A stretch of 64,000 nucleotides of DNA from Arthrobacter sp. TMP15 (GTDB lineage Bacteria; Actinomycetota; Actinomycetes; Actinomycetales; Micrococcaceae): the NCBI RefSeq assembly GCF_039529835.1, contig NZ_CP154262.1, positions 1,178,001 through 1,242,000 of the forward strand. Reading direction: 5' to 3'. Made by a program: the position numbers and the translations under genes. The notes beneath the pieces are model-generated. The model searched no databases. It saw only the letters and a program-made list of their open reading frames with translations, and was not told the origin of the DNA. Positions 1 to 64,000 of the stretch are shown one piece after another (position 1 is the stretch's first letter; every line of letters starts with the position of its first letter).

Positions 1-2
1 AT

Positions 3-866
3 CTCGATGACGCTGAAAGTGTCTACACCATTCCTGTCACCGACACCGGCCGGCACCTGGTTGGTGTGCTCTCCCTGCGTGACGTTTTACGGGCCGATGA
101 CTCGGCGCTTGTAGCGGAAATCATGAAGAAGCCCTTGAGCTTCCCCGCCACGCAAAGCGCCGAAGAAGCCGCACGTTACTGCGCCGATGCCAAGGTCCTG
201 GTGCTGCCCATTGTTGACGCCGAGGACCGTCTAGTGGGCATTCTGACAGTGGATGACGCCCTGCAGATCCTTGAGGATGCAGAAACCGAAGATGCGGCCC
301 GCTCCGGTGGCACCGAACCGTTGCGCCGCCCATATTTGGCCACCCCGGTCTCTAATATTGTCCGCGCCAGGGTGGTGTGGCTTCTGGTGCTGGCGGTGGG
401 TGCCACGCTGACGGTGCAGGTCATAGGCGCCTTTGAAGCGACTCTTGAACAACAGGTTGTGCTCTCACTGTTTATCCCTTTGCTGATAGGGACCGGCGGT
501 AACACCGGCAACCAGGCGGCCACAACCATTACGCGTGCACTGGCGTTGGGCGATGTCCGTCCCCGGGATTTCCTGAAAGTCTTTGCCCGCGAGGTGCGTG
601 TGGGGGCGTTCCTGGGACTGCTGCTCGGCTCCTTGGGCTTTGCGATCGCCTCATTGGTGTTCACTGTGCCGATGGGCTTGGTCATTGGGCTGACGTTGTT
701 GGGTGTGTGCACCATGGCCGCTAGCATCGGCGGGTTGATGCCGCTGCTAGGCAAGGCTGTCAGGGCCGATCCGGCAGTGTTTTCCAACCCGTTCATTTCC
801 ACGTTTGTCGATGCGGCCGGGTTGATCATTTACTTCCTGATCGCCACCAGCATCCTCGGGCTGTAG
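3..866 (+). CDS. mgtE: Magnesium transporter MgtE, 3' part (partial at window start)
   Basis: The reading frame is open from the first bases of the window, so the true start lies upstream. The visible part begins inside the first CBS domain and continues through a second CBS domain ending near codon 95 of the visible frame. It then enters the C-terminal membrane channel domain of about five helices. The signature stretch GTGGNTGNQAATTITRALALG, with its conserved Asn and Gly residues, is characteristic of MgtE/SLC41 Mg2+ channels. In the family the CBS and N domains sense cytosolic Mg2+ and close the pore. A bidirectional terminator follows. Identification is firm; only the N-terminal domain is missing. 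Confidence 0.95.
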   Translation, partial: LDDAESVYTIPVTDTGRHLVGVLSLRDVLRADDSALVAEIMKKPLSFPATQSAEEAARYCADAKVLVLPIVDAEDRLVGILTVDDALQILEDAETEDAARSGGTEPLRRPYLATPVSNIVRARVVWLLVLAVGATLTVQVIGAFEATLEQQVVLSLFIPLLIGTGGNTGNQAATTITRALALGDVRPRDFLKVFAREVRVGAFLGLLLGSLGFAIASLVFTVPMGLVIGLTLLGVCTMAASIGGLMPLLGKAVRADPAVFSNPFISTFVDAAGLIIYFLIATSILGL

Positions 867-892
867 AGGAGAACTTCCGCTCTAAAAAAGTA

Positions 893-950
893 CGACGGCG
901 GTTTCCCCCACCTTCCATAGGGAAGGCCGAGGGAACCGCCGCCGTTTTTT
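893..950. terminator. Bidirectional rho-independent terminator
   Basis: A GC-rich stem pairs CGGCGGTTTCCC with GGGAACCGCCG. A T6 run follows on the plus strand and an A6 run (885-889 region) precedes it, so it can stop transcripts from both sides. It sits between the convergent mgtE and tetR genes. Confidence 0.9.
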
Positions 951-1004
951 AGATGCCGTTTTCTAGATTCTGAGCGCTATGTCAACGATGTGGGTGAGCC
1001 GGGA

Positions 1005-1577
1005 TTATTCCGCCAGCTGGCCTGAGAACAGGAACAAGATGGCGGCAGATACTTCGTCGGCGGGAGTGTCCGAGCTAAAAAGTAGCCATTCCAGCCCGCT
1101 CACCAGCGTGGCCCCAAAAATACCGCCAGCCATCAGCAACCTGCTGCCCTCGGAAGTTCCCGGTGGGACTAAGGGGAGCAAGGCAGCACCAATCTCTGTT
1201 ACTGCCTCTCGACGCAGCACCGAGACGGCATCCTGCCATGCCCTGTCGGTGCGAAAAATTTCTGCCGCCATCATTTTTGCCAGGGGCCGATTCTCTGCGA
1301 TCAACATCAGCATGTCCGTGACCATGGCGTCAATGGCGCCAAAGCCGGTGCTCGATTGACGGGCCTGACGCAGTGTCTGGGAAAGCGAACTGACACCGGT
1401 TGTCAGCAACTCCTCAAAAAGTTTGTCTTTGGATGAGAAGTTGTAATAGACACTGCCCTTGGCCACCCCGGCCCGCTCAGCCACCTGGTCCATGGTGGTG
1501 CCGGATATCCCGTGCAGCGCACCGAGCTCCAACGCGGCAGCCAAAATGGCTTGTTTGGTGGCTGAGATGCGGGGCAC
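1005..1577 (-). CDS. TetR/AcrR family transcriptional regulator
   Basis: This 190-residue protein has the N-terminal TetR helix-turn-helix at about residues 10-55 (TTMDQVAERAGVAKGSVYYNFSSKD, shown here as the recognisable pattern), followed by a helical ligand-binding domain. It is the last gene of a leftward run: ABC ATPase, YhgE/Pip, then this regulator, 64 bp after yhgE. TetR genes beside yhgE usually control that operon. A near-perfect palindrome, ACTGACCAGTCAGT, upstream of the ATPase gene is the best operator candidate, which would make the operon autoregulated. The ligand is unknown. The family call is firm; the target is inferred. Confidence 0.9.
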   Translation of the reverse strand: MPRISATKQAILAAALELGALHGISGTTMDQVAERAGVAKGSVYYNFSSKDKLFEELLTTGVSSLSQTLRQARQSSTGFGAIDAMVTDMLMLIAENRPLAKMMAAEIFRTDRAWQDAVSVLRREAVTEIGAALLPLVPPGTSEGSRLLMAGGIFGATLVSGLEWLLFSSDTPADEVSAAILFLFSGQLAE

Positions 1578-1641
1578 GGGATTCCTTTGTTTCTAGGGAT
1601 AAGACATATATGAGGGTAACGAATCAGTGCTGCAGGGCAGC

Positions 1642-3990
1642 TTACATTTCCAGTTCGGGATGCAAACGCTCAATGGTGAAGACACGCTGGCGCCCCGCAC
1701 TGAACGCGCTGATGGCGATGGAGGCAATCGTCAAAATAGCGAGGAATGCTACTGACACCCACAAACGGGAGTCTATTCCACCAGTCATCAACTCTCTAAG
1801 TCCACTCACCACATAGGTGGCTGGCATGTAAGGGTGCAAGGCTTGGAAGAACACTGGTGTGGTTTCCACAGGGTAGGTTCCACCAGATGAACTGAGCTGC
1901 AACATCAACAGCACAAGGCTAAGGACCCGCCCTGCCGCAGTGCCAAAGACAATGATGAACATTTGCTGCAACGCCAGGAACGCCACCGTTGTCAGGTAGA
2001 TGAACGCCGCCATGGCCACAGGGTAAACGGGCTGCATATCAAGTCCCCACAACAGCACAGCCACCATGATCAGCACCTGGCCCAAACCAATGGCAAGGGC
2101 AGGCAGCAGGCCGGTCATGGCCGAGCGCAGACCACTGGCTCCGGCTGCAAGAGCACGCGTGGGCAGCGCACGCAGGAGGAGCCAAGAAATCAAGGCACCC
2201 ACAAAAGTCGCCAAGGCGATGAAGAAGGGGGCAAAGCCTTCACCAAAGCTCTTTGACTGGTTTGACCATTGTGCATTGACGGCCACGGGTGTTGCTAGAA
2301 CTTCTGATTTTTGGGACAGCAGGTGCTTCGAGTCGTTCGGGACGGCTTTGGAACCCTCGTCAAGTTTAGTGCTTAGCTCGTGGCTTCCCGTGGATAATTT
2401 TTCAGCTCCAGTTGATAATTGTGTACCACCTGCAAGGAGCTTTCCGGTTCCGTCCGCCAGCTCAGAGCTGCCGCCGCTGAGGGTTCCGGCGCCGGTGGCT
2501 AAAGCCGCGGCGCCATCTTTGGCGGTGTTGGCGCCGGCAGATAGTTGGGCTGCCCCGCCGGATAGTTCTGAGGCGCCCGCTGCTAGTTCCGTTGAGCCTG
2601 CAACGGCAGTGTGTGTGCCTTGCGACAGGGTGGCTGTTCCGCTTTCCAGGGCGGCGGCGCCGGTTGAGAGTTTGCTGGCGCCGTCAGCGGCTGCCGTGAC
2701 CCCACCCGTCAACGAGGTGACCCCGGTGGAAACACCCCCAGCCCCCACCGCCAGCTTGGCGGCACCGCTGGCAAGAGGAATGAGCCCCTTAGTGGAAAGG
2801 TGGTTCGCGCCAGCAGCAAGCTGGTTTGTGCCCGCTGCCAGCGGTGAGACACCTTTGAGCTGCAGTTGCTGCAAACTCTCAACCAGTGCGCTCGCCGGGG
2901 TTCCGGCAGGCAGATTTTGAGCTGTTTCAATCAGTTTGGCCAGTTGGGCTTCGGCGGCAGTGGCGCCATGAGCGAGGTCCCCGGCGCTGGTGGCCAACGT
3001 TGCTGCTGAAGAGGAAATGCTCGCCGCACTTTCGGAGAGGGTACCTGCGCTTGAGGAAAGAGTTACCGCACCCGCATCAAGTTTCTGTGCCTGCGGGATC
3101 GAGTTAGCCAGCGAGGTTGCTAGCTCTGAGGTGCCGGCAGCAAGGGTGCTGCTGCCGGTATGCAGAGCGGTGGCACCGGTATCAAGCTTGCCGATCCCCG
3201 ATGCGAGGGAGCCTGCCCCGGTGGATAAAGCAGTGGCGCCGTTATTGAGGGAACCGGCACCTCCGGCCAAAGTATCAATACCGGTTGAGAGGTTTGTGGC
3301 ACCGTCTGCCAGCGCGAAGGCACCATCTTTGAGAGTTACCGACCCGGCCGCCAAATCATTCATGCCAACCACAAGTTTGCCGGCACCGTCCTTGGCACTG
3401 TCGATGCCCTCGGTGACCTGGGCGGAACCTTCCGCTGCGGCACGCAATCCGGCACCGGCGTCGTGCAAACCAACAAGGAGAGCGGAGGACGTCTTTTGGC
3501 CGAGCTGTTCTGAGACTGCGTCACGGACCTGGGTCATGGCTTGTTTGCCCAACACGCTGGAGAGGAAATTGTTGGAGTCGTTGAACTGAACATCCAGCCT
3601 GGTTTGGGCGGGTGTGTCAGTACCCACCGAGACGGCCGTTTCGGAGAAGTTCGCGGGGATCGTCAGGGCGAAGTAATAGGTGCCATCGTCCACCCCGTCG
3701 GCCGCGGCCGCTGCATCGGTCTGCTCCCATTTCATGTCCATTCCGGCCATCAGCTTGGTAGCCAGGTCATCGCCGGCATGGACAGCCTCATCGCCGTTAG
3801 TGGCGCCCACATCCTGATTCACCAGGGCCACGGGCAGATCATTCATGTGTTTGTCAGGGGCCTGGAACGCCCAAAGGTAAAGAGCGCCGTAAATGAGCGG
3901 GATGAAGAGCATCACGGCCACGGCAATTTTAGGCATCTTGCCTCGCTTGAAGCGGCTCAATTCAGTGCCGGAGGATAAGAAGGCAAACAT
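1642..3990 (-). CDS. YhgE/Pip domain membrane protein
   Basis: This is a 782-residue membrane protein. One N-terminal transmembrane helix (about 19-41) is followed by a long extracellular region rich in an 11-residue pattern of the type L-x-x-G-A-x-x-L-x-x-G, expected to form coiled or helical bundles. About five C-terminal helices begin near residue 590. This architecture defines the YhgE/Pip (phage infection protein) family, relatives of ABC-2 type permeases and of MmpL-neighbouring exporters. Its ATG overlaps the stop of the upstream ATPase gene by one base (TAATG), implying translational coupling and a joint complex. Substrate unknown; in some bacteria relatives act as phage receptors or secretion factors. 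Confidence 0.9.
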   Translation of the reverse strand: MFAFLSSGTELSRFKRGKMPKIAVAVMLFIPLIYGALYLWAFQAPDKHMNDLPVALVNQDVGATNGDEAVHAGDDLATKLMAGMDMKWEQTDAAAAADGVDDGTYYFALTIPANFSETAVSVGTDTPAQTRLDVQFNDSNNFLSSVLGKQAMTQVRDAVSEQLGQKTSSALLVGLHDAGAGLRAAAEGSAQVTEGIDSAKDGAGKLVVGMNDLAAGSVTLKDGAFALADGATNLSTGIDTLAGGAGSLNNGATALSTGAGSLASGIGKLDTGATALHTGSSTLAAGTSELATSLANSIPQAQKLDAGAVTLSSSAGTLSESAASISSSAATLATSAGDLAHGATAAEAQLAKLIETAQNLPAGTPASALVESLQQLQLKGVSPLAAGTNQLAAGANHLSTKGLIPLASGAAKLAVGAGGVSTGVTSLTGGVTAAADGASKLSTGAAALESGTATLSQGTHTAVAGSTELAAGASELSGGAAQLSAGANTAKDGAAALATGAGTLSGGSSELADGTGKLLAGGTQLSTGAEKLSTGSHELSTKLDEGSKAVPNDSKHLLSQKSEVLATPVAVNAQWSNQSKSFGEGFAPFFIALATFVGALISWLLLRALPTRALAAGASGLRSAMTGLLPALAIGLGQVLIMVAVLLWGLDMQPVYPVAMAAFIYLTTVAFLALQQMFIIVFGTAAGRVLSLVLLMLQLSSSGGTYPVETTPVFFQALHPYMPATYVVSGLRELMTGGIDSRLWVSVAFLAILTIASIAISAFSAGRQRVFTIERLHPELEM

Positions 3991-4775
3991 TAGATAATCT
4001 CCTCGATCAATTCATGCTGTTCTGTGGCTGTTTCGCTAGGTGTATCTGTATCTGTATTTGTGTCTGTGTCTGTAAAGGCGTGCGCTACGGGCTCGATCTC
4101 TGCCGGAGGTTCCTGATCGTTGAGATCCACGATGTGCGGCTGGATGTCCAAGGCCTCCCACAGCCCAACATCGAGGCTGGAAGCGGAGACAACCACGGTG
4201 GTTTTTCCGGCAGCGAGCCAGGCCAGCCTGTCCCAGATGATCGCCCGAGATTCGGTGCCGCGGATCTGCTCCACATCATCGACAAATAAAAACTCTGGTT
4301 TGGCCATCATGGCTAGGGAGATCCTCAGCAGCATTTTTTGTGTGTCAGTTAGATCCCAGATGACTGTAGTGGCGGCCGGGATGGCTTCGGGGCCAAAAAC
4401 CGGGGCGGCGATCCGGGCCACATCGGCATCGGTGAGCTTGCGTACCAGTGACCACCACGGAGATAACCACGCGCGGCGTTCGCGCAATGCGGCGCCAACT
4501 GTGACGGATTCTTCGAGGCCGTCAATGCCAGTGAAACCGGCTACTGCGCTGATCTTTTGAACGGCACGGAGGTTGCGGGGGAGTTCCTCTCCGCCCACGG
4601 TGAGGGTTCCGGCGTCGTGCTTCATGCGGCCAGCAAGGGTGAGGAGTAAGGAGGTGCGTCCGGTGCCGGCATCGCCGCGGAGGACGTTCAGGCCGCTGTC
4701 CAAGCTAAAGGTCAGCGGCCCGTAAACAGGGCCGCGGCCTGCTGACAGCGCTAGGTGGTTGGCGTGGATCTGCAC
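3990..4775 (-). CDS. ABC-type ATP-binding protein, degenerate, partner of YhgE
   Basis: I prefer the GTG start at 4775 (protein begins VQIHANHL), preceded by AAAGGA. An upstream ATG at 4871 would add 32 unlikely residues. The protein resembles an ABC ATPase, but key residues differ: Walker A reads GDAGTGRTS, with Arg in place of the invariant Lys; the signature is LTDTQ rather than LSGGQ; Walker B ends FVDD rather than DE; and the switch His is absent (VVVSAS). It may bind but not hydrolyse ATP efficiently. The C-terminus carries an alternating Asp-Thr tract encoded by a hexamer repeat. It is the first gene of the operon and overlaps yhgE. Confidence 0.85.
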   Translation of the reverse strand: MQIHANHLALSAGRGPVYGPLTFSLDSGLNVLRGDAGTGRTSLLLTLAGRMKHDAGTLTVGGEELPRNLRAVQKISAVAGFTGIDGLEESVTVGAALRERRAWLSPWWSLVRKLTDADVARIAAPVFGPEAIPAATTVIWDLTDTQKMLLRISLAMMAKPEFLFVDDVEQIRGTESRAIIWDRLAWLAAGKTTVVVSASSLDVGLWEALDIQPHIVDLNDQEPPAEIEPVAHAFTDTDTNTDTDTPSETATEQHELIEEII

Positions 4776-4892
4776 AGTGGTTCCTTTTCTGGGGAAGATG
4801 ATGGGTTTCGAAGCTGGTGGAACAACACTTAGTTGGTTCCCAGCGTCAGCGGCACTTTCAAGGGGCCACAAACTACCACTTCGATTCTTTGT

Positions 4893-4906
4893 ACTGACCA
4901 GTCAGT
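4893..4906. promoter_or_regulatory. Candidate TetR operator upstream of the ABC-yhgE-tetR operon
   Basis: ACTGACCAGTCAGT is an inverted repeat with 6-bp arms (ACTGAC and GTCAGT) around two bases. A second half-site, CTGACCAG, lies at 4939-4946. On the minus strand TAAACT (4909-4904), a plausible -10 element, overlaps the palindrome, so a bound repressor would block initiation. The tetR gene is in the operon this site would control. Confidence 0.6.
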
Positions 4907-5041
4907 TTAGCAGTCTTTTGCGCTGCTTTTTTACGGTCCTGACCAGATTTTGTGCGTGACTTTGTTCACTGGGGTACGGAAGGAGCTAGGAAAAATGAGG
5001 AGGGTTAGGTTTAATTTGGTGGGATTTGAGAGAATTATCCG

Positions 5042-6223
5042 GTGACTGTTACTGATATCCCCACCAGCGAAACAAAAATCGATCTGCCGCCTTTGAAACT
5101 TGGCAACATCACAGTGGAAACACCTGTGGTGCTTGCCCCCATGGCTGGCATTACGAACACGGCGTTCCGCAGACTCTGCCGTGAACATGGTGGCGGCGTT
5201 TTCGTTTCAGAAATGGTGACCTCCCGTGCGTTGGTGGAGCGCACGCCGGAATCGATGCGTTTGATCAGCCACGACGAGGATGAGGCAATCCGCTCGGTTC
5301 AGCTTTACGGCGTGGACCCGGAAACTGTGGGCCAGGCCGTACGCATGCTGGTGGAGGAAGACCACGCGGATCATATCGACTTGAATTTTGGCTGCCCGGT
5401 GGCCAAGGTGACCCGGCGTGGCGGCGGTGCAGCACTGCCGTGGAAGCTTGACCTGTTCACCTCCATAGTTCAGACAGCTGTCCGTGAAGCCGCCAAGGGT
5501 GGGCTGCCGTTGACTATCAAAATGCGTAAAGGTATTGACCAGGACCACCTCACTTACCTGGAGGCGGGCCGCATTGCCCGTGACGCCGGTGTGGCCGCGG
5601 TTGCACTGCATGGGCGCACGGCCAGCCAGTTTTATTCCGGTAAGGCGGATTGGGATGCCATTGCGCGTCTGCGTGAAGCGCTCCCGGATGTGCCGGTGCT
5701 TGGCAACGGAGATATTTGGAGTGCCGAGGACGCTATTGCCATGGTTCGTCAAACAGGTGTTGATGGCGTGGTTGTTGGCCGTGGCTGTCAGGGACGCCCG
5801 TGGCTTTTTGGTGATTTGATGGCTGCTTTTGAGGGCAGCGATGCCCGCCACAAGCCGGGGATGGCTGAGGTTTCGGCAGCCGTTTACCGCCATGCTGAGC
5901 TGTTAGTGGATACCTTTGACGATGAAAATAAGGCTCTGCGTGATATCCGTAAACATATGGCCTGGTACTTCAAGGGGTATGTGGTGGGTGGCGACCTTCG
6001 GGCCAAGCTCTCTACCGTGCCAACCTTAGAAGTTCTGCGCGGACTGTTGGATCAGTTGGATATGACCGAGGAGTACCCTGGCGTGGATGCCGAGGGCCCC
6101 CGCGGCCGTGCCGGTACACCCAAACGCACGGCACTTCCAGCTGGTTGGCTGGAACACAGGACCCTGAGCGGTTCACAAAAAGTAGAAATTGCAGGAGCTG
6201 AGCTGGACGTCTCCGGCGGCTGA
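5042..6223 (+). CDS. dusB: tRNA-dihydrouridine synthase DusB-type
   Basis: This 393-residue flavoenzyme reduces uridine to dihydrouridine in tRNA D-loops using FMN and NADPH. The conserved N-terminal motif VLAPMAGITN is at about residue 31, the catalytic-cysteine motif NFGCPVAKV near 116, and the FMN-contacting GNGDI and GVVVGRGCQGRPW segments near 220-255. The start is GTG at 5042, and the length matches actinobacterial DusB. The C-terminal 50 residues are variable. It precedes dgt and dnaG, an order common in Actinobacteria. The stop codon TGA is also the first three bases of a 32-bp tandem repeat. Confidence 0.93.
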   Translation: MTVTDIPTSETKIDLPPLKLGNITVETPVVLAPMAGITNTAFRRLCREHGGGVFVSEMVTSRALVERTPESMRLISHDEDEAIRSVQLYGVDPETVGQAVRMLVEEDHADHIDLNFGCPVAKVTRRGGGAALPWKLDLFTSIVQTAVREAAKGGLPLTIKMRKGIDQDHLTYLEAGRIARDAGVAAVALHGRTASQFYSGKADWDAIARLREALPDVPVLGNGDIWSAEDAIAMVRQTGVDGVVVGRGCQGRPWLFGDLMAAFEGSDARHKPGMAEVSAAVYRHAELLVDTFDDENKALRDIRKHMAWYFKGYVVGGDLRAKLSTVPTLEVLRGLLDQLDMTEEYPGVDAEGPRGRAGTPKRTALPAGWLEHRTLSGSQKVEIAGAELDVSGG

Positions 6224-6303
6224 CGCTCGCTCACTCCACGTTGTGTTTACCGTGACGCTCGCTCACTCCACGTTATGTTTACCCTGACGCTCGCTCACTC
6301 CAC
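6221..6303. repeat. 32-bp tandem repeat (about 2.6 copies), dispersed family
   Basis: Copies start at 6221, 6253 and 6285 with an exact 32-bp period. Each begins TGACGCTCGCTCACTCCACG and continues with a TTRTGTTTACC-like tail; the third copy is truncated. The first copy starts with the dusB stop codon. The same unit, in the same orientation and period, recurs at 43287-43364. Confidence 0.9.
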
Positions 6304-6462
6304 TACCTGGGACATGCCATTGATCTCACGGAATCAGTAAGATCCCCCACGTACCTGAACACCATTGTCCTGGCAGACTAACTACTTCTGACCTCAGTGC
6401 CGGTATGGGCAGTGATCGGCGCAGCTAGTGGGCAACGTCCCCGGAGTGCCCAGTGTTGGCCC

Positions 6463-6468
6463 TAAACT
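6463..6468 (+). promoter_or_regulatory. Candidate -10 element giving a leaderless dgt transcript
   Basis: TAAACT lies seven bases before the ATG at 6476, so transcription would start at or near the start codon. There is no convincing Shine-Dalgarno sequence. The same hexamer stands six bases before the dnaG start codon. Confidence 0.5.
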
Positions 6469-6475
6469 TAGGGAC

Positions 6476-7750
6476 ATGTCCACCGAAATGCAGCCAGTGT
6501 ACTTGCCCCATGACCAACAGCGTTGGGTTCAAGAGGCAGTGAAATCCAGTTTCCGCACAGTGTTTGAACGGGACAGGGCCAGGGTGCTGCATTCCTCGGC
6601 GTTGCGTCGCTTGGGTGCCAAGACCCAGGTTGTTGCCCCAGACACCGATGATTTTGTGCGCACCCGGCTCACCCACAGCCTTGAGGTGGCCCAGATTGGC
6701 CGGGAATTGGGAAGAACACTGGGTTGCGACCCTGACGTGGTTGATACTGCCTGCCTGGCTCACGATCTTGGCCACCCGCCCTTTGGGCACAACGGCGAGT
6801 CTGTCCTGAATGACCTCTCGCACACCATCGGTGGCTTCGAAGGCAACGCCCAGACCCTTCGCCTTCTGACTCGGCTGGAATCAAAAGTTCTCACGGCTGA
6901 CGGCGGCTCGGCCGGTCTGAACCTGACCCGCGCTTCCTTGGATGCATCCTCGAAATACCCGTGGCTTGCCCAGAACGCACCCTTGATTGATGGCCTGCGG
7001 ACCAGCAAATTTGGTGCTTACACCGACGATCTTCCAGTGTTTGAGTGGCTGCGTGAGGGAGCTCCTGCGGGGAAAACCTGCATTGAAGCGCAAGTAATGG
7101 ACTTGGCAGACGATATTTCCTATTCGGTTCATGATGTGGAGGATGCCATTGTTGCCGGGCATGTGCAGCTGAAGTGGCTGGCAAATGCGGACCAGCGCAA
7201 TAGGGTTTTGGGCTACACCCAGCAGTGGTATTTGCCTGCGGTCAGCACGGCTGAGATCGATGCTGCCCTGCAGCGTTTGGAGGCCACTGATGTGTGGGTC
7301 CGCCACGCTGACGGGAGCCGGCGGTCCATGGCCGCGCTGAAGGATATGACCAGTCAGCTGATCGGGCGTTTTTGCCAGAGCGCTGTGGGGGCAACCCAGG
7401 GAATCTATGGAACCGGCCGGCTGGCGAGGTACGCCGCTGATGTTATTCTTCCTCATGAGACCCTGTTGGAAATTGCTGTCATGAAGGGCTTGGCAACCAC
7501 ATTCGTCATGACAACAGACCATCGTCAGCCCATCTACCAGCGTCAGCAGGACGTGCTCAGCGAGTTGGTTGCGGTGCTTAGCGCTACCGGGGACGCACAT
7601 TTGGAAACCATGTTCGCCGCCGATTGGAGGGACGCGGACGACGACGATTCCCGCCTTCGCGTTGTCATCGATCAGATTGCTTCCCTCACCGATGTATCGG
7701 CACTGGCGCTGCACGAACGACTCGTGGGAACCGAGCGCACGTTGCTTTAA
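6476..7750 (+). CDS. dgt: Deoxyguanosinetriphosphate triphosphohydrolase-like protein
   Basis: This HD-domain enzyme of 424 residues hydrolyses dNTPs to deoxynucleoside plus triphosphate and helps control nucleotide pools. The metal-binding HD signature is seen in RTRLTHS (about residue 65) and CLAHDLGHPPFGHNG (about 94-108), with the distal Asp in MDLADDISYSVHD near 202. I chose the ATG at 6476 because TAAACT seven bases upstream suggests a leaderless start; a GTG at 6428 would add 16 residues. It lies between dusB and dnaG, the usual actinobacterial order. Function is assigned by family; substrate preference is not visible. Confidence 0.92.
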   Translation: MSTEMQPVYLPHDQQRWVQEAVKSSFRTVFERDRARVLHSSALRRLGAKTQVVAPDTDDFVRTRLTHSLEVAQIGRELGRTLGCDPDVVDTACLAHDLGHPPFGHNGESVLNDLSHTIGGFEGNAQTLRLLTRLESKVLTADGGSAGLNLTRASLDASSKYPWLAQNAPLIDGLRTSKFGAYTDDLPVFEWLREGAPAGKTCIEAQVMDLADDISYSVHDVEDAIVAGHVQLKWLANADQRNRVLGYTQQWYLPAVSTAEIDAALQRLEATDVWVRHADGSRRSMAALKDMTSQLIGRFCQSAVGATQGIYGTGRLARYAADVILPHETLLEIAVMKGLATTFVMTTDHRQPIYQRQQDVLSELVAVLSATGDAHLETMFAADWRDADDDDSRLRVVIDQIASLTDVSALALHERLVGTERTLL

Positions 7751-7940
7751 TATTCTCACCTCAGGCTTGTACGGCTCCGCCTGGATTGTGGTGAAGGGGC
7801 GCTGCTGGAAAGTACCGGCAGCCTGCCCGCCTCGTGTGGGCAGCTATCCTGCTGTGCCAGTGATTCCCCACGATTTGCCACTTGCTGTGGTGTTCTCCAC
7901 AAGCGCATGCTGATGTGGGGGCGCAACAAAATATGTCACG

Positions 7941-7946
7941 TAAACT
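7941..7946 (+). promoter_or_regulatory. Candidate -10 element giving a leaderless dnaG transcript
   Basis: TAAACT ends six bases before the GTG of dnaG at 7953, with no ribosome-binding site between. The preceding 200 bp after dgt contain no gene and no other clear signal. Confidence 0.5.
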
Positions 7947-7952
7947 GGCCGG

Positions 7953-9980
7953 GTGGCCGGGCTAATTAAACGAGAAGACATTGACGAGGTGCGCACGCGC
8001 ACCGATCTCAAGGAAATTGTTGACGCCTATGTCACATTAAAATCCGCTGGGATTGGCTCCTACAAGGGGTTGTGCCCGTTTCATGATGAGCGTAGCCCGT
8101 CCTTCCACGTACGCCCCCAGATGGGGTATTTCCATTGTTTTGGCTGCCAAGAGAGCGGCGATGTTATTTCCTTCATTCAGAAGATGGACCATATTTCATT
8201 TTCTGAAGCCGTTGAGAAGTTGGCCGGTCGCATCAGTTATGAATTACGTTACGAGGATGGCGGTACAGGTCCACGCCGCGAGGACATTGGCCGGCGCCAG
8301 CGCTTGCTTGATGCGCACAAGATTGCAGGAGAGTTTTTTCGTGAGCAGCTACTGACACCGGCAGGGGCAACAGGACGAACATTCCTCTCTGAACGTGGTT
8401 TTGATCGTGAAGCTGCCGAACGGTTCGGTGTGGGTTTCGCCCCGCAAGGGTGGGAAACGCTGCTTAAGTACCTCACGGGTAAAGGCTTCACGCAGGAAGA
8501 GCTGAAACTAACGGGCATGTTCTCTGAAGGTAACCGAGGGATCTATGACAGGTTCCGGGGCCGGCTCATGTGGCCCATCCGGGACATCGCAGGGGACACC
8601 GTGGGCTTTGGTGCCCGCAAGCTCTTTGACGATGACCAGGGTCCAAAATATCTCAACACTCCAGAAACTACCCTCTACAAAAAATCCCAAGTGCTTTACG
8701 GCATTGACTTAGCCAAGCGAAGTATCGCCGCCAAGCGGCAGCTTGTGGTTGTTGAGGGTTACACGGATGTCATGGCCTGTCACCTGGCGGGGGTTCAGAC
8801 AGCTGTGGCCACGTGCGGAACCGCGTTTGGCACTGACCATATCAAGATCGCCAGACGGCTGCTTTCCGACGACGGCACCGGTGGCGAAGTGGTGTTCACT
8901 TTCGACGGCGACGCGGCCGGGCAAAAGGCTGCGCTCAAAGCGTTTGATGAGGACCAGCGTTTCGTAGCTCAGACGTTTGTGGCTGTTGAAGCCTCAGGTG
9001 CTGACCCTTGCGAACTACGTCAACATAAGGGCGATGAGGCTGTCCATGCCCTGATTCGATCCCGCAGACCGTTGTTTGAATTTGCCATCCGGTCCACGTT
9101 GGCGAAATTTGATCTGAGCACTGTTGAAGGCCGCGTAAGTGGCCTGCGGGAGTCCGCCCCAGTGGTGGCCGCCATTCGTGACGGTTCCACCCGAATGGGC
9201 TACAGCCAGGAACTGGCTGGATGGCTCGGGCTGGCTGACCCCAACGAGGTATTGCGTGCTGTCAAGAGTGCCGAACGCAAGCTGCACAGCCAGCCCGACG
9301 CCAAGGGGCACCGCCATGGCCAATCACAGCACCAGGGTCAGTCGTCACAGGGCCAAGGGCAGCGTCAGGCCTACGAACAGAGCCATAGGGTCGTTGGGCA
9401 GCAGGATGGACACCAGCAGGGTCAGTCTGGCCAAGGTTCCTTCGGCTCTGCCGCGACAAACTCTGAGAGCGAAGCGGCGGGGTCGCAAGAGGCTCGGCCA
9501 ACATTTACGCGCCCGGATCCTCGTGACCCGCAAAGCCGGATGGAGCGGGAAGCGCTGGAAGTTGTTTTGCAACACCCGGGACTCCTATCTGCCGGCAACT
9601 GGCAGCATTTTTCAGCCACTGAGTTCGTTATTCCCGCATACCGTGCCATCCAGCTGGGCATTGCGCTGGCGGGGGAGTCTGCGGTGGCTTCCTCTCAGTG
9701 GCTTGAGGCTGTGCGTGCGAACGTTCCAGTGGAACTAGAGTCCTTGGTGGCCGAGCTCGCCCTGAGTCCCCTGCCTGCCACGCGTGAGGACACTTTGATG
9801 AGGTACTGCCGCGATATTTTACGCAGATTATTTGAACTGCAGATCACGCGTTTGAAAGAGGAACGGCTGGGAGCTTTGCAACGCATGGATCCGGCCGTGG
9901 ATCCGGAGAACTACCAGCTTTTGCAACGCGAACTCATGGAGTTGGAAACAGCACGCAGGCAGCTTCGCGGAGACGGGTAG
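7953..9980 (+). CDS. dnaG: DNA primase
   Basis: DnaG (675 residues) makes RNA primers at the replication fork and docks on the DnaB helicase. The CHC2 zinc finger is intact (Cys41, His44, Cys62, Cys65). The Toprim catalytic core shows VVVEGYTDVM near 265 and DGDAAGQKA near 317. Between the core and the C-terminal helicase-binding domain lies an unusually Gln/His/Gly/Ser-rich linker (about 443-505) of low complexity. Such linkers vary in length among Actinobacteria, but this one is strikingly polar. The start is GTG with a -10 six bases upstream. Two tRNA-Asn genes follow. Confidence 0.96.
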   Translation: MAGLIKREDIDEVRTRTDLKEIVDAYVTLKSAGIGSYKGLCPFHDERSPSFHVRPQMGYFHCFGCQESGDVISFIQKMDHISFSEAVEKLAGRISYELRYEDGGTGPRREDIGRRQRLLDAHKIAGEFFREQLLTPAGATGRTFLSERGFDREAAERFGVGFAPQGWETLLKYLTGKGFTQEELKLTGMFSEGNRGIYDRFRGRLMWPIRDIAGDTVGFGARKLFDDDQGPKYLNTPETTLYKKSQVLYGIDLAKRSIAAKRQLVVVEGYTDVMACHLAGVQTAVATCGTAFGTDHIKIARRLLSDDGTGGEVVFTFDGDAAGQKAALKAFDEDQRFVAQTFVAVEASGADPCELRQHKGDEAVHALIRSRRPLFEFAIRSTLAKFDLSTVEGRVSGLRESAPVVAAIRDGSTRMGYSQELAGWLGLADPNEVLRAVKSAERKLHSQPDAKGHRHGQSQHQGQSSQGQGQRQAYEQSHRVVGQQDGHQQGQSGQGSFGSAATNSESEAAGSQEARPTFTRPDPRDPQSRMEREALEVVLQHPGLLSAGNWQHFSATEFVIPAYRAIQLGIALAGESAVASSQWLEAVRANVPVELESLVAELALSPLPATREDTLMRYCRDILRRLFELQITRLKEERLGALQRMDPAVDPENYQLLQRELMELETARRQLRGDG

Positions 9981-10042
9981 GCGGAGAGGGGAGCTCCGAT
10001 TTCACAACCGGCCAAGCCTTTGTTATTGTTGTTCCTGCACGA

Positions 10043-10118
10043 TCCCCTATAGCTCAATTGGCAGAGCGTTCGACTGTTAATCGAAAGGTTCCTGGTTCAA
10101 GTCCAGGTGGGGGAGCCA
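10043..10118 (+). tRNA. tRNA-Asn (anticodon GTT), copy 1, CCA encoded
   Basis: A full cloverleaf folds: acceptor TCCCCTA/TGGGGGA, anticodon stem TTCGA/TCGAA with loop CTGTTAA giving anticodon GTT, and a T-arm with GGTTCAAGTCC. The discriminator G is followed by an encoded CCA (10116-10118). An intrinsic terminator follows. Confidence 0.97.
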
Positions 10119-10125
10119 AGGCGAT

Positions 10126-10160
10126 ATTGTCTCCGGTCACATTGTGAGCCGGAGACAATT
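10126..10160 (+). terminator. Intrinsic terminator after tRNA-Asn copy 1
   Basis: An 11-bp perfect stem, ATTGTCTCCGG with CCGGAGACAAT, encloses a 12-base loop and is followed by a T-rich tail. Confidence 0.75.
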
Positions 10161-10234
10161 ATTGTGTTGGATGTGCTGGAAAAATAGTTGGTGAATTCAG
10201 CTGTAATTTGCTGCTACGATTCAAGCTGCTTCAT

Positions 10235-10307
10235 TCCCCTATAGCTCAATTGGCAGAGCGTTCGACTGTTAATCGAAAGGTTCCTGGTTCAAGTCCAGGT
10301 GGGGGAG
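10235..10307 (+). tRNA. tRNA-Asn (anticodon GTT), copy 2, CCA not encoded
   Basis: The 73-nt body is identical to copy 1, but the discriminator G is followed by CTT, so CCA must be added by nucleotidyltransferase. Flanks differ from copy 1 after the mature ends. A strong terminator follows. Confidence 0.97.
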
Positions 10308-10317
10308 CTTTAGCATA

Positions 10318-10354
10318 AAGAACCCCCGCACTCCTGAGAGTGTGGGGGTTCTTT
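10318..10354. terminator. Strong terminator between tRNA-Asn and the efflux gene
   Basis: A long stem pairs AAAGAACCCCCGCACTC with GAGTGTGGGGGTTCTTT (one G-T pair) around a CTGA loop. A and T tracts on both sides fit termination of the tRNA and of the convergent transporter gene. Confidence 0.85.
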
Positions 10355-10402
10355 CTTGCCTCAAATTCCAGAACCTGTTGGGACTGGGGTGCAGTAGAGG
10401 TG

Positions 10403-11623
10403 CTAGATCGCGGGGACTGTGCGTGGGCGGACGATGAACCACAGCGAAGCCATGGCCAGCAAAATAGCGATTCCCATGATCAACGCCATAGGGGTTGCGG
10501 TTTTTACTCCGACCAGCCCAACAACAGGTGTAATCAGCCCGGCAAAACCAAAGTTAACAGCACCCAGCAGTGAGGCAGCGGTGCCGGCCTGCCTACCGTT
10601 ACGCACCAAGGCTAGGACTTGGACGGAGGGGAACATGAAGCCGGTGGCACAGATGAAGAACCACAACGGCACAATCACACCCCACAAACCAAAGTGCAGT
10701 TGATCAAAAAGGACCATGGCCGCTGCTGCTAGCACCTGGGCCACAGTGGCCCATGCGATCACCCACTGAGGTCCAGTGCGGCGCATGATGCGAGCCGCCA
10801 ACTGCACGCCGGAGACGACGCCCAGAGAATTTACGGCAAACAGAAACCCGTACTGCTGAGGGGAAAACTGGTAGGTGACTTGAAAAAGGAACGTGGATGC
10901 TGAGAGGTAAGTGAACAATGCAGCGAAGTTCAGCCCACCCACTAAGAGTGTGCCAACAAATATTCTGTCGCTGAGCACCGTCTTATAGCGGCCGGCGACA
11001 CTTACGCCGTCGAACTTTCGCTTTTCAGGCGGGAGAGTTTCGATGATGAAGAAGAACGCGGCAATAACCACCAGGGCGGCATAGGCGGCCAAGAACCAGA
11101 AGATGCCGGGCCAGTCCATGATGCCCAGTAGCTGTGAGCCAATCACCGGGGCGAGAATCGGGGCCATGCCATTGACAAGGGCCATGCGGGAGAGCATCCG
11201 GACCAGTTGGTAGCCGCCAAAGAGGTCACGAATCATTGCCATGGCTACCACTGCGCCACCGGCTGCACCTATTCCCTGCAACACACGGAATAGTCCCAAC
11301 ATGGTGATGTCGGTGGACATGGCGGCCCCTACGGAGGCGCCCACATGCACCACAGTGGCCAGAATCAGGGGCATACGTCGACCAAATTTGTCGCTAAAAG
11401 GCCCCACCACCAGCTGCCCAACAGCGAAGCCGATCGTGGTGGCCGTCAGGGTCAGCTGCACGGCGGCAGCACTGACACCAAACTCTTGGCCAATGATCGG
11501 GAAGGCAGGCAGATACAAATCGATCGTGAAGGGCCCCAAAGCCGTAAGGAGCCCCAAAACCAAAATATAGATCAATTTTTGGCGGCGGGACAGGGCATCG
11601 CCTGGATGCGCGGTGGTGGTCAA
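10403..11623 (-). CDS. MFS multidrug efflux transporter, Bcr/CflA type
   Basis: A 12-helix major facilitator protein of about 406 residues. The drug:H+ antiporter motif GQLVVGPFSDKFGRRMPL lies between helices 2 and 3, and the N-terminal FTIDLYLPAFP is typical of the Bcr/CflA subfamily, which exports drugs or small metabolites. I prefer a TTG start at 11623, eight bases after GAGGA; another TTG at 11638 has no ribosome-binding site. On the minus strand TAAACT at 11647-11642 could be the -10, placing the transcript start near the Shine-Dalgarno. It is a single gene with terminators on its 3' side. Substrate cannot be told. Confidence 0.88.
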   Translation of the reverse strand: MTTTAHPGDALSRRQKLIYILVLGLLTALGPFTIDLYLPAFPIIGQEFGVSAAAVQLTLTATTIGFAVGQLVVGPFSDKFGRRMPLILATVVHVGASVGAAMSTDITMLGLFRVLQGIGAAGGAVVAMAMIRDLFGGYQLVRMLSRMALVNGMAPILAPVIGSQLLGIMDWPGIFWFLAAYAALVVIAAFFFIIETLPPEKRKFDGVSVAGRYKTVLSDRIFVGTLLVGGLNFAALFTYLSASTFLFQVTYQFSPQQYGFLFAVNSLGVVSGVQLAARIMRRTGPQWVIAWATVAQVLAAAAMVLFDQLHFGLWGVIVPLWFFICATGFMFPSVQVLALVRNGRQAGTAASLLGAVNFGFAGLITPVVGLVGVKTATPMALIMGIAILLAMASLWFIVRPRTVPAI

Positions 11624-11647
11624 AACGAGAGTCCTCAAGAAAGTTTA

Positions 11648-11944
11648 GAACGTGTGGGTGCAGACCAGTGCGAAGAAAGGACTAACACATGGTTAATGCT
11701 ATGCGTATTTATGCCTCGGGATTGACGACGCCGGAAGCCAGTTTCGCTGCCCCGAAACCATCAACACCAGTGAATGCTTTACTATTCCGCAACAATGCCC
11801 CGGCAAGGCAGCGCCCACAGCGGGGCGGATGGATGGTAATTTTGACATTACAGCGGTGCCACTGAGAGGTGGTGCTACAAACATTTCGGGTTCGTGCGGG
11901 TATTCAAATAGACACCGTGAACCCTCACTATGGAGGCGGTCTCA
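11648..11944. other. Intergenic region without a gene
   Basis: About 300 bp divergent spacer between the efflux gene and the holin-like gene. It contains a TTGACA at 11842-11847 that could be a -35 for the rightward gene, but no -10 at ordinary distance. No RNA gene or repeat is seen. Confidence 0.5.
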
Positions 11945-12784
11945 GTGACGGACTGGCAAAAAGACATGCATGGCTTTGTGGATGACAAACCGAAGACTAG
12001 TGGATCGGCTCTGGTCGAAGCAGTTAAAACTGCTTCCCGGCTGGTCCCTCGCCAGCTTAACGATGAGATTTCGTTGGTCAAGCTGGAACTGGAACACAAA
12101 AAATCCCGTGTGAGCGGGGTGGCCATATCGGCAGGCTTAGTCTTGGTCTTCGCGGTCCTATTGGTCATTGCTTTGGTAGTTGCTGCAATTGCAGGGCTGG
12201 CGACCATCATGCCGCTGTGGCTGTCAGCATTGCTGGTCAGTGCTGCGTTGCTGCTGATCATGGCTATTAGCGGGCTAATTGGCTACAAGAAGTTTAAGGG
12301 GTTGCTGCCACTGATTCCCGAGCATGCTTGGCGAGGGGTACGCCATGATCTGGGCATCTTGAAAGAGGGCCGCGACTTTGATCCAACCACCCTTGACCCT
12401 GAACCTCTGACCAAGGAGGAAAAGAAGGTTCGCAAAGTGGAAGCCGAGGAAGCCAAAGCCAAGGACGCTGCAGAGCGTGCTGCAAAGGAAGCCGAGCATG
12501 GCCCCAAAGCCAACACAACTGAGCTTCTCAAACGCACCACCGCACGCCGTGAGCACCTGTTGGACCTGCGTGAAGAGCTCCTGGCTGAGGCAGATGTTAA
12601 GAAGCAGACTACGTACCTGGTAGATACCGCTAAACACAAGGCGAAAGAGTCGGTGAACATGGCTGCATCCGGAGCCGTGGGCGAGGCGGTTGGCACAGTG
12701 AAAGAGCGCTGGAAGCCGCTGAGTGTTTTCGCCGTCTCAGCCACCGCTTGTTTGGTGTTGCTGCGAAAGTTGACGAAGAAATAA
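11945..12784 (+). CDS. Membrane protein with phage-holin-like (DUF1469) and DUF3618-like parts
   Basis: I chose GTG at 11945, eight bases after GGAGG; the ATG at 11930 overlaps that site. About 279 residues. Two strongly hydrophobic helices (about residues 52-78 and 82-105) form the Phage_holin_3_6/DUF1469-like part seen in many actinobacterial house-keeping membrane proteins unrelated to phage lysis. A highly charged Lys/Glu/Ala coiled stretch follows (about 135-185). The C-terminal third, with RREHLLDLREELL, an amphipathic region and a final helix, resembles DUF3618. In other actinobacteria the two parts are usually separate neighbouring genes. Role unknown, probably envelope-associated. 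Confidence 0.75.
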   Translation: MTDWQKDMHGFVDDKPKTSGSALVEAVKTASRLVPRQLNDEISLVKLELEHKKSRVSGVAISAGLVLVFAVLLVIALVVAAIAGLATIMPLWLSALLVSAALLLIMAISGLIGYKKFKGLLPLIPEHAWRGVRHDLGILKEGRDFDPTTLDPEPLTKEEKKVRKVEAEEAKAKDAAERAAKEAEHGPKANTTELLKRTTARREHLLDLREELLAEADVKKQTTYLVDTAKHKAKESVNMAASGAVGEAVGTVKERWKPLSVFAVSATACLVLLRKLTKK

Positions 12785-12828
12785 TTTCACTCGGCACCGT
12801 TGGCATGTTCTACATGAGCCGTGGCACT

Positions 12829-12903
12829 AACAAATTGAGCACTAGCAAACCCAGCACCGGCAATCCCAACACTGGCAAATCCAGCACTGGCAAACTGAGT
12901 GCT
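12829..12903. repeat. Five tandem 15-bp repeats in an intergenic region
   Basis: Five adjacent 15-base units occupy 12829-12843, 12844-12858, 12859-12873, 12874-12888 and 12889-12903. They share a GGCAAAYCCAGCACT-like consensus with two to five changes each. The period is a multiple of three, and one frame reads a five-residue pattern of the kind STGKP, but no ribosome-binding site or credible gene covers it. Confidence 0.8.
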
Positions 12904-12949
12904 GACCATTGTGCCACCCGCGCGAAAACCACCTGGGGAGGTGACACCG

Positions 12950-13561
12950 ATGTCCAGGAGTTCAGGCGCACCCATGGATAGCTCCAACGCCATTCTCACC
13001 ATCCCCAACGTGATCACGGTGGTGAGATTCTTGGGGACCCCGGTGTTTGTGTGGCTTGTGCTGGCCCGCCACGAATACGGATGGGGTGTTTTTCTTCTAG
13101 CCTTGATGGGTTGTACCGATTGGATTGACGGTTTTGTTGCCCGCAAACTCAACCAAACATCTCAACTCGGGCGAATGATGGACCCATTAGCGGACAGAGT
13201 GGCGTTGGTAGCTGTCAGCATCACCTTGGTAATCGCCGGCATCCTGCCCTTGTGGCTGCTCCTGCTGCTGGTGATACCCGACGTGGTCCTGCTGAGCGTT
13301 ACGCTATATTTTTTCCGTGGGGACGCTGACCTGAAGGTCACGTTGCTGGGGAAGACACGGACTGCAGCGCTCATGATCGGCACGCCCATGCTGCTGCTGG
13401 CTAAGGCGCTTGAATCAGATTTTACAAACACACTCGCGTGGATATTCTTGGGTGCTGGAATGGTGATGCATGTGATTGCCTTCAGCCAGTACTTCGTGAA
13501 GGTGATAGCTAAGCACCGTCAACTCCATCACCCAAGCACTACAGCGCAGGACCGCACATGA
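12950..13561 (+). CDS. CDP-alcohol phosphatidyltransferase (PgsA-like)
   Basis: The ATG at 12950 follows GGGGAGGT by seven bases, giving 203 residues. The family signature D-x2-D-G-x2-A-R-x8-G-x3-D-x3-D is complete in CTDWIDGFVAR...GRMMDPLAD. About six transmembrane helices are visible. Such enzymes transfer a phosphatidyl group from CDP-diacylglycerol to an alcohol, for example glycerol phosphate, inositol phosphate or a second lipid in cardiolipin synthesis; which alcohol cannot be told here. It overlaps the next gene by four bases (ATGA) and is upstream of a GT4 glycosyltransferase, so an envelope-lipid role is likely. Confidence 0.88.
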   Translation: MSRSSGAPMDSSNAILTIPNVITVVRFLGTPVFVWLVLARHEYGWGVFLLALMGCTDWIDGFVARKLNQTSQLGRMMDPLADRVALVAVSITLVIAGILPLWLLLLLVIPDVVLLSVTLYFFRGDADLKVTLLGKTRTAALMIGTPMLLLAKALESDFTNTLAWIFLGAGMVMHVIAFSQYFVKVIAKHRQLHHPSTTAQDRT

Positions 13562-14460
13562 TGTGGATCGCCGTGGCATGCGCCGTGGCGGGCGCCTTCT
13601 TCCTTGCCTTCGGTGCCCAACGCCAGGGCAGTGCCGTGCAGAATAACACCGGCGGACTGGCACTGGGTGGGGCAGGATTCCTGCGGCTGCTGCGAAACCC
13701 GCGCTGGGTGTTGGGGCTCACTCTACTGGCTGCTGGTACGGTGTTGAACGTTGTGGCGCTGACCCTGGGCACCTTGACTGTGGTGCAGCCGATCGGTGCC
13801 ATAGCACTGGTGATCACCACCATTGTTAACTCCCGCGACCAAGGCATCAGACTCAACCGTGCCACAGTTGTCTCCATCACAGCCTGCGTTGCCGGCAGTG
13901 CGTTGTTTGTGCTGATGGCCGTGAACGTTGTCCGCGAAAACACCCACGTCACCTCCAATCAAGAGCTGACCGTGGTGTTGTTGCTAGCCGCTGTCGTCAT
14001 CATTTTTGGTGGCGCCCTGCTCATGTTCAAGCATCGCCTGAAGGCCTTTTTCTATATCCTGGGTTCCGGCGTCTTATTTGGTTTTGTCGCAGTATTAACA
14101 CGGATCATTTCCAAGCAGATCTTTGACCCCAACGGCCTGTTTTTGTTGAATGTCCAGTGGTATTCGGTCATTGCCATCGCGGCAGCGGGGGGACTGGGTA
14201 GCTGGTTTGTGCAAAGCGCTTATGCCAGTGGCCCGCCCGATTTAGTGATTGCCGGGCTGACAGTGATTGATCCAATGGTTGGAGTGGCCATTGGGATAGT
14301 TATTTTAGGTGAGCTTCGTGACGATGTTCCACCAGTGGTGGCGATTGCCATGGCGGGAGCAGCTTTACTTGCTATTGTTGGGGTCATTGCGCTGTCCAGG
14401 CACCATCCCGATGTGGTTAAACGCCGGAAAGCTGCAAAAAAGGATCAACGCAAACAATGA
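13558..14460 (+). CDS. DMT family transporter (EamA/NIPA-like)
   Basis: A 300-residue protein with nine or ten hydrophobic helices in two EamA-like halves, typical of the drug/metabolite transporter superfamily. The run LTLGTLTVVQPIGAIALVITT and the C-terminal IDPMVGVAIGIVILGE are characteristic of the actinobacterial branch near NIPA-type proteins. The C-terminus is basic and cytosolic. Its ATG overlaps the stop of the phosphatidyltransferase gene, and the glycosyltransferase start follows 42 bases after its stop. This suggests joint expression and perhaps transport of a lipid or sugar precursor, though substrate is unknown. Confidence 0.8.
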   Translation: MMWIAVACAVAGAFFLAFGAQRQGSAVQNNTGGLALGGAGFLRLLRNPRWVLGLTLLAAGTVLNVVALTLGTLTVVQPIGAIALVITTIVNSRDQGIRLNRATVVSITACVAGSALFVLMAVNVVRENTHVTSNQELTVVLLLAAVVIIFGGALLMFKHRLKAFFYILGSGVLFGFVAVLTRIISKQIFDPNGLFLLNVQWYSVIAIAAAGGLGSWFVQSAYASGPPDLVIAGLTVIDPMVGVAIGIVILGELRDDVPPVVAIAMAGAALLAIVGVIALSRHHPDVVKRRKAAKKDQRKQ

Positions 14461-14502
14461 GCGGGCCCCGTGCTCTTCAATCAGCCAGCAGGAGTTTTAT
14501 CC

Positions 14503-15708
14503 GTGACATCCACCCGGAATGAAAGCGCCCAAAAGCCGCTTACCATCTTGATCGCAGCCGACACTTATCCCCCGCACATCAACGGGGCGGCGCAGTTCTG
14601 TTTCCGTCTGGCTACGGGGATGACAGGCAGAGGCCACCAGGTGCACGTGATGGCATGCCGCGCAGATGGCGGGCGCATGTTCACTGAGCAGCGTCCAGAA
14701 GCCACTGTGCACCGCTTACGGTCGCGTTCGGTGCCAACCCACGAGTATTTCAGGATCTGCCTACCGTGGGAGATTAAAAAGGACATTGCGACGCTCTTTG
14801 ATGAGATTAAACCTGATGTTGTGCATGTGCAAAGTCACTACATGATCGGTGAACACGTGGTCTATGAGGCTGCACGTCGGGGCATCAGGATTGTGGCAAC
14901 CAATCACTTCATGCCGGAAAACCTGAACCCGTTCTTGCCATTCCCGCAATGGTTTAAGAATATTATTGGCCGGGTGTCGTGGCGGGATATGGGCAAGGTG
15001 ATGAGCCGCGCCGACGTTGTGACTACCCCGACTCCCTTGGCCGCCAAGGCAATGCACGAGCATGCCTTCCTGCGTAAAGTTTTGCCGCTCTCCAATGGTA
15101 TTGAGTCCGGTAATTATGAACTTGCTGTTGGTGAGGACGTTCCGCGGAATCCCTATCCCACGGTTGTGTTCGTGGGTCGTCTTGCCGAAGAGAAACACAT
15201 TGACGTTCTCATCGACGCCATTGCCAAGACCTCCAGAGACCTCAACCTACACCTGGTTGTGGTTGGCGGCGGAGAAGTAAAGAATGCGCTCCGGGCCCAA
15301 GCCGAAAAGTTGGGATTGTCTTCTTTGGTGACGTTCACGGGGTTGATCACCGATGAAGAACTCCGTGAGGTGTACCTCAAAGCGGATCTGTTCGTCATGC
15401 CTGGCACCGCAGAATTGCAGTCACTTGTGACCTTGGAGGCCATGAGCGCTTCCACTCCTGTGGTGCTGGCCAATGCAATGGCTCTTCCGCACTTGGTGGA
15501 GAACGGCGTTAACGGATTCCTGTTCACTCCCAACGACAGCGATGACTTGGCAGAAAAAATTACCACCATCATGAGCCTGTCTGGCGAAGACCGCGAAGCC
15601 ATGGGTGCTGCTAGCCATGCGATGGTTTCCCGTCATGGGTTAACAAAGACACTTGACACTTTCGAAGATATTTATCGTGGCGGCAGCTACGAGGATCATG
15701 CACTTTAG
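14503..15708 (+). CDS. Glycosyltransferase family 4, PimB/MgtA-like
   Basis: The GTG at 14503 follows AGGAG by eight bases and begins a 401-residue GT-B fold protein. The acceptor-side motif TYPPHINGAAQ is near residue 22, and the C-terminal half carries VVFVGRLAEEKHIDVLI and the E-x7-E donor-binding motif in PGTAELQSLVTLEAMS. Such GT4 enzymes in Actinobacteria transfer mannose or glucose from a nucleotide sugar to phosphatidylinositol or diacylglycerol-type acceptors. The neighbouring phosphatidyltransferase and DMT transporter fit glycolipid synthesis in the membrane, for example the dimannosyl-diacylglycerol lipids of Micrococcaceae. The exact acceptor is inferred. Confidence 0.85.
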   Translation: MTSTRNESAQKPLTILIAADTYPPHINGAAQFCFRLATGMTGRGHQVHVMACRADGGRMFTEQRPEATVHRLRSRSVPTHEYFRICLPWEIKKDIATLFDEIKPDVVHVQSHYMIGEHVVYEAARRGIRIVATNHFMPENLNPFLPFPQWFKNIIGRVSWRDMGKVMSRADVVTTPTPLAAKAMHEHAFLRKVLPLSNGIESGNYELAVGEDVPRNPYPTVVFVGRLAEEKHIDVLIDAIAKTSRDLNLHLVVVGGGEVKNALRAQAEKLGLSSLVTFTGLITDEELREVYLKADLFVMPGTAELQSLVTLEAMSASTPVVLANAMALPHLVENGVNGFLFTPNDSDDLAEKITTIMSLSGEDREAMGAASHAMVSRHGLTKTLDTFEDIYRGGSYEDHAL

Positions 15709-15788
15709 CCTGTGACGCACTAGTATTGTGGGAGTGCTTTTTCCTGGACCGCATTTTTGATGTGTGGAACAAGATGGGCACCTTGCAT

Positions 15789-15862
15789 GGGGCCATAGCT
15801 CAGCTGGTTAGAGCGCAGGACTCATAATCCTAAGGTCCTCGGTTCAAGTCCGAGTGGCCCTA
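15789..15862 (+). tRNA. tRNA with CAT anticodon, probably elongator tRNA-Met
   Basis: The cloverleaf has acceptor GGGGCCA/TGGCCCT, D-arm GCTC/GAGC, anticodon loop CTCATAA (anticodon CAT) and T-arm CTCGG/CCGAG. The discriminator is A and CCA is not encoded (CAT follows). The anticodon stem has a C-A mismatch at its outer pair. A lysidine-modified tRNA-Ile2 also has anticodon CAT and cannot be excluded; no initiator-type features are present. Confidence 0.88.
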
Positions 15863-15869
15863 CATGTAA

Positions 15870-15917
15870 AGCCGCAGGTCAGATACCTCAAAGTATCTGA
15901 CCTGCGGCTCTTTTTTT
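15870..15917 (+). terminator. Intrinsic terminator after the CAT tRNA
   Basis: A 17-bp perfect stem, AGCCGCAGGTCAGATAC with GTATCTGACCTGCGGCT, has a 6-base loop and is followed by CTTTTTTT. Confidence 0.95.
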
Positions 15918-16115
15918 GCCCGGATTAGTTCCAGCTGAAATTGTTACGTCCGGAATATGGACCGTGAAGGGCAAAAAAATGTGAAACGTTGAGCACTCAG
16001 AGGAATTACACTGTTGCTTGAACAGCGCACATACGGTAAGTTACCCATCAGTAACATGTTCGGTTTGGGCCGAACAATTCTCCATTCAAAGATGAGTTCA
16101 AGCAAAGGAATGCCC

Positions 16116-17306
16116 GTGTCTAAGGCTGCAGTAGACCTCAACAACCTCCCCTACGCCGATGGCGACTTCTACGGATTTGAGCAGTTGCTCTCCGCCGAGG
16201 AACAGGAGCGCCTTCAGGAACTTCGCGACTTCCTCGCCAAAGAAGTCAAACCAATTGCCACTGATTGTTGGAACCGCGGTGAGTTCCCGATGGAACTCAT
16301 CCCGAAATTGGCAAAGCTGGATATCATGAGCCCAGTCCACAGGCAGGGCTACTCAAGCCTTTATGCGGGACTGAGCCACGCAGAATTTACTCGTGCAGAT
16401 GCTTCCATCGCAACGTTCATGGGCGTGCATGACGGACTGTTTACCGGTTCCATTGAGGCGCTGGCCTCCGAAGAGCAAAAAGCCGCGTGGCTGCCAGATA
16501 TCTACGCTATGAAAAAGATTGGTGCCTTTGGTCTAACCGAACCCCTCGGCGGTTCGGACGTTGCAGGTGGCACGCGCACAACCGCTGTGCGCGAAGGGGA
16601 GAACTGGATCCTCAATGGCGCCAAACGCTGGATTGGCAACGCAACGTTCTCCGACTGGGTCGTCATCTACGCCCGTGACGTGGCAGATAACCAAGTTAAA
16701 GCATTCCTCGTTGACACGAAACTGCCCGGGTATGGGGCCACTAAGATCGAAAACAAGACGGCATTGCGCACAGTGCAAAATGCTGACATCACCCTTGAAA
16801 ACGTGGTTGTCCCGCATGAGTTCAAGCTTGCCGGTGGAAACAGCTTCCGCGACACCAACAAAGTCCTGAAGGTCACTCGTCTTGCCGTTGCATGGCAGGC
16901 CGTGGGGCAGCAGATGGCTGCTTTCGACGTAGCTCGCCGTTACGCTGTTGAGCGCCAACAATTTGGCCGGCCCATCGCCTCCTTCCAGATGGTGCAGGAC
17001 CAGCTAGTGAAAATGCTGGGCAACACTGTGGCATCTACCGGCATGATGGTTCGTCTGTCCCAGCTAGAAGACTTGGGTCAGGCAAAGGATGAACAATCCG
17101 CGCTGGCTAAGGCCTTCACCACTGCCCGTATGCGCGAGACAGTAGCTATGGGACGGGGCCTCCTGGGTGGGAACGGCATAGTGACAGACTTTGAGATGGC
17201 AAAGATCTTCGCAGATGCCGAAGCCATCTACTCCTACGAAGGAACCTACGAAATCAACACGCTCGTGACAGGACGTGCTATCACAGGGATCTCGGCGATC
17301 GTATAG
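16116..17306 (+). CDS. Acyl-CoA dehydrogenase, glutaryl-CoA-dehydrogenase-like branch
   Basis: The GTG at 16116 follows AAAGGA by six bases; the first ATG (16014) would add 34 residues. The flavoprotein of 396 residues has the FAD/substrate motif GAFGLTEPLGGSDVAGGT near 150 and the catalytic Glu in SYEGTYEIN near the C-terminus, and ends GRAITGISAIV like glutaryl-CoA dehydrogenases. The position that holds the glutarate-binding Arg in that enzyme (GYRSAMSV) is ASIATFMGV here, with no Arg. A monocarboxylic acyl-CoA substrate therefore seems more likely. It stands alone between a tRNA terminator and a convergent peptidase gene. Confidence 0.87.
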   Translation: MSKAAVDLNNLPYADGDFYGFEQLLSAEEQERLQELRDFLAKEVKPIATDCWNRGEFPMELIPKLAKLDIMSPVHRQGYSSLYAGLSHAEFTRADASIATFMGVHDGLFTGSIEALASEEQKAAWLPDIYAMKKIGAFGLTEPLGGSDVAGGTRTTAVREGENWILNGAKRWIGNATFSDWVVIYARDVADNQVKAFLVDTKLPGYGATKIENKTALRTVQNADITLENVVVPHEFKLAGGNSFRDTNKVLKVTRLAVAWQAVGQQMAAFDVARRYAVERQQFGRPIASFQMVQDQLVKMLGNTVASTGMMVRLSQLEDLGQAKDEQSALAKAFTTARMRETVAMGRGLLGGNGIVTDFEMAKIFADAEAIYSYEGTYEINTLVTGRAITGISAIV

Positions 17307-17330
17307 TTCCACGGCGATCGTATAGTTCCA
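17293..17330. repeat. 19-bp tandem duplication spanning the stop codon
   Basis: CGGCGATCGTATAGTTCCA occurs twice in direct succession (17293-17311 and 17312-17330). The first copy holds the last codons and TAG of the acyl-CoA dehydrogenase gene; the second is untranslated. Confidence 0.9.
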
Positions 17331-17368
17331 CTGACCCGACGTGCGCTAGCGAGCGCACGTCGGGTCAG
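17331..17368. terminator. Long perfect hairpin between convergent genes
   Basis: A 17-bp perfect stem, CTGACCCGACGTGCGCT with AGCGCACGTCGGGTCAG, and an AGCG tetraloop. The T tail is weak (TCGTTT). The stop codon of the convergent peptidase gene lies inside the right arm. Likely a bidirectional terminator or 3'-end stabiliser. Confidence 0.75.
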
Positions 17369-18075
17369 TCGTTTAAAGGAAGCAGGATGGAGGGCCGCAG
17401 ATCCAAGATGAACTGCAGGGGATCCAGGTACTCTTGCCCTCGTCGCACGCCCCAATGCAGACAGGAGTTGATGCCGGTGCCGGCTGCCGCTCCGTCACAG
17501 TGGCTTGGACCCTCCACGATGCCAATGGTTTGCCCTTGCGCCACTCTCTCACCCACGCGCAACGTTGACGTCACAGGCTCAAAGCTCAACCGCAGCCCGT
17601 TCTCAACGGCAATGGTCAGCACAGGACGATTCACAACTATTTGAGAAAATGTCACCACACCCGAAGTAGGCGCATAAACAACTGTGCCCTGAGGAGCAGC
17701 AAAGTCCACTCCCCGGTGCCCGCTAAGCCACGGCTTGGCTGGCGGAGCGAAGGGATGTAGTACCTGCGGTTTTCCTGCCAATGGCCAAGCCCAGGACAGC
17801 GAGGCTGGTAGGGGAGAGGCCGCCGTCGAGCGTGCATCATGGAAAGTAGCCAATGCGTGCGAAAGCACGAAGGGCCCGGAAGAAGTGGGCAGAAAAAATA
17901 CTACAACCAGAAGGGCACCCAGCAGAGAGGTGTGTCGAGTTACCGGCCCGGGTGAGTCCGCGAAGTGATGGCGAGAGCCAAACCGGGAGCCAAACCGGGA
18001 GCCAAATAAGGTCTTCATCCCTAAATCGTGCGCTAACCCGTGGCACCCGTGGGCCTCGCCTGAGAATTTGTGCAA
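17365..18075 (-). CDS. M23 family metallopeptidase, secreted or membrane-anchored
   Basis: A lysostaphin/LytM-type zinc peptidase that cuts peptidoglycan cross-links. The first metal site is GHRGVDFAAP (His and Asp) and the second CLHWGVRRG (HxG-like His), so both are intact. A hydrophobic segment near residues 51-70 is a signal peptide or anchor. The region before it carries FGSR repeated three times from 12-bp direct repeats. The start is uncertain: ATG at 18075, or ATG at 18018, which would begin MKTLFGSR. A divergent M23 gene upstream of rpsB is common in Actinobacteria. Confidence 0.83.
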   Translation of the reverse strand: MHKFSGEAHGCHGLAHDLGMKTLFGSRFGSRFGSRHHFADSPGPVTRHTSLLGALLVVVFFLPTSSGPFVLSHALATFHDARSTAASPLPASLSWAWPLAGKPQVLHPFAPPAKPWLSGHRGVDFAAPQGTVVYAPTSGVVTFSQIVVNRPVLTIAVENGLRLSFEPVTSTLRVGERVAQGQTIGIVEGPSHCDGAAAGTGINSCLHWGVRRGQEYLDPLQFILDLRPSILLPLND

Positions 18076-18398
18076 AGTCAGTCAACCGGACGCCCCTGTG
18101 GAGGAGTTGATGCGGGCGAATTGACAATAACTTTTCAGTGGTGCGCTTTGGTCAGCCAGCATTGCTGCGCTGTAGTAACATTGATAGAGCAGTGCGCTGT
18201 TGTGCACTGACTACGCGCACCCCTCCCTGATGAGGTGTCCAAGAGTGATCTTGGATCCTACTGATGGATTGTGACCATACGGTCCGCCTCACGGCGGTTT
18301 ATGGAATGCACAATGGGTGCCAGGAGCAAAGGAAACGGCCTTCGGACCGGTTCTAACATGCTAAATAACCGTTAAACATAAATTGAAGGAGCGCCGGC
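18076..18398. promoter_or_regulatory. rpsB 5' region, about 320 bp without a gene
   Basis: The space between the peptidase gene and rpsB is long for this compact region. It holds a short CCGCC/GGCGG hairpin (18286-18299) and an AACGGCC-TTCG-GACCGGTT imperfect hairpin near 18334-18353. A long untranslated leader for ribosomal protein S2 autocontrol is plausible, but I recognise no known leader motif and assign no promoter with confidence. Confidence 0.4.
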
Positions 18399-19313
18399 AT
18401 GCCCGTCGTAACAATGCGCCAGCTGCTTGACAGCGGCGTCCATTTTGGACACCAGACCCGTCGTTGGAACCCGAAGATGAAGCGATTCATCCTCACGGAG
18501 CGCAACGGCATCTACATCATCGACCTGCAGCAGTCACTGTCTTTCATTGACCGCGCTTACGAGTTCGTGAAGGCCACCGTTGCACACGGCGGCACCGTAC
18601 TGTTCGTCGGCACCAAGAAGCAGGCTCAGGAAGCAATTGCTGAGCAGGCTACTCGTGTTGGCCAGCCTTACGTAAACCAGCGCTGGTTGGGTGGCATGCT
18701 CACCAACTTCCAGACGGTTTCCAAGCGCATCTCGCGTATGAAGGAACTCGAAGAGATCGACTTCGACGACGTAGCTGGTTCCAGCCACACCAAGAAGGAG
18801 CTCCTGCTCCTCAAGCGTGAACTGACCAAGCTGCAAACTAACCTCGGCGGTATCCGCAACCTGACCAAGGCACCGTCCGTGCTCTGGGTTGTAGACACTC
18901 CGAAGGAACACCTCGCCATCGACGAGGCGCACAAGCTGAACATCCCCGTTGTTGCCATCTTGGACTCCAACTGCAACCCTGACGAAGTTGACTTCCCGAT
19001 CCCGGGTAACGACGACGCCATCCGTTCAGTTGCACTGTTGACCCGTGTGATTGCTGATGCCATCGCTGAAGGCTTGATGGCTCGCAACGCCAAGGCAACC
19101 GGCAACGAAGAAGCACCGGCTGAGCCGCTGGCTGAGTGGGAGCGCGAACTCCTCGAAGGCGACAAGGCAACTGAAGCTCCGGCCAAGGTTGAAGAAGCTG
19201 CAGTTGAAGCTCCGGCCAATGCTGAAGAAGCTGCTGCGCAAGAGCCTGCCAAGGCGCAAGAAGCTGCTGTTGAAGAGCCTGCCAAGGCGCAAGAAGCTGC
19301 AACCGAGAAGTAA
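18399..19313 (+). CDS. rpsB: 30S ribosomal protein S2
   Basis: S2 binds 16S rRNA at the head-body junction. The sequence begins with [21 protein letters not shown]-type residues, the S2 signature, and has [15 protein letters not shown] and [31 protein letters not shown] precedes the ATG. It is 304 residues; the core ends near 240 and the last 60 residues form an Ala/Glu/Pro/Lys-rich tail made of repeats like [10 protein letters not shown]. Tails are known in actinobacterial S2, but the repetitive DNA here suggests recent expansion. First gene of the rpsB-tsf pair. Confidence 0.98.
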
Positions 19314-19382
19314 AAACTTTTCCTGGCAGTGACTGGTGAGGGAGTCATCCCTGACCAACACAACCAAGTAAGAAACCAGACG

Positions 19383-19424
19383 CTGGCAGGATCGCACCGC
19401 CCCTAGGCAAAGCGGTCCTGCCAG
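19383..19424 (+). other. Hairpin between rpsB and tsf
   Basis: CTGGCAGGA pairs with TCCTGCCAG, with additional CCGC/GCGG pairing inside. There is no U tract. It may stabilise the rpsB 3' end, attenuate read-through or be a processing site that sets different levels of the two proteins. Confidence 0.55.
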
Positions 19425-19477
19425 AACTGGCCTAACTACTGATTTCTATACTCAAACATCTACACTGAGGGGTTCAT

Positions 19478-20305
19478 ATGGCGAACTACACCGCCGCTGA
19501 TATTAAGGCTCTGCGCGAGCGCACAGGCGCTGGCATGATGGACGTCAAGAAGGCTCTGGACGAAGCAAACGGCGACGCCGATAAGGCCATGGAGCTCATC
19601 CGCATCAAGGGCCTCAAGGGCGCCACCAAGCGCGAGGGTCGCTCAACTGCTGAAGGCCTTGTTGCCGCAGCCGTTGAAAACGGCGTTGGCGTCATGGTTG
19701 AAGTCAATTGCGAGACTGACTTCGTGGCCAAGGCTGCTCCCTTCATCGAATTCTCCAACAAGGTACTGGCCTCGGCCATCTCCTCTGGCGCTGCTGATGT
19801 TGAAAGCCTGTTGGCTGTTGACGTCGACGGCAAGCCGATGTCGGAGGTCGTTATCGAAGCTGGCGCACTTTTGGGCGAAAAGGTAGCCATCCGCCGCCTG
19901 GCCCGCGTTGAGGGTGCAACGGTTGATTCCTACTTGCACAAGACCTCCAAGGACCTGCCGGCCCAGGTTGGCGTTTTGTTCGCCATTGACGGCGACAACC
20001 AGGAAGTGGCACACGACGTAGCTGTGCACATTGCTGCGATGTCCCCGACGTTCCTGGTACGCGATGAAGTAGCTGCCGATGTCATTGACAGCGAACGCCG
20101 CATTGCCGCCGAAACTGCACAGGCTGAAGGCAAGCCTGAAGCAGCCATGACAAAGATCGTAGAAGGCCGTCTGACGGGCTTCTTCAAGGAGATTGTTTTG
20201 GTTGACCAGTCCTTCGCAAAGGATGCAAAGAAGAGCGTAGGCGCTGTTCTGGAAGAAGCCGGTGTTAAGCCTGTTGCTTTCGCACGTTTCCGCGTCGGAG
20301 CATAA
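19478..20305 (+). CDS. tsf: Elongation factor Ts
   Basis: EF-Ts exchanges GDP for GTP on EF-Tu. The 275-residue protein carries the N-terminal UBA-like motif LRERTGAGMMDVKKAL and the core NCETDFVAKAAPF signature that inserts into EF-Tu. The ATG follows GAGGGG by about six bases. It lies 164 bp after rpsB as in nearly all bacteria. An intrinsic terminator separates it from pyrH. Confidence 0.98.
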   Translation: MANYTAADIKALRERTGAGMMDVKKALDEANGDADKAMELIRIKGLKGATKREGRSTAEGLVAAAVENGVGVMVEVNCETDFVAKAAPFIEFSNKVLASAISSGAADVESLLAVDVDGKPMSEVVIEAGALLGEKVAIRRLARVEGATVDSYLHKTSKDLPAQVGVLFAIDGDNQEVAHDVAVHIAAMSPTFLVRDEVAADVIDSERRIAAETAQAEGKPEAAMTKIVEGRLTGFFKEIVLVDQSFAKDAKKSVGAVLEEAGVKPVAFARFRVGA

Positions 20306-20335
20306 TCCACGCACGTGTTCTAGCTGGATGTGATG

Positions 20336-20375
20336 AAGAAGGGGTAATCGCAATGTGCGGTTACCCCTTCTTTAT
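20336..20375 (+). terminator. Intrinsic terminator after tsf
   Basis: AAGAAGGGGTAA pairs with TTACCCCTTCTT (12 bp) with further CGCA/TGCG pairing inside the loop, followed by TTTAT. Confidence 0.9.
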
Positions 20376-20513
20376 ATCCAACGTCAGATAAGATTCTTAA
20401 GGCAGCTCTTGAACTGCCTCGCGCCAGGTCAGAAACAGCACAAGCCCAGGCAGAGCGCTGATGCGAGACTGTGCAAGCGCTACCAGCAAAAGCGGGCACC
20501 TACGGAAGGCACC

Positions 20514-21269
20514 ATGACCACTAATATTTCGCAGACTGCGCCCAGTGCCACTGCAACCGGAGCAGTCAAACGTCGTCGGGTTTTGCTTAAACTCTCAGGT
20601 GAGGTTTTCGGCGCAGGCAAGCTGGGTGTCGACATGGACACCATCCGGGACATCGCCAAACAAATCGCCAGCACCGTAGACCAGGTGGAGGTTGCCATTG
20701 TGGTGGGCGGAGGTAACTTCTTCCGTGGAGCACAGCTCTCTCAAGCCGGCATGGACCGTTCGCGGGCAGACTACATGGGCATGCTTGGCACGGTTATGAA
20801 CTGTCTGGCCCTGCAGGACTTCCTGGAGCAGGCCGGTGTGGACACACGAGTGCAGAGTGCCATCACCATGGGCCAAGTGGCGGAGGCCTACATTCCGCGC
20901 CGCGCCATCCGACACATGGAAAAAAGCCGTGTTGTCATCTTTGGTGCGGGCGCCGGTCTGCCTTACTTCTCCACAGACACAGTGGCGGCCCAGCGCGCGC
21001 TGGAAGTACATGCCGACGTTGTCCTGATGGCCAAGAATGGTGTGGATGGTGTTTACACCGCCGATCCAAAGAAGGATCCCACAGCCGTAAAACTTGATCA
21101 CTTGAGCTATGACGAAGCGATGGCCCGGGACATTCGTGTCATGGACCAGACCGCGTTTAGCCTGTGTAAAGACAACAATGTCACGATGCTGGTCTTTGGG
21201 ATGGAAGGCGAAGGCAACGTGGCCCGCGCCATCCTCGGAGAAGAGTTGGGCACGCTGGTCACCCCGTAA
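20514..21269 (+). CDS. pyrH: UMP kinase
   Basis: PyrH phosphorylates UMP to UDP with ATP and belongs to the amino-acid kinase fold, not the P-loop NMP kinases. Motifs: [10 protein letters not shown] near residue 23, [13 protein letters not shown] near 63, and [14 protein letters not shown] near 180. I place the start at the ATG at 20514, after GGAAGG, giving 251 residues, close to the family length of about 240; the longer frame from 20355 has no ribosome-binding site. It is followed by frr, the standard order. Confidence 0.95.
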
Positions 21270-21399
21270 GGGTTCATCAGTTGGGCAAGTGAGCGTGTGG
21301 CGGCCCCCAGCCGCCACTCGTGTCACGATAGGATAGACCCAGAATTGCCACGATTTGTATGGTGGATTAGTTGTGTAGTCATTTATGAGGGAGAGACGC

Positions 21400-21957
21400 G
21401 TGATCGAAGAAACTTTGCTCGAGGCCGAGGAAAAGATGGATAAGGCCATCGAAGTTGCCAAAGAGGAGTTCTCGGCGGTTCGTACAGGCCGTGCCAACCC
21501 AGCCATGTTTCACAAGGTCATGGTGGATTACTACGGTTCCCCTACGCCTCTGCAGCAGCTGGCAGCCTTTGCTGTTCCGGAAGCCCGTACCTTGCTCATA
21601 ACTCCTTTTGACAAGACTTCAATGCACGATATTGAGCGTGCACTGAGCTCCTCTGAGGTGGGTGCCAACCCCTCCAATGACGGCAACGTCATTCGTATCG
21701 TTATGCCTGAGCTCACGGCGGAACGTCGCAAAGAATACGTTAAGATCGTGCGCACCAAGGGTGAAGATGCCAAGATTTCCGTGCGCAACATCCGCCGCAA
21801 GGCCAAGGAGCAGCTGGACAAGCTGGTCAAGGACGGAGATGCGGGTGAGGATGATGGAGCACGCGCCGAGAAGGAACTGGATACGTTGACCAAGTCCCAC
21901 ACGGAGAACATCGATGAGCTGCTCAAGCGCAAGGAAGTCGAGCTTCTCGAGGTCTAA
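21400..21957 (+). CDS. frr: Ribosome recycling factor
   Basis: RRF splits post-termination ribosomes together with EF-G. The GTG at 21400 follows AGGGAG by six bases and gives exactly 185 residues, the usual length; an ATG at 21385 would add five. Signatures are FSAVRTGRANPAMF near 28 and RRKEYVKIVRTKGEDAKISVRNIRR-like helices around 115-135. The TAA stop overlaps the ATG of cdsA by one base (TAATG), so the two are translationally coupled. Confidence 0.96.
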   Translation: MIEETLLEAEEKMDKAIEVAKEEFSAVRTGRANPAMFHKVMVDYYGSPTPLQQLAAFAVPEARTLLITPFDKTSMHDIERALSSSEVGANPSNDGNVIRIVMPELTAERRKEYVKIVRTKGEDAKISVRNIRRKAKEQLDKLVKDGDAGEDDGARAEKELDTLTKSHTENIDELLKRKEVELLEV

Positions 21958-23252
21958 TGGCCGACCCCAAGAATACGCCGATCGGAACCGGCAAGGTACC
22001 GGAGGTGTTAAACCCTAATACTGGGCTCATTCCGGCACCACTGGACTACCAGTTCGCGTCGCGGAAGGCCAGACGTCATGCTGAGCTGACGGGCATGATT
22101 CCCATCATCATCCCCAAAAGTGCTGAGCCCCAGCCTGAGGTGGGGCAAGAAGCTGCTCAGTCACCCGCGGTTCAGAAGCAGCCTTTGCCGGAGAAGAACG
22201 ACGGCGGCGAAAACCCAGGAGAAGTGCGTCCGGACACCCTCAGCGGCCCAGAGACGGATGAAGCTGAAGTTGGGCAGGATGAGGCAGCACCTCTCCCGGT
22301 GCCAGCAATGCGGATCACCGGGCTGCCTGTCATTCCCACCTCACAGGGGACTCTGGCGTCAATGCCTGAGGCGGCCACAGCCTTGAAAGCAATCAGGACC
22401 CCCAAGGCGGGTCGAGACCTTCCGGCCGCCATCAGTGTAGGTTTGGCACTGCTGATCCTTGTTATTGGATCACTGCTTTTTTACCCGGCGGCTTTCGTTG
22501 CGGTTGCGACAATCTTTTCCTGTGTTGGTGTGTGGGAAGTAAACCGTGCACTGGCGGACAAAGGGATCAAGGCACCCACCACTCCTGTCATGATCGGGGC
22601 GTTGGCCATGCCGGCGTGTGCCTATTTCGCGGGTGCCGAAGGGCTACTCTTTGCCTTGGTAGCCAGCGCCGGGGCTACGGTTCTGTGGCGTTCCCTGGAC
22701 GCTGAACCCGGGGCAGCGAAAAGTATCCTCGCCGGAGTTTTCTCCCTCATGTGGATCCCCTTTTTGCTCAGCTTCGTGTTCTTGATGCTGCGCGGGGAGA
22801 GTGGAGCCACCCTGGGGCTGACCTTGGACCTGAACGACATCAACCCTGGTGTGGTGAAGGTGGTCATCATGTTGTTGCTGGTGGTTGCCAATGACACCTT
22901 CGGTTACTTGGTTGGTGTGTTCTTTGGCAAACACCCCATGGCGCCAAAGATCAGTCCCAAAAAATCCTGGGAGGGCTTCGCCGGTTCGCTGGCCGGGGCA
23001 ACACTGGTTGCCATACCAGCAACGGTTTTCCTGCTCGATCAGCATTGGTGGGTAGGCTTTGCGCTAGCCATTGGTATGGTTTTTGCAGGTACTGGTGGAG
23101 ATTTTGCCGAGTCCATGGTCAAGCGTGAGCTGGGCGTGAAGGACATGAGTAACTTATTGCCAGGTCACGGCGGCGTCATGGATAGGCTGGATTCAATCCT
23201 GTTTGCTGCTCCCGTGGCGTACGCCATCTTTACTGTTTTAGGCCGGTTCTAA
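21957..23252 (+). CDS. cdsA: Phosphatidate cytidylyltransferase with long N-terminal extension
   Basis: CdsA makes CDP-diacylglycerol, the precursor of all phospholipids, in the membrane. The C-terminal signature is clear: SPKKSWEGF, then GDFAESMVKRELGVKD and LPGHGGVMDRLDS. Eight or so helices begin near residue 160. The first 155 residues are soluble and low complexity (Pro, Glu, Gln, Ala), making the protein 431 residues against about 270-310 for typical CdsA. The extension is probably cytosolic and disordered; its role is unknown. Coupled to frr by a one-base overlap. Confidence 0.94.
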   Translation: MADPKNTPIGTGKVPEVLNPNTGLIPAPLDYQFASRKARRHAELTGMIPIIIPKSAEPQPEVGQEAAQSPAVQKQPLPEKNDGGENPGEVRPDTLSGPETDEAEVGQDEAAPLPVPAMRITGLPVIPTSQGTLASMPEAATALKAIRTPKAGRDLPAAISVGLALLILVIGSLLFYPAAFVAVATIFSCVGVWEVNRALADKGIKAPTTPVMIGALAMPACAYFAGAEGLLFALVASAGATVLWRSLDAEPGAAKSILAGVFSLMWIPFLLSFVFLMLRGESGATLGLTLDLNDINPGVVKVVIMLLLVVANDTFGYLVGVFFGKHPMAPKISPKKSWEGFAGSLAGATLVAIPATVFLLDQHWWVGFALAIGMVFAGTGGDFAESMVKRELGVKDMSNLLPGHGGVMDRLDSILFAAPVAYAIFTVLGRF

Positions 23253-23305
23253 CGCGCTGGAACCGGTGCCCGGCAAGTTGCCACTCATAGAGAAAAGTTC
23301 AAGAA

Positions 23306-23911
23306 ATGACTGTGACAATGGATGAGACGCCCCGGACCAAATCAAAATTTAAATTGGTGGGTCCCAAGGAAATAGGCTACAACGTCAAGCAGGTTGACGT
23401 GTTCCTCGAGCGTGCCCGGGCCTATTTCCTGAACACAGACACCGAAGACTTGGCCATAACGAGCCATGATGTGCGCACGGCCGCCTTCGACTCGGCCAAG
23501 GGCGGATACAGCGCCCATGCTGTGGATGCCGCGATGGACAGGATCGAAGATGAGTTTGTACTTCGTGAAAAAGAATTATTGATCGTGGCCGAGGGTGAAA
23601 AAGCCTGGATGATGAAAATCGGTAAAACTGCCTCTGTTTTGCGGGCACGCCTGCACCGCCCCGATGGGGAACGGTTCCGACGCCCCTTAAGGAAAAGCGT
23701 GCAGAGCTACAACGTCAACGACGTCGATGTGCTGTGCCGTGAGCTGCTGGTTTATATAGAAGACAACGGTGAGCTGAGCGTGGATGTGGTCCGCCGAGCC
23801 GTATTTGCCCCAGAAAAGGGCAGGGCAGGCTACGAAGAAAGCCAAGTAGACGCGTTCTTGGACCGCGTGGTTGAGCTGATGGCTGCGATCGATCCGCTGA
23901 CGTCGAAATAA
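23306..23911 (+). CDS. Protein with two DivIVA-like domains
   Basis: A soluble 201-residue protein containing the DivIVA N-terminal motif twice. Copy one is around residues 23-80 (GYNVKQVDVFLERA ... AAFDSAKGGYSAHAVDAAMDRI) and copy two around 130-195 (SYNVNDVDVLCREL ... AVFAPEKGRAGYEESQVDAFLDRV). In DivIVA/Wag31 this motif binds curved membranes and is followed by a coiled coil that oligomerises; here no long coiled coil is present. It follows cdsA by 53 bp and is convergent with the next gene, their stops separated by a single base. A role in polar growth or septum placement is possible but inferred. Confidence 0.82.
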   Translation: MTVTMDETPRTKSKFKLVGPKEIGYNVKQVDVFLERARAYFLNTDTEDLAITSHDVRTAAFDSAKGGYSAHAVDAAMDRIEDEFVLREKELLIVAEGEKAWMMKIGKTASVLRARLHRPDGERFRRPLRKSVQSYNVNDVDVLCRELLVYIEDNGELSVDVVRRAVFAPEKGRAGYEESQVDAFLDRVVELMAAIDPLTSK

Positions 23912-23912
23912 G

Positions 23913-25430
23913 TTAACCGGCTTTGGGCTGACTTGGTGGCGTACGTGGATCCTCTAGCGCAAGAGGACGTTCCGGGACATGTAGTTTGGACATGAACCGT
24001 GAAAGTGTTGCACTGCGGCGCTTGGGCGTCGCTTTGGAAACCAGGATGGTCACCAGGAAAGCGGCTGGGACGCTCCAGGCGGCCGGCTGCGTCAACACAT
24101 CTCGCCATGGCGAGTCCGGGGCCAGCTGAGAGCCCACAATGATCGCCGTTCCGCATAACACTGCCCCTGTCAGCATCCCTGCCACAGCGCCAACGTCCGT
24201 GAGCCCGCGCCACCATATTCCCAGCAAAAGTAGGGGGCAAATGGTCGAAGCGGTGAAGGCAAAAACCAGCCCCACGCTGCCGGCCAACGCCAACGAGTCG
24301 GTAACCATGGCAACGCCAAAGGGTACGACGGCGGCAACTATGGCCGCTATCCGGAACCCCCGCACACCACCACCTAGTACGTCTTGGCTGATGACTCCCG
24401 CCAAGGAAACCACGAGTCCTGAGGTTGTGGCCAAAAATGCCGCAAAGGCTCCCGCCACGACAAGGGCTGAGAGTAGATCCCCAGCCAGGCCCCCAAATAG
24501 TTTTCCAGGCAGCAGCAGCACCGTGGCATCCGGATAACCGTGGGCGGCCAGCTCAGGTAGAAACGCCCTGCCCAGAACTCCGTAAATGGTGGGGAATAGA
24601 TAAAAAATGGCCAGCAAACCCAGGACTATCAGCGTGGTTCGGCGGGCCGCAGCACCATCGGGATTTGTATAAAAACGTACTAACACATGGGGCATCCCCA
24701 GAGTGCCGAACAGCAGTGCAACCAGAAGCGAGAGGGTGCGGTAAGTGCCGTCGCCAGCGAGCGGGTCGGTGATGGGAAACAGTTCGGTGGTAGGCGGTAG
24801 CGCCGGCGCCGAGCCGGTGGCCCCTGTCACCAGAAGCAGAATAAAGATGGCGGGCACGGCCAAGGCCGTGAGCTTAAGCCAGTATTGGAACGCTTGAACG
24901 AATGTAATTGAGCGCATGCCACCGGTAACAACCGTCAGGCACACAACCACAACAACTGATCCTGCGCCCACCCATGACGGCAGCCCCGTGGTGGTACGGA
25001 TGGTCAAGGCTGCACCGTGTAATTGCGGCACAATGTAAAACCAGCCCACAACAACCACGAGCACGCTTGTGACATAACGGGCAGTGGTTGATTCGAGCCT
25101 GGCTTCGGCAAAGTCAGGGATCGTGTAGGCACCGGAGCGACGTAGGGGAGCGGCTACGAAGAACAGCAGCATCAAGTACCCGCCCGTGTAGCCGATGGGG
25201 AACCAGAGAGCGTCTAGTCCAGAGATGACGATGAGTCCGGCGATGCCAAGGAAGCTCGCTGCGGAAAGATATTCACCGCCGATTGCCGAGGCGTTCCACC
25301 ATGGCTGCACAGTGCGTGAGGCAACATAGAAGTCACTTGTGGTTCGGGAGACTCGCAGCCCATAAAACCCAATGACGGTGGTAGCGACGGAGACAAGAAT
25401 CAGAGCAGTGTAACCAATTGCTGGGTTCAT
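23913..25430 (-). CDS. Sodium/solute symporter (SSS family, acetate-permease-like)
   Basis: A 505-residue membrane protein with 13 predicted helices of the LeuT-type fold. Family motifs include the N-terminal SAIGGEYLSAASFLGIAG, matching the GDYLSAASFLG motif of acetate/monocarboxylate permeases, and TLGMPHVLVRFYTNPDGAAARR near residue 240. It is the last gene of a leftward run starting with a LytS-type kinase. Its start overlaps the end of the small membrane protein gene by four bases. A monocarboxylate substrate such as acetate or pyruvate is likely but not proven. A paralogue lies at 28558-30210. Confidence 0.88.
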   Translation of the reverse strand: MNPAIGYTALILVSVATTVIGFYGLRVSRTTSDFYVASRTVQPWWNASAIGGEYLSAASFLGIAGLIVISGLDALWFPIGYTGGYLMLLFFVAAPLRRSGAYTIPDFAEARLESTTARYVTSVLVVVVGWFYIVPQLHGAALTIRTTTGLPSWVGAGSVVVVVCLTVVTGGMRSITFVQAFQYWLKLTALAVPAIFILLLVTGATGSAPALPPTTELFPITDPLAGDGTYRTLSLLVALLFGTLGMPHVLVRFYTNPDGAAARRTTLIVLGLLAIFYLFPTIYGVLGRAFLPELAAHGYPDATVLLLPGKLFGGLAGDLLSALVVAGAFAAFLATTSGLVVSLAGVISQDVLGGGVRGFRIAAIVAAVVPFGVAMVTDSLALAGSVGLVFAFTASTICPLLLLGIWWRGLTDVGAVAGMLTGAVLCGTAIIVGSQLAPDSPWRDVLTQPAAWSVPAAFLVTILVSKATPKRRSATLSRFMSKLHVPERPLALEDPRTPPSQPKAG

Positions 25431-25819
25431 GCTCCGTCCACCAGGTCACGGTATTGGTCCTCATTTTTGGTTGCTGCCCGCACATAAAGCCAGGCGCAGG
25501 CACCAATGATGGGGTACACGCCAACACCGAGCAGTATCCACGGGGCCGGAATGCCCAAGATGACCCAATCGGCAAAAAATGGGACCCATCGGACAAACAC
25601 CCAGAAAAGCAGTAGGGCGCAAGTGAACCCGGCCGTCACAACCAGGGCGAGCCGCAACTGTGAGCGGATCAGTGAACGCACCATCACTTCGCCCACAGCC
25701 GTTTGTTCGGCTACCTCCTGCGACACGCTTGTGCCATCCAAGAAGCGACGGGCCGCAGTACGGGGTGAGGCCACCCTGACGCGTCCCGGGGCTGGCGGAC
25801 GGCGTGGTCCCATGGTCAT
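25427..25819 (-). CDS. Small two-helix membrane protein, symporter accessory (DUF485-like)
   Basis: 130 residues with a basic N-terminus and two hydrophobic helices (about 58-80 and 90-112), followed by a charged tail ending EDQYRDLVDGA. Size, topology and position immediately upstream of an SSS symporter match the DUF485 accessory proteins of acetate permeases, although the sequence is divergent from the DUF485 protein at 28183. It overlaps the symporter by four bases and follows the LytTR regulator by 16 bp. It probably assists assembly or activity of the symporter; this is inference from context. The start could be six bases downstream. Confidence 0.72.
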   Translation of the reverse strand: MTMGPRRPPAPGRVRVASPRTAARRFLDGTSVSQEVAEQTAVGEVMVRSLIRSQLRLALVVTAGFTCALLLFWVFVRWVPFFADWVILGIPAPWILLGVGVYPIIGACAWLYVRAATKNEDQYRDLVDGA

Positions 25820-25835
25820 TGGCAGTGTCCCTTAC

Positions 25836-26561
25836 TCATGAGTTGGGGCGCACCCTTGTTGCTTGTAAATGCTGACGCAACATGGGGACGTGTCTGCGGC
25901 TGACAGGGAGGACAGCGTTGCCTACCGAAACTGTTGGCTTCGCTGCACCAAGTTTCCATGCTGTCACAAATTGCAGGCACACAAGGTAAGACCTATGAAT
26001 GCGGATGAAGTCCAACTCTGCCCAACGTTGTTCCAAATCAGCCAATGGGATGCGAATCAAGTAGCTGGCCTCGGCTGTGTGCAGCCTGGCGTAGTCGCCT
26101 TGAGCCTGGACGAACTTCACGTCATCGAGCCGGATGAGTCTACTGACGCCGCCTTGATCAACTGTGATCATCTCCACCTCGTCCGCTGCTGCCGGGTGGG
26201 CTACAAGTTCTACCACTCTGTCAACGGTGCGGGTGAGTCGTTCCGGGCGCAGCGGCTTCAACAGGTAATCGACGGCGGCGAGTTCAAAGGCCTCAAGTGC
26301 CCTGTCGTCATCAGCTGTCACAAAGACCACCACTGGCGGATTACTGGAACTGCCAATGACAGCCGCTAGCTCCAGCCCCGACAGCCCAGGCATGTGGATG
26401 TCAAGAAATACTGCGTCAATCGTGTGGACAGCAAGCAGCTTGAGAGCCTCCGCGCCGTTCATGGCCCGGTGGATGGCGCCTATCCGCGGGTCCCGGCCCA
26501 GGAGGAAGGCGAGCTCTTCAACGGCGGGAAGCTCGTCGTCGGCCACAAGGACATTAATCAT
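25836..26561 (-). CDS. Response regulator, LytTR DNA-binding type
   Basis: 241 residues: a receiver domain (1-120) with acidic pocket D8/D9, phosphorylation site Asp54 (VFLDIHMPG) and Lys in LLKPLRPE, followed by a LytTR domain (about 138-235; IRIHRSYLV and LPVSRRHVP are typical). LytTR proteins bind pairs of 9-bp direct repeats. It pairs with the LytS-type kinase gene at 26792, from which it is separated by a 55-bp tandem repeat array. No Shine-Dalgarno is visible; on the minus strand TAGGCT sits seven bases before the ATG, so a separate leaderless transcript is possible. Confidence 0.92.
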   Translation of the reverse strand: MINVLVADDELPAVEELAFLLGRDPRIGAIHRAMNGAEALKLLAVHTIDAVFLDIHMPGLSGLELAAVIGSSSNPPVVVFVTADDDRALEAFELAAVDYLLKPLRPERLTRTVDRVVELVAHPAAADEVEMITVDQGGVSRLIRLDDVKFVQAQGDYARLHTAEASYLIRIPLADLEQRWAELDFIRIHRSYLVCLQFVTAWKLGAAKPTVSVGNAVLPVSRRHVPMLRQHLQATRVRPNS

Positions 26562-26572
26562 GGGGCTAAGCC

Positions 26573-26792
26573 TAACCGCCGAGGGGCCCCAAACGAACGA
26601 AGTGAGTTTGGGGAGGTGGGGAGGCGCTAACCGCCGAGGGGCCCCAAACGAACGAAGTGAGTTTGGGGAGGTGGGGAGGCGCTAACCGCCGAGGGGCCCG
26701 GAACGAACGAAGTGAGTTTGGGGAGGTGGGGAGGCGCTAGGCGTCATGGGGCCCGGAACGAACGAAGTGAGTTTGGGGAGGTGGGGAGGCGC
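26573..26792. repeat. Four tandem 55-bp repeats between kinase and regulator genes
   Basis: Units start at 26573, 26628, 26683 and 26738 with an exact 55-bp period. Each contains CGAACGAAGTGAGTTTGGGG and GAGGTGGGGAGGCGCTA. In units 1 and 2 CCCCAAAC pairs with GTTTGGGG around 11 bases; in units 3 and 4 one arm is degraded. The junction with unit 4 carries GCGTCAT, a copy of the kinase gene's terminal codons. The array ends within the kinase stop codon and stops 11 bases from the regulator's ATG. Confidence 0.92.
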
Positions 26793-28027
26793 TAGGCGTC
26801 ATGTCCGGGTTGATTCTTGGGCACTGTCATGGTGATCAGCATGCCGTGCCCCATGCCGGTGTCAATGGTGAGCCCGTGCTCGTCGCCGTAAACCTGGCGA
26901 AGGCGCGCGTCAACATTGCGCAGGCCCACATGCGTGCCGTCGTGCTGGCCAGCCAAAACTAGCCGCAGCTGCTCGGGGTCCATCCCCACGCCGTCGTCCT
27001 CGATTGTCACTTCCGTGTACGCGCCAAGGTCCCTGGCACAAATCTGCACCAGCCCCTTGCCCACTTTCGCCTCCAGACCATGGCGGACGGCGTTCTCCAC
27101 CAGCGGCTGCAGGCTCAGGAACGGTATCACTGTGCTGAGGACTTCGGGGGCAATCTGCAGGCTGACCTGCAGGCGTTCACCAAAACGGGCGTTTTCAAGT
27201 AGCAGGTACCTATCAATGCAGCGCAGTTCCTCGGCCAGTGTGGTGAAGTCGCCGTGCCTGCGGAAGGAGTATCTGGTGAAGTCGGCGAACTCCACCACCA
27301 AATCCCTTGCCCGTTGCGGATCCGTGTTGATGAAGGAGGCGATGGCGTTGAGTGAGTTGTAAATAAAATGCGGACTGATTTGTGCGCGTAGTGCACGCAC
27401 CTCAGCCTCTGCCAGAAGAGTCCGGGAGGAACTGAGCTCGGCCAATTCCAGCTGAGCCGAAACCCACGCAGCAACCTCATTGGTAGCCCGGACCAGTCCT
27501 GCAGAAGGAGTCTTGGATAAAATGATCACCACGCCAACAGCTCGCGAATCAACTTTTAACGGACAAATGACGGCAGCTTTCAACTCACCGCCCTGCAGTG
27601 GCAACCCCAGCGCCTCCCGCAGCGGTGCATCCAGCGTGGCCACCTGGGTGCGTCCGTTACTCAGGGCCTTGGCCGCCAAATCCATGACGACGGCGGAATC
27701 GGGCTGCTTAGCGGCGGCGCCTGCCCCATCCCAGGCTAGGAGACGCGAATCATCGGTCATGGCGAACGCTGCGCAGTTCAGCAATGCACGCAACTGTTTG
27801 CTGGCCTTCAGGGCCCCTGCCGGCTCCAAACCATTGCGCAACTGCTCTCCAGCTGCTGCCGCCGAATGCAGAGTGGCAAACGTTGCGCGCTCGGCATCGG
27901 TACCCAGCTCACGGTAGGAGCGCGAAAGCCGGAAACCCACGGCGGCAACAATCGCGATGGCGGCAATGACGGCTGCGATTGCTGTGATGAGCAAAAGTGT
28001 GGAATCGCTCAGTGCGGGAAAGGACAT
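26792..28027 (-). CDS. Sensor histidine kinase, LytS/YpdA-like
   Basis: 411 residues. One N-terminal helix (about 12-32) anchors it; a GAF-like sensor region follows (about 45-190). The His_kinase domain has the phospho-acceptor His220 in ISPHFIYNSLN, and the ATPase domain has LVENAVRHG and DDGVGMDPEQL. The long multi-helix LytS sensor found in Gram-positive LytS is absent. It is the first gene of a leftward unit with a LytTR regulator, a small membrane protein and an SSS symporter, so it likely senses extracellular or intracellular carboxylates. The stimulus is unknown. Confidence 0.9.
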   Translation of the reverse strand: MSFPALSDSTLLLITAIAAVIAAIAIVAAVGFRLSRSYRELGTDAERATFATLHSAAAAGEQLRNGLEPAGALKASKQLRALLNCAAFAMTDDSRLLAWDGAGAAAKQPDSAVVMDLAAKALSNGRTQVATLDAPLREALGLPLQGGELKAAVICPLKVDSRAVGVVIILSKTPSAGLVRATNEVAAWVSAQLELAELSSSRTLLAEAEVRALRAQISPHFIYNSLNAIASFINTDPQRARDLVVEFADFTRYSFRRHGDFTTLAEELRCIDRYLLLENARFGERLQVSLQIAPEVLSTVIPFLSLQPLVENAVRHGLEAKVGKGLVQICARDLGAYTEVTIEDDGVGMDPEQLRLVLAGQHDGTHVGLRNVDARLRQVYGDEHGLTIDTGMGHGMLITMTVPKNQPGHDA

Positions 28028-28075
28028 GATCTAAAGACTAGCGGGAGATTCACTGGGCACCATGGTGAAGAAGTT

Positions 28076-28105
28076 GCCGTTCGGCGCAGTGTCAATGCCG
28101 TTCAC
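28076..28105. promoter_or_regulatory. Candidate LytTR operator: two 9-bp direct repeats
   Basis: GCCGTTCGG (28076-28084) and GCCGTTCAC (28097-28105) are separated by 12 bp, a 21-bp repeat phase of two helical turns. Both contain the CGTT core seen in LytTR sites. They lie in the divergent region between the kinase gene and the DUF485-symporter operon, about 80-110 bp before the latter's start codon, suitable for an activator. Confidence 0.6.
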
Positions 28106-28182
28106 CGCGGCACTACCCCAACCCCTCGATATTGTGAGCTACCGCACTCCATAGTGAAAGGGATCACACTACTTGAGGAGGA

Positions 28183-28554
28183 ATGATGGGTAATTCAGCC
28201 CATGCAAGCACCGAAGGTCCGGTGGACTTTGTTGGCGAACAAAGCTCACAGGAATTCCAGAAGCTCCGTAAGACACACCGGAACTTTGTTTTCCCCGTAG
28301 CCATTGGCTTTTTGGTTTGGTACTTTGCCTACGTTCTACTAGCCGCGTACGCGCACGACTTCATGTCCATCAAGGTGTGGGAGAACATCAACGTTGGACT
28401 GGTCCTGGGCAGTCTCCAATTCGTCACCACTTTCGGCATCACCACCTGGTATGTCACCTATGCAAACCGGAAGCTCGATCCTCAGGCGGCAGTGATTCGC
28501 ACCCGTCTTGAGGCTCAGATCGAGGCAGCAGCGACTACCAAGGAAGAGGTTTAG
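28183..28554 (+). CDS. DUF485 family membrane protein
   Basis: 123 residues with two helices and the DUF485 pattern FQKLRKTHRNFVFPVAIGF ... YVTYANRKLDPQA. DUF485 proteins (YjcH in E. coli) are co-transcribed with ActP-type acetate permeases. The ATG at 28183 follows GAGGAGGA closely. The symporter gene starts three bases after its stop, so the two are one operon. Function is inferred from that conserved pairing; the protein may stabilise or modulate the permease. Confidence 0.92.
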   Translation: MMGNSAHASTEGPVDFVGEQSSQEFQKLRKTHRNFVFPVAIGFLVWYFAYVLLAAYAHDFMSIKVWENINVGLVLGSLQFVTTFGITTWYVTYANRKLDPQAAVIRTRLEAQIEAAATTKEEV

Positions 28555-28557
28555 CCC

Positions 28558-30210
28558 GTGAGTTTATCTCTGATTTTTCCCACTATGGCCCCACTGGCAA
28601 AATCGCTCGCCGAGCAAACCAAGGAGAATTCATGGATTAACATCCTGATCTTCGTGGGATTCGTTGCGATCACCATGATTGTGGTGTTCCGGGCCAGCCG
28701 AAATAACAAAACTGCAGCCGATTACTACGCGGCTGGGCGCTCCTTCTCCGGTGGCCAGAATGGCACGGCTATTGCCGGAGACTACCTGTCAGCGGCTTCG
28801 TTCCTGGGTATTACAGGCGCCATTGCCGTGAACGGTTACGACGGTTTCCTCTACTCCATCGGATTCCTGGTGGCCTGGTTGGTGGCGCTCCTGCTCGTTG
28901 CAGAGCTGTTGCGCAACACCGGCAAGTTCACCATGGCTGACGTGCTCTCTTTCCGGCTCAAGCAGCGCCCCGTGCGCATTGCCGCAGCAACCACCACGCT
29001 GGTTGTCTGCTTCTTCTACCTGCTGGCCCAAATGGCAGGTGCTGGTGGATTGGTTTCGCTGCTCTTGGGCTTGGACAACTCCAATAAGGTGGGCCAGAAC
29101 ATCGTCATCGCCGTTGTGGGTGTGCTGATGATTGTCTACGTACTGATCGGTGGCATGAAGGGCACCACCTGGGTGCAGATCATCAAAGCGTTCCTGCTCA
29201 TTATTGGTGCGGCGATCATGACCATCATTGTGCTGGCCATGCACGGCTTCAACCTCTCAACACTCATGGAGGCAGCAGTACAAACCTCCATCGCTGAAGG
29301 CGGTGCCGGTGAGGCACTGCTGAACCCGGGCGCCGCGTATGGCAAGGCCCCGCTTGACTTTGTTTCTCTGGCATTGGCACTTGTCCTTGGAACGGCGGCC
29401 CTGCCACACGTTCTGATGCGCTTCTACACCGTGCCCACAGCTAAGGAAGCCCGCAAATCTGTTGTTTGGGCCATCTGGTTGATTGGTGGTTTCTACATCT
29501 TCACCCTGGTCCTTGGCTACGGCGCGGGTGCCTTGATTGGCAAGGAAGCCATCCTGGCTGCTCCCGGCGGCGTCAATGCCGCTGCTCCGCTGCTTGCCTT
29601 CGTAGTGGGTGGACCGATCCTGCTTGGCTTCATCTCCGCCGTTGCCTTCGCCACCATCTTGGCGGTTGTAGCCGGTCTAACCATCACGGCGGCGGCATCC
29701 TTTGCGCACGATATCTACTCCAACGTCATCGTCAAGGGCGAGCCCAAGCCGGAGATGGAAGTCAAGGTAGCCCGTCGCACTGTAGTGGTGATCGGTGTGG
29801 TCGCCATCGGTGGCGGTATCCTGGCCAACGGTCAGAACATCGCGTTTTTGGTGGCACTTGCTTTCGCCATCGCAGCTTCTGCGAACCTGCCCACAATTAT
29901 CTACTCATTGTTCTGGAAGAAGTTCACTACTCAGGGTGCGCTGTGGAGCATGTACGGCGGCTTGGCTGCGGCCATCATCCTCATCGCGTTCTCACCGGTT
30001 GTTTCCGGTAGCGAGAAGGCCATGATTCCAGGCGCTGACTTCTCCTGGTTCCCGCTGGCGAACCCGGGCATTGTCTCCATCCCCCTGGCATTCTTCCTGG
30101 GCTGGTTGGGCACAGTTTTGGATAAGAACACCGAGGATCCCAGGATTCAGGCTGAGATGGAAGTGCGCTCGCTGACAGGTATCGGTGCCGAGAAGGCAGT
30201 GGACCACTAA
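28558..30210 (+). CDS. actP: Cation/acetate symporter ActP-like
   Basis: A 550-residue SSS-family transporter with about 13 helices. Motifs include TAADYYAAGRSFSGGQNG, AIAGDYLSAASFLGITG and GTAALPHVLMRFYTVPTAKEARKS, all typical of ActP/MctC-type monocarboxylate uptake systems that use the Na+ or H+ gradient. The GTG start at 28558 is close behind the DUF485 stop. It is divergent from, and probably regulated by, the neighbouring two-component system. Likely substrates are acetate, propionate or pyruvate. Confidence 0.93.
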   Translation: MSLSLIFPTMAPLAKSLAEQTKENSWINILIFVGFVAITMIVVFRASRNNKTAADYYAAGRSFSGGQNGTAIAGDYLSAASFLGITGAIAVNGYDGFLYSIGFLVAWLVALLLVAELLRNTGKFTMADVLSFRLKQRPVRIAAATTTLVVCFFYLLAQMAGAGGLVSLLLGLDNSNKVGQNIVIAVVGVLMIVYVLIGGMKGTTWVQIIKAFLLIIGAAIMTIIVLAMHGFNLSTLMEAAVQTSIAEGGAGEALLNPGAAYGKAPLDFVSLALALVLGTAALPHVLMRFYTVPTAKEARKSVVWAIWLIGGFYIFTLVLGYGAGALIGKEAILAAPGGVNAAAPLLAFVVGGPILLGFISAVAFATILAVVAGLTITAAASFAHDIYSNVIVKGEPKPEMEVKVARRTVVVIGVVAIGGGILANGQNIAFLVALAFAIAASANLPTIIYSLFWKKFTTQGALWSMYGGLAAAIILIAFSPVVSGSEKAMIPGADFSWFPLANPGIVSIPLAFFLGWLGTVLDKNTEDPRIQAEMEVRSLTGIGAEKAVDH

Positions 30211-30236
30211 AACCCGCGCTACTGCTCTCTCGCGAT

Positions 30237-30277
30237 GGCTCCGTTCACCGTTTATTACGACGGCGGACGGAGCCTTT
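30237..30277 (+). terminator. Probable terminator after the actP operon
   Basis: GGCTCCGT pairs with ACGGAGCC, and CCG with CGG inside, around TTTATTACGA; TTTCG follows. The short U tract lowers confidence. Confidence 0.6.
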
Positions 30278-30377
30278 CGCGTGCCCCGCCCCACCTCTCC
30301 GCCCCGCCTTCACCTCCGTGAGATTGGAGATAATGACACCTCCGCACCGCAGCTGCGCTGACGCGAAGGTTCGTGAA

Positions 30378-30848
30378 TTAGCGTTTCAGCATCCGTTTTA
30401 GTAGAGGTGACATGCGGAAGGGAACCAGCTCGTTCATGGCCAGCGATGTTTCTGTACGCTCCACGCCGTCGCAGGAGAGGATCTTGCCGTTAATGCGGAA
30501 CAAGTCCTCGGCTCCGGTGGAGACCACTTTGACCAACAGATCTGCCCTACCACTGAGTCCATGGGCCTCAACGACTTCAGGGATCTGTGCCAGTGCTGTT
30601 GCCAAGGCAGAGATTTTTCGCTGCTGGACATGCACCGAAATAAAGGCTGTCAGAGGGTAGCCCAGCGGGCCGGGGCTGATCCGGTGGTCAAATGGCAGGA
30701 ACGCATCACGCTTCTCAAGTGCAACCATCCGGGCTTGGACTGTATTGCGAGATATTCCCAATGACTCGGCCATGGCTACCACTGTCTGGCGAGGGTCTTT
30801 GATCAGGGCTAGGAGAATCCGTGCATCTGTTCCATCCAAAGTTGACAT
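30378..30848 (-). CDS. Lrp/AsnC family transcriptional regulator, probable BkdR
   Basis: The ATG at 30848 (MSTLDGTDARIL) gives 156 residues, the usual Lrp size; TAGTCT seven bases upstream suggests a leaderless start, so the longer frame from 30902 is less likely. An N-terminal HTH (about 20-60; MAESLGISRNTVQARMVALEKRDAF pattern) is followed by the RAM effector domain. The gene is divergent from bkdABC, as in mycobacteria and streptomycetes where Lrp-type BkdR responds to branched-chain amino acids. The AT-rich spacer between them likely contains its operator. Confidence 0.9.
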   Translation of the reverse strand: MSTLDGTDARILLALIKDPRQTVVAMAESLGISRNTVQARMVALEKRDAFLPFDHRISPGPLGYPLTAFISVHVQQRKISALATALAQIPEVVEAHGLSGRADLLVKVVSTGAEDLFRINGKILSCDGVERTETSLAMNELVPFRMSPLLKRMLKR

Positions 30849-30967
30849 ACTGCGCAGACTAGCACGGTTCAGAGCAGTGAAGTAGTGCATTTTGCTCAAC
30901 ATTATCCTGGGTCATTGCGCCGGATGCATGGCGTGAGTATCGTCACAGTGATAAGAACCACCCCCAT

Positions 30968-30973
30968 TACAAT
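30968..30973 (+). promoter_or_regulatory. Candidate -10 element of the bkd operon
   Basis: TACAAT lies 18 bases before the bkdA ATG; GGGAGG is between them at about 30978-30983. The upstream spacer to the Lrp gene contains the AT-rich stretch TTTTGCTCAACATTATCC, a possible Lrp-type site. No strong -35 is seen. Confidence 0.5.
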
Positions 30974-30991
30974 GCAAGGGAGGCGAGCAAT

Positions 30992-32149
30992 ATGACCCAT
31001 TCGCGCCACGAGCCCAAAGGCCCAGCCGCAATGAAAATGCACCAACTCATCACAGCCGACGGAGACCGTGTTGCCGATGAGCTGCTTGACGGATTCGTCA
31101 GCGACTTAGATGATCAAAGCCTTCGGAATCTCTACGAAGACATGGTTGTCATTCGTCGAATCGATTTTGAATCCACCGCGTTGCAGCGCCAGGGCCAGCT
31201 CGCCCTGTGGCCACCCTTGGTTGGCCAGGAAGCCTCCCAGGTGGGATCGGCGCGGGCGCTTGAAAAAGAAGACTTCATTTTCCCCACATACCGCGAGAAC
31301 GGCGTTGTTTATTGCCGTGGGGCTGAGATGTCAAAGGCTGTTGGCGTTTGGCGAGGCACAAGCAACACTGGGTGGGATCCGCATGAGTACAACATGGCCA
31401 CACCTCAGATCATCATCGGCGCACAGACTTTGCACGCCACAGGTTACGCTATGGGGCTAGCCCTTGAAGGCAAGGAATCGTTGGCCATCGCTTATTTGGG
31501 CGACGGCGCCACAAGCCAAGGTGATGTGCACGAGGCCATGGTTTTTGCGGCCAGTTTTCAAGCACCCGTAATTTTCTTCTGCCAGAACAACCACTGGGCA
31601 ATCTCCGAACCGGTTGGACTGCAGTCACATGTCCCGCTGGCCGGGCGCGCTCCAGGGTATGGCATCCCCAGCCTTCAGGTAGACGGCAACGACGTGCTGG
31701 CAGTGTTGGCAGCTACTCGATGGGCCGCTCACCGTGCCCGCACCGGAGGCGGTCCCAGCTTCATCGAGGCCGTCACCTACCGGATGGGCCCGCACACCAC
31801 CGCCGATGATCCCACCCGTTACCGGGGCGTCACGGAGCTGGAGGAATGGGGTGCCAAGGACCCGCTGGCGCGTATGCGCACGTTCCTGATCAACGCCGGC
31901 AAGCTCGACGACGAAGCCGAAGCTGCGATCAGCGCAAAAGCTGACGAACAGGCTGCCGCACTCCGGCTTGCCTGCATTAATCTGCCGGATCCCGAGGCCA
32001 TGAGCCTGTTTGAGAATGTTTATGTGCATGAGCACTCTGAACTCGAGCTCCAACGCGAGCAGTACAGGGCGTATTTAGCATCCTTCGAGCCAGCGACAGC
32101 CTCCGCTACACAGGGCGTAAATGCCAACGCACAAAGGAGTGTCTCATGA
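30992..32149 (+). CDS. bkdA: Branched-chain 2-oxoacid dehydrogenase E1 alpha subunit
   Basis: 385-residue thiamine-diphosphate-dependent E1 alpha. The TPP motif runs from GDG at 170-172 to NN at 199-200, exactly 30 residues. With E1 beta it decarboxylates 2-oxoisocaproate, 2-oxoisovalerate and 2-oxo-3-methylvalerate. PDH-type E1 alpha is similar in sequence; the branched-chain assignment rests on the linked Lrp regulator and the downstream leucine-degradation genes. GGGAGG is eight bases before the ATG. Its end overlaps bkdB by four bases. Confidence 0.9.
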   Translation: MTHSRHEPKGPAAMKMHQLITADGDRVADELLDGFVSDLDDQSLRNLYEDMVVIRRIDFESTALQRQGQLALWPPLVGQEASQVGSARALEKEDFIFPTYRENGVVYCRGAEMSKAVGVWRGTSNTGWDPHEYNMATPQIIIGAQTLHATGYAMGLALEGKESLAIAYLGDGATSQGDVHEAMVFAASFQAPVIFFCQNNHWAISEPVGLQSHVPLAGRAPGYGIPSLQVDGNDVLAVLAATRWAAHRARTGGGPSFIEAVTYRMGPHTTADDPTRYRGVTELEEWGAKDPLARMRTFLINAGKLDDEAEAAISAKADEQAAALRLACINLPDPEAMSLFENVYVHEHSELELQREQYRAYLASFEPATASATQGVNANAQRSVS

Positions 32150-33156
32150 GTAATTTGACCTTGACACAGGCTATCAACGCCGGGCTGCGGCGTGCGCTTG
32201 AAGATGACCCCAAAGTAGTATTGCTGGGTGAAGACATTGGAACTTTGGGTGGTGTTTTCCGTGTAACTGACGGGTTGATGAAGGACTTTGGCTCGCACAG
32301 GGTCATCGACACACCCTTGGCTGAATCAGCCATCATTGGAACCGCAGTGGGCCTGGCCTACCGTGGGTTCCGACCGGTGTGTGAGATTCAGTTTGATGGT
32401 TTCATCTACCCGGGCTTTGATCAGATTGTCTCCCAGGTCGCCAAACTGCATGCCAGAACCCAGGGCATGGTCCGAATGCCTATGACGATTCGGGTTCCAT
32501 TCGGTGGTGGAATCGGCTCTCCTGAGCACCACTCCGAATCACCCGAAGCTTATTTTGTGCATACCTCCGGTCTGCGCGTGATCAGCCCTTCAAATCCTCA
32601 AGATGCTTACACCATGCTCCGCCAGGCAATCGCAAGCGATGACCCTGTCCTGTACTTTGAGCCCAAGCGTCGGTATCACGTCAAGGGCGAGGTTGACTTA
32701 GAGGGAGACCTTACGGCGGCGCCGGCTATGGGTTCGGCACGCATAGTGGAGGCTGGCACGGATGTCACACTCGTTAGCTATGGCCCGTTGGTAAAGACGG
32801 CTGTTGACGCTGCCCGTGCGGCGGCTGGCGAAGGCATCTCCATCGAAGTCATCGACCTGCGTTCACTCTCACCGGTGGACTATGCAACAGTTCAGGAATC
32901 GGTGCAGCGAACTGGCCGTCTTGTGATCACCCACGAGGCCGCGCGAACCCTAGGGATCGGTGCAGAACTGGCCGCCAGCATCACCGAACGCTGCTTTAAT
33001 TACCTTGAGAGCGCACCCGTGCGTGTCACTGGTTTCGACATCCCCTACCCGCCTTCAAAGCTCGAGAAGCACCACCTGCCGGATCTTGACAGGATTCTGG
33101 ACGGCGTCGACCGCGCACTGGGCCGGCCCAACTCTCACACTGGATTGGAATACTGA
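32146..33156 (+). CDS. bkdB: Branched-chain 2-oxoacid dehydrogenase E1 beta subunit
   Basis: 336 residues, the normal size for E1 beta. Recognisable segments are LLGEDIGTLGGVFRVTDGL, DTPLAESAIIGTAVGLA and FGGGIGSPEHHSESPEAYF, which build the TPP/metal pocket at the alpha-beta interface. The ATG overlaps the bkdA stop (ATGA) and is preceded by AAAGGAG. It works as an alpha2beta2 complex with BkdA and channels acyl groups to the lipoyl arm of BkdC. Confidence 0.92.
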   Translation: MSNLTLTQAINAGLRRALEDDPKVVLLGEDIGTLGGVFRVTDGLMKDFGSHRVIDTPLAESAIIGTAVGLAYRGFRPVCEIQFDGFIYPGFDQIVSQVAKLHARTQGMVRMPMTIRVPFGGGIGSPEHHSESPEAYFVHTSGLRVISPSNPQDAYTMLRQAIASDDPVLYFEPKRRYHVKGEVDLEGDLTAAPAMGSARIVEAGTDVTLVSYGPLVKTAVDAARAAAGEGISIEVIDLRSLSPVDYATVQESVQRTGRLVITHEAARTLGIGAELAASITERCFNYLESAPVRVTGFDIPYPPSKLEKHHLPDLDRILDGVDRALGRPNSHTGLEY

Positions 33157-33158
33157 GA

Positions 33159-34541
33159 ATGATCGCTGAATTCAAGCTCCCCGACTTGGGTGAGGGGCTC
33201 ACGGAGTCCGAGATTGTCACGTGGCATGTCGCCGTGGGCGATTCTGTGACGCTTAATCAGGTCATAGCAGATGTCGAGACAGCCAAAGCAGTAGTAGAGC
33301 TACCGTCACCTTATGCCGGCGTGGTCACAGCCATTGCGCACGAGCCAGGCACGGTGGTTGAAGTGGGCGAAGTCATTATCGCCTTTGACATCCCGAATGC
33401 CGAGGGCAGCGACACGGCCTCTGCTGACACTGCTGCTGAGGAGAGCGCGCCAAAACGTGTGCCAACCCTCGTCGGATATGGGGCGGACCCGGAAACATCT
33501 TCAACTCCTGTGCGCCGGGCACGCAACAGGGCCGCAGAAAGTGCGCCAGCTGCTGTTGCACCTCCAGCCCCGGTAGCACCCCCTGCCGCGCCCGCTCCGC
33601 CGGCACCTGTTGTTGGCGAACCTGCTGAGACGTTGCAAATGCAGGCGGATCGGCCGCGGTCAACTCCGCCAGTACGCAAATTGGCGCGGGATCTGGGTGT
33701 TGATTTGGAAGCAGTAACAGGTTCGGGCGAGCGAGGACTTATCACCCGCGATGACGTGGTGACTTTCGCCGGAAGCCAGGAAGCTGGCGCCTCAACCCCG
33801 GAAATAAGTCAGAGTGTGCCCAGGAAATCTGGGAATCTGGAACGGGAGGAACGCGTACCCATCAAGGGTGTGCGTAAGTTCATGGCATCGGCCATGGTGG
33901 AAAGTGCTTTCACGGCACCGCATGTGAGCGAGTTCTTGACCATTGATGTCACTGCCGGAATGGACTTCCTTGCCAAGCTGCGGGCCAGGAAAGACTTTGC
34001 CGGGGTCAAGGTGACACCGCTGACACTCGCTGCCAAAGCCGTCAGTTTGGCCGTGGCACGGCATCCCGCCCTGAACTCTCACTGGGATGAAGAAAATCAG
34101 GAAATTGTGAACTTCAATTACCTGAACCTCGGCATTGCCGCGGCCACTCCGCGAGGTCTGGTGGTGCCTAATATCAAGGACGCCCAAGAGCTGGGGCTGC
34201 GCGGACTGGCAACAGCCCTGGGCAATCTGGCGGATACGGCGCGGGCAGGCAAAACACCTCCTGCTGACTTAGCTGGCGGCACCTTTTCCATCACAAACAT
34301 TGGTGTGTTTGGTATTGACGCCGGCACTCCGATCCTGAACCCCGGCGAGGCAGGCATCCTGGCGCTGGGTGCGGTGCGCACCATGCCCTGGGAATACCAG
34401 GGTGAGGTGGCACTGCGCCAGGTAATGACATTGAGTTTGTCATTCGATCACAGGCTTGTGGACGGCGCACAAGGTTCACGTTTCCTTTCGGATGTGGGCT
34501 CCGTGCTGGCTGACCCGGCCATGGCCTTGGTGATTGCCTAA
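33159..34541 (+). CDS. bkdC: Branched-chain 2-oxoacid dehydrogenase E2 (dihydrolipoamide acyltransferase)
   Basis: 460 residues in the standard order: lipoyl domain with lipoylated Lys43 (ETAKA), an Ala/Pro-rich linker (about 90-160), a peripheral-subunit-binding domain (VRKLARDLGVDLEAVTGSG, about 168-200) and the catalytic acyltransferase domain ending with HRLVDGAQ, whose His and Asp are the active site. The start is two bases after the bkdB stop. No E3 gene (lipoamide dehydrogenase) is in the cluster, so it must be encoded elsewhere. A strong hairpin follows. Confidence 0.93.
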   Translation: MIAEFKLPDLGEGLTESEIVTWHVAVGDSVTLNQVIADVETAKAVVELPSPYAGVVTAIAHEPGTVVEVGEVIIAFDIPNAEGSDTASADTAAEESAPKRVPTLVGYGADPETSSTPVRRARNRAAESAPAAVAPPAPVAPPAAPAPPAPVVGEPAETLQMQADRPRSTPPVRKLARDLGVDLEAVTGSGERGLITRDDVVTFAGSQEAGASTPEISQSVPRKSGNLEREERVPIKGVRKFMASAMVESAFTAPHVSEFLTIDVTAGMDFLAKLRARKDFAGVKVTPLTLAAKAVSLAVARHPALNSHWDEENQEIVNFNYLNLGIAAATPRGLVVPNIKDAQELGLRGLATALGNLADTARAGKTPPADLAGGTFSITNIGVFGIDAGTPILNPGEAGILALGAVRTMPWEYQGEVALRQVMTLSLSFDHRLVDGAQGSRFLSDVGSVLADPAMALVIA

Positions 34542-34551
34542 CAACGCCCAA

Positions 34552-34583
34552 GCTGAGCTGCGCGGTCAGCCGCGCAGCTCAGC
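34552..34583. terminator. Hairpin between convergent bkdC and tetR
   Basis: A 14-bp perfect stem, GCTGAGCTGCGCGG with CCGCGCAGCTCAGC, and a TCAG loop. It lacks a U tract but sits exactly between convergent genes, so it probably terminates both. Confidence 0.75.
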
Positions 34584-34638
34584 GGCGTGTTTGCGTGAAT
34601 ATTAGTGAGCAATGGAGGCGGTCAGCTCAGTACAACGT

Positions 34639-35235
34639 CTAGACGCCGGTCAGTGAGGCCCACGCCATCGCCTCAAGCACCGGTCTAGCCGGGGGGTTCT
34701 GGGCTCCGTGGATGTGAACGCTGTGTGGAGTTGAGTTGATCAGGCCAAAAACGGCGTGTGCCTGCAGCCGGCAAATAGCGGCTCCGCGCTGCGGGAAAAG
34801 CCGGCCCAGTACCTCAACCCACAGCTCCACATAGGCGCGCTGTAATGATCGGACGGAAGCTCGCTCAGCCTTGCCCAAGCTCTCAAAGTCCCTGTCCTGG
34901 ACCCGGATAACGTCAGGCTTTGTGAGGGCAAAATCGACGTGGAAGGCTATCAGGGCGTGCAGGGAGGCGTCGGGGTTGGGCGTTGATTCAAGCACGGAGC
35001 GCCCCCCGGCCAGCAGCTCCTCACTGACATCCACCAGCAGAGCCCCCAAAAGTGCTTGTTTGCCGTTGAAATGTCTATACACGGCAGGGCCACTTACCCC
35101 GACAGCGGCCCCCAGATCTTCAATGGAGACGCCATTGAAGCCGCGCTGGGCGAACAGCGTCGCTGCGGAGGTCAGCAGGGCGGAACGGCGATTGGCTTTT
35201 GCCTGGGTGCGGGGCGTTACGGGTTGTTGATTCAT
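34639..35235 (-). CDS. TetR family regulator of the leucine-degradation operon
   Basis: The ATG at 35235 (MNQQPVTPRTQ) follows AGGGG and gives 198 residues; an upstream start at 35280 adds 15. The N-terminal HTH reads VSIEDLGAAVGVSGPAVYRHF, and the C-terminus resembles the tetracyclin-repressor-like ligand domain of acyl-CoA-responsive regulators. It is divergent from accD1, and the spacer carries a long inverted repeat. The equivalent regulator in mycobacteria (Rv2506 position) flanks the same gene set, so control of accD1-accA1-fadE-sco genes is very likely. Confidence 0.9.
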   Translation of the reverse strand: MNQQPVTPRTQAKANRRSALLTSAATLFAQRGFNGVSIEDLGAAVGVSGPAVYRHFNGKQALLGALLVDVSEELLAGGRSVLESTPNPDASLHALIAFHVDFALTKPDVIRVQDRDFESLGKAERASVRSLQRAYVELWVEVLGRLFPQRGAAICRLQAHAVFGLINSTPHSVHIHGAQNPPARPVLEAMAWASLTGV

Positions 35236-35282
35236 ATCTACCCCTGACGTAGGAACTGTGCTGGACAACCAAGAAATCACAG

Positions 35283-35304
35283 ACTAACCTGAAACTCAGT
35301 TAGT
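35283..35304. promoter_or_regulatory. Candidate TetR operator in the tetR-accD1 spacer
   Basis: Inverted repeat: left arm ACTAACCTGA, spacer AAC, right arm TCAGTTAGT, matching except for one extra C. A further TTAGTG direct repeat follows near 35313-35320. It lies about 50 bp upstream of accD1 and is shared by both divergent genes. Confidence 0.65.
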
Positions 35305-35348
35305 GGTTATTAACTTAGTGTAGCTTTGATTGAGCAAATGAGGGGTCG

Positions 35349-36956
35349 ATGGAGACTTTGCAGAGCCAGGTGGAACCCGCCGGGGAAGCGTTCGAGCGCA
35401 ACGGTGCACAGCAGCGCACTTTGGTGGAGGAACTGCGGCAGAACCTGCGGAGAACATCGCTGGGTGGGCCGGAAAAATCCCGCGAGCGTCACATTTCACG
35501 CGGTAAGCTGCTGCCTCGGGACAGAGTTGACCATCTTCTGGATGCGGGCAGCCCGTTCCTTGAAGTTGCTCCGTTGGCAGCCCATGAAATGTACGACGGC
35601 GCGTCCCCCGGAGCCGGTGTGATCGCCGGCATCGGGATGGTGCGGGGTCGCCACGTGATGATTGTGTGCAACGACGCCACGGTCAAGGGCGGCACCTACT
35701 ATCCCATGAGCGTGAAGAAGCACCTTCGCGCCCAAGAAATTGCCCTTGAGAACCAACTGCCGTGCATTTACCTCGTGGATTCCGGTGGTGCCTTCCTGCC
35801 CAAACAAGATGAAGTGTTCCCCGATAAAGAGCACTTTGGCCGGATCTTTTTCAATCAGGCCCAGATGTCTGCGAAGAAGATTCCGCAGATCGCCGCTGTG
35901 ATGGGCTCCTGCACCGCTGGCGGCGCCTATATGCCGGCCATGAGTGATGAAACTGTCATTGTCCGCAACCAGGGCACCATCTTCTTGGGCGGCCCGCCCT
36001 TGGTAAAAGCCGCCATCGGTGAAATTGTGACGGCAGAGGAACTCGGAGGTGGAGACGTCCATGCCAGTATCTCCGGTGTGGTGGACCATCTGGCGGAAAA
36101 TGATGAACATGCTCTTGCTATTATCCGGGATATTGTTGCCACCCTGCCACCGAACCCGGCCCCGGCATGGGCTGTAGAGGAAAGCCGCGAACCCCTGGTG
36201 GATCCCGCGGAACTCTACGGGGCCGTACCCACCGACTTGAACACCCCTTACGACATTCGTGAGGTGATAGCCCGGCTGGTGGACGGCAGCAAGTTCCACG
36301 AATTCAAAAAGAACTACGGCACCACTCTTGTCACGGGTTTTGCCGCCCTGCATGGACACCCGGTGGGCATCGTAGCCAACAACGGAGTGCTCTTTAGCGA
36401 ATCGGCCATGAAGGGCGCCCACTTTATTGAGCTGTGCGACCAGCGCGGCATCCCCTTGATTTTCCTGCAGAACCTTAACGGGTTCATGGTCGGCAAAGAC
36501 TATGAGCACGGTGGTATTGCCAAGCACGGAGCCAAGATGGTCACCGCCGTCGCCACCGCGCGTGTACCAAAACTGACTGTTATTGTGGGTGGCTCTTTTG
36601 GCGCCGGGAACTATTCCATGTGCGGTAGGGCCTACAGCCCGCGATTCTTATGGATGTGGCCGGCCGCCCGCATATCTGTCATGGGAGGTAACCAGGCGTC
36701 CTCGGTTTTGGCCACGGTGAAACGGGATGCCCACGAAAGGAATGGGGAACAGTGGACCCCGGCCCAGGAAGCTGAGTTCAAGGCTCCCATTCTGGCCCAG
36801 TATGAAGACCAGGGTAGCCCGTACTATTCCACCGCGCGTCTCTGGGACGACGGCATTATTGACCCCGCGGACACCCGCACAGTTTTGGGGCTTGCCCTGG
36901 ACGTGTGTGCCCGGACCGCGCTGCCCGAGACCGCTTTCGGTCTCTTTAGGATGTGA
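35349..36956 (+). CDS. accD1: Acyl-CoA carboxylase carboxyltransferase subunit, methylcrotonyl-CoA type
   Basis: 535 residues with tandem crotonase-like N and C halves, the size of AccD1/MCC beta. It transfers CO2 from carboxybiotin to 3-methylcrotonyl-CoA. Typical segments include [53 protein letters not shown]-like residues and [19 protein letters not shown]. It starts with ATG after GAGGGG. The acceptor is inferred from the neighbours (bkd and acyl-CoA dehydrogenase), as in the M. tuberculosis AccA1-AccD1 enzyme. Six bases separate it from accA1. Confidence 0.92.
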
Positions 36957-36962
36957 GCCACC

Positions 36963-39185
36963 ATGACAACACTTACCCAGTCCAGTCCGCACGAACCAAA
37001 GCCTCCTGTTCCACCGCTTTTTGATACGGTCCTGGTGGCCAACCGTGGGGAGATTGCCTGCCGCGTCATCCGCACTCTAAAGGATCTGGGCATCCGATCG
37101 GTGGCTGTATATTCAGTGGCCGACGCCGGAGCCCGGCACGTGCGTGAAGCCGACCAGGCTGTTTGTATAGGGCCCGCCGCCGCCGCTGAAAGCTACCTGA
37201 ATATAGCGGCGGTAGTGGCGGCGTGCCGTGAATCAGGGGCCCAGGCAGTCCACCCGGGCTATGGGTTCCTGTCCGAAAATCTTGCCTTCGCGCAGGCTCT
37301 GCAAGACGCTGAGATCACCTTCATTGGTCCCAACATTCAGGCCCTGAATGTTATGGGAGATAAGATCCGTTCCAAGAATCACGTGGTAGCTGCAGGGGTG
37401 CCTGTGGTGCCCGGGATTTCCCAGCCGGGATTATCTGACGCCGATCTGATAGCGGCCGCTGTGGACATCGGATATCCGCTCCTGATCAAGCCCTCCGCCG
37501 GAGGTGGCGGCAAAGGCATGCACAGCGTTTTCTGTGCTGAGGACCTGCCAGCAACTCTGGCCACGGCCCGCCGCGTGGCTGCTGCCGCATTTGGTGATGA
37601 CACGCTTTTTCTTGAACGGCTGGTCGCCAACCCGAGGCACATTGAAGTACAAATTTTGGGTGACAACTTTGGCAATGTCATTCATCTAGGCGAAAGGGAG
37701 TGCTCACTCCAGCGCCGCCACCAGAAAGTCATTGAAGAAGCCCCGTCACCGTTGCTTGAGGGGATGGACTGCGGCGAAGAGGTTCGTCAGCGCATTGGGG
37801 CAGCGGCGTGTGCTGCGGCCGCCAGTGTGAACTATACGGGTGCAGGAACCGTGGAATTCCTGGTATCCAACGACAAACCAGATGAGTTCTTCTTCATGGA
37901 GATGAACACCCGCCTCCAGGTTGAACACCCCGTGACTGAAATGGTGGCCCGTGCCAAGGGGGAGGCCCTTGATCTGGTGCGTTGGCAGGTTCGGATAGCA
38001 GCAGGGGAGAAGCTCAGCTTCACTCAGCAGGATGTCAGCTTGGAAGGCCATGCAGTTGAGGCCCGCGTCTATGCCGAAAATCCGGCGCAAGGATTCCTGC
38101 CAGCGGCCGGGACTGTGGTGGCGTTGGATGAATCCGTGGCCCAGCGCTCTGGACTGCGCGTTGACAGCTCACTCATGCAGGACCTGGAAATTTCCGCAAA
38201 CTACGATCCCATGCTTGCAAAGGTCATCGCGTGGGGAAGGGACAGAGTGCAAGCTCTGGAACGGCTGGATGAGGCCCTGCGCGATTACATGGTGCTGGGA
38301 GTACCCACCAATATTGAATATCTGCGCCTGCTCATCAATGATCCCGATGTTCAAGCCGGGCGCCTCGACACCACCTTGATTGAACGCAAACTCCCGGAGC
38401 TGTCCTTTAGAACTGTTGACGCCGGAGATTACGCAGCGGCAGCCTTGGTTGTGCGGGCAGTTGAGCAGTCAGGTGCGCTGGGGCGGGGCAAAGCCATGGG
38501 AGAAACTTCCTGGCACGGAACAGATGGCTGGCGGTTAGGTGATTCCGCGCCATGGCGGATGTCGTGGGCCGCTGGCGAACGCACGGCAGTGGTGAGAGTC
38601 AGCGGAAGCAGAGACGGTGGAAGCAGAGTCAGCGGAAGCAAAGATGGCGACGGCGGGAAAGGTCCCGGCGTCGTGCAGGTCATGGGGCCGGAAATATCCG
38701 ATTCCGAACCCGCACAACTGATTATGCAGGCTAACGCCCAGGGGCGAACAGGACACGCCGTGACTATGCGGTGGTCGGATCAGGAACGCGAATACCAGAT
38801 CGCGGTGGCTGGCAAGAGAGTTTTTCTGGGCAATGCCGGCTGGAGTGCGCAGCTGCAACGTCTGGACCGTGAGGAGGCAACCGCGCGAATGCTTGCGGGC
38901 CTTGAGCGTGAACATGCCAGCGCCGATCCGCAGGTACGCAGCCCCATGCCGGGCACCGTCACCATGCTCAATGCGGCCACGGGAGATCAGGTTGTGCCAG
39001 GGACGGTACTACTCGCGGTGGAGGCCATGAAGATGGAACACCAGCTGGTAGCTGCGATCGCCGGCACAGTGCACATCAGCGTCGCTGTTGGGGCGCTGGT
39101 TAAAGCAGAGCAAGTGCTGGCCCATGTGGTCCCCGATCAAACAATTGAAAACCCACCAGCAACTCCAAACCCTGAAGGGGAATAA
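36963..39185 (+). CDS. accA1: Acyl-CoA carboxylase biotin carboxylase/BCCP subunit
   Basis: 740 residues. Biotin carboxylase part (about 20-470): LVANRGEIACRVIRT, ATP-grasp loop PSAGGGGKGMHSV and EMNTRLQVEHPVTEM. The BCCP domain at the end has the biotinylated Lys690 in EAMKMEH. Between them, around residues 540-565, is a Ser/Gly/Arg/Asp low-complexity insertion (VSGSRDGGSRVSGSKDGDGG) made from imperfect direct DNA repeats. This partly explains why it is longer than the roughly 650-residue AccA1. It forms a complex with AccD1 and precedes the acyl-CoA dehydrogenase by one base. Confidence 0.94.
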   Translation: MTTLTQSSPHEPKPPVPPLFDTVLVANRGEIACRVIRTLKDLGIRSVAVYSVADAGARHVREADQAVCIGPAAAAESYLNIAAVVAACRESGAQAVHPGYGFLSENLAFAQALQDAEITFIGPNIQALNVMGDKIRSKNHVVAAGVPVVPGISQPGLSDADLIAAAVDIGYPLLIKPSAGGGGKGMHSVFCAEDLPATLATARRVAAAAFGDDTLFLERLVANPRHIEVQILGDNFGNVIHLGERECSLQRRHQKVIEEAPSPLLEGMDCGEEVRQRIGAAACAAAASVNYTGAGTVEFLVSNDKPDEFFFMEMNTRLQVEHPVTEMVARAKGEALDLVRWQVRIAAGEKLSFTQQDVSLEGHAVEARVYAENPAQGFLPAAGTVVALDESVAQRSGLRVDSSLMQDLEISANYDPMLAKVIAWGRDRVQALERLDEALRDYMVLGVPTNIEYLRLLINDPDVQAGRLDTTLIERKLPELSFRTVDAGDYAAAALVVRAVEQSGALGRGKAMGETSWHGTDGWRLGDSAPWRMSWAAGERTAVVRVSGSRDGGSRVSGSKDGDGGKGPGVVQVMGPEISDSEPAQLIMQANAQGRTGHAVTMRWSDQEREYQIAVAGKRVFLGNAGWSAQLQRLDREEATARMLAGLEREHASADPQVRSPMPGTVTMLNAATGDQVVPGTVLLAVEAMKMEHQLVAAIAGTVHISVAVGALVKAEQVLAHVVPDQTIENPPATPNPEGE

Positions 39186-39186
39186 T

Positions 39187-39189
39187 ATG
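39187..39189 (+). promoter_or_regulatory. Start choice for the FadE19-like gene
   Basis: GAAGGGG six to seven bases upstream and the conserved N-terminus (MPNFELNDEYQAL) fix the ATG here, one base after the accA1 stop. A longer frame beginning at 39088 overlaps accA1 and has no ribosome-binding site. Confidence 0.8.
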
Positions 39190-40350
39190 CCAAATTTTGA
39201 GCTCAATGACGAGTACCAGGCCCTCAGCGACATGGTGCGGGACTTTGCCGACAACGTGGTGGCACCGGTCGCGGCAAAGCACGACCAGGAGCACAGTTTT
39301 CCCTACGAGATCGTCTCTCAGATGGGCGAACTTGGCCTGTTTGGGCTGCCTTTCCCGGAGGAGTTTGGCGGCATGGACGGGGACTACTTTGCCCTCTCCC
39401 TAGCGCTGGAACAGCTGGGCCGGGTGGATCAGTCGGTGGCCATCACCTTGGAGGCGGGAGTGTCCCTGGGGGCCATGCCTGTGCACCGCTTCGGCACACA
39501 AGCCCAAAAGGAGCAGTGGCTGCCCTCCCTGACCTCCGGAGCAGCGTTGGCAGGCTTTGGTCTGACCGAGCCCGACGCCGGATCCGACGCCGGTGGGACC
39601 GCCACCAAGGCGCGCCTTGAGAACGGGGAATGGGTGATCGATGGCAGCAAGCAGTTCATCACGAACTCAGGCACGGACATCACCAAGTTTGTCACCGCCA
39701 CTGCCGTAACCGGGACCTCCGAACGCAAGGATGGGTCGGTGAAAAAGGAAATCTCCACCATCATTGTGCCCAACGGAACGCCCGGATTCACGGTTGAGAA
39801 GGCCTACAACAAAGTTGGCTGGAACGCCTCGGACACCCACCCGCTGAGTTTCGCCAATGTTCATGTTCCCGAAGAAAACCTGTTGGGCGAACGTGGCCGT
39901 GGCTATGCCAACTTCCTGTCCATCCTGGATGAGGGCCGGATTGCCATTGCGGCCCTTGCCACAGGTGCGGCGCAAGGTTGCGTGGATGAGTCGGTCCGCT
40001 ACGCGAAGGAACGCAGCGCATTTGGTCACAACATTGGCCACTATCAGGGCATTTCCTTCAAAATCGCGCGCATGCAGACCCGTGCGCACCTAGCCCGACT
40101 GGCCTATTACGATGCCGCCGCGCGCATGCTGGCAGGCAAGCCTTTCAAGACTGAAGCGGCCATCGCTAAGATGGTCGCAAGCGAGGCGGCCATGGACAAC
40201 GCACGGGACGCCACGCAGGTCTTTGGCGGCTACGGCTTCATCAATGAGTTCTCCGTAGCTAGGCATTACCGGGATTCAAAGATTTTGGAGATCGGCGAGG
40301 GCACCACCGAGGTCCAGCTGATGCTCATCGCCCGCGATCTGGGCCTCTAA
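39187..40350 (+). CDS. Acyl-CoA dehydrogenase of leucine degradation (FadE19-like)
   Basis: 387 residues from ATG at 39187, after GAAGGGG. FAD-binding motif AGFGLTEPDAGSDAGGT; the C-terminal GEGTTEVQLMLIARDLGL has the Glu that acts as base in most acyl-CoA dehydrogenases. Mammalian isovaleryl-CoA dehydrogenase has its base elsewhere (LDLER); here that site is LDEGR, so the C-terminal Glu is the likely base. Gene order points to isovaleryl-CoA or 2-methyl-branched acyl-CoA as substrate. The stop codon is inside the first of four 17-bp repeats. Confidence 0.9.
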   Translation: MPNFELNDEYQALSDMVRDFADNVVAPVAAKHDQEHSFPYEIVSQMGELGLFGLPFPEEFGGMDGDYFALSLALEQLGRVDQSVAITLEAGVSLGAMPVHRFGTQAQKEQWLPSLTSGAALAGFGLTEPDAGSDAGGTATKARLENGEWVIDGSKQFITNSGTDITKFVTATAVTGTSERKDGSVKKEISTIIVPNGTPGFTVEKAYNKVGWNASDTHPLSFANVHVPEENLLGERGRGYANFLSILDEGRIAIAALATGAAQGCVDESVRYAKERSAFGHNIGHYQGISFKIARMQTRAHLARLAYYDAAARMLAGKPFKTEAAIAKMVASEAAMDNARDATQVFGGYGFINEFSVARHYRDSKILEIGEGTTEVQLMLIARDLGL

Positions 40351-40406
40351 ACCGACTGGGCCTCTAAACCGACTGGGCCTCTAAACCGACTGGGCCTCTA
40401 AACCGA
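40339..40406. repeat. Four perfect 17-bp tandem repeats across a stop codon
   Basis: CTGGGCCTCTAAACCGA is repeated without change at 40339, 40356, 40373 and 40390. The first copy holds the last codons (Gly-Leu) and TAA of the acyl-CoA dehydrogenase gene. The array fills most of the 71-bp gap before the CoA-transferase gene, whose ribosome-binding site follows directly. Confidence 0.96.
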
Positions 40407-40421
40407 CTGAAAGGTACCGCC

Positions 40422-41903
40422 ATGATCAACAAAGTAGTTGCCTCCCCGGCTGCGGCAATCCATGACATTACTGACGGTGCATCCCTGGCCGTAGGCGGCT
40501 TCGGCCTGTGCGGGATACCCGTGGCATTGATTCAAGCTGTCCATGACGCTGAGGTTTCCCAGCTGGAAACTATCTCTAACAACTGCGGAGTTGATGATTG
40601 GGGCCTTGGCATCCTGCTTCGAGATGGACGGATCCGGCGCACCATTTCCTCCTACGTGGGGGAGAACAAGGAATTTGCCCGTCAGTTCCTTGCCGGTGAG
40701 CTTGAAGTTGAGCTCACACCGCAGGGCACGCTGGCCGAGAAGCTGCGTGCAGGTGGTGCTGGTATACCGGCTTTCTACACCGCCGCAGGGGTGGGCACAC
40801 AGGTCAGTGAGGGTGGCCTGCCTCGGATGTACGACGGCGCTGGCGGGGTTGGCGTAGCCTCCCCACCCAAGGACGTGCGTACTTTTGGTGAGGCAGAGTT
40901 TGTGTTGGAGGAGTCTCTGACTCCCGACTTCGCCCTGGTCCATGCCTGGAAGGGGGATAAGCACGGGAACCTGATCTTCCACGCCACCGCCATGAACTTC
41001 AATCCACTGTGCGCCATGGCCGGACGCATCACTATTGCAGAGGTGGAAGAGCTTGTGGAACCCGGAGAGCTGGATCCCGAGCACGTCCATGTTCCCGGGA
41101 TTTTTGTTCAGCGGGTGGTTCATGTTCCAGCTGGTACCCCGGGGAGTGAGAAGCGTATTGAAAAGCGCACGGTATCTGTTCCGGCAGATGCGGTTGCTCA
41201 GACCTCCGAACCAGCCCCGGCGGTAGGTAACACGGCAGTAAGCAAAGCCGTGCCGCTGACCCGCAATGAGCTGGCCGCACGGGTGGCACGCGAGTTGCAC
41301 AACGGCCAATACGTCAACCTCGGTATTGGTATGCCCACGTTGATCCCCAACTACATCCCTGAGGGTGTGGAGGTGGTGTTGCATTCAGAAAACGGGCTCC
41401 TTGGCATTGGACCCTACCCGCTGGAAGCTGATGTGGATTCAGATCTGATCAATGCCGGTAAGGAAACCGTCACCGCCAATAAAGGGGCCGCGTTCTTTGA
41501 TTCGGCTACCTCGTTTGGCATGGTGCGTGGCGGGCACATTGATGTTGCCGTCTTGGGGGCCATGCAGGTTGCCGCTAACGGTGATCTGGCGAACTGGATG
41601 ATTCCTGGCAAAATGGTCAAGGGTATGGGTGGGGCCATGGACCTGGTATTCGGTGCCAAGAAACTCATTGTCATGATGGAACATGTGGACAAGTACGGGG
41701 CACCAAAGATTGTCCCCGCGTGTACTTTGCCACTGACTGGAAAAGGCTGTGTTGATCTGATCATCACTGACCTAGCCGTTATTGAGGTCACCCCCGACGG
41801 ACTGGTGCTGAAGGAATTGGCCCCCGGAGTCAGCGTGGAGCAGATAGTTGGTGCAACCGGAGCGCCGCTGAACGTGGCGATGCATGATCTGGACAACGTA
41901 TGA
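40422..41903 (+). CDS. Fused 3-oxoacid (acetoacetate) CoA-transferase, alpha and beta in one chain
   Basis: 493 residues. The N-terminal half (1-245) is the A subunit with GGFGLCGIP and CGVDDWGLG-type motifs. A short variable linker (about 250-275) leads to the B subunit, with catalytic Glu in [11 protein letters not shown] and [15 protein letters not shown]. Most bacteria encode ScoA and ScoB separately; here they are fused as in animal SCOT. It transfers CoA from succinyl-CoA to acetoacetate, closing the leucine pathway. GAAAGG is eight bases before the ATG. It overlaps maoC by four bases. Confidence 0.92.
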
Positions 41904-42424
41904 GTGAGCTGCGGGCCACGCCAGAGCCCACTGACGTTGATCCCCTGACCACGCCTGCCGTGGTGAGGCAAAGAGGGTTGTTCTTTGAAGAACTCCAGGT
42001 TGGTGTGCTGTATCAGCACCGTCCTGGGCGAACACTGACCGAGACGGACAACGTTTTGTTCACCACCATGACCATGAACACTCAGGCGCTGCATCTTGAT
42101 GCCGCATTCAGTGAGGGGCAGCCGTTTGGCCAGCGCCTCATGAACTCCATGTTCACTCTGGCCACCATGGTGGGCCAATCCGTGGCCCAGCTGACGCAGG
42201 GGACCATTGTGGCGCAACTGGGAATGAGCGATATTTCCTTCCCGCATCCGCTGTTCCATGGCGATACCCTGTACACCGAAACGGTAGTCACGGACAAGCG
42301 GCTTTCCGCCTCCCGGCCCGGTCAGGGGATTGTGACTATGGAACACACCGGACGCAACCAGTCCGGCGTCGTGGTTGGAAAAGCCAGCAGGACTGCACTT
42401 TTCTGGCTTAAGCCAACCAACTAG
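41900..42424 (+). CDS. MaoC family hydratase, itaconyl/mesaconyl-CoA hydratase type
   Basis: 174-residue hot-dog protein. The active-site region [15 protein letters not shown] and downstream [12 protein letters not shown] match the branch containing mesaconyl- and itaconyl-CoA hydratases, where Asn replaces the Asp found in ordinary R-specific enoyl-CoA hydratases. Together with the next gene it corresponds to the Rv2499c-Rv2498c pair of M. tuberculosis, which serves leucine and itaconate breakdown. Here it would hydrate 3-methylglutaconyl-CoA to (S)-HMG-CoA, or itaconyl-CoA to citramalyl-CoA. ATGA overlap with the CoA-transferase gene. Confidence 0.85.
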
Positions 42425-42448
42425 AACGCCAACTATAAGGAGCACGCT

Positions 42449-43282
42449 ATTTCTCGCTACAGCGAATTCACCATGGGACCGGCACTCTTGTTCGCACCTG
42501 CTGACAGGCCTGAGCGGTTCGCCAAGGCCGCCGAGCGCTCGGATGCTGTGATTGTGGATCTAGAGGATGCCGTGGCGCCAGCGGCCAAAGCCCAGGCCCG
42601 CGAAAATATGCTCAATTCCACCCTGGATCCGGCAAAAACAATGATCCGGATCAACGCCCTGGACACGGCTGAGTCCGCATTGGATCTAGCCGCCGTGCGT
42701 GCGAGTAAATTCACCACCATCATGGTGGCCAAAGCTTCTCACGTCGATGCCATCGCAGCGCTGAGCGATTTTAGTGTGGTGGCGCTGTGTGAAAGTGCGG
42801 CAGGGGTCCTGGCGGCTGCCAAACTGGCCGAACTACCCAACGTTGTTGCGCTCATGTGGGGTGCTGAGGATCTGGTGGCCTCCCTTGGCGGTACCTCCAG
42901 CCGCTTTGTCCGCGGCCCACAGGCGGGTGGATACCGTGCCGTGGCAACCCACGCGCGCTCGCAGCTACTGCTGGCCGCTGGGGCGGCGGGCAAAGTTGCT
43001 ATTGATTCCATCTACGCCGATTTCGCGGACCTTGCTGGGCTGGCTGAAGAGGCGGAAGATGCTGTGGCCAGCGGCTTCGGCGCCAAGGCCAGCATTCATC
43101 CCTCCCAGGTTGCCGTGATCCGCGACGCTTACCGTCCCACTGCTGCGGAGGTGAGCGCGGCTGGCGAATTATTGGCGGCGGCCGATGCCGCAGGGACCGG
43201 CGTATTCGCCTACAAGGGGCAGATGGTGGATGGCCCAATTTTGCTCCACGCCAGGCAAACCCTGCGCCGCTCCGCCACCTAA
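42449..43282 (+). CDS. citE: HpcH/HpaI (CitE-like) CoA-ester lyase, probable AUU start
   Basis: About 277 residues. Conserved metal and substrate residues are visible in LFAPADRPERF, VIVDLEDAVAP, ALCESAAGV and MWGAEDLVASLGG. By analogy to M. tuberculosis Rv2498c it cleaves (S)-HMG-CoA or citramalyl-CoA to acetyl-CoA plus acetoacetate or pyruvate. The first ATG (42473) leaves only one residue before the conserved GPALLF and has no ribosome-binding site at the right distance. An in-frame ATT at 42449 lies six bases after AAGGAG and adds eight residues, so AUU initiation is likely; a base error or a start at 42473 remains possible. Confidence 0.8.
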   Translation: MSRYSEFTMGPALLFAPADRPERFAKAAERSDAVIVDLEDAVAPAAKAQARENMLNSTLDPAKTMIRINALDTAESALDLAAVRASKFTTIMVAKASHVDAIAALSDFSVVALCESAAGVLAAAKLAELPNVVALMWGAEDLVASLGGTSSRFVRGPQAGGYRAVATHARSQLLLAAGAAGKVAIDSIYADFADLAGLAEEAEDAVASGFGAKASIHPSQVAVIRDAYRPTAAEVSAAGELLAAADAAGTGVFAYKGQMVDGPILLHARQTLRRSAT

Positions 43283-43286
43283 CCCC

Positions 43287-43364
43287 TGACGCTCGCTCAC
43301 TCCACGTTGTGTTTTCCTTGACGCTCGCTCACTCCACGTCATGTTTTCCCTGACGCTCGCTCAC
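43287..43364. repeat. Second locus of the 32-bp tandem repeat (about 2.4 copies)
   Basis: Copies begin at 43287, 43319 and 43351 with a 32-bp period and share TGACGCTCGCTCACTCCACG and the TGTTTTCC tail with the 6221-6303 array, in the same orientation. It begins four bases after the citE stop. Confidence 0.9.
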
Positions 43365-43456
43365 CTAAGGTTCTGTTCAGGAACGGGATTGAGCATGCCG
43401 GAGTCCCCACGGGATGTTGCGTTGAAACGGAGAGCTTTTTCCGCGGCTTGAGCCAT
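43361..43456 (-). CDS. Possible small ORF upstream of dxr, divergent
   Basis: A 31-codon frame starts with ATG at 43456 and ends with a TGA that lies in the last 32-bp repeat copy; it reads [17 protein letters not shown] and continues to NLR. There is no clear ribosome-binding site and I recognise no family. It may be chance, or a gene whose end was replaced by repeat DNA. Listed because it fills an otherwise unexplained stretch. Confidence 0.2.
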
Positions 43457-43498
43457 GGTGAGTACCTGGCCTGGCCACTAGTGCGGAATACTGGTGTT

Positions 43499-44713
43499 AT
43501 GGCGAATCGTAAAATAATCATCCTCGGCTCAACTGGTTCTGTCGGCACACAGGCGATGGATGTTGTGGAACATGCCAAGCTGGCCGATGGGAGCCCGCGC
43601 TTTACCGTCACAGCGCTAAGCGCTGGCGGAAACAACCTTGATTTGCTGGCCCGGCAGGCTGTTGAACTGCGGGTTTTGGCGGTGGGTACGGCGTCGGACG
43701 ACGCCGGTCGCTTGCGTTCGCTGATTGACTCACATGCCGCTGCGGCTGGCCTGAAAGGCTTTGCACCAGAGATCTTGGCCGGAGCGGATGCTTCGACACG
43801 TATTGCCGCGTGGGGAGCGGGGACAGCCTCTGCCGCTGATGTGGTGCTTAATGGCATCACCGGATCCATTGGGTTGGCGCCCACGTTGGCGGCGTTGGGG
43901 ACAACCGCCATTTTGGCGCTGGCCAACAAAGAGTCATTGATTGTTGGCGGAGCTTTGGTTAAAGACGCCGCTTCGCCGGGTCAATTGGTCCCTGTGGACT
44001 CAGAACATTCAGCCCTGGCCCAAGCCCTGCGTTCAGGCTCTGCGGATGAAGTAGACAAGCTGATAGTGACAGCGTCCGGCGGACCTTTCCGCGGCCGCAG
44101 CCGGGAAGAGTTGGCGCATGTCACACCGGAACAGGCACTCAACCACCCCACATGGGATATGGGCCCCATGGTCACCACAAATTCAGCGACATTGGTCAAC
44201 AAGGGGCTGGAAGTCATTGAAGCCCATCTGCTTTTCGATGTGCCGCTAGATCGAATTCAAGCTGTAGTCCATCCGCAATCGGTGGTCCATTCAATGGTGC
44301 AGTTCACGGACGGTTCCACGCTGGCCCAGGCTTCCCCGCCGGATATGCGGCTGCCCATCGCCATGGGATTGGGATGGCCGGATCGAGTACCCGGGGCAGT
44401 TCCGCCCTGTGACTGGACAAAGGCTGCCACCTGGACATTTGAGCCACTGGATAACGTGGCGTTTCCCGCCGTCGAACTTGCCAAGGACGCTGCGCGTCGG
44501 GGGAGTACCTGCCCTGCCGTATATAACGCTGCCAACGAAGAAGCAGTCCATGCTTTTCACGCCGGGCGGATAAGCTTTCTGGATATTGTGGACACGATTG
44601 CGCAGGTTCTCAGCGAACACACACCCGGTTCGCAGCTGACGCTCGAAACCGTATTGGAAGCTGAAGTCTGGGCACGGGCGCGAGCCAACGAGTTATTGGA
44701 TGCCAAGGTTTAG
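43499..44713 (+). CDS. dxr: 1-deoxy-D-xylulose 5-phosphate reductoisomerase
   Basis: DXR makes 2-C-methyl-D-erythritol 4-phosphate, the second step of the MEP isoprenoid pathway. The NADPH motif [16 protein letters not shown] is at the N-terminus, the catalytic and metal-binding [12 protein letters not shown] near 160-171, and [18 protein letters not shown] near 218. I place the start at ATG 43499 (MANRKII, 404 residues); AATACT six bases upstream indicates a leaderless transcript. The longer frame from 43448 adds 17 residues not expected in the family. rseP follows after 25 bp. Confidence 0.95.
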
Positions 44714-44738
44714 AACAATTGAGCAAAGAAAGTAAATT

Positions 44739-46067
44739 GTGACTGTACTGCTTTTCATCGGTGGAGTGGCCTTCGTAGCCATTGGTATTGCCGTGTCCAT
44801 CGCCTTGCATGAAGTGGGCCACCTGCTGCCCGCCAAACTGTTCAACGTTCGCGTAACGCGGTACATGATTGGTTTTGGACCCACAATGTTCTCCCGCAAA
44901 AAGGGTGAAACTGAATACGGTATCAAGGCCATTCCCGCCGGTGGCTATGTGGCGATGGTGGGGATGTACCCACCGAACCGTTCCGATGGCAGTGTGCGCC
45001 CCTCCAGCACCGGCATGTTTCAAACCTTGGCCAGCGAAGCGCGCAGTGCTGCCCACGAAGAAGTTGGCCCGGAGGATTCCAACAGGGTGTTCTATAAACT
45101 GCCCGTCTGGAAAAAGATCATCATCATGCTGGGCGGGCCCTTCATGAATCTACTGATCGGCGTTGTGCTCATGGCAGTGCTGTTGATGGGGTTTGGCTCT
45201 GCGCAAGCCACCACAACGCTTTCTGAAGTCAATGCGTGTCAGGTGGCCTATGGCCAACCTGTGCCCACCGACCTAAATAACTGCACCAAAACTCCAGCCG
45301 CCGCGGCCGGACTGCTTCCAGGGGATTCCATCACGTCCTTTGATGGTCAGGCCGTCACGGATTGGACTGCTTTTACAGAGCGAGTTCGAGCCTCTGCAGG
45401 CAAGAACGTAGCCCTCGTGTACGAACGTGGCGGGAAGAGCATCTCCACCACCATTACCCCGGTTTTGACTGCGCGTCCCGTCATTGACGCCAATGGATTG
45501 GCGCAAGTGGATGACGCTGGCAAAGCGGTTACCGTGCAAGCGGGTTTCCTTGGAGTTGGCCCCACCTCAGCCATGGTGCCGCAGCCGGCCTCGGCCGTGC
45601 TGCCGGCGGTGGCCCACAACGTCACTCAAATTGGCGGTGTGGTCTTCCAACTGCCACAGAAACTTGTTGGTGTGGCCAAAGCAGCATTTAGTTCCGAACC
45701 GCGAGATCCCAACGGTCCCATCTCTGTGGTTGGTGTTGGGCGTGTAGCCGGTGAAGTTGCAGCCATGGAGGAGGTGCCGCTCAGTGCCCGGGCCGCAACA
45801 CTCATCGGTTTGCTGGCCGGAGTGAACCTGGCATTGTTTGTCTTCAACCTCATTCCGTTGCTCCCGCTCGACGGCGGTCACGTCCTAGGTGCGCTATATG
45901 AAGGTGCGCGGCGCACTGTTGCCAAGGTATTCAAGCGACGGGACCCAGGTCCCTTCGACATCGCCAAGCTATTGCCGGTCACCTATGTGGCAGCCATAGT
46001 CCTGATAGGCATGGGTGCGCTGTTGATTTATGCTGACATTGTGAAGCCTGTCAATCTCTTCGGATAG
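44739..46067 (+). CDS. rseP: Site-2 metalloprotease RseP/Rip1-like
   Basis: 442-residue intramembrane zinc protease that releases regulators by cutting their membrane helices. The zinc motif HEVGH is at residues 24-28 in the first helix. A PDZ domain lies around 175-290, and the second metal motif is LPLDGGHVLGALYEG near 376. The GTG start begins MTVLLFIGG. Position between dxr and ispG is the actinobacterial norm (rip1 in M. tuberculosis). Likely substrates are anti-sigma factors and envelope proteins; they cannot be read from this window. Confidence 0.95.
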   Translation: MTVLLFIGGVAFVAIGIAVSIALHEVGHLLPAKLFNVRVTRYMIGFGPTMFSRKKGETEYGIKAIPAGGYVAMVGMYPPNRSDGSVRPSSTGMFQTLASEARSAAHEEVGPEDSNRVFYKLPVWKKIIIMLGGPFMNLLIGVVLMAVLLMGFGSAQATTTLSEVNACQVAYGQPVPTDLNNCTKTPAAAAGLLPGDSITSFDGQAVTDWTAFTERVRASAGKNVALVYERGGKSISTTITPVLTARPVIDANGLAQVDDAGKAVTVQAGFLGVGPTSAMVPQPASAVLPAVAHNVTQIGGVVFQLPQKLVGVAKAAFSSEPRDPNGPISVVGVGRVAGEVAAMEEVPLSARAATLIGLLAGVNLALFVFNLIPLLPLDGGHVLGALYEGARRTVAKVFKRRDPGPFDIAKLLPVTYVAAIVLIGMGALLIYADIVKPVNLFG

Positions 46068-46145
46068 GGAGAGTTGCTTCGGGGTCTTGTTGGTTTTTTT
46101 ACAGGCGCACAGTCCGCAAATTCTTCCCCAGACAAACATAAACGG

Positions 46146-46174
46146 TTGATTACTAGGAAACAATCAATTATGGT
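46146..46174 (+). promoter_or_regulatory. Promoter with overlapping inverted repeat before the SatD-like gene
   Basis: TTGATT (46146-46151), a 17-bp spacer, TATGGT (46169-46174), then six bases to the ATG at 46181: a leaderless sigma-70-type promoter. TTGATT and AATCAA (46162-46167) form an inverted repeat that covers the -35 and spacer, a likely operator. Confidence 0.65.
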
Positions 46175-46180
46175 TTAGTC

Positions 46181-46789
46181 ATGTTTGTTTTGACGATCGA
46201 TCAGCGTGGTAGCCGCGTTCATGGCGATAAAGTTCCGCGGCTTTTGGCCGCGCTTGCCGACATTGACGCTCTTCGCGGCTTCGAGCGCTCTGTTGGTGAT
46301 GAAGTGCAAGGAGTTATTGCGGACCCTGACGCGGTGGTTGAAGTGGTGGCGAGGGTTTTACGTGTTCATGATTGGTACATCGGGATAGGGGTCGGAGATG
46401 TGGGTCTACCCTTGCCTCCCAGCTCGCGCGAAGGAGCGGGCAATGCCTTTGTTGCCGCCCGCGAAGCTGTTGATGCTGCCAAAAAAACGGGCGAACGTGT
46501 CCCACTCAGTGTCAGAACTGTAGCCGGCTCGGAATGGGCGGATGCAGCAGAAGCTGTCCTGGTCTTGTTTGGTGATCTGATCCGGCGGCGGTCCCAAGCT
46601 GAATGGCGGGTTTTGGATGCGCTTAAGGCCTCTCCCAACTCGACGCAAAAACAGGTTGCAGCTCACTTGGGGATCAGCCCTCAAGCCGTCAGTAAGGCGA
46701 TTCTCCGATCAGGTCACCACGAAGAGCTCAACGGACGTAAGGCAGCCAGGCTGCTCCTAAACCACGTAGAACCTGTCTCACACGGCTGA
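46181..46789 (+). CDS. SatD-like protein with C-terminal helix-turn-helix
   Basis: 202 residues. The N-terminal two thirds match the SatD pattern: IDQRGSR at the start, SVGDEVQGVIADP near 38, WYIGIGVGDV near 67 and GNAFVAAREAVDAA near 88. The C-terminal 60 residues are a winged helix (STQKQVAAHLGISPQAVSKAILRSG). SatD was named from the streptococcal sat locus, but its molecular function is not established. The promoter-overlapping inverted repeat suggests autoregulation. It inserts, with the next two genes, between rseP and ispG. Confidence 0.75.
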   Translation: MFVLTIDQRGSRVHGDKVPRLLAALADIDALRGFERSVGDEVQGVIADPDAVVEVVARVLRVHDWYIGIGVGDVGLPLPPSSREGAGNAFVAAREAVDAAKKTGERVPLSVRTVAGSEWADAAEAVLVLFGDLIRRRSQAEWRVLDALKASPNSTQKQVAAHLGISPQAVSKAILRSGHHEELNGRKAARLLLNHVEPVSHG

Positions 46790-46908
46790 ACTTTTCAGGC
46801 CCCGGCCCCTCTGGAATGTCAGTGCAGGGCGCTAGTGTGAAAGTCCTGAACTATTTCTCGCGACGATGCCAGCAGCTGCTCCGCAGTGGGCTGGCTTAAG
46901 GAGGCACC

Positions 46909-47427
46909 ATGGAAGCGATCTGGATTGCTGTGGCCTTGATCGTGGCTGTGGCTTGTGGGTGGCCAGTCACAGCCGGCATTTTAGTGTTGGCGAAGTCCAA
47001 GCCAGTGCTGGCAATCGATGCCGCAGAGTCCATGGAGAGCCCGGCGCCAACGCCAATCAGTGAATTACCTCCTGCTGCTGGCACGGAAATGACATCTGAA
47101 GTGCAGATGAGCACGGTCGAGGAAACTCCGGGCAGAACTGGAACTACTCCCGAAGAAGGCAGCGGGTCCGGGCCCCCAGCTACAGGTGAGGTTTTGCGCG
47201 GAGGCCTGCTTATTGGGTTTCTTGAACGTGCGGCTGTCACCGTGGCCATCCTCTCCGGTCAGCCGGTGGCGATTGCCTATGTGGTGGCTATCAAGGGTTT
47301 GGGTAGGTATCCGGAATTGAAAAATACGCCAGGAGCCAGTGAGCGCTTTATTATTGGCACGCTAGCCTCGATGTTGTGGGCGGCCAGTGTTGCGGTCCTC
47401 GTGAAAACCCTGCTGCATATAGGCTGA
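46909..47427 (+). CDS. Conserved membrane protein, unknown function
   Basis: 172 residues; the ATG follows AAGGAGG closely. One helix at 4-27, a disordered Pro/Thr/Ser/Glu-rich segment (about 40-95), then two or three helices. The C-terminal block with GLGRYPEL and ERFIIGTLASMLWA is the conserved part and is often found beside SatD-like genes. I do not recognise a function. Being downstream of the SatD-like gene, with 119 bp between, it may be the membrane partner of that regulator, analogous to SatD-SatE pairs. Confidence 0.7.
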   Translation: MEAIWIAVALIVAVACGWPVTAGILVLAKSKPVLAIDAAESMESPAPTPISELPPAAGTEMTSEVQMSTVEETPGRTGTTPEEGSGSGPPATGEVLRGGLLIGFLERAAVTVAILSGQPVAIAYVVAIKGLGRYPELKNTPGASERFIIGTLASMLWAASVAVLVKTLLHIG

Positions 47428-47431
47428 AACT

Positions 47432-47722
47432 ATGTTTATTTTCGCTGTTGAGTACATTTATGGTCCGGAAGCTGAAGCAGCCCGTGTGGAGCACCGCCCC
47501 AAGCACAGGGAATGGCTTGCCGCCCAGGCAGAGGCTGAAGTGGTGTTGGCTTCCGGTCCTTACGCTGACGGGGCCGGGGCGCTGCTGATTTTCCGCGCAG
47601 AAAATGAAGCTGCTGTGCAACAGATTGTTTCTCAGGATCCAATGACGATTGGTGGCGGCGTGACCGGTTTGAAGATTTCCGGCTGGAATCCTGTGATCGG
47701 TCAACTCAGTCAATACGTGTGA
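47432..47722 (+). CDS. YciI family protein
   Basis: 96 residues with the small alpha/beta YciI fold: an N-terminal strand FIFAVEYIYG, the conserved R-P-x-H-R-E-W-L (EHRPKHREWLAA) with the putative catalytic His, and ASGPYADGAGALLIF. YciI-like proteins are related to EthD/muconolactone isomerase folds; most have no assigned reaction. It starts four bases after the membrane protein gene. TAGGCT six bases before the ATG could be a -10 for an additional leaderless transcript. Confidence 0.85.
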   Translation: MFIFAVEYIYGPEAEAARVEHRPKHREWLAAQAEAEVVLASGPYADGAGALLIFRAENEAAVQQIVSQDPMTIGGGVTGLKISGWNPVIGQLSQYV

Positions 47723-47854
47723 TAGCCCTCATTGGTCCTCACACAGGTGGGATCGAGCTTACAATCAAAGATAGATATTGCGGGACTCTTTAGTGGTACC
47801 ACAAACCGGTACAGCTGCCGCAGTGTTAGATAAATGAACTCCAAGGAGCATATT

Positions 47855-49021
47855 TTGACCTCCGTCAGTCTCGGCATGCCGCCGCTGCCACCGCCAGTGC
47901 TTGCGCCGCGCCGCAAAACCCGGCAAATCAAGGTCGGCTCGGTTGGTGTGGGGTCGGATTCGCCCATCAGCGTGCAGTCGATGACAACCACAAAAACCAC
48001 TGATATAAACGCCACCCTTCAGCAGATCGCTGAACTAACAGCGTCCGGTTGCGACATTGTGCGTGTAGCCTGTCCGTCGCAGGATGATGCCGATGCGTTG
48101 CCTATTATTGCCCGGAAGTCTCAGATCCCTGTTATTGCTGACATCCACTTCCAGCCGAAGTATGTCTTTGCAGCGATCGAAGCTGGCTGTGCCGCTGTCC
48201 GCGTGAACCCTGGCAATATTCGCAAATTTGATGACCAGATTAAAGAAATTGCTAAGGCTGCCAAGGATCATGGCACGTCCATCCGCATTGGTGTGAATGC
48301 CGGTTCGCTGGAACCGGGAATTATGAAGAAGTACGGCAAGGCAACCCCTGAGGCCCTGGTTGAGTCGGCCGTGTGGGAAGCGTCCTTGTTCGAAGAGCAT
48401 GGCTTTCATGATTTCAAAATCTCCGTGAAACACAACGATCCTGTCATCATGGTTGCCGCCTATGAGTTGCTTGCCGAGCAGGGTGACTGGCCCCTGCACC
48501 TTGGTGTTACTGAGGCCGGGCCTGCGTTCCAGGGCACCATCAAATCAGCTACGGCGTTTGGCGCGCTGCTCGCCAAGGGCATTGGCGATACCATTCGCGT
48601 GTCACTTTCCGCCCCGCCAGTGGAGGAAATCAAGGTTGGCAACCAGATTCTGCAATCGCTGAATCTTCGTCCTCGCAAACTGGAAATAGTCTCTTGCCCC
48701 TCCTGTGGACGCGCCCAGGTTGATGTCTACAAATTGGCCGAAGAAGTTACTGCCGGCCTTGAAGGCATGGAAGTACCTTTGCGCGTTGCCGTGATGGGTT
48801 GTGTGGTCAATGGACCTGGCGAGGCTCGCGAAGCTGACCTTGGTGTTGCCTCTGGTAACGGCAAGGGACAGATATTTGTGAAGGGAGAAGTCATCAAGAC
48901 TGTCCCTGAAGACCAAATTGTTGAGACACTCATTGAAGAAGCCATGAGGCTTGCCGAAGAGATGGAGTCCGATGCGGATGACACGACTCTCGCGGGTGGC
49001 CCCGTGGTTAGCGTCTCCTAA
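47855..49021 (+). CDS. ispG: 4-hydroxy-3-methylbut-2-enyl diphosphate synthase
   Basis: IspG (GcpE) reduces methylerythritol cyclodiphosphate in the MEP pathway with a 4Fe-4S cluster. Cluster ligands are in [10 protein letters not shown] and [10 protein letters not shown] near the C-terminus; [12 protein letters not shown] and [10 protein letters not shown] mark the TIM barrel. I prefer the TTG at 47855 ([10 protein letters not shown], 388 residues): AAGGAG lies six bases before it, and TTAGAT at 47824-47829 would start transcription between this site and the ATG at 47834. The GNAT gene overlaps its 3' end. Confidence 0.94.
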
Positions 49022-49871
49022 GCTAAAACGCCACGAACCGGTGCGTGTCCTGGTCCATGCGGACACGGATGCGCTCCGGGTGCTGGTTGCGCGCGACCGC
49101 GTTGCCAACGTGTTTGTTGACTCGCTTATCAATCAAAACAACAGCGCCGTTCCACCCCATGCCGGAGCCGTCATGCTGGGTTATTTTATGGACGACGGCG
49201 TGAGCTTGGCTGCCGCTTGTTGGGTGGGCTCAAACGTGGTCCCAGTTCAGGCAACGGCGGAACACGCTGTTGTTTTTGCGCGGTGGATTGTTGAGCACTG
49301 GCAACCACATGCCTCCATTTTTGGCCCGGCTGAGCCCACGCTTGCGCTAATGGAGGTACTGCATGAGGCGGGCATCCGGGCCCAAGAAATTCGGGCTAAC
49401 CAGCCCCTACTGACATTGTCAGGTCCTCCGCTGATTGCACCGAACCACGCACTGGTGGTGGGCAACAGTAGGCAGTTTAATCAGCTGCTCATCGCTGCTG
49501 CAGCCATGTTTGAGGAGGAAGTGGGCTATTCGCCTTTCCTGGGTGGAGATGGCAGCTACCGCCGTAGGGTGGCGTGGCTGATCAGTCACGGCTATTCCTT
49601 TCTTCATGATGAAACCGGCGGGGAAATCATTTTCAAGGCGGATCTAGGCGCTGTAACGAAATTCGCCACCCAGGTGCAGGGCGTCTGGATGAACCCCCGG
49701 TATCGCGGACAGGGACGTAGCGCCAGCTACATGGCAGCTGCGGTGTTGTTGGCCCAAGTGCATGCCCCTATCACCAGTCTTTACGTCAATGACTACAACA
49801 CTCGTGCCCGGGCCGTGTATGAACAGGTGGGGTTTGCGCAGGTGGGAACGTTCGCCACCGTGTTGTTTTAG
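48978..49871 (+). CDS. GNAT family acetyltransferase with DUF4081-like N-terminus
   Basis: About 297 residues. The N-terminal half ([28 protein letters not shown]) matches the DUF4081 module that precedes the GNAT domain in a conserved actinobacterial protein next to ispG (Rv2867c in M. tuberculosis). The C-terminal GNAT core has the acetyl-CoA loop [19 protein letters not shown] and the final [17 protein letters not shown]. The start is uncertain: ATG 48978, ATG 48972 or GTG 48996 all overlap ispG by 26-50 bases. Acceptor unknown. Confidence 0.82.
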
Positions 49872-49904
49872 CCCCGAGGGTGTGTCCCGCACCTCATTGT
49901 GCGC

Positions 49905-49929
49905 TACGATTATGCAACTTGTTGCGCAA
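49905..49929 (+). promoter_or_regulatory. Promoter and candidate PadR operator before the flavoenzyme gene
   Basis: TACGAT (49905-49910) is a plausible -10. At the expected start lie GCAAC-TT-GTTGC (49914-49925) and, overlapping it, the perfect palindrome TTGCGCAA (49922-49929). AAGGAG follows at 49929-49934. A PadR gene is the second gene of this operon. Confidence 0.5.
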
Positions 49930-49941
49930 AGGAGTGCATGA

Positions 49942-51968
<2,027 letters not shown>

Positions 51969-51969
<1 letters not shown>

Positions 51970-52502
51970 TGTCGCTCACTCATGCCATTTTGACTTCACT
52001 GCTTGAAAGGCCGTGCACCGGGGCTGAATTGGCGCGGAGGTTCGATAAATCGCTGGGACATTTTTGGCAGGCTACGCACCAACAAATTTATAAAGAGTTG
52101 GGCAAAATGGAGCACAGTGGGCTGCTTGAGGCCCGCGGGTTAGCTACCGTGCGGGGGCAACAAAGGCATTTTGAGGTGCTGGAGCCTGGTCGTAGTGCTC
52201 TGCAAACGTGGTGCGCCGGCCCGGGTAAACCCCGCCCCATCAGGGACGAGCTTTTAGTGCGTTTGCGGGCGGCAGCAGTGTTGGGAAATGTGGATATCAC
52301 AGGTGAGCTGCGGCGGCATGAAAAGTTACACGGGCAGAGCCTAGAAGGATTCGAGAGCATTGAACGGCGTGACTTTGACGCGGACGGTGTCCTTTCCGTG
52401 GCGGATGAATTGCAGCTGGCTGTTCTGCGAGCTGGGATTGCGTATGAGCGGTCGTGGCTAGCGTGGTGTGAACAGACGCTCAGTACCCTGGACAGAAGCT
52501 GA
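51969..52502 (+). CDS. PadR family transcriptional regulator
   Basis: 177 residues. A winged helix at 1-85 (HAILTSLLERPCTGAELARRF ... QIYKELGKMEHSGLLEAR pattern) and a C-terminal helical dimerisation region, as in PadR-s1-type regulators. Its ATG overlaps the stop of the flavoenzyme gene (TAATG), so it is made together with the enzyme and probably represses the shared promoter until an inducer appears. Confidence 0.9.
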
Positions 52503-52542
52503 CGGCGCTGGGCACTTGTTCCGGCACAGTCGCAAACCGAGC

Positions 52543-52815
52543 CTAGCTACTGGCAGATTCCTGCTCTGATGCCTGCAGCAAGAGGGTATGCGCTGTGTCC
52601 TCGAGCATCTGCGCCGCTCGTCCAATCACCGGAGCATAAGAAGATTGCCATGCATGCCTGAAAAAGAAGGCGTCGGGCCCTTCCCACCGCAACTTGGAGC
52701 TGATGCGTGTGCTCAACTCGCTTTTTACTGCCAGCAGAATATTCGTTGCCTGTTCAAGCTCCCGAGCGAATTGACGCAGCTCCTCTGGGTCGCTGCCATA
52801 AAGGCCAGTGCTCAT
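52543..52815 (-). CDS. Orphan WXG100 (ESAT-6-like) family protein
   Basis: 90 residues from ATG 52815 (MSTGLYGSDPEEL), with GGGAGA upstream. It is predicted as a helical hairpin with the WxG turn in RWEGPDA at about residue 46 and a Trp-containing second helix (FRHAWQSSY). WXG100 proteins are substrates or partners of type VII secretion. No EccC, EccD or other ESX gene is in the window, so secretion would depend on a distant locus, or the protein is a domain relic of a toxin partner. Confidence 0.75.
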   Translation of the reverse strand: MSTGLYGSDPEELRQFARELEQATNILLAVKSELSTRISSKLRWEGPDAFFFRHAWQSSYAPVIGRAAQMLEDTAHTLLLQASEQESASS

Positions 52816-52967
52816 TGCTTCTCCCGCATTTTCCTTCTCATGGAACATCACCAGTTGTTAGATTTCAAAAGTTGATGAACCTCAACATTAGACTCAGATG
52901 TGCTTTATGCGCGATGGGCAGAGGTACCCATCAACGCCAGTTTCCCAATGACCCAGAAGCCACGCAG

Positions 52968-53723
52968 TCAGGCGGTTCTGCGCCGCAGTGTCAGAGCTGC
53001 CAACAGCAGGAATAGCAGAACAAATGCGCCAAGCAGCCACAAATCAAAAGCCAAAGTTGAGCTTGGATCGCCGTGCAAGGCAACTTCCGCCAGCCCGTCA
53101 ACGGCGTAACTGAGCGGCATGATGTTTGAGATTATCTCCAAAACACTGTTCATCTGATCCCGGGCAACAAAGAGCCCGCACAGGAGGATCTGCGGGATGA
53201 CCACCACAGGCATAAACTGGACGGCTTGGAATTCGGTCGTGGCGAACGCCGAACACAGGAGGCCCAGCGCCACCCCGAGAACTGCCGTCAACACCGAAAT
53301 CAGTACCACCCAGCCAGCATTGCCTGCAATCTTCATCCCAAAGAGCCAGTAGGCGGTGGCTGTGGCTACGAATGCCTGCAGAGTCGCCATGATCGAGAAC
53401 GCAAGGGCATAGCCAAAAAGCAGGTCGCCCTTGTGGATGGGTGTTGTCAGGAGGCGTTCCAACGTCCCTGATGTTCGCTCCCGCAACATGGTGATTGAAG
53501 TGACTAGGAACATCACCACAAACGGGAAGACACCCAACATCATCAGCCCCACCCGGTCGAATGTCCGGGGCATGCCGGGGGCAAGTTTTTCGTTTTGGTA
53601 CAGCCAGTAAACCAGTGCCAACAGCACTGCCGGCACTAGCAGAATCATGCCCAGACTGCGCGGATCACCCCTGAGCTGGCGAAGCACGCGGGTGCAGGTG
53701 GCCCACATCATCGAGATATTCAT
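52968..53723 (-). CDS. ABC-2 type transporter permease
   Basis: 251 residues, six helices, ABC-2 family (DrrB-like): FDRVGLMMLGVFPFVVMFLVTSITMLRERTSGTLERLLTTPIHKGD is the classic coupling-helix region, here cited only for its key residues RERTSGTLERL. It is encoded with the ATPase at 53720-54580, whose end overlaps its start by four bases. Such pairs export drugs, lipids or polysaccharides. It is the 3' gene of the pair; no substrate clue is visible. Confidence 0.9.
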   Translation of the reverse strand: MNISMMWATCTRVLRQLRGDPRSLGMILLVPAVLLALVYWLYQNEKLAPGMPRTFDRVGLMMLGVFPFVVMFLVTSITMLRERTSGTLERLLTTPIHKGDLLFGYALAFSIMATLQAFVATATAYWLFGMKIAGNAGWVVLISVLTAVLGVALGLLCSAFATTEFQAVQFMPVVVIPQILLCGLFVARDQMNSVLEIISNIMPLSYAVDGLAEVALHGDPSSTLAFDLWLLGAFVLLFLLLAALTLRRRTA

Positions 53724-54580
53724 GCTTGTGCACTGTGGTGGGCGCCGTTGTGGTGGGCGCCGTCGGGGTGGGCGCCGCGCATCTCTGGGTGTGAGCCCAC
53801 CGAATCTTCAATGATGTGCAAAAAGGCCAGCTCCAGTTCTTCGCTTCGCCCCTTTACCCGTAATTGGGCCGGTGTCAGCTGTGCAAGTAATAGCCCCTCA
53901 CGCAGCAGCAGCAAGGAATCACAGTGTCCAGCCTCCTCCATGACGTGGCTTGAAATGATCAAGGTGGTGCCGGCGGCAGCCATAGCGGCAAACCGCGCCC
54001 ACAAATCCGCCCGAAGTATCGGATCTAGACCCACCGTCGGTTCATCTAAAACAAGTAACCGCGGCCTCCCTACCAGGGCACACGCCAAGGACACTCTGCT
54101 TAACTGCCCGCCGGAGAGTTGACCAGCCCTACGCCTGCCAAGTGCAGACATCCCCACGGCGGCTAAGGCGGCGTGAGTCTGCTCCCGAGAGGCGCCCTGC
54201 AAAGCAGCAAAATATCGAACATTGTCAATGACACTCAGGTCCCTGTAGACGCTGGCGGACTGGGTGAGGTATCCGACGTCGTGCCTGTTTTGGGGGTCCC
54301 CTGCCAGGCGGCCAAGAACTGTCACTGTGCCTGCGCTGATTTTCTGCAAACCCACAATGGTGCGCATCAAAGTAGTTTTGCCACTGCCGGAGGGACCCAA
54401 TAGCCCTGTGATGTGCCCCTCGGGAATACTGGCGGTAATGTTGGCCAACACTGTGGATTTTCCCCGGTGAACGCGCAAGCCCTCAATGCTGATACTCACC
54501 GGGCCATGTGCCCCTGAAGGATCAGCTGGAACGGGGACAAACGCAGCTCCTCGGGCGGGCATGGCTGCTCTATGGGACAT
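53720..54580 (-). CDS. ABC transporter ATP-binding protein (DrrA-like)
   Basis: 286 residues with intact motifs: Walker A GPSGSGKTTL near 62, signature LSGGQLSRVSLA near 157, Walker B LLVLDEPTVGLDP and switch His in ISSHVMEEAGH. It energises the adjacent ABC-2 permease. The last 25 residues are His-rich (GAHPDGAHHNGAHHSAQA), encoded by imperfect 12-18-bp repeats, and may bind metal or simply be slippage-derived. Unlike the ATPase at 3990-4775, nothing suggests loss of activity. Confidence 0.92.
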   Translation of the reverse strand: MSHRAAMPARGAAFVPVPADPSGAHGPVSISIEGLRVHRGKSTVLANITASIPEGHITGLLGPSGSGKTTLMRTIVGLQKISAGTVTVLGRLAGDPQNRHDVGYLTQSASVYRDLSVIDNVRYFAALQGASREQTHAALAAVGMSALGRRRAGQLSGGQLSRVSLACALVGRPRLLVLDEPTVGLDPILRADLWARFAAMAAAGTTLIISSHVMEEAGHCDSLLLLREGLLLAQLTPAQLRVKGRSEELELAFLHIIEDSVGSHPEMRGAHPDGAHHNGAHHSAQA

Positions 54581-54712
54581 CCGGCCCTCCGAAGCTGTTA
54601 ATTTATGCAGATATCACTTCAAACTAGACCCGGGACACGGCACTGTCCAGTGTCACCCAAGCAGCATCGCACTCTCAGCGGTTGGGTGTGCCACAGAGCG
54701 CCTCCGACCCGG

Positions 54713-54822
54713 TAGATTAGTACATGTCCGTCTCTCTTCATGGCGGCACGCCCAACTTCAAGAAATGGATGACCCCGCGTGGCACTTCGCCTTTCCACCC
54801 TCTTTTTACGCACCTTGCGTGA
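54713..54822 (+). promoter_or_regulatory. proS promoter and possible leaderless upstream ORF
   Basis: TAGATT (54713-54718) is a plausible -10. Five bases later an ATG (54724) opens a 32-codon frame, MSVSLHGGTPNFKKWM and on, ending at 54822, beyond the proS GTG at 54779 in another frame. Translation of this frame could affect proS. It may be fortuitous. Confidence 0.3.
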
Positions 54823-56572
54823 GAACCCTGTTGACGCCGAAGTCGACAGCCACAAACTACTGCTGCGAGCCGGCTACATTCGCCGTGCTGCCCCGGGTAT
54901 TTACACGTGGTTGCCGCTGGGTCTGCGCGTACTGCGCAAGGTAGAAGGCATTGTGCGTGAGGAGATGGATGCGATCGGTGCCCAGGAGGTGCACTTCCCT
55001 GCACTGCTACCCAAGGAACCCTACGAAATCACCAACCGGTGGTTGGAGTACGGCGATGGCATCTTCCGCCTGCAGGATCGAAAAGGTGCCGACTACCTGC
55101 TGGCTCCTACCCATGAGGAAATGTTCACACTGCTAGTGAAAGACTTGTATTCCTCATACAAGGACTTGCCGCTGTCGATCTACCAGATTCAAAACAAGTA
55201 CCGCGATGAGGCGCGACCCCGTGCAGGGCTATTGCGTGGTCGGGAATTCATCATGAAGGATTCCTACTCCTTTGATATTGACGACGCCGGACTGGAAGTC
55301 AGCTACATGGCTCACCGCGGTGCGTACCTGCGTATCTTTGAGCGCCTCGGCCTTGAAGTCATTCCTGTCGCGGCCACAGCTGGTGCCATGGGCGGGTCCA
55401 AGAGCGAAGAGTTCCTGCACCCGATGGCCATTGGCGAGGACACCTTTGTGCGTTCCGCCGGAGGGTACGCTGCCAATGTTGAAGCAGTCACCACTGTGGT
55501 GCCGGAGACGATCGATTTCACCACGGCACCAGCCGCCAACGTCAGAGACACCCCGGAAACTCCCACCATTGAATTATTGGTGGCAGCTGCGAACGAGCTC
55601 GCCCCGCGTGCCGAAGGTGCATGGAGTGCTAGAGATACGTTAAAGAACGTTGTTCTTGCCGTCTCCTTGCCTACCGGTGAGCGTCAAATCGTTGTGGTGG
55701 GCCTGCCCGGTGACCGCGACGTTGACCTCAAACGGATCGAAGCCACCATTGGCGTCCATCTGTCAACCGGTGGTGAAGTTGGCGTTGAACCGGCCGGTGA
55801 GGCTGACCTGAAGAAGCACCCCGGACTTATCAAGGGCTATATTGGCCCGGGGCTTTCTCTGGACTCAGCAGTCTTGGGCACCGAGGGCACCACCAAGATT
55901 CTTTACTTGGTAGATCCTCGCGTTGTCTCCGGCACCAGCTGGATCACCGGCGCCAACGAAGAAGGCAAACACGTGTTCGGCTTAGTGGCCGGCCGCGATT
56001 TCAGCTGGGATGGCACCATTGAAGCTGCCCAAGTACGCGCAGGCGATCCCGCTCCTGATGGCTCAGGGCCCCTTGAAGCCGCCCGTGGCATTGAAATGGG
56101 ACATATTTTCGCCTTGGGACGTAAGTACGCTCAGGCACTAGACCTTAAGGTTTTGGATCATAACGGCAAGCTTGCTGTCGTCACCATGGGTTCATACGGT
56201 ATCGGGATCACCCGCGCAGTGGCAGCACTGGCCGAATCCAACCATGATGACAAGGGATTAATCTGGCCTGCCAATGTGGCGCCGGCACATGTTCATGTGG
56301 TGGCCGTAGGCCGTGGGTCTGAGATCTTTGATGCAGCGGAACAGCTCACCATTGAACTGGAAGCCGCCGGACTAGAGGTCATTTATGATGACCGGGCCAA
56401 GGTTTCACCGGGCGTGAAGTTTGGCGATGCTGAACTTATTGGTGTCCCCACCATAGTTGCCGTTGGCCGTGGCCTGGTTGAAGGCCTTGTGGAGATCAAG
56501 AATCGTGGCACCGGCGTGGCTGAGAACGTCCTCGTTGGCGAAGCCGTGCAGTACATTCTCGACAACCAGTAG
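54779..56572 (+). CDS. proS: Prolyl-tRNA synthetase
   Basis: 597 residues, bacterial-type class II synthetase with an inserted editing domain (about 225-400). Motif 1 and 2 regions are visible: [20 protein letters not shown] near 30, [22 protein letters not shown] near 140 (key residues R-D-E and G-R-E-F) and motif 3 [14 protein letters not shown] near 470. The GTG at 54779 gives the expected N-terminus [17 protein letters not shown]. It attaches proline to tRNA-Pro. In Actinobacteria it commonly lies near rimP-nusA-infB, as here. Confidence 0.97.
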
Positions 56573-56601
56573 GCACGCAACTGGCATAACGAGGAGCACG
56601 A

Positions 56602-57402
56602 ATGATCTCAGGCTTTGAGAACATCACCATGGCCACCATTTTGTTGATAATCGTGGCCGGCTTCGCAGCCGGCTGGATTGATGCGGTGGTGGGTGGTGGT
56701 GGTCTATTGCAACTTCCGGTGATGCTAATGATCCCCGGAATTACACCCATACAGGCCTTGGCGACCAATAAAATGGGCTCGATTTTCGGAACTGCCACCA
56801 GTTCGGTCACCTACTATCGACGTGTGAAACCGGATCTGCGTACAGCTTTGCCGATGGCTGGTGTGGCGCTTGTTGGCAGCCTGGGTGGGGCGGTGGTGGC
56901 CGCCAGCCTGCCTGGCTCAGTTTTTAAACCGATCATTGTGGTGGCATTGGTGGCAGTGTTGCTTTTTACAGCCTTCAAACCGGGGCTTGGCGAGCTCACT
57001 GCCCTGCGCTATTCAGGGCAAAAGCATCACATTGTGGCTGGCTGCATTGGTGCGTTGATCGGTTTTTATGATGGTCTCATTGGCCCTGGGACTGGTTCGT
57101 TTCTTATTATCGCCATGGTCAGCCTCATGGGGTATGCGTTCCTTGAAGCCAGTGCCAAGGCAAAGATCGTCAACCTCGCAACAAACGCAGGGGCTTTAAT
57201 GTTCTTCTTGCCCCATGGATCTTTGCTATGGGGCGTTGGACTCATTTTGGGCGGAGCCAATATGGCCGGAGGATATGTTGGCGCCCGCACCGCAGTTAAG
57301 CAGGGCAGCAAATTTATCAGGATCGTGTTCCTAGTGGTTGTCACGGCGTTGATCATGAAATTGGGGTTCGATGTTTGGAATGAGAACATCCGCCAGAGTT
57401 AG
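56602..57402 (+). CDS. TSUP family transporter (TauE/SafE)
   Basis: 266 residues with about eight helices in two TauE/SafE repeats. Landmarks are the N-terminal GWIDAVVGGGGLLQLPVML and central GFYDGLIGPGTGSFLI, each starting a repeat. The family exports or imports sulfite, sulfonates or organic acids; the substrate here is unknown. The ATG is 29 bases after proS, with GAGGAG before it. Its stop overlaps the convergent kinase gene by four bases. Confidence 0.9.
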   Translation: MISGFENITMATILLIIVAGFAAGWIDAVVGGGGLLQLPVMLMIPGITPIQALATNKMGSIFGTATSSVTYYRRVKPDLRTALPMAGVALVGSLGGAVVAASLPGSVFKPIIVVALVAVLLFTAFKPGLGELTALRYSGQKHHIVAGCIGALIGFYDGLIGPGTGSFLIIAMVSLMGYAFLEASAKAKIVNLATNAGALMFFLPHGSLLWGVGLILGGANMAGGYVGARTAVKQGSKFIRIVFLVVVTALIMKLGFDVWNENIRQS

Positions 57403-58391
57403 GAAATTGGCTTGAGCGCGTGTGCTCTTGGCAACCAGGGGAGTGTTTTCCCGGCCATGGTGCTTGCCACCCATAATGACCTTTGGGCATCTGCGCTGTT
57501 GGCCGTCTCCTCAAAATAGTGCAACGCATTTTCCACTTCACGCACCACTGTCCACTGCATGGCGAGGAGTTCATCGAATCCGGCAGCTTGTGAAAGTTGG
57601 GAAGCCCGACGGCGGAGACCTGCCTCTGCGTTGCGCTCAGGTAGATCTTGGAGTCGGTTCCATAAACAAGGCGCTAGAGCGAATTCGGCGTGCCCCAGAG
57701 TGACTTGCGGGTCTATTGCCCAATATTCCTGCGTACCCGGCCTGCCTAAGACGTTCTCGTAGTGCAGATCGGTGTGGACCAACACATCAGAACTGCTGCG
57801 CCTGCCAACGGCGCCCCACGTTTGGCAGACTTCCAAAGCTGCCTCGAGTAGCCAGCGTGGGAACGGTTCGGCCGTTTCTGACCAGCGCTGGGGTAATTCG
57901 TCGCAGTACCTTTCGGCAGTGGCTGCTAACTGGGGGATTTGCTGCCACTGACTCCGGTTATCGGGCCCCACGCTCAAGCTTTTAACGAGGGCGCCCCACA
58001 CAGGGACAGCATCGTCGACGGGGAGCCTTGCCAGCGAACGGCTGTCATCGAGCCGTTCCAAGAGTAGCGCTGAGAGTGTTTTATCGTGGGCTAACAATCG
58101 GACAGCCCCATGGCCGTCCCAGAGGGAAAGAGCGACAGGCTCCAGATGGGCTTCGTCGTGAGGGAACGCTAGCTTCAATGCCGCAGCAGATCCGTCCTCA
58201 GCCAGCACCGGAATCACAACCCCGGTGTACCCGTATGACGGTGATCCGCTAGCAGGCAGATCTACTGTTAACTGCCACTGCTGAAGAGCTTGGCTGATGA
58301 AGTCCGGCAATTGAGCCAACCAGTTCCGGCTCTCAGCAGTTTGGCGATGACGTAACCGCAGAGGTTCCGGGATTTCGACTCTAAAGGACAC
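57399..58391 (-). CDS. Aminoglycoside/hydroxyurea phosphotransferase-like kinase
   Basis: 330 residues of the APH(6)/Hur family. The catalytic loop is VLVHTDLHYENVLG (Asp, Asn) and the metal motif AIDPQVTLGHAEF; the N-lobe shows AALKLAFPHDEAHLE. Characterised members phosphorylate streptomycin or hydroxyurea, but many chromosomal relatives have no resistance role. It is isolated, convergent with the TSUP gene, with no mobile element nearby, so I do not call it a resistance gene. Confidence 0.85.
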   Translation of the reverse strand: MSFRVEIPEPLRLRHRQTAESRNWLAQLPDFISQALQQWQLTVDLPASGSPSYGYTGVVIPVLAEDGSAAALKLAFPHDEAHLEPVALSLWDGHGAVRLLAHDKTLSALLLERLDDSRSLARLPVDDAVPVWGALVKSLSVGPDNRSQWQQIPQLAATAERYCDELPQRWSETAEPFPRWLLEAALEVCQTWGAVGRRSSSDVLVHTDLHYENVLGRPGTQEYWAIDPQVTLGHAEFALAPCLWNRLQDLPERNAEAGLRRRASQLSQAAGFDELLAMQWTVVREVENALHYFEETANSADAQRSLWVASTMAGKTLPWLPRAHALKPIS

Positions 58392-58494
58392 ACCTTAGAC
58401 CTTACCGCTGGCGGCCATAAGTGCCCGCAGTGTCTTTTTTGCGGAAGTCATGAACTGAAGGTCAGCGCTGAATTCGGTTGGGCGATTAAAGATG

Positions 58495-60381
58495 CTATGG
58501 GACAGCTGAAGTTGGCGTCGTTTGTTCCTGCTGGATTCCAGCCAGGGCTCCGGTAGATCCACCCCAGAACACGTGTGTCTGCGCAGAGTCCAGCAGCCAC
58601 GTCACAGCAATCTCACGCAGAGTCGTCGTATTCGACGGTGGCTTCGTGGCGGTGGTTGTTGACGATGGATCTGCAGCGGCCACTGAATCCGCACTGAGGG
58701 CGGTGCTCAGGGCGGTAAGGTCCGCGTAAGCACCGCTCAGCTCTGTTTCCAGCTGAGCCAGCGCCTTCTTGGGTGTCGTTGTGAATGTCGGGGCAAGATT
58801 AAATCCCGCAACAGGGGTTACTACAGGCAAACACCTCACGTGAAGTTCTGCATTAAGCACCTCCAGCTTTGCCTGATGCCGTGACAACAGATCCATGGAT
58901 TGACTGAACTGTGGTTCAGCAAAGCGTGTGGTGGCCACTTGATACGCATAGATGGCCTTTTGCTCGCCGAGTGCGGCAGCGCCAAGTGCCGAATCGAGGG
59001 TTACTCCCGCGCGCGGCTCTAAAGTTGTTTTGCATTCTGGACCCTGCGGGCCAGGGAAATCGATCCGTGCTGGTAGGAAGGCCGACGCAGGAGGGTGGCT
59101 CCCATCGATAGCGCTGAGTCTTTGACCTTGAAGAAGTTGGCTTGTTCCCACTGCGGCAAAGACCCTTCCCATGGCTTGATCGGCGGTCAACGAATTGCTC
59201 AACAATTGATCCCCATTAGTGCTGAATGAGAGTGCGAGCTCGGCGATAGACAACGTGGCCGCGGTGGTCACTGGAGATGCGGGAACAGCATTATCCGAGG
59301 GCCGGCCGTCGCCCAGCGCTGCAGCTTGAGTTTTGAGCTCCTTGGCAGCCTGGTTGAGCGTTTCCTGGACCTTCGAGTCAGGGGTTGTCTGACTTAGGAC
59401 TGTCGTCTGGGCTAGCAGCGCAGAGGTTTTATCCCATGCCATTTGCCGGTTTTCTTCAGTTTGTGATGGGCCAACAGCGGCATCCTCGCTACTTGAAAGC
59501 ACAGTTCCAATACCAAGCACCAACGCAGAAATGACCAGGAGGAAGAACAGCCCGCGCAGGAAAGCAACGAAGCTATTGCGTTTCTTGACTGGCTTGATCT
59601 TTTTGGCCAGACCTTCTTCTGGTTCGGAGCCGATCCCCAGAGTTGGCTCCTTGCCAGCAACTGAGTCTGGCGACTCTTCTAAGTAAGCGGAGCGTTTACT
59701 GGGTGTGAGCCCGGATTCGAGCTTTTGCTCGGCCAGCCGTCTTTCACGCCGGGACAAAGGGAGTGTGTCGGCTGTTGCCGCACTGACTGTGGCTTCTGTT
59801 GCCTCAACCTCCTCTGTTGCTTCAACCTCCTCGGGCGCGTTAATCGCTTCAGGCGCATCAATCGCCTCAGGATGGGCATCCTTGGTGGAGTCTGCATCAG
59901 GCTCCGCGGCGGTTGTGTGCTCGGGCGTGTGTTCGGCGTCAGCGATAACATCCGTGGTATCAGTATCAGTATCAGTATCAGCCGCAGTATGAGTATCAGA
60001 ATCTGGTGCGGGCCAGTTGCCTGCTTCGTTCGGATCAGTCGGCAGAGCCGGTTTGGCAATTTCTGCCGTGGCAGACAGGGCCTCGGAGGCAAATTCCGGT
60101 GCGGTTGAGGTGTCATTATCTCCAACCTCAACGTTTACTTCCGGTGCGGTTGAGGTGTCATTATCTCCAACCTCAACAGGGGGAGTGGTTGAGGTGACCT
60201 GGCCATCTGCATTCACTATCAGAAGCGCGTGCTCTGCGGCGCTTGATGCTGGAGCACCCGCTGGAGCGCTCGCTCGGCGAGGGGTCTTGCGCTTGCTGCT
60301 GCCCGCTTGCGTGCCAGCCGTCGGCGGCGGCGCGGAAATCATAGGCGCTTCTGGTCCCACGTGGGAATCTGGATTGGTCAC
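58495..60381 (-). CDS. DUF4439-like protein with long acidic repetitive N-terminus
   Basis: 628 residues from GTG 60381. Residues 1-265 are acidic and low complexity, with two 15-residue copies of a VEVGDNDTSTAPE unit from a 45-bp DNA repeat, a DTDTDTD tract and EATEEVEATEEVEAT. A single helix near 270-295 follows a basic patch, so the acidic part is cytosolic and the rest extracytoplasmic. The C-terminal helical ferritin-like region (ALGEQKAIYAYQVATTRFAEP, MDLLSRHQAKLEVL) matches DUF4439, which sits beside rimP in many Actinobacteria. Function unknown. Confidence 0.78.
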   Translation of the reverse strand: MTNPDSHVGPEAPMISAPPPTAGTQAGSSKRKTPRRASAPAGAPASSAAEHALLIVNADGQVTSTTPPVEVGDNDTSTAPEVNVEVGDNDTSTAPEFASEALSATAEIAKPALPTDPNEAGNWPAPDSDTHTAADTDTDTDTTDVIADAEHTPEHTTAAEPDADSTKDAHPEAIDAPEAINAPEEVEATEEVEATEATVSAATADTLPLSRRERRLAEQKLESGLTPSKRSAYLEESPDSVAGKEPTLGIGSEPEEGLAKKIKPVKKRNSFVAFLRGLFFLLVISALVLGIGTVLSSSEDAAVGPSQTEENRQMAWDKTSALLAQTTVLSQTTPDSKVQETLNQAAKELKTQAAALGDGRPSDNAVPASPVTTAATLSIAELALSFSTNGDQLLSNSLTADQAMGRVFAAVGTSQLLQGQRLSAIDGSHPPASAFLPARIDFPGPQGPECKTTLEPRAGVTLDSALGAAALGEQKAIYAYQVATTRFAEPQFSQSMDLLSRHQAKLEVLNAELHVRCLPVVTPVAGFNLAPTFTTTPKKALAQLETELSGAYADLTALSTALSADSVAAADPSSTTTATKPPSNTTTLREIAVTWLLDSAQTHVFWGGSTGALAGIQQEQTTPTSAVP

Positions 60382-60522
60382 AACTGTTGATCATCTCATG
60401 TCTACCCATAATGCCGTGCACGTGAGCCGTTTCTGCGCACTGCCTGATCCAAATCCAAACCAACATGCGTTCATACTCACACTCGATCGGTTCAGCAGCG
60501 GGGCTGGAAACTCGGTAGTCTG

Positions 60523-60528
60523 TATAAC
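60523..60528 (+). promoter_or_regulatory. Candidate -10 element of the rimP-nusA-infB operon
   Basis: TATAAC lies within an inverted repeat GTAGT-N7-ACTAC (60515-60531). GGGAGG follows at 60545-60550. The divergent DUF4439-like gene shares this spacer. No clear -35. Confidence 0.45.
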
Positions 60529-60560
60529 TACAACATCATCAATAGGGAGGCGTGCGTCGA

Positions 60561-61190
60561 ATGACCAAGCCAGACAGGCCGAAAATGGCCGCACGCTCAG
60601 GGAACGTTCCCTCAGCTTTGGATTCCGGCGCTGAGGCACAAAGGCTTCATATACTCCTTGCCCCCACGGTGGCAGCCGCCAGCCTGTTCTTAGAAGAAGT
60701 GAAGGTTCACTTCGCAGGAAGCCACCGTACTGTCTCAGTTGTTGTTGACTTACCCGAGGACGAGTCCGGTGGGGTAGGCCTCGATGCTATTTCTGCCATT
60801 TCGCGTCAGCTTTCCGAAGTGATGGATACAGACCCCCATGATGACGGCAGAGCGTACGACCTGGAGATTTCCTCGCCCGGGGCAACCCGGCCCATGACTG
60901 AACCCCGGCACTGGCGCAGGGCCGTAGGGCGTATGGCCAAGGTTAATCCAAGCGATCGAGAAAACTTCATGGGCAGAATTCTGTCCGTGGATGACAGCGG
61001 GGTGCTGTTCAAACCTGAACTGCCCGTGAAAAAAGGAATGAAGCCTAAACAAGGCGAGCCGGAAAAAATCTTGTTCACGGCTATCCGCCGTGGAGTTGTA
61101 GAACTTGAATTTGCTCGCCTGGATGAGGCTGAGCTTGATTTGGAATTTGAGCCGACCAGCGGCAACGCGGTTGATGGAGAGGGAAGCTGA
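60561..61190 (+). CDS. rimP: Ribosome maturation factor RimP
   Basis: 209 residues from ATG 60561 (MTKPDRPKM), about ten bases after GGGAGG; a GTG at 60552 is too close to that site. Two domains: the N-terminal RimP fold with [14 protein letters not shown] near 100, and a C-terminal SH3-like barrel. The protein helps 30S subunit maturation. First gene of the rimP-nusA-ylxR-infB operon, with nusA two bases downstream. The Lys/Gly insertion [13 protein letters not shown] in the barrel is a variable loop. Confidence 0.95.
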
Positions 61191-61192
61191 CC

Positions 61193-62164
61193 ATGGATAT
61201 AGATATGAGCGCACTGAGGGAGTTGGAGCGTCAGCGGGAAATTCCCCTGGACTTGTTGATCCCCACCATTGAGCAGGCACTACTCATGGCGTACCACAAG
61301 TCCCCGGGCTGCCATGAGGTGGCGCGTGCAGAACTTGATCGCAAGAGCGGACGTGTCACTATTTGGGCCGCAGAGCTCGACGATGACGACCTCCCCATTG
61401 GCGAGTTCGATGACACGCCCAAAGGGTTTGGTCGTATTGCGGCAAGCACAGCACGTCAGGTAATTTTGCAGCGTCTTCGCGATGTTGAGGACGACAACGT
61501 CCTGGGCGAGTTCCGCGGCAAAGAGGGCGAGCTTGTCTCAGGCCAGATCCAGCAGGGCAACAACCCCAATATGATCCAGGTTAACTTAGGTGCCGTAGAG
61601 GGTGTTCTACCTCCCAACGAGCAGGTCCCTGGCGAGGAGTACCGTCATGGCAGCCGTATTCGCACCTTTGTTGTAGACGTTCACCGCGGCTTGAAGGGCC
61701 CCTCGATTACCCTTTCGCGCTCTCATCCAGGACTTGTGCGCAAGCTCTTTGAAATGGAAGTTCCTGAAATTGCTGACGGCACGGTTGAGATCGTGGCCTT
61801 GGCACGCGAAGCCGGCCACCGCACCAAAATTGCCGTTCAGGCCAACAAGGCCGGCGTCAACGCCAAGGGCTCCTGCATTGGTGAAATGGGTTCACGCGTT
61901 CGCGCGGTAATGACCGAACTTCACGACGAGAAAATTGACATTGTTGATTTCAATGAAGATCCGGCCATCTTTATCGCCAACTCACTCTCGCCTTCCAAGG
62001 TGATATCGGTCACCATCGTGGACGAGGCTATTCGCTCCGCCCGCGTTGTAGTTCCTGATTATCAGCTCTCCTTGGCCATTGGCAAGGAAGGTCAGAATGC
62101 CCGGTTGGCTGCCAAGCTCACTGGATGGCGCATTGACATCGTTTCCGATACCGCGGCTGTTTAG
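61193..62164 (+). CDS. nusA: Transcription termination/antitermination factor NusA
   Basis: 323 residues: an N-terminal RNA-polymerase-binding domain (1-130), an S1 domain (about 130-200; [20 protein letters not shown]) and two KH domains (about 200-320; [15 protein letters not shown] and [22 protein letters not shown]). It lacks the C-terminal acidic repeats of E. coli NusA, as is normal in Actinobacteria. It modulates pausing, termination and rRNA antitermination. It lies two bases after rimP. Confidence 0.97.
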
Positions 62165-62251
62165 GTCACAGGTGTAGCAACGCGGTAGAATAGGAGAAGC
62201 CGGGCCCGAAACTGCCCTGACATCGAAAATATACGTGAAGGCACAGTAGAA

Positions 62252-62602
62252 TTGGCAAAGAAAGCAGTTGAAGCGCAAGCGGTAAAAGCGCGCGATGAGA
62301 CTGTTGTTGCTTACAAAAATGTGCGGACATGTATTGGATGCAGGAAAGCTGGGGTACGGCATCAGCTTGTACGCATTGTCCGGTCAATGAATGATTCTGG
62401 TGAAACAGAAGCGTTGGTTGACCTACGACGACGTATGCCTGGCAGGGGAGCATGGCTGCACCCCTGCGAGGAATGCTGGAAGCTGGCGATCAAACGACGC
62501 GCCTTTGGCAGAGCCCTTCCGGGAGTTGCCAATGTCAGCGACGTTGCAGCGTTTGCACAAAACGATTTGCCACTTTTGGCAAGTCAAGTAATACGAACCT
62601 AA
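62252..62602 (+). CDS. ylxR: YlxR family RNA-binding protein
   Basis: 116 residues from TTG 62252 (MAKKAVEAQAV); GAAGG lies about ten bases upstream. The YlxR core has RTCIGCRKAG near 30, LVRIVRS and a conserved GRGAWLHPCEECWKLAIKRRAFGRA segment (key residues G-R-G-A-W and C). YlxR binds RNA and, in Bacillus, modulates RNase P (RnpM). It is always near nusA-infB. The start is uncertain by a few codons. Confidence 0.9.
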   Translation: MAKKAVEAQAVKARDETVVAYKNVRTCIGCRKAGVRHQLVRIVRSMNDSGETEALVDLRRRMPGRGAWLHPCEECWKLAIKRRAFGRALPGVANVSDVAAFAQNDLPLLASQVIRT

Positions 62603-62777
62603 TTGTCCCTTTGTGAAAGCGGGTCAGAAAACCGATGGAAACCCGATGAGTACCCAGCGATGAGTGCCCAAAAATGAGCAATTTCATGTGCTCTCACGCC
62701 GCCCATTCCGACATGGAATGGCGCAGTAAGAATTAAGCGGTTCGTACCTGTCCGGTGCGGGCCGAGACAGGAGAAAT

Positions 62778-64000
62778 GTGGCCAAGGCCCGCGTCCACGA
62801 GCTTGCAAAAGAGCTCGGTATCACCTCAAAAGAAGCAGTTAGCAAACTGCAAGAGTTGGGCGAATTCGTTCGTTCAGCATCCTCAACCATTGAGGCGCCC
62901 GTCGTGAAGAAGCTTCGCGACGCGTTCCCTCAAGCAGCAAAGGCTGCCGATCCCGCACCCGCCGCAGCTACGCCTGCCGCAGACGCGGTATCAGCACCCA
63001 AGGCGAGCACGCCCAAGGCTGCTGCAACCCCAGCTGCCGCAACCCCAAAGGCAGCCTCGCCGGCTGTCCCCGGCGCTGCTGTTCCCGGCCCCAAGCCTGC
63101 AGGAGCCAAGCCTGCAGGAGCTAAACCTGGTGCGAAGAGCACCACGGCAGCTGCCGAAACAACCTCCGTACCAGCCCCGGCAACACCGTCCGCACCAGCG
63201 CCAGCGGCGCCTTCACCGGCTCCGGCAACGCCAGCTGCTCCTGCCCCTGCTGCGGCAACACCCGCTGCCAAGGCTGGGACCCCCGGTGCGCCACGCCCCG
63301 GGAACAACCCTTTTGCTACGTCGCAGGGCATGCCTCGTTCAGGCAGTCGTCCGGACCGTGGCGAGAACCGCCCCGACAGTCGTAGCGAAAACCGCACCGA
63401 GAACCGCAGTGACAGCCGTGGCGAAGGCCGCAGCGAAAACCGCAGTGACAGCCGGGCTCCGCGCCCAGCCGGTGGAGGGGCGCCTCGCCCCGGAAACAAT
63501 CCTTTCGCTCCTTCGCAGGGTATGCCCCGTGCGGGAGCACCCCGCAGTGCTGAAGCTGGAACAGGTGGACCCCGTCCAGGCGGACCGCGTCCCAGCTCAG
63601 GCGCTGCCCGTCCGGGCGCACCTCGCCCGGCCGGCGCACCCGGTGCCGGTGGTCCTGGTGCTGGCGGTCCCCGTCCTGGCGCTCCCCGTCCCGGAGGTGC
63701 TGCGCGTCCCACGCCCGGTATGATGCCTAACCGTACCGAGCGCCCTGCTGCGCCCGGTCGCGGCAATGACCGTCCCGGTGCTCCGGGTCGCGGGCGTCCA
63801 GGAGCCCCCGGTGCAACTCCGGGTGGCGCACCAGGTGGAGCTCCCGCCGGCGGTGGCTTTGGCAAGGGTGGCCGCGGTCGCGGTGGAACCCAGGGTGCTT
63901 TCGGTAAGGGCGGCGCAGGCCGTGGCAAGCAGCGCAAGTCCAAGCGGGCCAAGCGCCAAGAGCTGGAGCAGATGAGCGCTCCTTCACTGGGTGGCGTGAG
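62778..64000 (+). CDS. infB: Translation initiation factor IF-2, N-terminal part (runs off the window)
   Basis: The frame opens at GTG 62778, three bases after AGGAGA, and stays open to the window end (407 codons). It begins [20 protein letters not shown], the IF-2 N-terminal domain. A long Ala/Pro-rich then Arg/Gly-rich linker follows, including a duplicated block [10 protein letters not shown]-x-SQGMPR (around codons 171 and 233) and Arg/Glu/Asn/Ser repeats between them. The GTPase domain lies outside. The basic segment [16 protein letters not shown] near the end precedes the G domain in Actinobacteria. Identification rests on the N-terminal motif and the operon position. Confidence 0.95.

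Follow-up and report, generated by a model that had tools for sequence, protein, structure and literature searches.

The locus considered here raises the question of what a two-component pair encoded between two divergent carboxylate symporter modules senses, and which of these modules it controls. It lies in a 64,000-nt stretch of Arthrobacter sp. TMP15 (NZ_CP154262.1, positions 1,178,001 to 1,242,000), the window to which all coordinates refer. The preliminary description of this DNA had arranged six genes in two units, and all six are found at the positions that it gave. On the minus strand lie a histidine kinase (HK, 26792-28027) with one N-terminal helix, a GAF-like domain and a His_kinase plus HATPase core, a response regulator with a LytTR DNA-binding domain (RR, 25836-26561), a small membrane protein (SM1, 25427-25819) and a sodium:solute symporter family protein (SSS1, 23913-25430; Pfam SSF, 161 bits) whose gene overlaps that of SM1 by 4 bases. 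SM1 is a DUF485-like partner of SSS1 by its conserved position, its Pfam DUF485 score of 24.6 bits lying below the cut-off of 28. On the plus strand lie a DUF485 small membrane protein (28183-28554; Pfam DUF485, 114.8 bits), encoded first in the predicted target unit, and the SSS-family monocarboxylic acid transporter MctC (28558-30210). MctC passes the curated equivalog cut-off of NCBIfam NF058657 (879.6 bits against 670) and, by this family assignment, is predicted to carry pyruvate, acetate and propionate; the MctC of Corynebacterium glutamicum, whose gene is controlled by RamA and RamB, belongs to the same family. We consider it probable that the pair senses a monocarboxylate and activates mctC, together with cstA, with SSS1 relaying the signal to the kinase.

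The six-gene group is conserved beyond chance and its order is not unique to this genome. Of 80 loci of relatives, drawn from several genera, 77 share the order kinase, LytTR regulator, SM1, SSS1, the three exceptions comprising two loci interrupted by contig ends and one that is rearranged, and the DUF485-MctC unit adjoins this core in 73 of the 80; kinship among the genomes inflates these and every other count given here. The loci come mostly from Arthrobacter and its relatives, Cryobacterium, Agromyces, Microbacterium, Nonomuraea, Planotetraspora, Microbispora and others, whose families we take from the genus names.

The kinase had been called LytS-type, a term that applies to its core only (His_kinase PF06580, 85.6 bits; HATPase, 40.7 bits), for HK has no multi-helix LytS membrane domain and no Pfam match to the 5TM-5TMR_LYT receptor domain. 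HK shares 30% identity over 398 columns with E. coli BtsS in an alignment that begins at BtsS residue 171, past the pyruvate pocket residues 72-113, and its AlphaFold model (mean pLDDT 82.4) has a single N-terminal helix at 7-39; HK therefore lacks the pyruvate-binding membrane part of BtsS. The top PDB match of HK is the kinase core of GanS. The GAF-like region noted earlier is borne out by an alpha/beta domain at about 43-170, preceding the kinase core in the model, and by alignment of this region with BtsS, its Pfam GAF_2 score being 21.6 bits, below the cut-off of 28.6. One alternative is that this domain senses a cytoplasmic metabolite such as pyruvate, with SSS1 an ordinary second transporter that is co-transcribed and differs in affinity or ion coupling. 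We regard this as unlikely: the GAF-like fold and the conserved columns within it over 28 aligned kinases argue for such sensing, which the preliminary description had also suggested, but ten of 80 kinase-bearing family genomes have a GAF-less kinase (five of the ten also without the N-terminal membrane helix), and all ten of these loci retain RR, SM1 and SSS1 plus an operator site, which weakens the idea. The operator sites in five of these ten loci score just 17.6-19.2, and four of the ten genomes contain a second, divergent full-length kinase.

The part of this alternative that concerns SSS1 turns on the symporter itself. SSS1 is a paralogue of MctC (33% identity), with a best NCBIfam match, TIGR03648, at 226.8 bits, below the cut-off, and a sequence search at E 0.001 returned no relatives of solved structure. 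In a comparison of 58 SSS1 and 74 MctC sequences, from which any that contained a stop or matched only over a short stretch had been removed, SSS1 retains Ser/Thr at columns aligned with the sodium site of SiaT, where MctC has Ala/Val, so the coupling ion could differ between the two symporters and SSS1 may simply be a second transporter; since these residues are kept, we do not claim that SSS1 is a dead transporter. Against mere co-transcription, all 28 strong kinase matches (>270 bits) among 396 phylum genomes are accompanied by an SSS1 match above 219 bits, at thresholds picked after the lists were seen, and kinase and SSS1 stay together even where mctC is not nearby or the gene order is altered. 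With looser cut-offs the kinase is found in 84 and SSS1 in 74 of the 396 genomes, and both in only 43. A fusion of the SSS1 and kinase genes, at which long open frames hinted, was rejected because the frames differ in all five loci with the kinase gene placed after that of SSS1; in the window, too, they are separate genes, not fused as in SLC5/STAC histidine kinases. SSS1 seems to belong with the sensing unit more than with the controlled transporters, and we propose it as a receptor or feeder subunit within the sensor that may in addition be a transporter.

Which unit the pair would control is suggested by a predicted LytTR operator, recognised by sequence pattern on the plus strand at 28076-28107 (GCCGTTCGGCG-N10-GCCGTTCACCG), a direct repeat RCCGYTSRSCG-N10-RCCGYTSRSCG with a 21-bp period that ends 75 bp short of the start codon of DUF485 and stands 48 bp from that of the kinase. 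It is the only perfect match in the Arthrobacter sp. TMP15 genome; a sigma-70-like promoter was sought near the site and none was found. The repeat occurs in all 63 divergent control regions of the training set, at period 21 only, and in 18 of 18 held-out loci, 160-257 bp before DUF485, with none of 900 shuffles and none of 18 opposite-strand controls reaching a score of 20. Among the best 30 of 75 genomes with MctC, a site precedes MctC in 13 of 15 that bear the kinase (mctC lacks one in G038 and G097) compared with 0 of 15 that do not. Five loci of one large-genome genus have no mctC nearby, and L340 (24.0) is their only site scoring at least 20. Strict-pattern sites were traced to a gene in a subset of loci: L186 lies 1.2 kb from an arabinose isomerase gene, the frame at L187 has no family match, and L192 and L193 have no gene assigned.

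The position of the site bears on the earlier proposal of one sensor controlling two uptake systems, and on the related alternative that the regulator acts from a shared region on both divergent units, its own operon with SSS1 as well as mctC. The divergent layout, which sets a single site between the two start codons, would permit such control, and in three of four loci of a divergent kinase branch (L174, L176 and L177, not L175) the operator precedes the SSS gene leading into kinase and regulator, an arrangement that also counters the view of SSS1 as part of the sensing unit; in G038 and G097, moreover, the kinase is immediately preceded on its own strand by a cstA gene that bears the site. 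However, all 18 loci that have mctC downstream of SSS1 carry the operator between SSS1 and DUF485, with no site of score 20 ahead of the kinase operon, and in L103 and L109, which lack mctC, the site is roughly 1 kb ahead of the kinase, within a reading frame; we accordingly doubt that both units are controlled. The earlier proposal thus keeps its link between the sensor and carboxylate symporters, with a role in uptake control, but two neighbouring uptake systems are not what the operator shows in those 18 loci.

Control of mctC by the pair may extend to cstA. A two-mismatch copy of the operator precedes the only cstA of the Arthrobacter sp. TMP15 genome, and within one 70-bp interval, picked after the lists were seen, a cstA site is found in 18 of 54 kinase-bearing and 0 of 27 kinase-free family genomes. 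At threshold the other 36 kinase-bearing genomes have no cstA site, and three of the 27 kinase-free genomes score above 18 upstream of cstA at 530-595 bp, outside the interval, in what we guess by eye to be coding sequence. This comparison covers the 81 of 108 genomes with CstA, the other 27 having mostly split or partial matches. The predicted operator singles out DUF485-mctC and, less strongly, cstA; further genes linked to it encode CstA and MFS carriers of the L-lactate/oxalate-formate group. These target families bear on the nature of the signal, which might instead be acetate or propionate in an acetate-use switch like CrbSR, which reportedly regulates genes that include actP (PMC7918813). 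According to the same paper MctC transports pyruvate, propionate and acetate by proton coupling, as this alternative would have it, but CstA and the lactate/oxalate-formate MFS carriers point to pyruvate or lactate and the kinase core is BtsS-like, so that an acetate or propionate signal seems improbable.

In the mechanism that we favour, the locus would encode a monocarboxylate sensing system whose ligand is most likely pyruvate. SSS1 and SM1, co-encoded with the sensor pair, would supply the signal and replace the membrane receptor absent from the kinase, which, through its BtsS-like cytoplasmic half, would phosphorylate the LytTR regulator; the regulator would bind the 21-bp-phased repeat and activate DUF485-mctC and, in Arthrobacter sp. 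TMP15, probably cstA. We infer that the regulator binds the repeat and activates instead of repressing, that the ligand is pyruvate, and that SSS1 is a receptor in contact with the kinase. More tentatively, and with slightly more doubt than belief, we suggest that actinobacteria possess a family of sensors with several components, in which SSS1 together with SM1, as an SLC5 symporter not fused to the kinase, would serve as receptor for a receptor-less BtsS-like kinase, itself pared down in some genera to a core lacking any sensory or membrane domain, and which would control MctC, CstA and MFS monocarboxylate carriers.

The locus would be a variant of LytS/LytTR and of SLC5-linked sensing. It resembles the E. 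coli systems BtsS/BtsR and PyrS/PyrR (YpdA/YpdB) in the cytoplasmic half of its kinase, its LytTR regulator and its predicted CstA-family and MFS targets, the E. coli pairs driving BtsT (CstA family) and YhjX (MFS) according to PMC7730263. Unlike BtsS and PyrS, its kinase lacks the multi-helix LytS receptor, and unlike those pyruvate systems its main predicted target is DUF485-MctC and it co-encodes an SSS symporter with a small partner. RR scores above cut-offs for Response_reg (73.2 bits; 30.2) and LytTR (61.9 bits; 22.6) and in pairwise alignment shares 34% identity with BtsR (100 bits) and 29% with YpdB (107 bits), but falls below the BtsR equivalog cut-off (NF008677, 142.6 bits against 246). 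The BtsR site is likewise a direct repeat of 21-bp period, with a half-site that starts ACC(G/A)CT(C/T)A (yjiY oligonucleotide, PMC4847170) and is without the 3' SCG of the actinobacterial half-site. Identity of the two operators was rejected, as the actinobacterial matrix gives the btsT site a score of -2.9, inside the background range, and we therefore claim only a resemblance.

Other systems also tie a transporter-like protein to a kinase. In UhpB/UhpC/UhpA/UhpT, a transporter-like sensor co-encoded with the kinase controls a paralogous transporter, UhpC and UhpT being MFS proteins whereas the symporters here are SSS proteins. Sinorhizobium fredii RpuS/RpuR, like the arrangement predicted here, ties an SSS/SLC5 protein to a two-component pair that acts through a direct repeat on a two-gene pyruvate symporter operon (mctP), but RpuS fuses SLC5 to its kinase via STAC and acts with a LuxR-type regulator, whereas the Arthrobacter locus has a separate symporter and a LytS/LytTR-like pair. 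CrbS/CrbR and CbrA/CbrB also involve SLC5 with a kinase, fused in their case and separate here, and differ in kinase and regulator families. The open-licence literature that we searched describes no control system of this type for actinobacterial monocarboxylate uptake, in agreement with the earlier remark that such units are undescribed in Micrococcaceae. For many actinobacteria the locus offers a concrete, testable regulon of monocarboxylate uptake, with its operator, regulator and targets; if SSS1 is a receptor, transporter-to-kinase signalling would be more easily dissected with its unfused parts and the natural core-only kinases than with the fused CrbS, CbrA and RpuS.

As a separate observation, about four 55-bp tandem repeats (26572-26794, Tandem Repeats Finder) lie between the kinase and regulator genes. 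This array is a variable spacer outside the conserved core; because spacer length and content vary among congeners, we rejected it as a component of the system and record it only as a side observation.

The six genes that the preliminary description had placed in this locus all lie where it put them. Family searches assigned SSS1 (window 23913-25430, minus strand), the symporter co-encoded with the kinase and regulator, to the SSF family (161 bits), the small protein beside it, SM1, to a DUF485-like group at a score slightly below the Pfam cut-off, and the regulator to the receiver-LytTR architecture, while the kinase gave His_kinase and HATPase matches and a sub-threshold GAF match. The first rightward gene is a clear DUF485 match and the second (28558-30210, plus strand) encodes a symporter above the curated cut-off for MctC, a monocarboxylic acid transporter and a paralogue of SSS1 at 33% identity. 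In the region 30378-34541, an Lrp/AsnC-type gene adjoins mctC convergently and putative 2-oxoacid dehydrogenase genes, named by eye, diverge from it, a pair also found near mctC in most Arthrobacter-type loci; a convergent DivIVA-repeat gene flanks the other end.

The gene order, for which the preliminary description had suggested a search in relatives, extends beyond the source genome. The core of kinase, regulator, small protein and SSS1 is kept in 77 of 80 named loci (the best 80 of at least 527 confirmed), the exceptions being two loci cut by contig ends and one rearranged, and DUF485-MctC lies beside the core in 73 of the 80, divergently in 62 and collinearly in 11 (Planotetraspora, Nonomuraea, Microbispora and relatives). 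Among 149 genomes of the order, a search at E 0.001 finds the kinase in 57, with 35 strong matches (E below 1e-96) and six from a divergent branch (E about 1e-65). SSS1 at E 1e-80 occurs in 27, all within the 35; of the other eight, five carry SSS1 beside the kinase as split matches, and in G010, G015 and G051 SSS1 was not seen on kinase contigs of 4.5-9.2 kb, nor was a regulator found on that of G051. Across 396 genomes of the phylum, all 28 with a kinase above 270 bits also have SSS1 above 219 bits, thresholds picked after the lists were inspected, and the only two further carriers of SSS1 above 219 bits each have a weaker kinase match directly beside it. At looser cut-offs (kinase in 84, SSS1 in 74) the overlap is only 43 genomes because distant SSS proteins enter the count. 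The kinase-SSS1 association withstands changes of order, since five loci of one large-genome genus read regulator, small protein, SSS1, kinase (the small protein undetected in one) and the locus is split into halves about 4 kb apart in G348 and about 18 kb apart in G358. Two records titled Sporosarcina beigongshangi (L039) and Vibrio cholerae strain 35D (L078) carry an Arthrobacter-type locus with its usual neighbours, so these records are probably mislabelled or come from contaminated assemblies.

Comparison of the divergent control regions yielded a predicted operator, the direct repeat RCCGYTSRSCG-N10-RCCGYTSRSCG with a 21-bp period, at window 28076-28107; its layout fits the two 9-11-base repeats spaced 11-13 bases that LytTR regulators generally bind, as described in part of PMC4847170. 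All 63 regions used to build the matrix (62 loci and the window) exceed the 99th percentile of shuffles (median score 27.4 versus 4.3), five also do so on the opposite strand, and with the spacing set to any other value between 15 and 27 the median is no higher than 3.1. These regions trained the matrix, and we therefore tested it beyond them. Scores of at least 20 occur in 58 of 62 divergent loci (the other four reach 13.8-19.6) and in all 11 collinear ones. In 18 held-out loci with DUF485 downstream of SSS1 (the 11 collinear and seven of one family), the training-set matrix found such a site 160-257 bp before DUF485 in every case, with none on the opposite strand (0/18) or in 900 single-base shuffles. 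Over the 652,304 positions scanned, these loci contain 21 sites of that score. Among the best 30 of 75 genomes with MctC, a site precedes MctC in 13 of the 15 that also have the kinase, some of them possibly close kin of training loci, and in none of the 15 that lack it. No site of the source genome other than the one in the window matches perfectly; one further site has a single mismatch and 16 have two, a total of 18 versus 25 for a reversed control pattern. We regard the predicted operator and its target set as well supported.

We take DUF485-mctC to be the predicted operator's target because in the 18 held-out loci the site lies downstream of SSS1 and ahead of DUF485, and none of them has a score-20 site before the kinase operon. 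A second target appears to be cstA, the only CstA match of the source genome (C1:435527-437215), with a two-mismatch site (score 19.5) starting 127 bp before its presumed ATG. Sites scoring at least 15 lie 320-390 bp before the CstA domain in 18 of 54 kinase-bearing versus 0 of 27 kinase-free family genomes, a difference (Fisher value 0.0002) to be read as indicative only, because the interval was picked post hoc and these are related genomes. In eight other intervals the only hits were three from kinase-free genomes, at 530-600. Other genes behind sites encode MFS carriers that belong to the L-lactate/oxalate-formate group (two above the NCBIfam cut-off, one just below) and metabolite/H+ symporters below cut-off. 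Two settings suggest that the regulator may act on its own operon too. In the divergent kinase branch, a site precedes SSS-kinase-regulator, beside other SSS genes, in three of four loci (L174 at 12131, score 29.7; L176 at 6024, 22.8; L177 at 12129, 22.1; L175 has no operator-like site). In G038 and G097, two kinase-bearing genomes in which MctC lacks the site, the site is found instead at a CstA gene immediately before the kinase and in its orientation, so that cstA and the regulator's operon might be driven together. These sites raise slightly the odds that the regulator controls its own operon as well as mctC from the shared region, which we still consider rather unlikely. An operator-like site of score 24 also occurs at position 5214 of L340, a locus from a large-genome relative.

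The kinase aligns with E. coli BtsS at 30% identity over 398 columns, starting at BtsS residue 171, and has no counterpart to the membrane part in which an excerpt of PMC10653868 places the pyruvate-binding residues Arg72, Arg99, Cys110 and Ser113. In its predicted structure (mean pLDDT 82.4) a single N-terminal helix is followed by a GAF-like domain and then the kinase core; among solved structures the GanS kinase domain matches best. Ten of the 80 family genomes with the kinase have a main kinase whose match begins only at about residue 164-205. Five of these retain one hydrophobic helix and lack GAF; the other five have neither, their longest frames with a start encoding 244-276 residues whose first 100 contain no strongly hydrophobic stretch. 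All ten loci retain the regulator, small protein, SSS1 (cut by a contig end in one), DUF485 and MctC, with a site before DUF485 scoring 17.6-31.4, five below 20. A kinase core without an input domain needs a partner, and SSS1/SM1 would be the conserved membrane partner available to it; a second, divergent full-length kinase in four of the ten genomes is a caveat to this argument.

Alignment of 58 SSS1 and 74 MctC sequences gave 79 columns conserved in both and 66 that are type-specific. One conserved motif reads Ser/Ala-Thr-x-Ser in SSS1 versus Ala-Val-Val-Ala in MctC, at positions matching, by eye, SiaT serines that we take to be sodium-site residues. MctC is proton-coupled according to an excerpt of PMC7918813, which agrees with the motif difference; on both grounds SSS1 seems to be a functional symporter, probably coupled to sodium. 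SSS1 may be both carrier and sensor; its receptor role and the identity of the ligand are what we infer.

The nearest known systems, each seen in excerpt, are the pyruvate-responsive E. coli BtsSR and PyrSR, whose targets are BtsT (CstA family) and YhjX (MFS) (PMC7730263), and Sinorhizobium RpuS/RpuR, which controls the pyruvate symporter MctP through a kinase that carries a fused SLC5 domain (PMC9100948). The actinobacterial system joins phosphotransfer like that of BtsS/LytTR to an SLC5 protein that is separate, unlike that of RpuS: known parts in a conserved arrangement. The yjiY (btsT) oligonucleotide excerpted from PMC4847170 contains ACCGCTTA-N13-ACCACTCA, which shares the period and half-site start of the actinobacterial repeat, but the btsT site does not rise above background with our matrix. 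Our search of open-licence papers found no account of such an actinobacterial system; excerpts from a review on the two-component systems of S. coelicolor mention LytTR twice, once in a sentence on classification and once in a table (PMC9739842).

About four 55-bp tandem repeats separate the kinase and regulator genes (window 26572-26794); their 14-base core is present nowhere else in the window, and four further genomic sites carry stretches 75-78% identical to the repeats. In congeners this spacer measures 50-145 bp, two showing, by eye, two copies of a similar unit. In Arthrobacter psychrochitiniphilus GP3 (L040) the gap is about 0.83 kb (10228-11053) versus the usual 50-230 bp, with no tandem array in it. 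Two similar 32-bp tandem repeats (CTGACGCTCGCTCACTCCACGT...) lie far apart in the window, at 6220-6303 and 43284-43364.
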